Shown here: positions 1-36,727 of the stretch, piece by piece
How positions within the stretch are numbered: position 1 is the stretch's first letter
How the letters are laid out: every line of letters starts with the position of its first letter
DNA from: Candidatus Gastranaerophilales bacterium
GTDB lineage: Bacteria; Cyanobacteriota; Vampirovibrionia; Gastranaerophilales; Gastranaerophilaceae
Reading direction: 5' to 3'
Length of the DNA stretch: 36,727 nt
Assembly (NCBI GenBank): GCA_017560095.1
Contig: JAFYOU010000030.1
Span: 1-36,727, forward strand
The notes under the pieces: generated by a model
What the model saw: only the letters and a program-made list of their open reading frames with translations
Database searches by the model: none
What the model was told of the DNA's origin: nothing
Position numbers and translations under genes: made by a program

Positions 1-203
1 ATTATTATATATAAAGCGATGTCAAAATAGACGTAATAAAAAATATTCTTTATTGGTTGGTTTCAATTGTCCAACTTTTAAATTTAAAAATATTCTCCCA
101 TACTTTTATGAAATTATAATGTTTTCAAAACTAACTGTCAGACGTTTCAAATTTAATCGTCTATTTACATTATACACTATCGCTCTCTAAACTAAATAAA
201 AAA
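1..203. other. left-edge intergenic stretch, no gene seen
   Basis: No convincing ORF or RNA gene is visible. On the minus strand there is a TATAAT at 169-174 and a TTGACA at the far left (about 20-25), whose -10 partner would lie outside the window. A minus-strand gene may therefore start beyond the left edge, but this cannot be settled from what is here. Confidence 0.4.
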
Positions 204-290
204 CAGAGATGAAGGGATTCGAACCCTTGGCGGAGTCGCCCCCGCACAGTCGTTCCAGGACTGCACCTTAAACCACTCGGACACATCTCT
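204..290 (-). tRNA. tRNA-Ser (anticodon GGA)
   Basis: Read on the minus strand, this 87-nt stretch folds as a class II tRNA. The acceptor stem AGAGATG pairs with CATCTCT, followed by a G discriminator base. The D-arm begins TGTCCGAGTGG, the anticodon stem CAGTC/GACTG carries loop CTGGAAC, there is a long GC-rich variable arm, and the T-loop TTCGAAT sits in an AGGG/CCCT stem. The loop gives anticodon GGA, which reads UCC and UCU serine codons. The 3' CCA is not encoded (TTT follows) and must be added after transcription. The gene lies 23 nt downstream of the glycosyltransferase stop and may be co-transcribed with it. Confidence 0.95.
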
Positions 291-313
291 ATTGATTTTA
301 CTATATATCAAAT

Positions 314-1429
314 TTACTCTTGTGTAAACATTTCATCAATTTGAAGAGCTCTGTTTTTCCACAAATGTCTAGAATGAACTATTTTTTGCGCTTCCCGTGC
401 TTTCTCTATTCTCTCATTATCATTCAAAAGAAAATGCATTGCTTTTTCTTCTATATCTTCAAACGTAGCATGATTAAAATAACCAAAAGAATCACCGAAT
501 TCATTTTGCATAAAAGGAGTTGCGCTAACTAGACTAAAAACAGAAACACTTGAAGCATTTAAAATTCTTTCATGTAATCCACAATTCAAAACGCTAGCTT
601 GGCAATTTAAGGAAATTTTTGACTTATTCATAATTTTAATCGAATCCATTAAATCAAGACTTCCTTTGTATTCAACCTTTCCTTTTATATATTTTTTCCA
701 TAAATCATTTCCGTATACTTTAACATTTAAATTCGAAAGCGCATGAATCATTTTAATCTTTTGTTTTTGCTCGACAATTAAGCATACAATTTTATTTAAT
801 TGAGCATAGTCATTAATTTCTAAATCGAATTTACAAGCACTTTTAATTATATTAAAATTTTCCCAAAAAGTTGTATTTGGTCTTTTGAGCATCATATCGA
901 TCATTTCGTTTATAATGCCATACAAAAGCTTATTTCCCATATATTCTTCTAAAATTTTTTCATAATCGTACAAGGATGAAAAGAAAACTATATCTATATC
1001 TTTTTCATTTTTTTCTTCTTTCCATAAATTTTTATCGGTCGCATGAAGCATTCTAATTACGTTTAAGTTTGGCATATATTTTTTACTTGCTTCAAAATCA
1101 GAAGAAGAAACGTTTAATAATGCAAAATTATCAAAGCTTTCACATTGTTTAAAAATTTCGAAATTTTGCCCAAAAATTGTATCAACATTCCAAATTAAAT
1201 TAAATTTGGGCGAATTTAAATTAGTTTTCCAATGTGGCAAACCAGCCAAATTAAAACCAACCGCAACATCGTAATCTAATTTCTTTTCAAGGCATTCATC
1301 ATATGCAAAAGCCGATACACCAAGTTCTTTAAATCCTTTTAATAATCCTCTTGAAAAAGAAGCTAACACATTATAGATACCACCTTTTTGATAATCACCA
1401 TCGTATATGGCATATTTTATGTTTTTCAA
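314..1429 (-). CDS. CgeB-like glycosyltransferase (GT-B type)
   Basis: This is a 371-aa protein with no signal peptide or membrane segment, probably a cytoplasmic or peripheral sugar transferase. The C-terminal third (about residues 255-365) resembles the glycosyl-transferases-group-1 / CgeB-type domain: a stretch ISLNCQASVLNCGLHERILNA, then a sugar-loop-like segment, then a helical tail with HFLLNDNERIEKAREA and HSRHLWKNR. That arrangement (bad-luck loop, N.eR..ia..a, H.w..R) is what I recognise from CgeB-like and flagellin- or spore-associated transferases. The N-terminal half is only weakly family-like. The ATG lies 2 nt after the mazG stop, so the two genes are almost certainly one transcript. 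The sugar and acceptor are unknown. Its surface role is inferred from other glycan genes in the window. Confidence 0.65.
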   Translation of the reverse strand: MKNIKYAIYDGDYQKGGIYNVLASFSRGLLKGFKELGVSAFAYDECLEKKLDYDVAVGFNLAGLPHWKTNLNSPKFNLIWNVDTIFGQNFEIFKQCESFDNFALLNVSSSDFEASKKYMPNLNVIRMLHATDKNLWKEEKNEKDIDIVFFSSLYDYEKILEEYMGNKLLYGIINEMIDMMLKRPNTTFWENFNIIKSACKFDLEINDYAQLNKIVCLIVEQKQKIKMIHALSNLNVKVYGNDLWKKYIKGKVEYKGSLDLMDSIKIMNKSKISLNCQASVLNCGLHERILNASSVSVFSLVSATPFMQNEFGDSFGYFNHATFEDIEEKAMHFLLNDNERIEKAREAQKIVHSRHLWKNRALQIDEMFTQE

Positions 1430-1431
1430 TT

Positions 1432-2190
1432 TTAATCCTCATTTTTTGTTAATTCTTTAGCTTTGCGCCAATATTTATCATATTCTTCAAAAGTCAATTC
1501 ATTTAAAGGTTTATCGCATAACTCTTCAAGCTTATTAAACCTTTTTGTAAATTTTTGATTTGCTTTTGATAGCGCAAGCTCTGGGTCAATTTTATTCCAT
1601 CTTGCAATATTAACAAGTGCAAACAAAATATCACCAAATTCATCTTCTTTTTCATCAAATGTAGATGCTTCTTTAAATTCTTTAATTTCAGAATAAAAGC
1701 AATTAAGCAATTGTTCATAATTTTGCCATTCAAAACCAACTCTAACTGCTTTTTTAGATATTTTCATTGCTTTTAATAATGCAGGTAATTTTGGAATTCC
1801 ATCGAGTGTTCTTTTTCTATCTTTCTTTTCTTTAAGTTTTAATTTTTCCCAATTAGCAAGAATTTCTTTAGTATCATTTGTTTTTTTATCACCAAAAACA
1901 TGGGGATGACGATGAATTAATTTATCGTTTAACATTTTTGCAACATCTTGAATATCAAAATGCCCGTTATCTTTTGCAATTTGAGAATGTAAAACAACTT
2001 GCAACAAAACATCGCCAAGTTCTTCTTTAATATGCTCGGGATTATTTTCATCAATTGCTTCAGCAGCTTCATAAGCCTCTTCAAGCATGTTTTGACGTAT
2101 TGTTTGATGAGTTTGCTGTCTATCCCACTCGCAACCTTCAGGCGAGCGCAAAATTTCAATGGTTTTAATTAATTCTTCTAAATAATTCAT
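1432..2190 (-). CDS. mazG: nucleoside triphosphate pyrophosphohydrolase MazG
   Basis: This 252-aa protein (E. coli MazG is about 263 aa) would hydrolyse NTPs and dNTPs to NMP plus pyrophosphate, a house-cleaning activity on non-canonical nucleotides. It has both MazG repeats. The first opens with SPEGCEWDRQQTHQTIRQN and contains the metal-binding EE..E / EELGDVLLQ helices. The linker carries the family motif RHPHVFGD. The second repeat contains KEDEFGDILFALVNIARW with the matching E..D metal ligands. The ATG at 2190 has no Shine-Dalgarno sequence. An extended -10 element (TGATATTAT) ends 6 nt before it, suggesting a leaderless transcript. The downstream glycosyltransferase follows after 2 nt. 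Family assignment is firm. Confidence 0.95.
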   Translation of the reverse strand: MNYLEELIKTIEILRSPEGCEWDRQQTHQTIRQNMLEEAYEAAEAIDENNPEHIKEELGDVLLQVVLHSQIAKDNGHFDIQDVAKMLNDKLIHRHPHVFGDKKTNDTKEILANWEKLKLKEKKDRKRTLDGIPKLPALLKAMKISKKAVRVGFEWQNYEQLLNCFYSEIKEFKEASTFDEKEDEFGDILFALVNIARWNKIDPELALSKANQKFTKRFNKLEELCDKPLNELTFEEYDKYWRKAKELTKNED

Positions 2191-2196
2191 AATTTT

Positions 2197-2225
2197 ATAA
2201 TATCACAAGACTGCTCAATTGTTAC
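2197..2225 (-). promoter_or_regulatory. mazG promoter, predicted leaderless
   Basis: On the minus strand TATTAT (2197-2202), preceded by TGA (extended -10), ends 6 nt before the mazG ATG. GTAACA at 2220-2225 is a partial -35 at 17-nt spacing. A start about 7 nt past the -10 would coincide with the ATG. No SD is present. The transporter gene at 2286 diverges from this region. Confidence 0.5.
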
Positions 2226-2285
2226 TTTACTTAACCTATCTTTCAGATAGAATAGTACAGTATTATAGTTTTAATAGAGGAAAAT

Positions 2286-3605
2286 ATGGAACATTTACAC
2301 GCATTAGTTTCTCAAAATGCAATAATGGTTTCAACAATAATTTTAATTGTTGCATATGTTTTTATTGCTTGGGAAAAGATTTCTAAAGTAACAGTTGCTC
2401 TTTTGGGCGGTTCTTTAACTTTATTCTTAGGCTTATTAGCAACAGAAAAAACACACGAAAATTTAGCTCAATATTTTACATCATTCATTGATTTTAATGT
2501 AATTTTTTTACTTGTTTCAATGATGATTGTAGTTCATATCGCAGCTCAATCAGGCATGTTTACTTGGTTAGCTAATGAAATTTTAAAGAAAACAAAAGGT
2601 AAACCAAAATTAGTTTTAGTTGCTCTTGCAATTTTTACTGCAGTTGCTTCAGCATTCTTAGATAATGTTACAACTGTTATTCTTGTTATGCCAATAACTT
2701 TTGCAGCTTGCAAATTATTAGACATCAACCCAATTCCATTTTTAATTACTGAAGTTTTTTGTTCAAACATCGGCGGTACTGCAACTTTAATTGGCGACCC
2801 TCCAAATATCATTATTGGCTCTGCCGCAGGCTTATCATTTATGGATTTTGTTAGAGAATTAACACTTCCTGTATGCTTTATAATGCTTATAGTTGTTACA
2901 TTATTAGTATTTATTTACAGAAAAGATTTAAAATCATCTCCAGAAAAAATGGAACTTGTTTCTCAAATCGATAACTCCGGAACAATTACAGATAAAAAAT
3001 TAGCTATTAGAGCTGGAATCGTTTTAGGTCTTGTTGTTCTTGGTTTTGTAACACATGATATTACCCACATTCCAACATTTTTAGTTGCAATGATGGGTGC
3101 AGCATTTTTAATGATTTTTGAAAAACCAGAAAAAATCTTAGTTGAAGTTGAATGGAACACAATCTTCTTCTTTGTTGGTTTATTTATTATCATTGGCGGT
3201 TTTGAACATGCTGGCGGTATTGAAATTATGGCTAATTGGCTATTAGAAGTTACAAAAGGTTCTCAAGAAGCAACTTCTATGTTAATTCTTTGGGCTTCAG
3301 GTATTTTATCAGGTATTATCGATAACATTCCATACACTGCAACAATGGCACCTATGATAGCTTCAATTGAAGTAATCAAAGGAGCTGAATATGTTACACC
3401 TCTTTGGTGGTCATTGGCACTAGGCGCATGTTTAGGTGGAAATATGACAATGATTGGTGCTGCAGCAAATGTTATTGTTACAGAAAATGCACACAAAGCA
3501 GGTCATAAAATTTCATTTATGTATTTTCTAAAATACGGTATTATTGTTACTATGATATCTTTAGCTATATCAACAGTTTATGTATATTTTAGATATTTAA
3601 AATAA
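2286..3605 (+). CDS. ArsB/NhaD-family ion transporter
   Basis: This 439-aa, very hydrophobic inner-membrane protein has roughly 11-12 membrane spans over its whole length. Membership of the ion-transporter superfamily (ArsB, NhaD, SLC13/P-permease relatives) is shown by the paired re-entrant motifs. The first half has FLDNVTTVILVMPIT and SNIGGTATLIGDPPNIIIG. The second half repeats this as GIIDNIPYTATMAPMI and CLGGNMTMIGAAANVIV. The two-fold pseudo-repeat is typical of the superfamily. The GDPPN signature favours the Na+/H+ antiporter NhaD or arsenite-pump side of the family, but the ion cannot be read from sequence and no ars genes adjoin it. The start has a good SD (GAGG, 6 nt before ATG). 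It diverges from mazG and is closed by the hairpin at 3638-3675. Confidence 0.85.
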   Translation: MEHLHALVSQNAIMVSTIILIVAYVFIAWEKISKVTVALLGGSLTLFLGLLATEKTHENLAQYFTSFIDFNVIFLLVSMMIVVHIAAQSGMFTWLANEILKKTKGKPKLVLVALAIFTAVASAFLDNVTTVILVMPITFAACKLLDINPIPFLITEVFCSNIGGTATLIGDPPNIIIGSAAGLSFMDFVRELTLPVCFIMLIVVTLLVFIYRKDLKSSPEKMELVSQIDNSGTITDKKLAIRAGIVLGLVVLGFVTHDITHIPTFLVAMMGAAFLMIFEKPEKILVEVEWNTIFFFVGLFIIIGGFEHAGGIEIMANWLLEVTKGSQEATSMLILWASGILSGIIDNIPYTATMAPMIASIEVIKGAEYVTPLWWSLALGACLGGNMTMIGAAANVIVTENAHKAGHKISFMYFLKYGIIVTMISLAISTVYVYFRYLK

Positions 3606-3637
3606 GTAAAAATCGTTACTTAATATCAAAATAATAT

Positions 3638-3675
3638 TTTAAAAGCTCTACATCACAATATGTAGAGCTTTTAAA
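3638..3675 (+). terminator. rho-independent terminator after the transporter
   Basis: AAAAGCTCTACAT (3641-3653) and ATGTAGAGCTTTT (3660-3672) form a perfect 13-bp stem with loop CACAAT, extendable by three A-T pairs. The right arm ends in TTTT. It separates the transporter from the EF-hand fragment. Confidence 0.85.
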
Positions 3676-3682
3676 TAATTAA

Positions 3683-3820
3683 ACCATAAAAGAAGAACTT
3701 CTTGAAGCTGACGCAGAATTAGATACAAATGGAGATGGTTTATTTTCAAGAGACGAATTTAATGCTTCAATCGTAAACTTTATTCTTACAGAAAAAGAAA
3801 CAGCAGAAGCGGAAGAATAA
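3683..3820 (+). pseudogene. orphan EF-hand fragment (likely gene remnant)
   Basis: An open frame of 45 codons ends with TAA at 3818-3820. It encodes a canonical 12-residue EF-hand loop at 3722-3757 (DTNGDGLFSRDE: Asp1, Asn3, Asp5, Gly6, Ser9, Glu12), flanked by the expected amphipathic helices (KEELLEADAEL before, FNASIVNFILTEKE after). The frame is closed upstream by TAA at 3680-3682 and has no ATG, GTG or TTG start before the loop; only an ATA at 3686 is available. It also begins immediately after a strong terminator. The simplest reading is the C-terminal EF-hand of a lost calcium-binding protein. Use of ATA as a rare start codon is the alternative. Confidence 0.6.
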
Positions 3821-3838
3821 AACATAAAACAAAGATTT

Positions 3839-3871
3839 AAAACCCTCTTGCTTAATTCACAAGAGGGTTTT
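3839..3871. terminator. bidirectional terminator
   Basis: AAAACCCTCTTG (3839-3850) pairs perfectly with CAAGAGGGTTTT (3860-3871) across a 9-nt loop. A-tracts on the left and T-tracts on the right let it serve both the plus-strand remnant and the minus-strand gene whose stop is at 3874. Confidence 0.85.
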
Positions 3872-3873
3872 AA

Positions 3874-4401
3874 TTATATTAACGCATCTAATTTTGGTTT
3901 AAATTCATTTGAAACTTGTATATTGGTTTCTTTCAAATTATCTCTTAAACACTCGACTTGTTGTTTGCACTGGCTTAATTGTACTCCAAGAGTATAATAA
4001 TTTTTATAAGCTTCCGTAGGTTCGTACTTATCAATATCTGCACCTAAGTGCTCTTTTGCAAACGCTAAAATCCCTTTAGTTACAGCGCGATTTATATAAT
4101 TACCTAATGCTATTTCAGGATATTCTATTTCACCAAGATCACATGGTTTACCATCTATTATAATTTGAAAATATTCATCAGCTGAGACATCCCCAGATGT
4201 TTTCTTTGGTTCTTTTGATTGAATTTCAAATGTATCAAATTCATCAGTTGCCATAATTGCTTCAACTGCATTTATAAAATTAATAGTTTGTCCGAATAAA
4301 CCTATCTGATTTGCTTGTTTGGCATTTTGAACAACTTGTCTATATGTTTCATTTTGAACTATTTGCGCGCTAAAACTTTGATTCGTATTATTTATTCTCA
4401 T
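3874..4401 (-). CDS. hypothetical protein (175 aa)
   Basis: I do not recognise this protein. It has no signal peptide and no membrane span. It is polar and mainly helical by eye. The N-terminus is low-complexity and Asn/Gln-rich (NNTNQSFSAQIVQNETYRQVVQNAKQ). A middle acidic segment (FEIQSKEPKKTSGDVSADEY) precedes a compact part with IIIDGKPCDLGEIEYPEIALGNYINRAV, and the C-terminal helices contain two Cys (CKQQVEC). The start at 4401 has a plausible SD (AGAGAG, about 7 nt upstream). It is transcribed away from ruvB and ends at a shared terminator, so it is a single-gene unit. The short N-terminal SFSA stretch recalls the beginning of the 704-aa protein at 35314. Confidence 0.7.
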   Translation of the reverse strand: MRINNTNQSFSAQIVQNETYRQVVQNAKQANQIGLFGQTINFINAVEAIMATDEFDTFEIQSKEPKKTSGDVSADEYFQIIIDGKPCDLGEIEYPEIALGNYINRAVTKGILAFAKEHLGADIDKYEPTEAYKNYYTLGVQLSQCKQQVECLRDNLKETNIQVSNEFKPKLDALI

Positions 4402-4470
4402 TTAAATCTCTCTTTCTTCAGTATTTATACCTAAAAAAACAGCTAAATAAAAATTTTTGTCTTTAAAAAT

Positions 4471-4499
4471 TTGTCTTAAAAAACTATCTAAACTATAAT
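4471..4499 (+). promoter_or_regulatory. ruvB promoter, predicted leaderless
   Basis: TTGTCT (4471-4476), a 17-nt spacer and a perfect TATAAT (4494-4499) end 6 nt before the ruvB ATG at 4506. The expected +1 falls on the A of ATG. There is no SD. This is the clearest example of the -10-to-ATG spacing seen repeatedly in the window. Confidence 0.7.
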
Positions 4500-4505
4500 T
4501 ATCTC

Positions 4506-5561
4506 ATGATTATTTCAGATAACGAGCAAAACAAACCAAAAGTAACCACCAATCCAGACTTAAGTAAAGAGTGCATGGAATGCGAAGAATGTTATGAAAA
4601 AAACATTCGTCCATTAACTTTTGACGATTATATCGGACAAAGCGCAATCAAAGAAACGCTTAAAATTTCTATCGAAGCTAGCAAAAAAAGAAATACTCAC
4701 CTTGACCACCTTCTTTTTTATGGCCCACCAGGATTGGGCAAAACTACGTTAGCTGGAATTATAGCTAATGAATTAAATACATCAATTAAAATAACTTCTG
4801 CTCCATCCATTGAGCGCCCAAGAGATATAATTGGAATTTTAATGCAAATGAAAGAGGGAGAAGTTTTATTTATTGATGAAATTCATCGCTTAAATAAAAT
4901 CGCAGAAGAAATACTTTATCCTGCTATGGAAGATTTTTCAATTGATTTAACCACAGGAAAATCTCAAAGCGTTAAAACAATGAGAATTCCAATTCCAAAA
5001 TTCACTTTAATTGGTGCAACAACAAAAGCCGGTTCTTTATCAGGCCCATTAAGAGATAGGTTTGGAATAATTCATAGATTAGAATTTTATACGTCAGAAG
5101 AATTGGCAACAATTGTTAAAAGAACAGCTAAAATCTTAGAATTTGATATCAGCGAAGATGGCGCAAGAATTATTGCTGAGCGTTCTCGTTGTACTCCAAG
5201 AATTGCAAATCGATTAGTAAAAAGATGTGCCGATTGGGCAATTGTTAAATCTAATGGAAAAATTACAGAATCAACCGCACTTGATGCACTTAATGCTTTA
5301 GAAATTGATGAACTAGGTTTAGATATTACAGATAGAGCGCTATTAAAACTAATGATTGAATCATTTGATGGTAGACCAGTCGGAATTGAAACACTAGCTG
5401 TTGCATTAGGCGAAGATATTCGAACAATCGAAGATGTTTATGAACCATATTTAATTCAAAAAGGCTTAATTGCACGTACTCCAAGAGGAAGAAAAGTGAC
5501 AAATTCCGCTTATAAGCATTTGGGCATTAAAAACACAAATTATCAATTAGATTTATTTTAA
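4506..5561 (+). CDS. ruvB: Holliday junction branch-migration helicase RuvB
   Basis: RuvB is the hexameric AAA+ motor that, with RuvA, drives branch migration during recombinational repair. The 351-aa length is normal. Visible elements are Walker A GPPGLGKT (residues 73-80), Walker B FIDEIH (D124, E125), the sensor-1 region GATTKAG (170-176), the arginine-finger segment PLRDRFG (from 181), sensor 2 in the CTPRIANRL segment, and the C-terminal winged helix ending QKGLIARTPRGR. The first 35 residues are unusual: they carry a Cys cluster at positions 23, 26 and 29 (CMECEEC) ahead of the standard RPLTFDDYIGQ start. The ATG at 4506 has no SD but sits 6 nt after a TATAAT. A start further in would remove the Cys cluster, but none has a better initiation signal. 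Confidence 0.97.
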   Translation: MIISDNEQNKPKVTTNPDLSKECMECEECYEKNIRPLTFDDYIGQSAIKETLKISIEASKKRNTHLDHLLFYGPPGLGKTTLAGIIANELNTSIKITSAPSIERPRDIIGILMQMKEGEVLFIDEIHRLNKIAEEILYPAMEDFSIDLTTGKSQSVKTMRIPIPKFTLIGATTKAGSLSGPLRDRFGIIHRLEFYTSEELATIVKRTAKILEFDISEDGARIIAERSRCTPRIANRLVKRCADWAIVKSNGKITESTALDALNALEIDELGLDITDRALLKLMIESFDGRPVGIETLAVALGEDIRTIEDVYEPYLIQKGLIARTPRGRKVTNSAYKHLGIKNTNYQLDLF

Positions 5562-5608
5562 ATTATAAAAAAATAATTAAGAAATCTTCTAAATTTAAAT
5601 TTTAGTTT

Positions 5609-5614
5609 TAAGAT
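5609..5614 (+). promoter_or_regulatory. candidate -10 of dnaJ-like gene, leaderless spacing
   Basis: TAAGAT ends 6 nt before the ATG at 5621, and no SD is present. The -35 region (CTTCTA area) is poor. The gene could alternatively be read through from ruvB 59 nt upstream, since no terminator is visible between them. Confidence 0.35.
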
Positions 5615-5620
5615 AATATT

Positions 5621-6658
5621 ATGAAATACAAAGACTATTATGAAACACTAGGCGTTTCAAGAAGCGCTACACAACAAGAAATAAAATCTGCTTTTAGAAA
5701 ATTAGCAAGAAAATTTCATCCTGATGTAAATAAATCATCAGATGCACAAGAAAAATTCAAAGATATAAATGAAGCTTACGAAGTTTTAGGAGATGAATCT
5801 AAAAGAAAAAGGTATGATCAATTAGGTTCAGCTTGGTCACAAGGAGCAGATTTTAATGTTCCACCAGGTTTTGAAGGCTTTAACTTTTCAAATTTTGCAG
5901 GTGCTCAAAGCGCAGGTGGTTTTTCAGATTTCTTCTCTGCAATTTTTGGAGATATGATGTCTTCTCAAATGAGTGGTGGACGAGGTTTTAATCAAGGCTT
6001 TTCATCTAGTGGATTCTCTGATTTTTCTCAATTTTCTCAGGGAGCTCAAAGAAGAAGTCAACAACAAAAACCGCAAAAAGAAGAATCTCTAGATATTATT
6101 CAAAATGTTAATTTAACAATTGATGATATTATAAACACCCCTAAAAAAACTGTGACTATTACAGCTTTTCAACAGTGCTCATCTTGCCATGGTTCTCGCC
6201 AAGGTTTTTGTTCAAATTGTTCAGGCACAGGAATTGAACGAGTTACAAAAAACATAACTTTTCAAGTTCCAAAATCTGTTAAAGATGGACAAAAAATTCG
6301 CCTTAAAGGTGAAGGCAAAAAAGATGCCTATGGAAGAATTGGAGATGTTTATTTAACGGTTAAAATTCAAGATAAAGAATACGAAATTGATGGTGCAAAT
6401 ATAATTAAAGATATTGAACTTCTACCATATGAAGCTGTTTTAGGTTGTGAAAAACAAATTAAGACTCCATCTGGAAATATCAAAATCAAATTCCCAGCAG
6501 GTATGTCATCAGGTAAAAAATTAAGAATAAAAGAAATGGGTTTACCTTCAAAAGAAGGGAAAGGAAATTTGGAAGCAAAAGTTAAAATTGTTATCCCATC
6601 CGAATTATCCAAAGAAGCACTTGAGCTTTATGAAAAATTAAAAAAAATTAATTCGTAA
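5621..6658 (+). CDS. DnaJ/Hsp40 co-chaperone with a reduced zinc centre
   Basis: This 345-aa J-domain protein stimulates Hsp70 (DnaK) ATPase and delivers substrates. The J domain (residues 5-68) has the HPD motif at 33-35 and the YDQLG end. A long Gly/Phe/Ser/Gln-rich region spans about 80-150. Two beta-barrel substrate-binding domains follow (about 155-340), with the family segment [16 protein letters not shown] and [21 protein letters not shown]. Between the strands sits a shortened zinc region: only two CxxC pairs (C186/C189 and C197/C200) instead of the four CxxCxGxG of DnaJ. It can thus bind one zinc at most and is intermediate between DnaJ (type I) and CbpA (type II). A second, canonical DnaJ may exist elsewhere. 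The start has no SD. Confidence 0.9.
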
Positions 6659-6702
6659 TATTTGTTTACAAATCAATACAAACAAGCAATTTCTTAAAAT
6701 AG

Positions 6703-6744
6703 ATATCCTTTATATATACAAGAGAGATATATATTGAAAGGATA
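6703..6744 (+). promoter_or_regulatory. 5' hairpin enclosing the Shine-Dalgarno
   Basis: ATATCCTTTATATATA (6703-6718) pairs with TATATATTGAAAGGATAT (6727-6744), leaving a 2-nt bulge and an 8-nt loop. The right arm contains the only SD-like sequence, AAAGGA (6737-6742), 10 nt before the ATG at 6753. When folded the SD is paired with TCCTTT. This could act as a temperature- or factor-dependent translation switch. The arm lacks a T-tract, so it is not an obvious terminator. Confidence 0.5.
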
Positions 6745-6752
6745 TTAATTAT

Positions 6753-7172
6753 ATGAGTTGTCCACCTGGCGTATGTTACACCTGCAATCAACCAACAAAT
6801 ATTATTGGAATAGATAAAAATAATAATATTAATTATGAATCAAGAAGCGATAATAACAAACACACATATGAAATATTTGATTTTGATTCAAACGGCGCAA
6901 CAGATTACGAAAGAAGATGGTACAATGGAGAAATATGCGAAGAGCATTTCTTCAATAATGATCCAAAAAATAATGAAGAATATGCAACAACACTAAATGA
7001 AACCACTTTTTGCAGAAGCTCGGGGCATAGTTTCTTTGAAAAATTTTTAAGTATTCTAAGTTTTGGATTATTTGACCCACATAAAAATTGCGAAAATGAC
7101 ATACAAGAAGCACGAGAACAAGCAGATAATTTTGAAACAACAAAATATACAATAAACCCAATATCAGAATAA
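6753..7172 (+). CDS. small Cys- and Asp/Asn-rich hypothetical protein
   Basis: I do not recognise a family for this 139-aa protein. It has six Cys residues (3, 8, 11, 62, 87, 113), three of them clustered at the start (SCPPGVCYTC), which could bind a metal. Two calcium-loop-like stretches lie at residues 21-29 (DKNNNINYE) and 43-53 (DFDSNGATDYE). They follow the DxDxNGxxD pattern of short beta-type calcium motifs rather than full EF-hands, because the Glu12 position is Arg in the second. A hydrophobic stretch FFEKFLSILSFGLF (94-107) may be amphipathic. There is no N-terminal signal peptide. The SD (AAAGGA) lies within a hairpin, and the gene stands alone between dnaJ-like and vkor genes. Confidence 0.7.
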   Translation: MSCPPGVCYTCNQPTNIIGIDKNNNINYESRSDNNKHTYEIFDFDSNGATDYERRWYNGEICEEHFFNNDPKNNEEYATTLNETTFCRSSGHSFFEKFLSILSFGLFDPHKNCENDIQEAREQADNFETTKYTINPISE

Positions 7173-7198
7173 ACTTTTATAATATAAAAATATAAAGG

Positions 7199-7225
7199 CG
7201 CTGAAACCAATTTTTTAGCGTCTTA
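7199..7225 (+). terminator. weak terminator candidate after the 6753 gene
   Basis: GGCGCT and AGCGTC (one G-U pair) flank a 14-nt loop that ends in six T residues. The stem is short and the T-run is in the loop, so this is a tentative call. Confidence 0.25.
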
Positions 7226-7272
7226 TTACAAACTTCCATTTTCTTATACTTTCGTCTATTATTATATAATTA

Positions 7273-7307
7273 AGACAGTTGTATAATAAACGCATAGGTG
7301 ACTGTCT
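7273..7307 (+). promoter_or_regulatory. promoter -10 inside a perfect inverted repeat
   Basis: TATAAT (7282-7287) is a good -10; the matching -35 (TTATTA at 7259) is poor. It is bracketed by AGACAGT (7273-7279) and ACTGTCT (7301-7307), a perfect 7-nt inverted repeat with centres 28 nt apart. The arrangement fits an operator for a dimeric regulator as well as a leader hairpin just upstream of the SD of the vkor gene. Confidence 0.4.
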
Positions 7308-7323
7308 AATAGAGGAAAGCAAG

Positions 7324-8523
7324 ATGGAAAAATTTGGTAAAATTCGTTTTTGGTTAATCTTAATTTTAGCCTTAATAGGTATAGGTTTATGCATTGAATT
7401 AGGATATATTTTTTACAAAACTAACTTCTTAGCTCAATTTGCACCAAGCTTTTGCGCTGTTTCAGAATTAATTGATTGCGATGGCGTAGCACAAACTACT
7501 TACGCATTATCAGCTGGTGTTCCAAATGCTTTATGGGGTTTGATTTTATATTTAATTATCATAATGCTTCTATTTGTTGATAAAATACAAGCAAAATTTA
7601 AAAATACAATTTTTGATGTTTTTGAAAACCCAAGAAGTTATATTGCGTTTTTAGGAGTTCTATCATTTGCAATTTCGATGATATTGGCATTTATTTCAAT
7701 CCACGTGATTAAAAAAATATGTGCACTTTGTTTTGTAACTTATTTTGTCAATCTTGCAATTGCATTTATAGCAAATACTAAAGGCTTTTTTATTCAAGAT
7801 ACAATTACAACAATTAAAGACTTTATTAAAGGCGTAAAAAAATATTTTATTTTATTTTTAATTGTTTTAATTAGCTTCATTTCAACATTAATCTATCTAA
7901 GCAATTCTTTGATATTTTCGCCAAAATTAAAAGAAAGAAAAGAGCAAAAAGAATTCTTCGAAGCCAAGAGGAATAAATACGCAATCAAAGGAAATATTTT
8001 AGGCAAAGAAAATGCAAAAGTTGTAATCAATGTTTATAGCGACTATAATTGCCCGTATTGTCGAATAGTTAACATCATGCTTCATAAGGCTGCAAAAGAA
8101 AGAAAAATTCTAGTTAAAGAGATAAATTTTCCAATAGACAAAAGTTGCAACACCAAAGTTGGAATAACACTTGGAGGACATGAAGCCTCTTGCATTTATT
8201 CTAAATATGCTTTAGCTGCAGAAAAACAAGGTAAATTCTGGGGTGTAGCCAATATTCTTTTTGATGTACGACCTCAAAACTTCAATGTTCTTGTTGAAGA
8301 AATTCAAAAAGCAAAATTAAACATAGACATTGAAAAGCTTCAAAAAGATGCAATGAGTCTCGAAATTGAAACACAACTACAAAAAGACATTGAACAAACT
8401 GTTTCAAAAGGAATCATGGGTACGCCAACATTTGAAATCAACGGGATTCAATATGTTGGGGCTATGCCATACAAAAAACTTATCGAAGCAATTGATTTAG
8501 CTCAAAAAAGAGCGGAAAATTAA
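7324..8523 (+). CDS. VKOR-DsbA fusion, disulfide bond-forming enzyme
   Basis: This 399-aa integral membrane protein creates disulfide bonds in exported proteins. The vitamin K epoxide reductase (VKOR) half spans residues 1-150 and has about five membrane segments. It carries the loop cysteines C44 and C52 in CAVSELIDC, the conserved Ser/Trp region (ALSAGVPNALWG) and the membrane active site CALC (C133, C136) that reduces quinone. After another membrane span (about 172-192) comes a DsbA/thioredoxin-4 domain facing outward, with active site CPYC (243-246) and the cis-Pro loop GIMGTPTFEING. The fused enzyme can pass oxidising equivalents internally. I moved the start to 7324: SD AGAGGAAAG precedes it, and the 15 upstream codons overlap the promoter. 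queH begins 1 nt after the stop. VKOR-thioredoxin fusions are typical of Cyanobacteria. Confidence 0.92.
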   Translation: MEKFGKIRFWLILILALIGIGLCIELGYIFYKTNFLAQFAPSFCAVSELIDCDGVAQTTYALSAGVPNALWGLILYLIIIMLLFVDKIQAKFKNTIFDVFENPRSYIAFLGVLSFAISMILAFISIHVIKKICALCFVTYFVNLAIAFIANTKGFFIQDTITTIKDFIKGVKKYFILFLIVLISFISTLIYLSNSLIFSPKLKERKEQKEFFEAKRNKYAIKGNILGKENAKVVINVYSDYNCPYCRIVNIMLHKAAKERKILVKEINFPIDKSCNTKVGITLGGHEASCIYSKYALAAEKQGKFWGVANILFDVRPQNFNVLVEEIQKAKLNIDIEKLQKDAMSLEIETQLQKDIEQTVSKGIMGTPTFEINGIQYVGAMPYKKLIEAIDLAQKRAEN

Positions 8524-8524
8524 T

Positions 8525-9055
8525 ATGAAAAAAATAATACTACATGCTTGTTGTGCACCTTGCGCAAGTTACCCGATTCAAAAATTAAAAGAGGATGGGT
8601 TTGAGCCTGTGGTATTTTTTTATAATCCAAATATTTTTCCTATCCTTGAATATAATATCAGAAGAGCTGAGCTTGAAAAATATTGCAAAAAAATTGGAGT
8701 TAAATATTTTGAAAGCAAATACGAAATCAAAAAATTCTACGAAATAACAAAAGGCTTAGAAAATGAGCCCGAAAAAGGAAAACGCTGTTCAATTTGTTTT
8801 AATTTAAGATTAGATAAAACTGCTGAGTTTGCATCATCTCAAGAAATTAAATATTTCACAACAACTTTAAGTGTTTCACCTCATAAGAATTCAAATCAAA
8901 TTTTTGAGCAAGGAAAAATAATTGCACAAAAATATGGGATCAAATTTTTAGAATATAATTTTAAAAAACAAAATGGTTTTAAAATTTCAAGAACAATAGC
9001 AAAAGAAAATAATATGTATACACAAAGCTATTGCGGTTGCGAGTTTAGCAAATAA
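8525..9055 (+). CDS. queH: epoxyqueuosine reductase QueH
   Basis: QueH (formerly DUF208) performs the last step of queuosine synthesis, reducing epoxyqueuosine to queuosine in the tRNA wobble position. It is a non-homologous replacement for the cobalamin enzyme QueG. The 176-aa protein shows the diagnostic cysteine sets: HACCAPC at residues 7-13, the KRCSICF pair in the middle, and YCGC at the C-terminus, which together hold an iron-sulfur cluster and a second metal site. Other conserved stretches are FYNPNI, TTTLSVSPHKN and RTIAKENNMYTQSYCG. It starts 1 nt after the VKOR-DsbA stop and is probably translationally coupled. The metabolic link between the two genes is not obvious. Confidence 0.93.
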   Translation: MKKIILHACCAPCASYPIQKLKEDGFEPVVFFYNPNIFPILEYNIRRAELEKYCKKIGVKYFESKYEIKKFYEITKGLENEPEKGKRCSICFNLRLDKTAEFASSQEIKYFTTTLSVSPHKNSNQIFEQGKIIAQKYGIKFLEYNFKKQNGFKISRTIAKENNMYTQSYCGCEFSK

Positions 9056-9075
9056 ACAATAAAAGTTGAGGCAAT

Positions 9076-10851
9076 ATGAAAAAAATCGTAGTAATTTTAT
9101 TAAGTTTGTATTTATTTACAAATAACCTAAGCATTTATGCTCAAGAAAAACAAAAAAAAGTAAAACCAAGTGCACTTTCAGGCGCAATTATTGAAGGAAA
9201 AATTGAAACAGTTAAAGAATATATAAAACAAGGGGCCAATCTTGATAAACCTTTTTTAGGCTCAACGCCTCTTGTTGATGCAATTTATAAGAAACAACAT
9301 GAAATACTTGATTGCTTGCTTCAAGCAGGAGCTAATCCAAATGTTGAAACTGGCGTCCCACCACTATATATGGCAGTTAGCGAAAAAAACAAGTATGCCA
9401 CCGCTAAATTATTAAAAGCAGGAGCAAATACGAACAAAACTTTTATGGGAATGACAGCTAAAGAACTAGCTGAAACATACAAAACAAAAGAAATTATTGA
9501 AATATTCAACGATTATGAAAATAATATAGAAAAATTTAACCCCGACGCATACAAAAATTCCTATATTGTAAAAGAAGCAAGAAACACAAAAGAAACAAAA
9601 GAATTTAAAGAAGAAACCCTTAGTGCAAATATAATTTTTAATCTTGACAAAAAGGATACTAATTTAATTTCGATACAAAAAACCAAACCAATAAATTCCA
9701 AAAACTACAATCAAAAAATTAAAAGCGACTATATTGAATACCAAAAAAACAAAAAACAGCTTAATGAAGAACAATACAGTTTATATATAATTTTAGATAA
9801 ATTATTAAGAGCAAATAAGCTTCAATATCAAAATTGGAGAATTGGCATTGATATAGATACACACGAAGTAAATGCATATGCAGGAAGTGCAAATTTAATT
9901 ATAATAAATAGTTCACTATATGATAGTTTATACAACAACCAAGATGCTCTGGCTTTTATTGTAGCCCATGAATTGGCACACTTAATTTTAGGACATAATC
10001 AAATTGCTTTAGAAAACAATGCCAAAATCAAAAAACTTGAATATGAAGTACAAAAAGCAAGAGCTGAAGCTCAAAAAGAAAGCTATCTTGCCGACATAAA
10101 TAGCGCTGTTGGAAATTATGGCTATGCACTTGGAAGCAGCCTTTCAAGTCTAGCCTATAACATTTCAGCTACAGCATTATCATCTGAGATAAACCGAGTT
10201 TACGCTCAAGAAAGAGAACTTGAAATAATTGCAGATACTGAGGCTTTAACCTTGATGACAAAAGCAGGCTTCAATCCAGCAAAAGCAAAAGATGCACTTG
10301 AATTTTTAGTAAACTTACCAAATATATACACAAACAGAAGCACACATCCGGATAATTACACAAGACAAAGCAATATTAATGAAAATTTATTCTTAAATGA
10401 TAGTCAAGAATTAAAAAATCAAGGTAAAAAAGAAATTATTGGTTCAAAAGTTTTAAACATCAAAAAATCAAGCGACAAAAAAACAATAGTTTTATCTAAA
10501 GCGAATAATTGTACAAAACATAAATACGTTACTCTCTCAAAAGAAGATAAATTAATACAAAAAGCCTACCTAAATTACACAGATAACAATAACGAAAAAG
10601 CAAAGGAGCTATTCTCACAAGCATATTTGGTTAATCCAAATAATTTTATTCCTATGTTGTATTTATCATACATAAATGAGTATGACTTCAAACAAAACCA
10701 ACAAAAAAAGTCATTAAAATCAGCAAGAAAATGGGCTAAAAAAGCAAACAGGATTGCTCCAGAAAACAAATTTGTTAAAAAGCAAAATGAAGACATAAAA
10801 ACAATATTTATTAATTTAAAAGAACAAAAAAAGAATAATAAAAAGGGATAA
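9076..10851 (+). CDS. exported ankyrin-repeat / M48 metalloprotease / TPR protein
   Basis: This 591-aa protein starts with a signal peptide (hydrophobic KIVVILLSLYLFTNNLSIYAQ, residues 3-23). About three ankyrin repeats follow (about 33-145; hallmark pieces GSTPLVDAIYKKQHEILDCLLQAGANPN and VPPLYMAVSEKNKYATAKLLKAGANTN), then a Lys-rich linker. An M48-type zinc protease core (about 230-410) has HELAH at 298-302 and the third ligand Glu383 in ELEIIADTEAL. The C-terminus (about 500-590) looks like TPR helices. M48 proteins of this general plan (BepA/YfgC) act as periplasmic quality-control proteases with C-terminal TPRs. The N-terminal ankyrin block is an unusual addition. SD TGAGG precedes the ATG, 20 nt after queH, so it likely belongs to the same transcript. 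Substrate is unknown. Confidence 0.85.
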   Translation: MKKIVVILLSLYLFTNNLSIYAQEKQKKVKPSALSGAIIEGKIETVKEYIKQGANLDKPFLGSTPLVDAIYKKQHEILDCLLQAGANPNVETGVPPLYMAVSEKNKYATAKLLKAGANTNKTFMGMTAKELAETYKTKEIIEIFNDYENNIEKFNPDAYKNSYIVKEARNTKETKEFKEETLSANIIFNLDKKDTNLISIQKTKPINSKNYNQKIKSDYIEYQKNKKQLNEEQYSLYIILDKLLRANKLQYQNWRIGIDIDTHEVNAYAGSANLIIINSSLYDSLYNNQDALAFIVAHELAHLILGHNQIALENNAKIKKLEYEVQKARAEAQKESYLADINSAVGNYGYALGSSLSSLAYNISATALSSEINRVYAQERELEIIADTEALTLMTKAGFNPAKAKDALEFLVNLPNIYTNRSTHPDNYTRQSNINENLFLNDSQELKNQGKKEIIGSKVLNIKKSSDKKTIVLSKANNCTKHKYVTLSKEDKLIQKAYLNYTDNNNEKAKELFSQAYLVNPNNFIPMLYLSYINEYDFKQNQQKKSLKSARKWAKKANRIAPENKFVKKQNEDIKTIFINLKEQKKNNKKG

Positions 10852-10867
10852 AAAATTATCCCTTTTT
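10840..10867 (+). terminator. terminator overlapping the M48 gene stop
   Basis: AAAAAGGGATAA (10840-10851) pairs perfectly with TTATCCCTTTTT (10856-10867) over an AAAA loop. The left arm includes the stop codon of the protease gene. The T-run follows directly. Confidence 0.85.
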
Positions 10868-10935
10868 ATTGCAATTAATTTTTATTCGACAACACTCAAG
10901 CTAAAAAACTTATCACGCATCTAATTAATATAAAA

Positions 10936-11241
10936 TTACTCAAAAAATTTAATATCTAAATCTCCACCAGGAGTTTCTTTGTATGTAGCAATTTTCTTGC
11001 CGGCTTCATCATATTCGATATATTTACCGCTTGGAGTTTTTCTGTAATATCCAAGTAATTTATCGTTTTTATCATATTTATAGATGTAGTTACCTTTTTT
11101 AACATATTTAGGCTGATCATGGGTAACTTCAACTTTTTTTACATCTTTATTTTGCATTGTTTGCGCCACAACACCAGATGTCATAGAATAAACACTAGCA
11201 ATTACAAAAGCTAAAAAAATAACCTTTAATAATCTTTTCAT
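10936..11241 (-). CDS. small exported protein with two Tyr/Asp-rich repeats
   Basis: The likely product is 101 aa. I chose the ATG at 11241 over an in-frame one 57 nt upstream. SD AGAGGA lies 5 nt before it, a signal peptide begins exactly there (MKRLLKVIFLAFVIASVYS, probable cleavage near VVAQ at 25-28), and the -10 element at 11273 would lie inside the longer version. The mature part holds two imperfect 20-residue repeats, GNYIYKYDKNDKLLGYYRKT and GKYIEYDEAGKKIATYKET, a beta-hairpin-like pattern reminiscent of YD/MORN-type strands but too short to assign. Function is unknown; it acts outside the cytoplasm. It has its own promoter and converges on the protease gene. Confidence 0.75.
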   Translation of the reverse strand: MKRLLKVIFLAFVIASVYSMTSGVVAQTMQNKDVKKVEVTHDQPKYVKKGNYIYKYDKNDKLLGYYRKTPSGKYIEYDEAGKKIATYKETPGGDLDIKFFE

Positions 11242-11272
11242 TTTAATCCTCTTCAAACTACTACGTACGATT

Positions 11273-11281
11273 ATTATAGCA
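11273..11281 (-). promoter_or_regulatory. extended -10 promoter of the small exported protein
   Basis: Minus strand TGC-TATAAT (TATAAT 11273-11278, TG extension at 11280-11281). No convincing -35 at 17-18 nt. The same GTGCTATAAT string occurs upstream of manC. Expected leader about 25 nt, containing the SD. Confidence 0.6.
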
Positions 11282-11298
11282 CAGTTTTCAAATTTCAA

Positions 11299-11468
11299 AA
11301 CGCCAACAGAAATATCAAAAACAGCACAGATTGCTTCTTGGAAGTGCTTTTATTTTTTTAAACATAACGAACTAATCCAAAAAAATGTTTTTTTTCTTAG
11401 AGCCTACGTATTTTACACGATTTTTTAAAAATTTCAAGTGTTTTGTAAAATTTTATGAAGCCAAAATA
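11299..11468. other. intergenic region upstream of rpoB, no gene seen
   Basis: No ORF worth calling. AGCAC and GTGCT around 11320-11345 could form a 5-bp stem followed by T-rich sequence on both strands, too weak to call a terminator. The stretch is otherwise A/T tracts (for example T8 near 11390). The rpoB promoter begins at its right end. Confidence 0.4.
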
Positions 11469-11496
11469 TTGACCCTGTCTATTCAGCCAATATAAT
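11469..11496 (+). promoter_or_regulatory. rpoB-rpoC operon promoter
   Basis: TTGACC (11469-11474), a 16-nt spacer and a perfect TATAAT (11491-11496) make the best -35/-10 pair in the window. The predicted start near 11503 leaves a leader of about 128 nt before the rpoB ATG. This fits an independently transcribed polymerase operon: no rplJ/rplL genes precede it. Confidence 0.75.
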
Positions 11497-11502
11497 TAAT
11501 TA

Positions 11503-11630
11503 AGTCAATAAAATGTTGCATTATGGCTAAAAATGTCTGTTCGATGGATAAAACCTTAAAAAACACTCCGCAAGCCACTTTGCACCAATTTTAAAAACAA
11601 ATTGTAATTACATATATTAGAGGTACTTAG
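11503..11630 (+). promoter_or_regulatory. rpoB 5' leader with possible secondary structure and leader ORF
   Basis: Two nested pairings are visible: TGGCT (11524-11528) with AGCCA (11573-11577), and outside it AAAATGTTGCA (11510-11520) with TGCACCAATTTT (11581-11592), imperfect. A 23-codon ORF runs from ATG 11523 to TAA 11592-11594 across this structure but has no SD. The rpoB SD (AGAGG) lies at the 3' end. A regulatory role is only suggested by the length. Confidence 0.3.
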
Positions 11631-14600
11631 ATGACAACAACTAAAAAAGCAAGCCGTGTTACTCCTCAAGGTATTCCGGGTACTCGTCTGACTGACCTAC
11701 CTGACTTGATTGAAGTTCAAAAGAAATCATTTGAACAATTTTTAAAAGAAGGCTTAAAAGAAGAATTATTATCTTTTAGCCCAATTAAAGATTACACTGG
11801 CAGATTGGAATTACACTTTCTTCCAAACTATACCTTCGATAAACCTAAATACACTATCGAAGAAGCTCGTATTCATGACGCAACTTACGCAAAACAGCTT
11901 CGTGTAATGATGAGATTAGTTAACCGTGATAGCGGTGAAATTAAAGAACAAGAAGTTTATATCGGCGATATCCCCACAATGACAGACAAAGGTACTTTCA
12001 TTGTTAACGGTGCAGAACGTGTTATCGTTTCTCAAATCGTTAGATCTCCTGGTATTTATTACAAAAAAGAAGTTTCTCCAACTGGTAAACGTCTTTACAA
12101 TGCCACTTTAATTCCAAACCGTGGCGCATGGTTGAAAATTGAAACAGATTCTAACGACCTTGTTTATGTAAAAATTGATAAAAACAGAAAAATCTTAGCT
12201 ACAACATTATTAAAAGCTTTAGGTATCACACCTGTTGAAATGGAATCTTTATTCACTCACTTTGATTTCTTAAGAAAAACATTGGAAAAAGATACAGCTA
12301 CAACAACTGATGAAGCTTTAGTTGAAGTTTATAAAAAATTAAGACCAGGTGACCCTGCAACACCTGCTGGTGGTCGCTCAATCCTAGAAGCTAGATTCTT
12401 TGACGAAAAGAAATATGATATCAGCAAAGTTGGTCGTTATAAGTTAAACAAAAAATTAGGTTTGAACTTACCTGAAACACAAAGAACAATTACAATTCAA
12501 GATATCGTTGCAGGTATTGAATACTTAATCAATTTAACATATGACGAAGGTCAATTAGACGATATCGACCACTTAGGAAATAGAAGAATTCGCTCAGTTG
12601 GCGAATTGTTACAAAACCAATTCAGAGTTGGTTTATCAAGAATTGAAAGAATTGTTAAAGAAAGAATGACTCTTCAAGATTCAGACACTTTAACACCTTT
12701 AAATCTTTTAAATACAAAACCATTAGTGGCTTCATTAAAAGAATTCTTTGGTTCATCTCAATTATCACAATTTATGGACCAAACTAACCCACTAGCTGAA
12801 TTAACTCACAAAAGAAGAATTTCAGCTTTAGGACCTGGTGGTTTAATGAGAGAAAGAGCAGGCTTTGCTGTTCGTGATATTCACCCATCTCATTATGGTC
12901 GTTTATGTCCAGTAGAAACACCTGAAGGACCTAACGCAGGTTTGATTAACTCGCTTGCAACTCACGCTAGAGTTAACGATTATGGTTTCATCGAAACTCC
13001 ATTCTTTGTAGTAAAAGATGGTCAAGTAACAGATGAAGTACACTATTTAACAGCAGATGAAGATGAAAACTATCGTGTAGCTCCTGCTGATATTGAATTA
13101 ACAAAAGACAGAAAAATTAAAGATGAATATGTAGCTGTTAGATACCGCTCAGAGTTCACAATGGGCGAATCAACAAAAGTTGACTATGTTGGTGTTTCCC
13201 CAATTCAAATCATTTCAGTTGCGACATCTTTGATTCCATTTATTGAACACGATGATGCGAACCGTGCATTGATGGGTTCAAACATGCAACGTCAAGCAGT
13301 TCCTCTTCTTATAACTCAAAGACCAGTAGTAGGAACAGGTTTAGAAGGCCGTGTTGCAAAAGACTCAGGTATGGTAGCAGTTTCAACTGTTGATGGTACT
13401 GTTATAAAAGTTATGGGTGAAGAAATTCACGTAAAAGATAAAGAAGGCAACGTTCATCAATATCAATTACTAAAATATGTTCGCTCAAACCAAGACACTT
13501 GTATCAACCAAAGACCTCTTGTTAAAGAAGGTGACGAAGTTAAAGCAGGTGATGTAATAGCAGATGGTGCTTCAACAAATTGCGGTGAACTTTCATTAGG
13601 TAAAAACGTTCTTGTAGCGTATATGCCTTGGGAAGGTTATAACTACGAGGATGCTATCTTGCTTAACGAAAGATTAGTATATGATGATGTATTTACATCA
13701 CTACATATTGAAAAACTAGAAATTGACGCTCGTCAAACAAAACTTGGACCTGAAGAAATCACTCGTGAAATTCCAAATGTTTCAGAAGATTCAATCAGAC
13801 ACTTAGATGAACGTGGTATTGTTCGTATTGGTGCTAGAGTTTATGCTGATGACGTTTTAGTTGGTAAAATTACACCAAAAGGTGAGTCTGAACATCCACC
13901 AGAAGAAAAACTTCTTCGTGCAATCTTTGCTGAAAAAGCAAGAGATGTTAAAGATAATTCACTTCGTGTTCCACATGGTGAAGGCGGTCGTGTTGTTGAC
14001 GTTAAAGTATTCGACAGAGAAAAAGGCGACGAACTTCCACCAGGAGCAAACACAGTAATTAGAGTTTACATTGCTCAAAAACGTAAAGTATCTGTAGGTG
14101 ATAAACTTTCAGGTCGCCACGGTAATAAGGGTATCGTTTCAAGAATTCTTCCAAAAGAAGATATGCCATTCTTACCAGATGGTACCCCAATCGATATCGT
14201 ATTAAACCCACTAGGTGTACCTTCTCGTATGAATGTAGGTCAAACTTATGAGCACTTATTAGGTTTAGCAGCTTATCTAACAGGTAACCACTATGAATCT
14301 CCGTTATTTGATGAAATGTATGGAGCTAACCAATCAGAACAAAATACCAAAGAAGAATTATTAAAAGGTATTAAAGAACGTGGAATTGATTGGGTTAGAG
14401 AAGATGGTAAAGTTACACTTTACGACGGTAGAACAGGTGAACCATTTGATGAACCAATTGCCGTTGGTGTATCTTATATCCTTAAACTTGTTCACTTAGT
14501 TGACGACAAAATCCACGCACGTTCAACTGGTCCATACTCATTAGTTACTCAACAACCATTAGGTGGTAAAGCACAATTTGGTGGCCAAAGATTCGGTGAG

Positions 14601-14945
14601 ATGGAAGTTTGGGCTCTTGAAGCATATGGTGCAGCTTACACACTTCAAGAAATGTTAACAATTAAATCAGACGATGTTAACGGTAGATCTCGTGCTTACG
14701 AAGCAATCGTAAAAGGCGACAACATTCCAAGACCTGGTATTCCAGAATCATTCAAAGTATTAGTTCGCGAACTTCAAAGTATCGGTCTAGATATTGCAGT
14801 ATCTAAAAAAGGCGGAGAAGAAGTTGATTTAATGTCTGATACAGATGATTTAAGAAAATCAGCTCCAAAAAGAGTACTTTCTGACTTAGATTCAGAATTA
14901 CTTAACATCGACTTTTTCGACACAAGCGCAAGCTTTAAAGACTAA
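11631..14945 (+). CDS. rpoB: RNA polymerase beta subunit
   Basis: The 1104-aa length is close to cyanobacterial beta, without the large proteobacterial insertions. Landmarks include [18 protein letters not shown] near the start and the rifampicin-pocket region [34 protein letters not shown], with the usual Asp, His and Ser residues of sensitive enzymes. It is followed by [29 protein letters not shown]. The flap and catalytic lysine regions include [18 protein letters not shown] and [21 protein letters not shown]. The C-terminal clamp part is [48 protein letters not shown] lies 8 nt before ATG. rpoC1 follows 45 nt later, and codon choice is that of a strongly expressed gene. Confidence 0.99.
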
Positions 14946-14990
14946 TCGTAAGACTGATAAATTAGATTAATTAAAATCAAAGGAGAATAA

Positions 14991-16703
14991 ATGTCTACAA
15001 GTATTGATTATTTTGATTATATAAGAATCTCAATCGCATCGCCTGAGAGAATCTTAAAATGGTCATACGGGGAAGTTACAAAACCCGAAACAATTAACTA
15101 TAGAACACTTAAACCTGAAAGAGATGGTTTATTCTGCGAAAAAATCTTTGGCCCAACAAAAGACTGGGAATGTTTTTGCGGAAAATATAAAAGAGTACGT
15201 CATAAAGGTATCATCTGCGAACGTTGCGGTGTAGAAGTTACAGATTCAAAAGTTAGACGTCACAGAATGGGTCACATTAAGCTTGCTGCTCCTGTTTCTC
15301 ATATCTGGTTCTTAAAAGGTATTCCATCTTATCTTGGTTTACTTTTAGATATGACTTTAAAAGATTTAGAACAAATCATCTACTTTAACAACTATGTTGT
15401 AGTTGATGGTGCCGATAGCCCATTTAAAAAATTCCAACTTTTAACAGAAGAAGAATATGAAGATTTCATTATGGAAAACGAAGAAACTCAATTAAAAGTT
15501 GGTATTGGCGCTGAAGTAATTAAAGAATTATTAGCTGAAATTAACTTAGAAGAATTAGCTAATGAAATTCGCTCCGAACTAGATGCAGCAGGTGGCTCAG
15601 TTCAAAAACGTGCTAAATTAATTAAACGTTTAAGATTAGTTGAATCATTAATTGAGTCAGGAACAGAACCAACTTGGTTTGTAATGGATATTTTGCCTGT
15701 TACACCTCCAGATCTTCGTCCAATGGTTCAATTAGATGGTGGCAGATTTGCAACATCTGACTTAAATGATTTATATAGACGTGTAATTAACAGAAACAAC
15801 CGTTTATTAAGATTGTTAGAAATGGGTGCTCCTGAAATTATCGTTAGAAACGAAAAACGTATGCTTCAAGAAGCAGTTGATGCTTTAATTGATAACGGCA
15901 GACGCGGAAGAACAGTAGTTGGTCCAAATTCAAGACCTCTAAAATCACTTTCTAACATCATCGAAGGTAAACAAGGTCGTTTCCGTCAAAACTTACTTGG
16001 TAAACGTGTTGACTACTCTGGTCGTTCAGTAATCGTTGTTGGTCCACAACTACAATTAAACCAATGTGGTCTTCCAAAAGAAATGGCTATTGAATTATTT
16101 AAACCATTCGTAGTTAATAAATTAATCGAACGCGGTTTAGTTCAAAATATTAAATCTGCTAAGAAGAAAATTGAACGCTCTGAAGCAATCGTTTGGGATA
16201 TCTTAGAAGAGGTAGTAGATGGACACCCAGTAATGTTAAACCGTGCTCCAACCCTACACAGACTTGGTATTCAAGCATTTGAACCAGTTCTAGTTGAAGG
16301 TAGAGCTATTCAATTACACCCATTGGTATGTACAGCATTCAACGCTGACTTCGATGGTGACCAAATGGCTGTTCACGTACCACTTTCAATTGAAGCTCAA
16401 GCAGAAGCAAGAATGTTAATGTTAGCTACAAATAATATCCTAGCTCCTGCAACAGGTAAACCAATTATCACTCCAACTCAAGATATGGTACTTGGTATGT
16501 ATTATCTAACTATTATTAAAGACGCTAATGCACCTGTAAAAGGCTACTTCCATGACTTTACAGATGTAATGGCAGCACACGAAACAGGTGTACTAAAATT
16601 ACACGACAAAGTAATCGTTAGAGATGAAAATGGACACAGAATCGAAACAACTCCAGGAAGAATTATTTTCAATGAAGCTGTTAGAAAATCTGTATTAGCG
16701 TAA
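14991..16703 (+). CDS. rpoC1: RNA polymerase gamma subunit (N-terminal half of beta-prime)
   Basis: This 570-aa protein corresponds to the N-terminal part of bacterial beta-prime, encoded separately as in Cyanobacteria and plastids (cyanobacterial gamma is about 620 aa). The zinc ribbon is C61, C63, C76, C79 ([19 protein letters not shown]). The clamp, rudder and lid follow, then the switch region [16 protein letters not shown]. The active-centre loop NADFDGDQM has the three Mg-binding Asp at 453, 455 and 457. The protein ends after [18 protein letters not shown], the usual gamma/beta-prime junction. SD AAAGGAG lies 6 nt before ATG. The stop and the next ATG are 33 nt apart with a fresh SD, so the split is a true gene boundary and not a frameshift. 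Confidence 0.98.
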
Positions 16704-16736
16704 TAGTTAAAATTAAACAAAGAGGTAAATAAAATA

Positions 16737-19700
16737 ATGACTACATTAACTCCTGAAAGCTCAAAAAAGAAAAAACACGTTGAGTTTATCAATAAGGTAA
16801 TGAATAAAAAAGCTCTTAACCAACTATTATCTCAAGTTTATCTTGAATGGGGCGGAGCAAAAACTGCTGAACTTGCAAATAACCTTAAAAACTTAGGTTA
16901 TAGATATGCAACTAAATCAGGTACAACAATTTCAATCCATGACTTAGAAGTACCAAAAGCAAAAGCTGAATTGCTTCAAGAAGCTCAAGATGAAATTGAA
17001 CGTTCAACTCGCCGTTATTTAAAAGGTGAAATCACAGAAGTTGAAAGATATACAAAAGTTATTGACACTTGGTCTGAAACCACAGCTAAATTAACAGAAA
17101 AAGTAGTTGAAGGCTTTAATAGATTAAACCCAGTTTATATGATGGCATTCTCAGGTGCGAGAGGTAACTTATCACAAGTATCACAGTTAGTTGGTATGCG
17201 TGGCTTGATGGCAGACGCACAAGGTCAAATCATCGACTTGCCTATTAAATCAAACTTTAAAGAAGGTCTATCTTGTACAGAATACGTTATTTCATCATAC
17301 GGTGCAAGAAAAGGCCTTGTAGATACTGCATTGAAAACAGCTGACTCAGGTTACCTAACAAGACGTCTTGTTGACGTTGCTCAAGACGTAATCATCAGAG
17401 ATGAAGATTGTCATACCGAAAAATTCATCAACTTAACAGCAATTACAGATGGCGAAGATGTAATCGTTGCTCTAGAAGATAGACTTTTAGGAAGAACAAT
17501 TGCTCAAGATGTACTTGATAATGATGGCAATATATTGGTTGCTAAAAATACAACAGTAGATAGAGATGATTTAGAAAAAATCAAATCCGTTAATTTAAAA
17601 GAAATTAAAGTTAGATCAACTCTAACTTGTGAATTAGAATACGGCATCTGCCAAAAGTGTTATGGTTGGTCAATGACAACTCAAAGACCAGTTGATATAG
17701 GTGAAGCAATCGGCATCATTGCTGCTCAATCAATCGGTGAACCTGGTACACAATTAACAATGAGAACATTCCACACAGGTGGTGTATTCAAAGGTTCAGG
17801 TGTTACTCGTCAAGCAAAAACTACAATTGACGGTACAGTTAACACTGAAGTTAAAACACGTGAACAAAGAACGCGTCACGGGGATATTGTACAAATCGCT
17901 ATCAAAGAAGCAGATGTTGAAATTAAAGGCAAAAAAGACTCAGAAAAAATCCATATTCCAATGGGTGCAAGAGTTCTTGTTAAAAAAGGTGATGAAGTTG
18001 CAGCAGGCGCTGCGATTGCTGAATTTGACCCCGCTTCAAAAGGCGAAGGTTCTCGTTTAACCGAAAAAGCACTTAAAGATATTACTTCCGACATCAGTGG
18101 TGAAGTTGTATTTGTGGATTTCGTTGCAGATGAAAGAAAAGATAGACAAGGCAACATCTCAAGAATTGCCAACAAACAAGGTATCGTTTGGGTTCTTGGT
18201 GGAGATGTTTACGCACTTCCAGCTGGTTCTAAAGTCCTAGTTGAAGACGGTCAAAAAATTAAAAAAGGCGAAAAATTAGCTGAGACTTTAATTGTATCAG
18301 AACACGGTGGCGAAGTTAGAGTTAACGACAACCTTGTTGTTGAAGAAGTTAAATTCGAAGGTAAAAAAATCAAAAAAATCATTTCTGGCAAAGAGCTTAC
18401 AATTGTTATCGCTTCAATCCAAGCACAAAACGCCGTATTTGAGCAAACCAAAAAAGAACAAATTTGGACAGTTCCAGAAAGTGGAGAGAAATATATCGTT
18501 AAAGCTCCAATTGATACAACTGTTGAAAATGGTATGATCATTGCAGAGCTTATTGATGATACCAATAAAGTTGAATCTTCTGGCGAAATCAGATATAACG
18601 GACTTGAAGTTGACGAAAACCAAGTTGTAATCAATCCAGGTCAATTAGTATTCATACCTGAAGAAATTCATCAAATTTCAAAAGATGCATCTTTAAAACT
18701 TGTTGAATCAGGAACCTATGTTGAAGCTGGTACAGAAGTCATCAAAGACATCTATACACATATTGCTGGTATCGTTGAAATTAAAGAATTTAACGACATT
18801 ATTCATGAAATCGTTGTTCGTCCTGGTGAATTGCACACTCTTGAATCAATCAATGATTTAAAAGTTGGTGAAGGCGAAGTAATTAAAGCAGGTACAGTTG
18901 TAGCTGGAAAAATCAAAGCTAAAGTTGATTCTATCGTAACAATTGTTGAAAACGAAACAGATATGATGGAGGAACTTGATGATCTTGATGAAGAATTAAC
19001 CGTTGATTCTATAGATGAAGAAGATTCGCTAGAAGGCAAGCCTATTCAAATCTTAATCAGGCCAATTCAAGCATTCGACATTGAACAAAAAGATGTTTCT
19101 ATTAAATTCAATGCAACTGACGAAGCAATTGAGCTTCTTCCAATCACACAAGTACAATTTAAAGATGGCGCTAGAGTAAGAAACCTAGATGGCGCAGTTC
19201 TTACAAGAACATCTTTAGTATTATCAATGTCAGGCTATATCTCACACTTAAAAGGTATGGTTGAGCTTGATAGCAAAGGTGATTTAAAAATCGTTGTTTT
19301 AGAAACATTAATTGTAAGAAGAGAACAAGAAGATGGTTCAAGAGGACTTTCTTCAACCCAAACAGAACTATTAGTTGAAAATGGTCAAGTAATTGAACCA
19401 AAAACTCCTGTTACTAAAACTCAAGTTTTAGCAGTTAATGATTCTATTGCTTCAATTAATTCTAAAGATTCAGAACTAAGAAGATTGTTACTAGTTTCTG
19501 ATAATTACGAAGAAACAATCGAAGTTACAGCAAAACCAACCGTTAAAGTAGGTCAATATGTAACAATTGATCAAGCAATATCTGAAAAAGAAACAACTCC
19601 ATTCTCTGGTAAAGTTGTTAAAGCTGATTCAAAAGCAGTTGTTATAAGAGTTGGTCGTCCTCACTTGATTTCTCCTGGGGCAATGCTTCAAGTTGATAAC

Positions 19701-20591
19701 TCAGCATTAATCCTTAGAGGTGACTTACTTGCAACATTAGTATTCGAAAGACAAAAAACAGGGGATATCGTCCAAGGTCTTCCTCGTGTTGAAGAACTTT
19801 TAGAAGCTAGAAAACCAAAGGATTCAGCAATTGCTGCCGAAGAAGACGGTGTAGCTATAATTGAATATGAAGATGACGCTCCTCGTTTATATATTGAAAA
19901 CGAAAACGGCAGAACAGAAATCAAATATCCAATCGAAGCTACTGTAATTGTAAATAACAAACAACAAATCAAAAAAGGCGATGCATTAACTTCTGGCCCA
20001 ATGAATCCACATGATGTTATCAGATTGAGAGGTGCCAATGCAGCTCAGCAATATCTTGTAGATGAAGTACAAAGAGTATATCGTTCTCAAGGCGTTGAAA
20101 TTTCCGATAAACACGTTGAAGTTATTGTTCGTCAAATGATTAAAAAAGTTAAAGTAGTTGATTCAGGTACTACAAAATTGTTACCTGGTGAACTAGTTGA
20201 ACTTAAAGTAATTGAATCAGAAAACGCAATTGCACGCGAAAATAATGGTCAAGAAGCAACATACGAAGCGTTATTGCTTGGTATTACAAAAGCTTCATTG
20301 AACACTGAATCATTTATTTCAGCTGCTTCATTCCAAGAAACAACAAGAATCTTAACTGAAGCCGCTGTAGAAGGCAAAAAAGACTTATTAAGAGGTCTTA
20401 AAGAAAATGTAATTATCGGTCGTTTAATTCCTGCTGGTACCGGTTATTACCACCTAATAAATGCTTCAGAAGAAAAAGAGAAAGAAGCAATGAAACGCGC
20501 AGCTCAAAAACATCAAGCAAGAAAACCGTCTGCAATTTTAGAAGAAATTGAAGGTATGTTTGGTGTAGTTGATCCTGATATGCAATTTTAA
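16737..20591 (+). CDS. rpoC2: RNA polymerase beta-prime subunit (C-terminal half) with giant trigger-loop insertion
   Basis: The 1284-aa protein is the cyanobacterial-type C-terminal half of beta-prime. It opens with a short Lys-rich tail, then MMAFSGARGNLSQVSQLVGMRGLMADAQG and a four-Cys zinc site (around CHTEKF and CELEYGICQKC). The trigger-loop helix AAQSIGEPGTQLTMRTFHTGG starts at residue 329. About 640 residues then intervene before the trigger loop resumes at GDIVQGLPRVEELLEARKPKDSAI (about 1006). This insertion consists of repeated beta-rich modules with recurring KKGDEVAAG / KKGEKL / VEAGTEV-type turns, the sandwich-barrel hybrid motifs known for cyanobacterial SI3. The C-terminus (HDVIRLRGANAAQQYL to LKENVIIGRLIPAGTGY) is canonical. 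SD AGAGG lies 10 nt before ATG. Confidence 0.97.
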   Translation: MTTLTPESSKKKKHVEFINKVMNKKALNQLLSQVYLEWGGAKTAELANNLKNLGYRYATKSGTTISIHDLEVPKAKAELLQEAQDEIERSTRRYLKGEITEVERYTKVIDTWSETTAKLTEKVVEGFNRLNPVYMMAFSGARGNLSQVSQLVGMRGLMADAQGQIIDLPIKSNFKEGLSCTEYVISSYGARKGLVDTALKTADSGYLTRRLVDVAQDVIIRDEDCHTEKFINLTAITDGEDVIVALEDRLLGRTIAQDVLDNDGNILVAKNTTVDRDDLEKIKSVNLKEIKVRSTLTCELEYGICQKCYGWSMTTQRPVDIGEAIGIIAAQSIGEPGTQLTMRTFHTGGVFKGSGVTRQAKTTIDGTVNTEVKTREQRTRHGDIVQIAIKEADVEIKGKKDSEKIHIPMGARVLVKKGDEVAAGAAIAEFDPASKGEGSRLTEKALKDITSDISGEVVFVDFVADERKDRQGNISRIANKQGIVWVLGGDVYALPAGSKVLVEDGQKIKKGEKLAETLIVSEHGGEVRVNDNLVVEEVKFEGKKIKKIISGKELTIVIASIQAQNAVFEQTKKEQIWTVPESGEKYIVKAPIDTTVENGMIIAELIDDTNKVESSGEIRYNGLEVDENQVVINPGQLVFIPEEIHQISKDASLKLVESGTYVEAGTEVIKDIYTHIAGIVEIKEFNDIIHEIVVRPGELHTLESINDLKVGEGEVIKAGTVVAGKIKAKVDSIVTIVENETDMMEELDDLDEELTVDSIDEEDSLEGKPIQILIRPIQAFDIEQKDVSIKFNATDEAIELLPITQVQFKDGARVRNLDGAVLTRTSLVLSMSGYISHLKGMVELDSKGDLKIVVLETLIVRREQEDGSRGLSSTQTELLVENGQVIEPKTPVTKTQVLAVNDSIASINSKDSELRRLLLVSDNYEETIEVTAKPTVKVGQYVTIDQAISEKETTPFSGKVVKADSKAVVIRVGRPHLISPGAMLQVDNSALILRGDLLATLVFERQKTGDIVQGLPRVEELLEARKPKDSAIAAEEDGVAIIEYEDDAPRLYIENENGRTEIKYPIEATVIVNNKQQIKKGDALTSGPMNPHDVIRLRGANAAQQYLVDEVQRVYRSQGVEISDKHVEVIVRQMIKKVKVVDSGTTKLLPGELVELKVIESENAIARENNGQEATYEALLLGITKASLNTESFISAASFQETTRILTEAAVEGKKDLLRGLKENVIIGRLIPAGTGYYHLINASEEKEKEAMKRAAQKHQARKPSAILEEIEGMFGVVDPDMQF

Positions 20592-20600
20592 TAATTCGTC

Positions 20601-20632
20601 AAAAACGCAAGTCTAATAAGACTTGCGTTTTT
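20601..20632 (+). terminator. terminator of the rpoBC operon
   Basis: AAAAACGCAAGTCT (20601-20614) and AGACTTGCGTTTTT (20619-20632) form a perfect 14-bp stem with an AATA loop, 9 nt after the rpoC2 stop. Confidence 0.93.
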
Positions 20633-20657
20633 GAACAGATATTATTTTTTCAATAAC

Positions 20658-20715
20658 AAAGGAGGTTTATTAAGTGATATAAAAGTTTAGAATATTTTTA
20701 TATCACTTAATTTTT
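20658..20715 (+). promoter_or_regulatory. SD - 15-bp hairpin - ATG arrangement of mutS
   Basis: A near-perfect SD, AAAGGAGGT (20658-20666), is separated from the mutS ATG (20716) by 50 nt. These contain a perfect 15-bp inverted repeat, TTAAGTGATATAAAA (20670-20684) and TTTTATATCACTTAA (20696-20710), with an 11-nt loop. If the hairpin forms, SD and ATG are brought to about 9 nt apart, the optimal spacing. A two-codon ORF GTG-ATA-TAA (20674-20682) stands 8 nt after GGAGG in the unfolded form. Confidence 0.55.
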
Positions 20716-23031
20716 ATGTTACTAGATTCTAATAATTTTGATAGAGCATTTCTTGCAGACAATAAATACTTGAAAAATTATTTCACCATAAAAGACAAAC
20801 ATAACGATTGCATTGTCTTATTTCAACTTGGAACATTTTTAGAAGCATATTTTCAAGATGCAAAAATATTGTCAAAATTAAGTGGTATGACACTTACATC
20901 AAGAAACCTATGCAAGTCAACAAAAGAAATTGCATTGTGTGGCTTTCATATAAAACATCAAACAGCATATATCAAGCTATTATTAGACAACAACTATAAA
21001 GTTTGTGTTTGTGAAGAACACAAAGACGAAAACAATGAAATCACAAGAAAAGTAAAAAGAACATATACCCAAGGAACAATTATAGAAAATGAATTTTTAG
21101 AATCTGCAGAAAATAATTACATAGCCGCTATTTGTGCATTAAACAACCAAATGAGTTTTTCATACGCTGATGTTTCAACAGGACAATTCTATAAAACAAA
21201 CGGATCCTTTGAAGAAATAAAATTAGAAATAGAAAAAATAGAACCGAATGAAATTTTAATAATCAAAAACCAAAAAGATCTATTTCAAGAATTAATAAAA
21301 AAATATAATATAACCTTACTAGAAGAAACTTTTTACAGCAAAAAAAGCGAAGAAATTATTGAAAAATATTGTGAATACACTCAAAAAAGTTATTGTGCAA
21401 AATTGAGCAAAATTATTGAATATGACGTAAAAAATTATTTAATAATGGATGAAACAACAAGAAAAAATCTCGAACTTACAAGAACCAAAATGTTTTTAAA
21501 GAAAAAAGGTAGCTTGCTTTGGTTTTTAAAAAATACAAAAACGCCGATGGGCGCACGTTTATTAAAAAAATATTTAAGCGAACCACTATTGAGTATTGAA
21601 AAAATAAAAGAAAGACAAAATGCCGTAGAACAATTAATAAAAAATAAAAAACTTTTAAAAAAAATAGAAACAACACTCGAAGATTTTTGCGATTTGTCAA
21701 GAATTTGTACCAAAATTTCCAACTCAACAATACTACCAAAAGATTTATATAGAATTTCACAAAATTCATCTTCACTTAAAGAATTAGATAAATTATCAAA
21801 AAAAGTTGATTTGAATTATTTATCTATAAATTCAAAAAAACTAGCTTTTATGATGGATTTAACAGAAGAAATAAAAAAATCAATTGAAAAAGAAGCCCCC
21901 GACGAAATCACAAAAGGGAAAATAATAAAAACCGGATATAACGCAGCCCTAGATTATTTAAAAAACAATCTAAAAGATTTCAAAAAAAAGCTAAATCAAT
22001 ACGAAAACAGAGAAAAAGAAAGGCTTGAGATAAACAATCTCAAAATTAGCTATTCAAAAGTTATTGGGTACTATATTGAAATACCAAATTCTAAGGTGCA
22101 AAAAGTTTCAAATGAATATTTCAAAAAACAAGGTTTGCAAAACTGTTCTAGATTTGGCACTGAAAAATTAAGCGTTTTAGAACAAGAAATATTTAATCTC
22201 GAATACAAGATAAACGAATTAGAATACAGTATATATTGCGATATTAGAAACAAAGCAAAAAACTTTGTTGAAGCAATTAGGGAACTAGCTCTTGAAATTG
22301 CAAAAATAGATATTATTGCTTCATTTGCAAAATGTGCCATTGTTAATAATTTTGTTAAACCAAATTTCAATACAAAAGAAATTAAAATAATAAACGGCTA
22401 CCATCCAAGCCTAATTAAACTGAAAAATGAAATCATAAAAAATGATACAGAAATCAAAAATGGTTCAATGATGATTTTAATGGGCGCAAATATGAGTGGA
22501 AAATCAACATATTTAAAACACAATGCAATCATTTGCCTATTAGCCCAAATTGGTTCATACATACCTGCTGACTACGCAGACCTTGTCTTAATCGACAAAC
22601 TATTTTTACGTCAAGGTGCAACTGACGATATAATAAATAATAATTCAAGTTTTATGGTTGAGATGAATGACTTTAAATTTATTATAGATAACATCACAGA
22701 CTCTTCATTTGTCTTGCTTGATGAACCTGCAAAAAGCACAAACGAAAAAGAAGGTGGAGCTATTGCAAAAGCCTTTTGTGAATATTTAATTGAACACTAT
22801 AATTCAAAAATCATAATAGCTACGCACAATTTTGAATTAACAAAGCTTGAAAATGAATACCCAAAAAGAGTGTGTAACTTTGTAATTGGCGATTCACTTG
22901 AAGGATTTTCTTTGAGTGACAGAAAAATTAAAAAAGGTACAATCAAAACAAGCTTTGCAATAAATACTGCAAACCTTGCTGGATTACCAGAAGAAATAAT
23001 CAATAAAGCAAAACAATACATAATAATATAA
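20716..23031 (+). CDS. mutS: divergent MutS-family mismatch repair ATPase
   Basis: This 771-aa protein has the MutS1 layout. An N-terminal mismatch-binding domain retains the Phe-x-Glu motif as F41-L42-E43 (QLGTFLEAYFQDA). The connector follows, then lever/clamp helices, and a C-terminal ABC-type ATPase. The ATPase is divergent: Walker A is GANMSGKS (590-597; usual GPNMGGKS), the middle SSFMVEMND is kept, Walker B LLDE is at 667-670, but the following signature reads PAKSTNEKEGG where typical MutS has IGRGTSTxDG. It is about 80 residues shorter than E. coli MutS and ends at the helix-turn-helix dimer region (ANLAGLPEEIINKAKQY), so the tetramerisation tail is missing. It could be the main mismatch-repair MutS of an unusual lineage or a specialised paralogue. 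Translation probably depends on the hairpin upstream. Confidence 0.85.
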   Translation: MLLDSNNFDRAFLADNKYLKNYFTIKDKHNDCIVLFQLGTFLEAYFQDAKILSKLSGMTLTSRNLCKSTKEIALCGFHIKHQTAYIKLLLDNNYKVCVCEEHKDENNEITRKVKRTYTQGTIIENEFLESAENNYIAAICALNNQMSFSYADVSTGQFYKTNGSFEEIKLEIEKIEPNEILIIKNQKDLFQELIKKYNITLLEETFYSKKSEEIIEKYCEYTQKSYCAKLSKIIEYDVKNYLIMDETTRKNLELTRTKMFLKKKGSLLWFLKNTKTPMGARLLKKYLSEPLLSIEKIKERQNAVEQLIKNKKLLKKIETTLEDFCDLSRICTKISNSTILPKDLYRISQNSSSLKELDKLSKKVDLNYLSINSKKLAFMMDLTEEIKKSIEKEAPDEITKGKIIKTGYNAALDYLKNNLKDFKKKLNQYENREKERLEINNLKISYSKVIGYYIEIPNSKVQKVSNEYFKKQGLQNCSRFGTEKLSVLEQEIFNLEYKINELEYSIYCDIRNKAKNFVEAIRELALEIAKIDIIASFAKCAIVNNFVKPNFNTKEIKIINGYHPSLIKLKNEIIKNDTEIKNGSMMILMGANMSGKSTYLKHNAIICLLAQIGSYIPADYADLVLIDKLFLRQGATDDIINNNSSFMVEMNDFKFIIDNITDSSFVLLDEPAKSTNEKEGGAIAKAFCEYLIEHYNSKIIIATHNFELTKLENEYPKRVCNFVIGDSLEGFSLSDRKIKKGTIKTSFAINTANLAGLPEEIINKAKQYIII

Positions 23032-23052
23032 ATGAGGGCGCTGCCCTCATTT
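23030..23052. terminator. bidirectional terminator between mutS and manC
   Basis: AAATGAGGGC (23030-23039) pairs with GCCCTCATTT (23043-23052) around a 3-nt loop. It overlaps the mutS stop and abuts the manC stop at 23054, serving both converging genes. Confidence 0.85.
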
Positions 23053-23053
23053 A

Positions 23054-24445
23054 TTATTTATTTGCTCTTCCATAAATATCTTTATATCTTATAATATCTT
23101 CTTCAACAAGCTTATCACCCTTTTGAACTTCAATGATTTTTAATTCTGAATCATATGGATTTGCAAGTGAATGAATTGCTTTTACTGGAATATCAATTGA
23201 AGAACCTGCTTTTAACATATAAACTTTATCATCAACAGTTACCCTTGCAACTCCTGATAAAACAACCCAATGCTCTGAGCGATGATTATGAGATTGCAAG
23301 CTCAATTGCCCTTTTCTTGATACACAAATCATTTTGGTTAAATAACCTTCACCCTGATTTAAGACTGTATAATAACCCCAAGGGCGATAAACTGTTGTAT
23401 GTATTTTATGAGCATCGTTTTTTGCTTCTTTAAGCTTTTCAAAAACATTTTTTACACCTTGCGTATCATTTTTATCACATGCCAAAATTGCATCTTGTGT
23501 TTCAACAATAATGACATCTTTTAATCCAACACCTGCTACCATCCTATTTGAAGAATAAAGCATTGAATTCTCGCAATCTTGCTCAATTACATTCCCTATT
23601 TTAACATTTCCTTTTTCATCTTTCTTGTTAATATCATAAACAGCATCCCAAGAACCAAGATCATTCCAATCTGATTGCAATTCGACCATAGCAATATTTT
23701 TAGCTTTTTCCATTACTGCATAATCAATTGAAATTGATGGATATTTATCAAAAGTCATATAATCAATGTCATCTTTAATTTTAAAATTAAAGCATTGTGT
23801 AACTTCAAAAATTTCTGGCGCATTTTGTTTCAATGCTTCCATTAGAACAGAAGCTTTGAATACAAAAATACCAGAATTCCAATAATAATCATTTGAATTA
23901 AAATATTCTGTTGCAGTTTTTAAATCTGGTTTTTCTTTAAAACACTCAACTTTATATCCATTTTGTATAGAATCCGATGTTTTAATATAACCAAAACCAG
24001 TGCCAGCATAAGTTGGTTTAACACCAAGAGTAACAATGTATCCATCTTTAGCCAATTTTTGAGCTTGATCAATAGTTTTTCTAAATGCATCAGCATCTTC
24101 AATCAAATGGTCAGATGGAACAACCAATATAACATCATCATGTCCACAATCTAAAATAAATTTTGTTGCAATTGCGATAGCGGGAGCAGTGTTTTTAGCA
24201 GCCGGCTCAGCAATTATTCTAACATCTTTATTATATTCATTTAATTGCATTCTAATATCGCTAACATGTTTAGCATTAGTTATTGCAAGAATATTATCAA
24301 GATCCATTATGCCCATCAAACGTTCATAAGTGCGTTCAAGTAAACTTCTATCTGAGCTAATTTTTAAAAGCTGTTTTGGATATAACTCACGAGACAAAGG
24401 CCACAATCTTGAACCAGAACCACCAGCTAAAATTATTCCATGCAT
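23054..24445 (-). CDS. manC: mannose-1-phosphate guanylyltransferase / mannose-6-phosphate isomerase
   Basis: This 463-aa bifunctional type II enzyme (ManC/AlgA/CpsB family) makes GDP-mannose from mannose-1-phosphate and interconverts fructose-6- and mannose-6-phosphate. The nucleotidyltransferase domain (1 to about 290) begins with the signature ILAGGSGSRLWPLSRELYPKQ and contains PSDHLIED. The C-terminal cupin isomerase domain (about 355-460) has the metal-site motif LSLQSHNHRSEHWVVLSG and RPWGYYTVLNQGEGYLTK. GDP-mannose feeds mannose, fucose or related residues of surface glycans. SD AGAGGTG precedes the ATG, and an extended -10 lies in the 62-nt gap after rmlD. It can be made independently although rmlD is next to it on the same strand. 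Confidence 0.95.
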   Translation of the reverse strand: MHGIILAGGSGSRLWPLSRELYPKQLLKISSDRSLLERTYERLMGIMDLDNILAITNAKHVSDIRMQLNEYNKDVRIIAEPAAKNTAPAIAIATKFILDCGHDDVILVVPSDHLIEDADAFRKTIDQAQKLAKDGYIVTLGVKPTYAGTGFGYIKTSDSIQNGYKVECFKEKPDLKTATEYFNSNDYYWNSGIFVFKASVLMEALKQNAPEIFEVTQCFNFKIKDDIDYMTFDKYPSISIDYAVMEKAKNIAMVELQSDWNDLGSWDAVYDINKKDEKGNVKIGNVIEQDCENSMLYSSNRMVAGVGLKDVIIVETQDAILACDKNDTQGVKNVFEKLKEAKNDAHKIHTTVYRPWGYYTVLNQGEGYLTKMICVSRKGQLSLQSHNHRSEHWVVLSGVARVTVDDKVYMLKAGSSIDIPVKAIHSLANPYDSELKIIEVQKGDKLVEEDIIRYKDIYGRANK

Positions 24446-24480
24446 ATTAACACCTCTTTTGCAACTATTTTAATAGCTAA

Positions 24481-24489
24481 ATTATAGCA
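24481..24489 (-). promoter_or_regulatory. extended -10 promoter of manC
   Basis: Minus strand TGC-TATAAT (TATAAT at 24481-24486), with GTGCTATAAT identical to the element at 11273-11281. No -35 match at 17 nt (AGCCCT). Leader about 30 nt including SD AGAGGTG. Confidence 0.55.
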
Positions 24490-24507
24490 CGAATCAAAGC
24501 ATGAGGG

Positions 24508-25329
24508 CTAATTTTTTTTAGCAGTTAAATATTCGTTTAATGAATTTTCCCAATTCGGCAAAACATTCCCACTATCCAATACACAGTATCTAGGCCTCAA
24601 TGCAGGACGAGGAAAATCACTTTTATCTATTGCATTTACTTCAACATCTCTTTTTTTGATTTCAAATATTTTCTTAGTAAAATCCGCCCAAGAAGCACTG
24701 CCCGAATTTGTAACATGATAAATTCCATAAGGTTTTTTATCTTTAATTGTTTCAATAATTTTTGCTGACAAATCTTGAGTACTTGTAGGGCATCCGATTT
24801 GATCATCTACAACAGAAATTTCTTTTCTAAAATTTGAAAAAGTAAGCATTGCATCAACATATCCTCCTGTTCCATACAGCCAAGAGGTTCTTAAAATATA
24901 ATGCTTCTTAGTTGCTTTAATTATTTCTTTTTCTCCAGCCAATTTTGACTTTCCATATACATTAATAGGATTTGTTGCATCGGTTGTTTTGTATGGTTTA
25001 TCGGAATTCCCATCAAACACATTATCTGTTGAAACATAAAGTATTGGAATATCATGTTTGCGTGCTATATTTGCAATATTTCTTGTACCGATTTGATTAA
25101 CATTATATGCAATCTCGGGATTGTCTTCTGCTTGATCAATATTTGTATAGCCAGCAAGATGGATAATAAAATCAAGAGAAATTTTATTCATAATCTCATT
25201 GACCATTTTAGTATTTGTTATATCAAAAATTTTAGAATTACAGGCCCAATATTGCCAACCTTCTTGGTCTAATAAAGGACATAAGGTTTTACCCAATAAA
25301 CCCGATGCGCCAGTAACTAAAATTCTCAT
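24508..25329 (-). CDS. rmlD: dTDP-4-dehydrorhamnose reductase
   Basis: RmlD (RfbD) performs the last step of dTDP-L-rhamnose synthesis, reducing dTDP-4-keto-rhamnose with NAD(P)H. The 273-aa protein is an extended short-chain dehydrogenase. The nucleotide loop is GASGLLG (residues 7-13), followed by HLAGYTNIDQAEDNPE, the catalytic Ser/Thr region VSTDNVFDG (Asn where most RmlD have Tyr), YGKSK with the catalytic Tyr and Lys, then RTSWLYG and VVDDQIGCPTSTQDL. The other rhamnose genes (rmlA, B, C) are not in the window. The start at 25329 is set by the Rossmann fold beginning immediately (MRILVTG). The SD is weak (GAAG). The promoter region is shared with the diverging peptide-binding protein gene. 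Confidence 0.92.
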   Translation of the reverse strand: MRILVTGASGLLGKTLCPLLDQEGWQYWACNSKIFDITNTKMVNEIMNKISLDFIIHLAGYTNIDQAEDNPEIAYNVNQIGTRNIANIARKHDIPILYVSTDNVFDGNSDKPYKTTDATNPINVYGKSKLAGEKEIIKATKKHYILRTSWLYGTGGYVDAMLTFSNFRKEISVVDDQIGCPTSTQDLSAKIIETIKDKKPYGIYHVTNSGSASWADFTKKIFEIKKRDVEVNAIDKSDFPRPALRPRYCVLDSGNVLPNWENSLNEYLTAKKN

Positions 25330-25369
25330 CTAATACTTCGCTTTCAAAAAATAACTCTTCTTTAGACTT

Positions 25370-25378
25370 TTTATATCA
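25370..25378 (-). promoter_or_regulatory. candidate extended -10 for rmlD
   Basis: Minus strand TGA-TATAAA (TATAAA at 25370-25375) lies about 40 nt before the rmlD ATG. No clear -35. It nearly abuts the divergent plus-strand element at 25387. Confidence 0.35.
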
Positions 25379-25386
25379 TTTAATTA

Positions 25387-25395
25387 TGCTAAAAT
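25387..25395 (+). promoter_or_regulatory. extended -10 of the peptide-binding protein, leaderless spacing
   Basis: TGC-TAAAAT (TAAAAT at 25390-25395) ends 7 nt before the ATG at 25403. No SD and no clear -35 are present. Confidence 0.5.
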
Positions 25396-25402
25396 CAATA
25401 TT

Positions 25403-27247
25403 ATGAAGAAATCTATTTACTTAAGCTTAATATTTTTAACTCTAGCAGGAATAAGTTTATTAATATTCAAAAAAGATTATGGCTATGATACAAATAACGC
25501 AAATCAATATGAACCCTTAATAGTTACAAATAGTTTTATACCTGAACCAAAAAATATAACAATCAATAATATCGATTACTTGCAAACTCAACTTCCCATT
25601 GGCAAATTTGGAGGAACTTTCACGTCCAGTTCTATTGGGGACCCCAAAACATTCAATCCTTATAATGCGAACGATGCAACAAGTGCCGAGTTATCAGAAA
25701 TTATGTATGATGGCTTAACACAAACAAACCCAACGGATGGAAAAGTTATCCCAAAATTAGCAAAAAAAATCAACATTTTAAAAGATAATAAAACTTATAT
25801 AGTTCATCTTCGTCATGGCTTAAAATGGACAGACGGAAAAGAAATAACAGCGGATGATGTATACTATACATATAAAACCGTTATTTTTGATGGTTTTGGA
25901 GATGGTTCAACAAGAGACATCTTACTAATAGATGGACAACTTCCGCATATTGAAAAAATTGACAAATATACAATCAAATTTGTAACTCCAAAACCATTTG
26001 CGCCATTTCTTAGGGCGTTAAGCGCATCAATTTTACCAAAACATATTTTTGAACCCATTACAAACAAAGGAAAAGAATACTTTTTAACCTATCAAGGAAT
26101 TGATGTTGACCCCAAAAACTTAGTTACTTCTGGCGCTTTTAAATTAAAAGAATATATCGCAGGCCAAAGGGTAGTATATGAAAAAAATAATAACTATTAC
26201 TTAATCAACAAAGAAAATAAAAAATTGCCTTACATAGATAAATGGGTAAGCGTAATAGTTGGAGATATGAATAATCAAACGCTTAAATTTGAATCAGGCG
26301 CAATTGATGTTTTGCTTGTTAATGGTGCTTTAGTTAACAGATATCGTGAGCTTCAAAAACAAAATGATTTCAAGCTTTATAACTTAGGAGCAAGTACCAA
26401 TACAACTTTTGTTGTTTTTAACTTAAATAATAGAAAAAATAAAGATGGAAAATATTATATAAATCCAATCAAACAAACTTGGTTTCAAGACAAAAATTTC
26501 AGAACTGCTCTCGATTGGGCTATTGATAGAGAGGATTTAATAATAAATATTTTTTCAGGGCTTGCAAGCCCTTTATATAGTGCAGAGCCACTAAATAGTT
26601 TATTTTTAAATGAAAAAGTAGCTAAAGGACATGGAATAAACTTAAATTACGCAATGAAATTGCTTGAAAAAAGCGGATTTTACAAAAAAAATGGAATCCT
26701 GTATGACAAAAAAGGAAACAAGGTAGAATTTGAACTGCTAACAAACGCCGGAAATACACAAAGAGAAGCAACTGGTGTTTCAATCAAACAAGATTTTGAA
26801 AAATTAGGAATTAAAGTTAATTACAAGGCAATTGAATTCAATAGCCTTGTAAATAAAATAACGAACACTGCAGACTTTGACTGCATAATTATAGCTCTAA
26901 CATCCAATATAAATGAACCAAATTCAGGATATAATGTTTGGAATCCATACGGTTCATTACATTTATTTAACAAAAGAACACCAAATGATTTAAAATCATC
27001 AGACAAAATTCTTAACTTTGAAGAAAGATTATTAAACATATTTAAAAAAGGCGCACTCGAACTTGATTTTAATAAAAGAAAAAAAATCTATGACGAATAT
27101 CAACAAATTGTTGCAGAAGAAAATCCAATGCTCTACCTGTATGCACCACTTCAAATATATGCAATAAGAAATAAAGTTAAAAATATTTATCCAACAAAAA
27201 TTGGTGGTTTATTTCATTCAATGAGTGAAATCTACATTGATAATTAA
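25403..27247 (+). CDS. family 5 extracellular solute-binding protein (peptide ABC transport)
   Basis: This 614-aa DppA/OppA-type (SBP_bac_5) protein would capture peptides or similar ligands for an ABC importer. The N-terminus is a signal or membrane anchor (hydrophobic residues 5-22) without a lipobox Cys, so it is probably tethered by an uncleaved helix or released. Family landmarks are GDPKTFNPYNANDATSAEL, LAKKINILKDNKTYIVHLRHGLKWTDGKEITADDVYYTYK, the middle FRTALDWAIDREDLI and the C-terminal YDEYQQIVAEENPMLYLYAP. No permease or ATPase genes adjoin it, so it is an orphan component. The ATG has no SD and follows a -10 by 7 nt. Its stop overlaps the stop of the converging O-antigen-ligase-like gene, and no terminator is visible. 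Confidence 0.88.
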   Translation: MKKSIYLSLIFLTLAGISLLIFKKDYGYDTNNANQYEPLIVTNSFIPEPKNITINNIDYLQTQLPIGKFGGTFTSSSIGDPKTFNPYNANDATSAELSEIMYDGLTQTNPTDGKVIPKLAKKINILKDNKTYIVHLRHGLKWTDGKEITADDVYYTYKTVIFDGFGDGSTRDILLIDGQLPHIEKIDKYTIKFVTPKPFAPFLRALSASILPKHIFEPITNKGKEYFLTYQGIDVDPKNLVTSGAFKLKEYIAGQRVVYEKNNNYYLINKENKKLPYIDKWVSVIVGDMNNQTLKFESGAIDVLLVNGALVNRYRELQKQNDFKLYNLGASTNTTFVVFNLNNRKNKDGKYYINPIKQTWFQDKNFRTALDWAIDREDLIINIFSGLASPLYSAEPLNSLFLNEKVAKGHGINLNYAMKLLEKSGFYKKNGILYDKKGNKVEFELLTNAGNTQREATGVSIKQDFEKLGIKVNYKAIEFNSLVNKITNTADFDCIIIALTSNINEPNSGYNVWNPYGSLHLFNKRTPNDLKSSDKILNFEERLLNIFKKGALELDFNKRKKIYDEYQQIVAEENPMLYLYAPLQIYAIRNKVKNIYPTKIGGLFHSMSEIYIDN

Positions 27248-28548
27248 TTTAATTCAGGCGCACTCAACATTGCAACATATGTCCAAAATAAAAACTGCAA
27301 TTGTGGTCTAAACCAAATTGTATCAAATAACCCATGTCCCATAGTTGCTGCAATCATCAAAATAATGCATAATGCCAATGCCTTAACATTAATTTGTTTA
27401 TTTAATAAACAAAGTTTTAAACATTGTCTAATAACCAAAATCAAAAATACAACAAATGCGATTAAAGCAAAAATACCGCTTTCAACTACAATTTCTAAAG
27501 GCACGCAATACGAACCCAAGGCGTCATAACCAGTTTTCATATACAAACCATAAATTTCTCTGAAATTTTGATTCCCCACTCCAATACCCAAAAAAGGATT
27601 ATCCAAAAACATTCTCCATACAGCTTCATAAACATTTAAACGAAAAGAAATCGAACTATCGGCACGAAGAGCAAAAATTGATTCTACTCTTTTTATTAAA
27701 GCTGGATTTGTGGCAATAAAAGCTAAAATAGCAACCATTCCTGCTATTGTAAGATTTTTATATCTCTTTTTTACATTTGATAAACCACCCATTTGAGTCT
27801 TTGCATAATAAATCAAAGCTAAGAATAAGACCGGAAAAAAGAATAAAAATCCCAAATATGCCCCTCGGCAACCAGTATCAATAATTGCAACCAAATTTAA
27901 AAGCAAAAATCCCAAAAAAATTAAAGCTATTCTTTTTTTTCCTTGTTTTAAATTAACCAAAACCAAATAAACAAAACTAGACAAGCCACACAATAAATAT
28001 CCAGCTAATAAATTGGGATTATATGGCTGCAAAGTACCATATGCACGAGATACGACTTGTTCAGGATTAATATTTGTCATATCTTGCCAACCTGAAATTT
28101 CAACAACACCACTTGCATTTTGAATTATTGCAACAATTGATTCATAACTCATTAATCCTGCAATAAAAAGGATTAATGCAGGAATTTTAGACGAATTCGT
28201 TTTAAAAAATATACAAGCACTATAGAAAAACAAAATATAAATAAATGTTTTAATATACCCATGAAAACTCAATTTAAACAAACTCGAAGCAAATAAGCTA
28301 ACGGTAACCAATAAAAAATATATCAATATAGCTTTTTGAAAAGGTTTAAAAGATAAATCAACTTTTTCAAAAGAAAAAATTGTTTTAAAAATTACTAAAA
28401 AGCTGAATATTAATGCAATTCCTCCCATCAAATCAGAAGATGTACATATAGCACAAAACAATAAAGACAACAAAACAAAAAATATTATTTTGTCGATATT
28501 ACACATAAAATAGCTGTTGTTAATGAATTCTTTAATATTAGTGAACAT
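27244..28548 (-). CDS. O-antigen ligase / polymerase-like membrane protein
   Basis: This 434-aa protein has about 11-12 membrane spans and the Wzy_C/WaaL pattern. A large periplasmic loop (about residues 145-185, GVVEISGWQDMTNINPEQ) precedes a span starting after VVSRAYGTLQPYNPNLLAGYL. The family motif GCRGAYLGF (Arg in S/CRGA) and NPFLGIGVGNQNFREIYG lie in the periplasmic catalytic region. Members join undecaprenyl-linked glycan to lipid A core or to other acceptors, or polymerise repeats. It is the last gene of a minus-strand operon (GT2, heptose-kinase-like, DUF4330, ligase), and its start overlaps the DUF4330 gene by 11 nt. The exact acceptor cannot be told from sequence. Confidence 0.85.
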   Translation of the reverse strand: MFTNIKEFINNSYFMCNIDKIIFFVLLSLLFCAICTSSDLMGGIALIFSFLVIFKTIFSFEKVDLSFKPFQKAILIYFLLVTVSLFASSLFKLSFHGYIKTFIYILFFYSACIFFKTNSSKIPALILFIAGLMSYESIVAIIQNASGVVEISGWQDMTNINPEQVVSRAYGTLQPYNPNLLAGYLLCGLSSFVYLVLVNLKQGKKRIALIFLGFLLLNLVAIIDTGCRGAYLGFLFFFPVLFLALIYYAKTQMGGLSNVKKRYKNLTIAGMVAILAFIATNPALIKRVESIFALRADSSISFRLNVYEAVWRMFLDNPFLGIGVGNQNFREIYGLYMKTGYDALGSYCVPLEIVVESGIFALIAFVVFLILVIRQCLKLCLLNKQINVKALALCIILMIAATMGHGLFDTIWFRPQLQFLFWTYVAMLSAPELN

Positions 28549-29107
28549 CTTGATTTATTTTTGTGTGTTTGTCTAAATCTTCATGTGCTTCATTTGATGG
28601 CTCAGGACTTGCAATCACATTTGTTATGACGCCATTTAATTTATATTTAGCACCCTCTAAAGTAATAGGTAAACCAATTTTTACTTTATTTCCTCCAACA
28701 ACAGCATCGCCATCTTTGGTTATTTTGGCGCTATCAACAACCTTAACCAAATAATCATACTGAATTGGCGCAGTTTCATCATTGACAACAATGTATGGTT
28801 TTTTAGGATTAATTGTAGGTAACATCATTTTTCTTTTATCAAATTTAACTTCTTTGATTTTTAATTTTGTATATGGAACATTTCTAATTGTGATAAAAGT
28901 TTCATCTCCTTTAATAAATAAAGGTTCTTCAGATGTCGTTGCAACACCTCTTAAATATATTTCCAATTCAACATTAACAGTTGCTTCAATTTGATTGGAT
29001 GAAGTTGCTCGTTTGCCTTTTAAAGTTAAAAAGCCAACCATTAACGCAATTATAATTATTGCAATTACCAAATAATCAAACGGTCTCAATTTTTTTATAA
29101 AATTCAT
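28538..29107 (-). CDS. DUF4330 family membrane-anchored protein
   Basis: This 189-aa protein has one N-terminal membrane helix after a short basic tail (FDYLVIAIIIIALMVGFLTL, about residues 10-29) and an extracytoplasmic beta-rich domain. The LRPFDYLVI start, the YLRGV segment and the end part with GNKVKIGLPITLEGAKYKLNGVI match what I know of DUF4330, a family common in Cyanobacteria and Firmicutes and of unknown function. It sits between sugar-kinase-like and ligase-like genes with an 11-nt overlap downstream and 10 nt upstream, which ties it to surface-glycan export or attachment by association only. SD AAAGGAAA precedes the ATG. Confidence 0.75.
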   Translation of the reverse strand: MNFIKKLRPFDYLVIAIIIIALMVGFLTLKGKRATSSNQIEATVNVELEIYLRGVATTSEEPLFIKGDETFITIRNVPYTKLKIKEVKFDKRKMMLPTINPKKPYIVVNDETAPIQYDYLVKVVDSAKITKDGDAVVGGNKVKIGLPITLEGAKYKLNGVITNVIASPEPSNEAHEDLDKHTKINQDVH

Positions 29108-29117
29108 TTTGTTTCCT

Positions 29118-30122
29118 TTATAAAGATAGTTCGTTTTTTAAATCTTCAATTGTAATTGTATGACATCCAAAATACCTAATTACAATACTTGCTGCAAAAT
29201 TACCGAAGCGCATTGCATTTTTTGGACTAAAACCTGCACAAAGAGCTAATGTAAATGCAGCAACCACTGTATCCCCCGCGCCTGTTACATCAAAAACTTC
29301 CTTTTTATTATAAGCAGAAACCTTCTCAAGCTTAACTCCTTCCGGAGTCCTTTCAAATAATGCCATTCCATTTTCACCACGAGTCAACAACACTTTATCA
29401 AGTTGAAGCTCATCAATTAATTTCTGGCCTGCCTTTAATAAATCGTTTTCATCTTTTATAAAAAAACCAACTTGTTTTTCAGTATCGGGTTGATTTGGAG
29501 TTATTGCAGTTACACCTTTATATTTTTCCATATTTTTTTGTATATCAGCAACAATAATCTTATTATACTTTTTTGCTTCTTCTATAGCACACTTGACAAC
29601 ATTGTCAGTCAAACATCCTAAATGATAATCAGACAAAATTATCCCATCAAATTTTTCAATATTATTTTTTATATTTTCAATAATTTTTTGTTCAATTTCT
29701 GATGTCAAAGGTGTTTTTGTTTGTCTATCAATTCTGACTATTTGCTGAGTTATACTTTGATTACAAGAACCAGAAATCCTTGTTTTAGTAGTTGTTTTTC
29801 TAGTTTTATCCATAACCATCAAACTAGTATCGATTTTATTTTCTTCTAGTATCTCAAGCAATTTTCTACCATGGTAATCATCGCCATAAACACCAATAGC
29901 GCTTGCCTTCCCACCATTTAATTTTGAAACATTATTTGCAGCATTAGATGCAGCCCCCAAAATTTGTTTTGTTTCATAATGTTCTAAAATCAAAACAGGA
30001 GCTTCTCGAGAAATTCTCTCTGTGTTTCCAAAAACCATTTCATCTAGCGCAAAATCGCCAATTATTAATATTCGAGGGTCTAAAATATTATCAAAATTTT
30101 TAATAATCTCTTCTTTTTTCAT
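29118..30122 (-). CDS. PfkB-family kinase resembling heptose-7-phosphate kinase (RfaE domain I)
   Basis: This 334-aa ribokinase-fold protein most resembles the kinase half of HldE/RfaE, which makes D-glycero-beta-D-manno-heptose-1,7-bisphosphate for LPS core. Evidence includes IGDFALDEMVFGNTERISREAPVLI near the start, GAASNAANNVSKLNGGKASAIGVYGDD, the RIDRQ segment, and the PfkB signature DVTGAGDT at 278-285 with catalytic Asp284. The cytidylyltransferase half of bifunctional HldE is absent, so another gene would have to provide it. Which sugar is phosphorylated is inferred, not shown. A weak SD (AGGA, about 8 nt) precedes the ATG. It lies in the operon starting with the GT2 gene. Confidence 0.8.
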   Translation of the reverse strand: MKKEEIIKNFDNILDPRILIIGDFALDEMVFGNTERISREAPVLILEHYETKQILGAASNAANNVSKLNGGKASAIGVYGDDYHGRKLLEILEENKIDTSLMVMDKTRKTTTKTRISGSCNQSITQQIVRIDRQTKTPLTSEIEQKIIENIKNNIEKFDGIILSDYHLGCLTDNVVKCAIEEAKKYNKIIVADIQKNMEKYKGVTAITPNQPDTEKQVGFFIKDENDLLKAGQKLIDELQLDKVLLTRGENGMALFERTPEGVKLEKVSAYNKKEVFDVTGAGDTVVAAFTLALCAGFSPKNAMRFGNFAASIVIRYFGCHTITIEDLKNELSL

Positions 30123-30158
30123 ATTTAAATCCTAAGCTACAACATAGTATCATAAAAA

Positions 30159-31100
30159 CTACTTTTTGTATTTTTTTTGGCGAATTTCAAACTGAATATC
30201 TTCCAATATTTTCCTATTAACCTGAAACAAATCTCCAACAATTGCAAGCATAAAACAAACAAAAGACATAGTTAAAATAATTGCGCACAAAATTAATGAT
30301 TGAATATGTCCTGAGCCATCAAAATTAAAATAATAATATAAAAACCTTAATCCTAAAACAAATCCTACAAAGAAAAGAGTTGTTGAAATTATAGTAAAAA
30401 ACCTGCAAGGTCGATAAATTATAAAAAACCTAATTAAATTTTTAGCTTGCTTAAAAATATAATCAAAACTGCTTTTAAATAGCTTTGATTTTCGATTTTT
30501 CTGCTCATTTACGCTAATATCAACATTTTTTAAAACCAAATTCTTGTATTTGGCTTGAATTATCATTTCAACTGTGTAAGTAAAGTTATTAAATATGTTT
30601 AAATGCATCATTGCTTTTTGATTCAATGCTCGAAAACCACTTGCCGCATCTTTTATATCAACTCCGGATACAATTTTAACCATAAAAGAACCGAATTTTT
30701 GCATTATTTTCTTAAACAATGAAAATTCTCTTATTTTATCTACAGGACGAACTCCAACAGTGATATCCACATCGTTATGTAAAATTGGCTTAATCAATTT
30801 TTCAATATCACTTGCGCAATATTGATTATCCCCATCAATATTAACCAAAATATCCGCATTATTTTCTAATGCATTTTTTACACCAATTTTAAAAACATTC
30901 GATAAACCGATTTTTTGAGGAATATCAATTACTTTAACACCAAAATCTCTGGCTATTTTTGAAGTTTCATCTTGACTTCCGTCGTTTATGACAAAAACAT
31001 CTATTTCATCAATTCCTTCAATATTTTTTGGAATCGAATTTAAAACCCCTAAAATACTCTCCTGTTCGTTATAACAAGGAATTTGTATAACTAATTTCAT
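30159..31100 (-). CDS. GT2 family membrane glycosyltransferase (DPM1/GtrB-like)
   Basis: I place the start at 31100, giving 313 aa, because the GT-A fold begins there (MKLVIQIPCYNEQESILGVL) and a -10 element lies 6 nt upstream. An in-frame ATG 39 nt further out would add 13 residues across that -10. The nucleotide-binding and metal motifs are VINDGSQDET and NIDGDNQY (DxD-like). The KDAASGFRALNQKAM segment is typical of polyprenol-phosphate sugar transferases. Two C-terminal membrane helices (about 225-250 and 260-285) anchor it to the inner membrane. It probably loads a sugar onto a lipid carrier for the ligase-like protein downstream. It heads the four-gene minus-strand operon. Confidence 0.88.
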   Translation of the reverse strand: MKLVIQIPCYNEQESILGVLNSIPKNIEGIDEIDVFVINDGSQDETSKIARDFGVKVIDIPQKIGLSNVFKIGVKNALENNADILVNIDGDNQYCASDIEKLIKPILHNDVDITVGVRPVDKIREFSLFKKIMQKFGSFMVKIVSGVDIKDAASGFRALNQKAMMHLNIFNNFTYTVEMIIQAKYKNLVLKNVDISVNEQKNRKSKLFKSSFDYIFKQAKNLIRFFIIYRPCRFFTIISTTLFFVGFVLGLRFLYYYFNFDGSGHIQSLILCAIILTMSFVCFMLAIVGDLFQVNRKILEDIQFEIRQKKYKK

Positions 31101-31106
31101 AAAAAT

Positions 31107-31112
31107 ATTATA
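31107..31112 (-). promoter_or_regulatory. -10 of the GT2 operon, leaderless spacing
   Basis: Minus strand TATAAT (31107-31112) ends 6 nt before the ATG at 31100. No SD is visible; the nearest G/C-rich stretch is a C-run. The -35 position reads TTTTAA, a poor match. Confidence 0.5.
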
Positions 31113-31228
31113 CATCAAATGGGGGATATTTAAAAACAAATGTTAAAGAATATAAATTGGTGGCACGATAACTAATTTGTAAGAAACAAAAACTAAATTA
31201 AAAATTATATACACACCATATAACTTTA

Positions 31229-31414
31229 TTGTCATCCTTATTAGAGCCTATTGTATTTCATACAATAGCTTTTTTTTACTCGAGTTGCACTCGAGCAGTA
31301 GCGAGACTTCGCACTGCGAGAGAAAACGAGCCATAGGATATTGAAAAAAGACGGAAATGTTGAGTTTTCGACTTTTTGAAATTGGACTACGAGTTGCATT
31401 TCACGCAGTGACAA
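31229..31414. repeat. candidate dispersed intergenic element with hairpins
   Basis: This 186-bp block is bounded by TTGTCA (31229-31234) and TGACAA (31409-31414). Unlike its AT-rich surroundings it is rich in CG steps and palindromes. CTATTGTAT/ATACAATAG (31248-31256 and 31260-31268) is followed by T8. CTCGAGT/ACTCGAG (31279-31285 and 31289-31295) has a TGC loop, and there is a GCGAGACTTCGC palindrome. The minus frame is open for 63 codons but has no protein-like features. The look is that of a non-coding dispersed repeat (MITE-like). Whether it is repeated cannot be seen here. Confidence 0.45.
31248..31277 (+). terminator. terminator-like hairpin, plus orientation
   Basis: A perfect 9-bp stem with a TTC loop is followed by C and eight T residues. 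No plus-strand gene ends here, so it would stop antisense transcription toward the 31422 gene, or it is simply part of the repeat element. Confidence 0.55.
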
Positions 31415-31421
31415 GATTATG

Positions 31422-32294
31422 CTACTCTTCAATCTTTTTAAGCGCTTCTAATCCAACTAAATTTTCCAAAATAGCTCTTGCGGTTAAATATTCATCTTGA
31501 GCAATTAACATGCCAGATTTTGCATCTTGATAGTATGCTTCAACAACTGAAAGTTCTTCTTTTATTTTATTTTGAGATGATTTATATATCTGTTCTCTTT
31601 TTTCAAAATTTTCTTTTGTTAAACTTGCTAATTTTTGCTTTGTTTTATAATCAACATAAAGACTTAACATCTTTTTTTGAAGTTCATCAATTTTTCTAAC
31701 CAGCAACACCATATCAGCATCTGACACTTTTGAAAAACGGTAATTAACTTCCTTATCGTCTTTCATAAAAGCATTAACCAAGCCACCACCAATCAAGGCT
31801 GTTGTTGCAACATATGGATCACCCGCAACCGAAGCTCCTGCAATTGATGAAAAATTAGCAATTGGTTTCAAGATTTTTTTCATTGTTGTTTCGTTTGGCT
31901 TATCTTCATCCGGATTTGAAAGTTTATAAATTGCATATTTCATTGTTTCAGATCGATTTACTGTTGCATTCCATAAAACAGACAAGTCTGAATTTATCTG
32001 TATAGAATCTTCATCTAATTCCCAAGCAATATCATCTGCCAATCTTTTCAAACTCAAATCAGCATAATTAGAATTAATTTCTGTTGCTGCTTTTTGTTCT
32101 ATATTTTCTTGTTTCTTAACAGATACAAGTTGTGCTTTTTTTTCTTCCTTTGTAGCCTCTTTTACTTTTCTTGATTCAACTTTATCAGTATTTGATAATC
32201 TACCTTCTATTGGTTTTGGTTCTGTTAATTGGCTCAAATCAATAGCCAATACATTTGATGAAATTAACAACAAACAAAGAAAAACTTTTCTCAT
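31422..32294 (-). CDS. exported coiled-coil protein, paralogue B of a tandem pair
   Basis: I do not recognise a named family for this 290-aa protein. A signal peptide (MRKVFLCLLLISSNVLA) is followed by a charged Lys/Glu-rich segment (about 25-70). A conserved core begins with LWNATV at 107-112 and KYAIYKL. A Gly/Ala-rich, possibly membrane-inserting stretch (SIAGASVAGDPYVATTALIGGGLVNAFM, about 140-170) comes next. The C-terminus is a long helical hairpin (about 185-285) ending YLTARAILENLVGLEAL. That ending resembles the helices of TolC-type outer-membrane efflux proteins, but the protein is far too short for one. It is homologous to the upstream gene product, whose stop overlaps this start (ATGA). 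SD GGAGGAAG is excellent. Confidence 0.75.
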   Translation of the reverse strand: MRKVFLCLLLISSNVLAIDLSQLTEPKPIEGRLSNTDKVESRKVKEATKEEKKAQLVSVKKQENIEQKAATEINSNYADLSLKRLADDIAWELDEDSIQINSDLSVLWNATVNRSETMKYAIYKLSNPDEDKPNETTMKKILKPIANFSSIAGASVAGDPYVATTALIGGGLVNAFMKDDKEVNYRFSKVSDADMVLLVRKIDELQKKMLSLYVDYKTKQKLASLTKENFEKREQIYKSSQNKIKEELSVVEAYYQDAKSGMLIAQDEYLTARAILENLVGLEALKKIEE

Positions 32295-33160
32295 TCTTCC
32301 TCCATGTTTGTAGCGTTTATCATTTTCTTTTTAAAATTTAAATCTTTTTTATCTACACCCTGAGTAACTAACTCCAGTTGAACTATGTTCAAATCCTCGA
32401 CCGTTTTTTTCCCGGCAAGTCGAGTAAGTGCTAATCTATGTTTTTTAACTTCTTGTTTTAATTTATATTCTTCGATTAATTCTTTCTCATATTGCGAAGA
32501 AGTAATTGCAATCTCAAGAGAATCATTTTTAGCTAGCGCATCTGAATAATTTTTATTATGCAAAAGTAATTGTTCACGACATTTTTTTAATTTAATTAAC
32601 GCGCCCTTATAAAGATAATATTCAACTACTATTTCATCTTGTAAACTTTCAACCAAACTTGCAAGCTCAATTGCTTCAGTATCTGTTAAGCTTGGGTTTT
32701 GAAGTTTTTGGTTATTATCTTTATTTATTAAATTATTAGCCAATCTTCCAGCTGCATATGCACCCGACTGAATACCATAATTCATCCCTAAAAAACTCGG
32801 CAAAAGTGCAGCGCCAGAAATAATAGCACTCATTGATTTTGCCATTAAAGATGAATGAATTCTGCGTTGTTCTGCAGGAATTGCAAGCTTTTTAAGACAA
32901 AAAGAAATTGCTGGATTATTTGTAACAGTTGCATTCCAAAGGTTCTCAATATCTTTCATATCAGCATATTGTTGCTCATTAATTATTTTTTGTGCTTCAA
33001 GGGCATCATCAACAAACAAAGAGCCTTTTAATTTTTGAATAGCATCTTTATATTGCACATCAAATTCTTCAACTTTTTCAAGCTTAATTACATCTTTAGC
33101 TAGGCAAAAAGTTGAAAAATAAAACAAGGTCAATATAATAGACAAAATTTTTATGCGCAT
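32291..33160 (-). CDS. exported coiled-coil protein, paralogue A of a tandem pair
   Basis: This 289-aa protein is of unknown function and has a signal peptide (MRIKILSIILTLFYFSTFCLA). Its layout matches the neighbour at 31422: LWNATV at 74-79, then a Gly/Ala-rich stretch (SMSAIISGAALLPSFLGMNYGIQSGAYAAGRLANNLI). A segment LTDTEAIELASLVESLQDEIVVEYYLYKGALIKL parallels VSDADMVLLVRKIDELQKKMLSLYVDYKTKQKL in the partner. A helical hairpin ends HRLALTRLAGKKTVEDL, again TolC-hairpin-like. The similarity is clear by eye but diverged, so the duplication is old. The ATG has no SD; an extended -10 (TGCTAGAAT) ends 6 nt before it. The pair forms a two-gene operon, probably periplasmic or envelope-associated. 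Confidence 0.75.
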   Translation of the reverse strand: MRIKILSIILTLFYFSTFCLAKDVIKLEKVEEFDVQYKDAIQKLKGSLFVDDALEAQKIINEQQYADMKDIENLWNATVTNNPAISFCLKKLAIPAEQRRIHSSLMAKSMSAIISGAALLPSFLGMNYGIQSGAYAAGRLANNLINKDNNQKLQNPSLTDTEAIELASLVESLQDEIVVEYYLYKGALIKLKKCREQLLLHNKNYSDALAKNDSLEIAITSSQYEKELIEEYKLKQEVKKHRLALTRLAGKKTVEDLNIVQLELVTQGVDKKDLNFKKKMINATNMEEE

Positions 33161-33166
33161 GATTAA

Positions 33167-33175
33167 ATTCTAGCA
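33167..33175 (-). promoter_or_regulatory. extended -10 of the tandem pair, leaderless spacing
   Basis: Minus strand TGC-TAGAAT (TAGAAT at 33167-33172) ends 6 nt before the ATG at 33160. No SD is present. Confidence 0.5.
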
Positions 33176-33199
33176 TATAAAAAGAAATAAGCCATTTTG

Positions 33200-35314
33200 T
33201 TAAGCTAAGACAAAACCATATCTTTCAAAGATTGGCAAATATTGTTCGTCCACCGCACTCAAACCTTGTTCATTAAATGTTTTTATAATAGCACTTGCTT
33301 TTTTATGAGCTTCGTGTAGTTCATCGGTTCCTGCAGACATCCAAACATCTCTTCTGTATGAATAAATTTTTGCTTTTTCTAAGGGGGTAAGGTTTTCATT
33401 CGGATCATCTTCTTTTGCCAAAAGTTTTGAAACATGTCCATCTCCTTTGGCCAACATCGAACCAATTGCTCTTGTATTAGGCATAAACTCCCAAACTAAA
33501 GCCATTCTTAGTGCTTGAATTCTTGGAGTTAAATCTTTTTGTTCAATTCTAGCTTGCCTATGTGTTTCTCTTAGAGATTTCTTCAATTCTTGCTCAAACT
33601 TAACTTTTCTAATGAATTCTTGGTTTTTAGGAGTAGCAATATCGATATATCTTCTTTCTCTATCTGCTACATTTATGTATTCTTCAATTATTTCAACATC
33701 TCCACAAAATATTGCATATTCAAGCCTTTCTCCTTTTATTCGGAGTGCTTTTGAAACTTGTGCAAATGTTTTAATGTGCGGATTTCCGTCTCTCAGCGCT
33801 TGTAGCTTATTGAGATTTTTATTTTTACCAATGTGTTTTTCTGTACTTATTGTTACGAAAGATTCGCCATCTTCATTTACCTCGCCATCCAATTCACCTT
33901 TATTTATTAAATCAATCAAGATAGCTTTTTTAGCAAAGCCCAGTTTTTCCAAATGTGTTACCGGAATATCTATAATTTCAGATGTTTTTGCGTGCAACTC
34001 TTTATATGCAAAACTTGATTTTCTTGGGTAAAGTGGGTGAATATCGCTAAGTAATTGCTGATTTTTAGGATTTTCTACATCTATTACTTCGCCCCAAGGT
34101 TTTTTATCGTGTTCAAGTGAAACTCGAGAAAGATATTGTCTAAATTTTGACCCTTGACTAATTATTAAACTATTTAATTCATTATCAGGATTGATAAACA
34201 TGAAGTTTATTTTTGCATCTTTATCTTCTTTGTCATATTTTTTATAAACAAATGGTAAATGTTCTGCATCAATATTCCTTTCTTTTGACAACATTGCTTT
34301 TGTTTTTACTTTTCCAGATTTTAAATCTGCAATGGCTTGTGTGTAGCTATTATCTTTTGGAAATAGAACTAATTTTTTTGAACCAATTATTATGCTTTCA
34401 GCATTTGGGAAGATTACCCCTATATCCATAAGTCCAAAAAATGTTTCTAATTCTTCTGTGCTAATTACTTCAAAATTTTCAAATCTTGTTAAATATTCTT
34501 GATTTTCTTTGCTATTGATGAGTAATTTTTCCCGTCCAACTGGAAATTTTTCAAGTTGGGACTTAAGCGCCTCTTTGGCATATGGTGAAAGATTTGCATA
34601 TTGTTCACTCTCTAAATCAATAATACAACCTAGTTCACGCGCTAGTTCGATTTTTGGTTTCTGACTTACTGCTGCGCAATTTGCACTATCGTATAAAATT
34701 GCAAAATTTGGAAAATGTATAATATGTTCAATTTGTTTTTGTGGTGTTTTTATTAAAGATTCGCATTCTGTAATCCGCTTATTTAAACATTCGTTTTCAT
34801 CATTTAAGTTTGTAACTAATTTTTTGATTATGTTTTTGATTGCTGACATTTTCTCTTCGATTAGACCAAAAGAAGTAGCTCTAAGTCGGGGTTCACGCTT
34901 TATTTCAGAACTAAATAATTCTAATGTTTTAGTTGACAAACTATATTCTTCAGATTTTGCCGATAAAATTTCTTGCAATTTCATCACCAAAAGATCCTTA
35001 GAATACATTTTCTTTCTAGAAAATTCTGAAATACATTCAAATTCTTCAACAGAAAAACTTATTTTCCCAAGCATCTTCTCCAATGCAACAATATCATTCT
35101 CGATTTCAACTTTTCGTGCTTCTGCTTCTTCTTTTCTTTTAGTTAGATCACTTATGTCACTTTCTAATTTTGCAATCATTCTTTCAGCATTTGCTTCAGG
35201 TGAAAATTCAACAGAATCATATTTTTGATTAGCTCTAAAATTAATCAATTTTTGGGTGTCAAAATTTAAACCATTCGATTTAATATTATAAAAATTTAAA
35301 TTATGAATATTCAT
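33200..35314 (-). CDS. hypothetical 704-aa protein with coiled coil and helix-turn-helix-like modules
   Basis: I do not recognise this family. There is no signal peptide or membrane span. The first 40 residues are Asn-rich and low-complexity (NLNFYNIKSNGLNF, INFRANQ). Residues about 42-190 are mostly heptad-like coiled coil (ANAERMIAKLESDISDLTKR, then RKVEIENDIVALEKMLGK). The second half has recurring elements of the form I-D/N-xx-N-P/K-N-Q followed by a helix: INSKENQEYL (266), IDVENPKNQQLL (411) and IDIATPKNQEFI (557). Between them lie short helix pairs with a Gly turn, such as KLGFAKKAILIDLINKGELDGEVNEDGESFVTIS (457-490) and KALRIKGERLEYAIFCGDVE (522-541), which resemble excisionase/MerR-type winged helices. 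DNA binding is therefore possible but unproven. No SD or clear -10 precedes the ATG at 35314. It is codirectional with the tandem pair, 39 nt upstream of it, but the pair has its own -10. Confidence 0.7.
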   Translation of the reverse strand: MNIHNLNFYNIKSNGLNFDTQKLINFRANQKYDSVEFSPEANAERMIAKLESDISDLTKRKEEAEARKVEIENDIVALEKMLGKISFSVEEFECISEFSRKKMYSKDLLVMKLQEILSAKSEEYSLSTKTLELFSSEIKREPRLRATSFGLIEEKMSAIKNIIKKLVTNLNDENECLNKRITECESLIKTPQKQIEHIIHFPNFAILYDSANCAAVSQKPKIELARELGCIIDLESEQYANLSPYAKEALKSQLEKFPVGREKLLINSKENQEYLTRFENFEVISTEELETFFGLMDIGVIFPNAESIIIGSKKLVLFPKDNSYTQAIADLKSGKVKTKAMLSKERNIDAEHLPFVYKKYDKEDKDAKINFMFINPDNELNSLIISQGSKFRQYLSRVSLEHDKKPWGEVIDVENPKNQQLLSDIHPLYPRKSSFAYKELHAKTSEIIDIPVTHLEKLGFAKKAILIDLINKGELDGEVNEDGESFVTISTEKHIGKNKNLNKLQALRDGNPHIKTFAQVSKALRIKGERLEYAIFCGDVEIIEEYINVADRERRYIDIATPKNQEFIRKVKFEQELKKSLRETHRQARIEQKDLTPRIQALRMALVWEFMPNTRAIGSMLAKGDGHVSKLLAKEDDPNENLTPLEKAKIYSYRRDVWMSAGTDELHEAHKKASAIIKTFNEQGLSAVDEQYLPIFERYGFVLA

Positions 35315-35383
35315 TAAACCAATACATATCTTTTTCTACACAAAATACAAAACAAATACAGTTTAAAATTTGCCTAATATTAA

Positions 35384-36475
<1,092 letters not shown>

Positions 36476-36496
36476 TTAATTAGCTAAGCAATAATT

Positions 36497-36530
36497 AAAA
36501 AAGAGCCGAAATATTTTTCGGCTCTTTTTT
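36497..36530 (+). terminator. terminator after gap
   Basis: AAAAAAGAGCCGAAA (36497-36511) pairs perfectly with TTTCGGCTCTTTTTT (36516-36530) around a TATT loop: 15 bp, ending in six T residues. Confidence 0.95.
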
Positions 36531-36606
36531 GTATAAAGTGTATTATTTTATACAATTCTAATTATATTTTTATTTGGGACTTTTATTTTGATTTATTTTT
36601 CTTTTG

Positions 36607-36690
36607 AAGAAGCTAAAGCTTCTTATTCACTTTCTTTTCTTTGTTCAAGCGCCTATCAAAGAAAAGAAAGTGAATCGAAAGAAAAGAAAG
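36607..36690. repeat. tandem hairpins in a purine/pyrimidine-asymmetric element
   Basis: AAGAAGCT (36607-36614) and AGCTTCTT (36617-36624) form one inverted repeat. Directly adjoining, ATTCACTTTCTTTTCTTTG (36625-36643) and CAAAGAAAAGAAAGTGAAT (36657-36675) form a perfect 19-bp one with a 13-nt loop. GAAAAGAAAG recurs at 36661-36670 and 36681-36690. The strand is all-pyrimidine-rich on the left and purine-rich on the right. No gene and no T-tract at the right place, so not a simple terminator. It may be a dispersed intergenic repeat. Confidence 0.6.
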
Positions 36691-36727
36691 AAGGCTTAGT
36701 TAAATTCTTTGTTTCTTCTTTTTTAAA

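Follow-up and report, generated by a model that had tools for sequence, protein, structure and literature searches.

A Shine-Dalgarno sequence and a predicted hairpin ahead of mutS in a Gastranaerophilales bacterium: a possible accommodated ribosome binding site

Hairpin-bridged, or split, ribosome binding sites (RBSs), in which an RNA structure shortens the distance between the Shine-Dalgarno (SD) sequence and the start codon, were previously described for the phage T4 genes 25 and 38. According to the available part of the source, the structure cuts the SD-AUG spacing from 22 to 5 nt in gene 38 and from 27 to 11 nt in gene 25, and the gene 25 structure is kept in close T-even relatives and absent from distant ones (PMC3014915). 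The mutS leader analyzed in this study resembles that of gene 25 in two respects: a far SD is predicted to be brought near the AUG by a hairpin (from 50 to 7 nt), and the arrangement is limited to near or scattered relatives. The folded-spacing reading of the original prediction and its parallel with gene 25 are well founded on the spacing cuts given in that part of the source. In contrast to gene 25, the present case concerns a bacterial chromosomal housekeeping gene with an 18-pair, A+U-rich stem spanning 43 nt, known here from sequence, and the sister genome G012 folds to 17 nt only. Gene 38 shares the cut in SD-AUG spacing by an intervening structure; however, as far as the same part of the source goes, it is a phage gene with a shorter spacer and was experimentally tested, whereas the mutS case is a prediction. 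A search covering part of the literature revealed no bacterial chromosomal split RBS in the titles or abstracts among the matches listed.

This study used a window of 36,727 nucleotides, the whole stretch of DNA that was analyzed, from a 2.07-Mb genome of Candidatus Gastranaerophilales (labelled G000). The leader is ordered as follows: the end of rpoC2 at 20591, a terminator-like hairpin, the SD, the 18-pair hairpin, and the mutS ATG (Table 1). The rpoC2 product matched TIGR02388 (rpoC2_cyan) with 1240.7 bits (cut-off 467.4, E 0), and the split rpoC is consistent with Gastranaerophilales. The mutS product scored 666.5 bits against the NF003810 MutS equivalog, passing the cut-off of 480, and 586.2 bits against TIGR01070 (mutS1), under the cut-off of 641.7. 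Searches of 30 relatives from outside the genus yielded best-scoring matches of no more than 41% identity, mostly in longer open frames of approximately 860 aa. Together with the TIGR01070 score, these observations suggest that the genus has a divergent short MutS. Proteins of this type were encoded in 29 of 29 genus genomes, with rpoC2 upstream of mutS at all 29 loci (the gap was 402 nt in G008), and relatives' proteins beginning at the same place support the mutS ATG at 20716. No phase-variable homopolymers were found in mutS, the longest runs being 8, the same as in the rest of the window. At gathering scores, Rfam returned a single match in the whole window, a tRNA, and hence no known RNA family for the leader.

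Table 1. Features of the rpoC2-mutS region (positions in the window)
Feature	Position	Strand	Description	Basis
rpoC2	16737..20591	+	RNA polymerase beta'' subunit; split rpoC, cyanobacterial type	ORF and profile match
Terminator-like hairpin after rpoC2	20599..20634	+	16-bp perfect stem	Perfect inverted repeat
Possible -10, TATTAT	20640..20645	+	Transcript would begin at ~20652, SD included	4.2 bits
Shine-Dalgarno AAAGGAGGT	20658..20666	+		Sequence; duplex energy with typical 16S 3' end
18-pair A+U-rich hairpin, SD-to-start	20669..20711	+	Loop 20687-20693	Predicted fold, inverted repeat
Two-codon ORF, GTG-ATA-TAA	20674..20682	+	In hairpin 5' arm, in frame with mutS	Sequence
Rival -10, TGA-TATAAA	20678..20683	+	RNA would start at ~20690, in the loop	3.5 bits
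mutS	20716..23031	+	Mismatch repair protein, 771 aa	Profile search

The original prediction described the best SD of the window, lying 50 nt from the mutS ATG behind a 15-bp perfect stem that would reduce the spacing to about 9 nt. The position of the SD and the gap proved correct (GGAGG to ATG, 50 nt), and 43 of the 49 nt between AAAGGAGGT and the ATG lie inside the hairpin. The hairpin exists but is longer than claimed: positions 20669-20686 pair with 20694-20711 around a 7-nt loop, and the stem comprises 16 contiguous Watson-Crick pairs, one G-U pair, and one more U-A pair. It does shorten the spacing, although to 7 external nt (3 before the hairpin and 4 after it; 6 nt when counted from AAAGGAGGT). 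As for the rank of the SD, AAAGGAGG occurred only once when both strands of the window were counted, but the word was present in 54 of 100 whole-window shuffles and is by itself common by chance.

SD cores in G000 peaked at 4-9 nt before the ATG (119/141 matches at gaps of 0-13 nt, overlapping cores included). The unfolded distance of 50 nt is beyond this peak, whereas the 7 nt left by the predicted fold is within it and would thus be a functional spacing. The SD duplex was computed with the typical sequence of the 16S rRNA 3' end and yielded -13.3 kcal/mol, compared with a cost of 3.6 kcal/mol for opening the SD and AUG. In the free fold, the SD and AUG were partly paired together, which counts against an accommodated RBS. 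Of 30 genomes searched for the anti-SD TGGATCACCTCCTTT, 5 contained it, and these belong to other genera of the order; a longer anti-SD pattern was found in none of the 30, and neither search recovered the 16S tail of the present genus.

The combination of SD and hairpin at mutS is very unlikely to be a product of chance. The SD-to-ATG interval had a folding energy of -17.4 kcal/mol (z -7.3), and none of 2000 dinucleotide shuffles was as stable or equalled its stem length; for the longer stretch 20640-20760, z was -3.3 and 0 of 200 shuffles were as stable. We identified 13 perfect inverted repeats of at least 15 bp with loops of 3-12 nt in 576,727 bases (28%) of the genome. The mutS-leader repeat had the lowest G+C content of the 13 (14%, only two G-C pairs), and the other 12, at 18-36% G+C, were terminator-like when read by eye. 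A 277-kb sample contained 18 GGAGG-ATG pairs separated by 30-80 nt, and that of mutS alone had a stem of more than 8 pairs; for one other, a stem of 7 pairs would reduce the spacing to 10 nt, which counts against the accommodated RBS. When 52 looser SD-ATG pairs from 577 kb (28% of the genome) were considered, stems exceeding 9 pairs were those of the mutS site (three rows) and one terminator-like hairpin leaving 39 nt, and no second case with such a stem at such spacing was found in that sample. Throughout the genome, the pattern AAGGAGGT-N38-60-ATG matched 15 times and its reversed control 14 times. By eye, mutS was the only hairpin case among the 15, and the idea that another strong SD heads a second split RBS was rejected. 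A broader AGGAGG search contained at most terminator-like cases (by eye) among the matches listed for G000 and G012. A mobile or repeated element was likewise rejected: apart from the query region and its palindrome, BLAST of 20648-20720 against 29 genus genomes returned weak A+T-rich matches, the best with E 3.7e-4. Of 76 fetched loci, 4 matched the motif AAGTGnTATAA...CACTT, all of them the G000 or G012 site.

The mutS leaders of the relatives were then compared, the starts of eight loci being picked by hand. GGAGG was present in 4 of 29 leaders (G000, G012, G025, and G023), versus 0.38 expected from base composition, at 50, 53, 50, and 70 nt from the ATG, respectively; these leaders form two related pairs and may therefore represent two events. 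On the mutS tree, G012 is the sister of G000, and G003 plus G009 form the sister clade of that pair. G012 keeps GGAGG and the AAGTG...CACTT stem base, with 15 pairs (one wobble), a mismatch, and a bulge. This retention, despite the near saturation of the mutS genes of G000 and G012 (66 of 131 fourfold sites identical; 40% expected at saturation), counts for a split RBS. As stable a fold as that of the G012 interval was reached by 48 of 2000 shuffles; its longest unbroken stem, 7 pairs, was ordinary (1237/2000), and 17 nt remained outside the fold, beyond the 4-9 nt mode of the genome. The check on relatives put forward in the original prediction thus gave a divided outcome: the SD and pairing are kept in G012, but the complementarity is weaker there, and G003 and G009 have short leaders with neither an SD nor a comparable hairpin (in the last 50 nt, 35 and 184 of 300 shuffles by energy and 23 and 195 of 300 by stem length).

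Three further leaders were classed as long. G025 combines GGAGG with an unrelated 9-bp stem (31/2000 shuffles by energy, 279/2000 by stem length), and its fold leaves 16 nt, outside the SD-spacing mode of the genome. G016 has a 12-pair stem with a weak SD (30/2000 by stem length, 320/2000 by energy), and G023 showed no significant hairpin (729/2000). The G016 leader also contains an 11-12 bp perfect inverted repeat enclosing TATAAT and a 7-codon ATG ORF (ORF read by eye) that begins at the stem edge. In the G023 leader, a short TTG-start ORF follows GGAGG, and the end of an ORF of 20 codons overlaps the mutS ATG (by eye); this arrangement suggests translational coupling. For the 24 loci beyond the five long-leader cases (G000, G012, G025, G016, and G023), shuffle controls used a fixed 50 nt before the ATG. 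A stable fold before the ATG, equalled by no more than 4 of 300 shuffles, was observed at 11 of these 24 loci, which counts against the hairpin as a special signal. In many of the 11, the 50-nt region takes in part of the rpoC2 terminator, so this control is not clean, but in G010 the fold is a separate hairpin in an SD-less leader. Mapped on the mutS tree, the long-leader label required three changes, two of them forced by well-supported branches, and homologous hairpin sequences numbered two only (G000 and G012). Further relatives of the locus were absent from the viral contigs searched; one was found in genome contigs, apparently G012's own. Judged from these leaders, the SD and hairpin arrangement is young or patchy in the genus. 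An accidental inverted repeat beside an SD relic in an A+T-rich spacer would agree with most of the genus being without the arrangement and with folded spacings in G012 and G025 that are not optimal, but this explanation is very unlikely in view of the 0/2000 shuffles and the partial retention in G012 despite near saturation.

The main rival to an accommodated RBS is a promoter inside the repeat. In this explanation, the hairpin region is the mutS promoter, an extended -10 element (TGnTATAAW) occupies the 5' arm, and RNA starting in the loop has a 26-nt SD-less leader that excludes the SD; the SD would be unused, and the inverted repeat would be an operator or incidental. TGnTATAAT is the promoter type of this genome, as seen in 39 leaderless-type promoters (T at -3 in 24, G at -2 in 16, no clear -35). 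G012 has a perfect TGCTATAAT, whose TGC-TATAAT, homologous to the G000 element, scored 9.4 bits, a value reached by 4 of 1000 shuffles; the -10 matrix combined E. coli-like frequencies with flanks from the leaderless-type promoters of this genome. Moreover, the block AAGTGnTATAA shared by G000 and G012 fits the extended -10, the A-to-C change between the two falls at its free n and breaks a pair, and the G025 and G016 hairpins also contain TATAAT. The rival also agrees with the 24 of 29 mutS leaders that have no SD match by the criterion applied, which indicate that most of the genus starts mutS without an SD. Nevertheless, the hexamer in G000 itself is TATAAA and scores below the upstream TATTAT, and a promoter leaves unexplained why four leaders have GGAGG, why CACTT is conserved in the 3' arm, why G000 and G012 each have a single wobble pair, and why the fold fits at 7 nt. 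TATTAT is the best -10 of the G000 leader but is not significant (754 of 1000 shuffles reach 4.2 bits), and -10 scoring of this leader revealed no convincing promoter upstream of the SD. We consider a promoter inside the repeat unlikely, though it is the strongest competitor. The two explanations could also hold together: one mutS RNA could be short and SD-less, while another, longer or produced by read-through, uses the SD.

A different role for the hairpin, as an attenuator or RNA-stability element, was also evaluated: the stem and UUUU would slow or end transcription or protect the 5' end, and the SD would be a ribosome standby site. TTTT directly follows the stem, and the SD-less G010 leader has its own hairpin near the start. 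However, the stem, with its low G+C content and A-U base, is not the GC-rich stem plus U run of an intrinsic terminator and is unlike the 12 other long inverted repeats. A consensus terminator scan of 20000-21500 called 0 sites, although it also missed the rpoC2 terminator-like hairpin, in which the T run lies inside the stem and to which comparable hairpins were read by eye 3' of rpoC2 in relatives. The exact folded spacing would also be left unexplained, and an attenuator or stability element therefore appears improbable.

The original prediction correctly placed the GTG-ATA-TAA ORF at 8 nt from the SD (8 nt after GGAGG, 7 after AAAGGAGGT). In G012 the ORF reads GTG-CTA-TAA, 9 nt after GGAGG (by eye), and lies 44 nt from mutS, versus 42 nt in G000, so that the frame is not kept (by eye); read-through or bypass joining GTG-ATA to mutS was rejected on this basis. 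The mini-ORF may be a decoy, and the same bases also serve the stem and the -10. The further claim of an on/off switch of mutation rate, whereby folded RNA leads to MutS and unfolded RNA directs ribosomes to GTG-ATA-TAA, was not supported. Retention of GTG-NTA-TAA in G012 is in its favor, but that is the only other genome in which the mini-ORF was seen (by eye), and the 18-bp stem is costly to melt (~21 kcal/mol for the whole SD-AUG span). G025 is without such an ORF, and the 20 nt next to its SD contain, by eye, no ATG, GTG, or TTG; the -10 element explains the same bases; and no ligand, thermometer, or protein signal was seen, the only Rfam match in the window being the tRNA. Beyond the mini-ORF common to G000 and G012, there is no evidence for a two-state switch, and we hold it to be very improbable.

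SD-less initiation in this genus includes a probable leaderless class. The 357 long ORFs examined (a G000 sample plus the window) were assigned their first ATG as start, as was also done for the SD-spacing peak; some genes are thereby given an incorrect start. In these ORFs, a TAnAAT hexamer preceded the ATG by 6-7 nt in 38 and an SD was present in 93. The two never occurred together (approximately 10 expected if independent), suggesting a class of leaderless mRNAs in G000. At mutS, a -10-like hexamer lay exactly 6 nt before the ATG in 11 of 29 species (G021, G001, G024, G019, G020, G022, G005, G004, G002, G017, and G026) and was the best or joint best of the leader. These 11 species thereby resemble leaderless genes in bacteria, for which the available part of one source used this type of signal and did not list Cyanobacteria among the groups concerned (PMC3160421), and their mutS mRNA is probably leaderless. 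G000 mutS differs from them in having an SD and hairpin instead: no -10 lies ~6-7 nt before its ATG, and its four best -10-like hexamers end 70, 32, 98, and 22 nt before it. On this comparison, mutS in the genus appears under SD-less, leaderless-type, and SD-plus-hairpin leaders.

The best single account of the G000 mutS leader is an accommodated RBS of the T4 gene 25 type, which we adopt tentatively, rating it somewhat below an even chance. The analysis shows the sequence, the predicted stem, the spacing, and the rarity of the arrangement; we infer that the SD is in the transcript, that the RNA folds this way in the cell, and that ribosomes make use of the fold. The mutS transcript, whether it begins at a promoter a short way 5' of the SD or reads through from rpoC2, would carry the strong SD at 50 nt from the AUG. 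Its 43-nt hairpin would fold at once, looping out the spacer and masking the GTG, which is the closest start in unfolded RNA. The mutS AUG would then lie 7 nt from a 30S subunit docked on the SD. The hairpin would thus enhance and fix the mutS start constitutively.

A broader, joint reading is that mutS in this genus switched its initiation mode repeatedly (leaderless or SD-less in most species, a hairpin-accommodated SD in at least two lineages) and that the G000 hairpin and decoy GTG-ATA-TAA make mismatch-repair output dependent on folding; we regard this as distinctly improbable. If it is true, the mutation rate could shift when the G000 leader changes in structure. A natural split RBS at a housekeeping repair gene, in a genus where relatives seem to start the same gene at the same place in an SD-less or leaderless way, would offer a compact model for studying how genes swap initiation modes.
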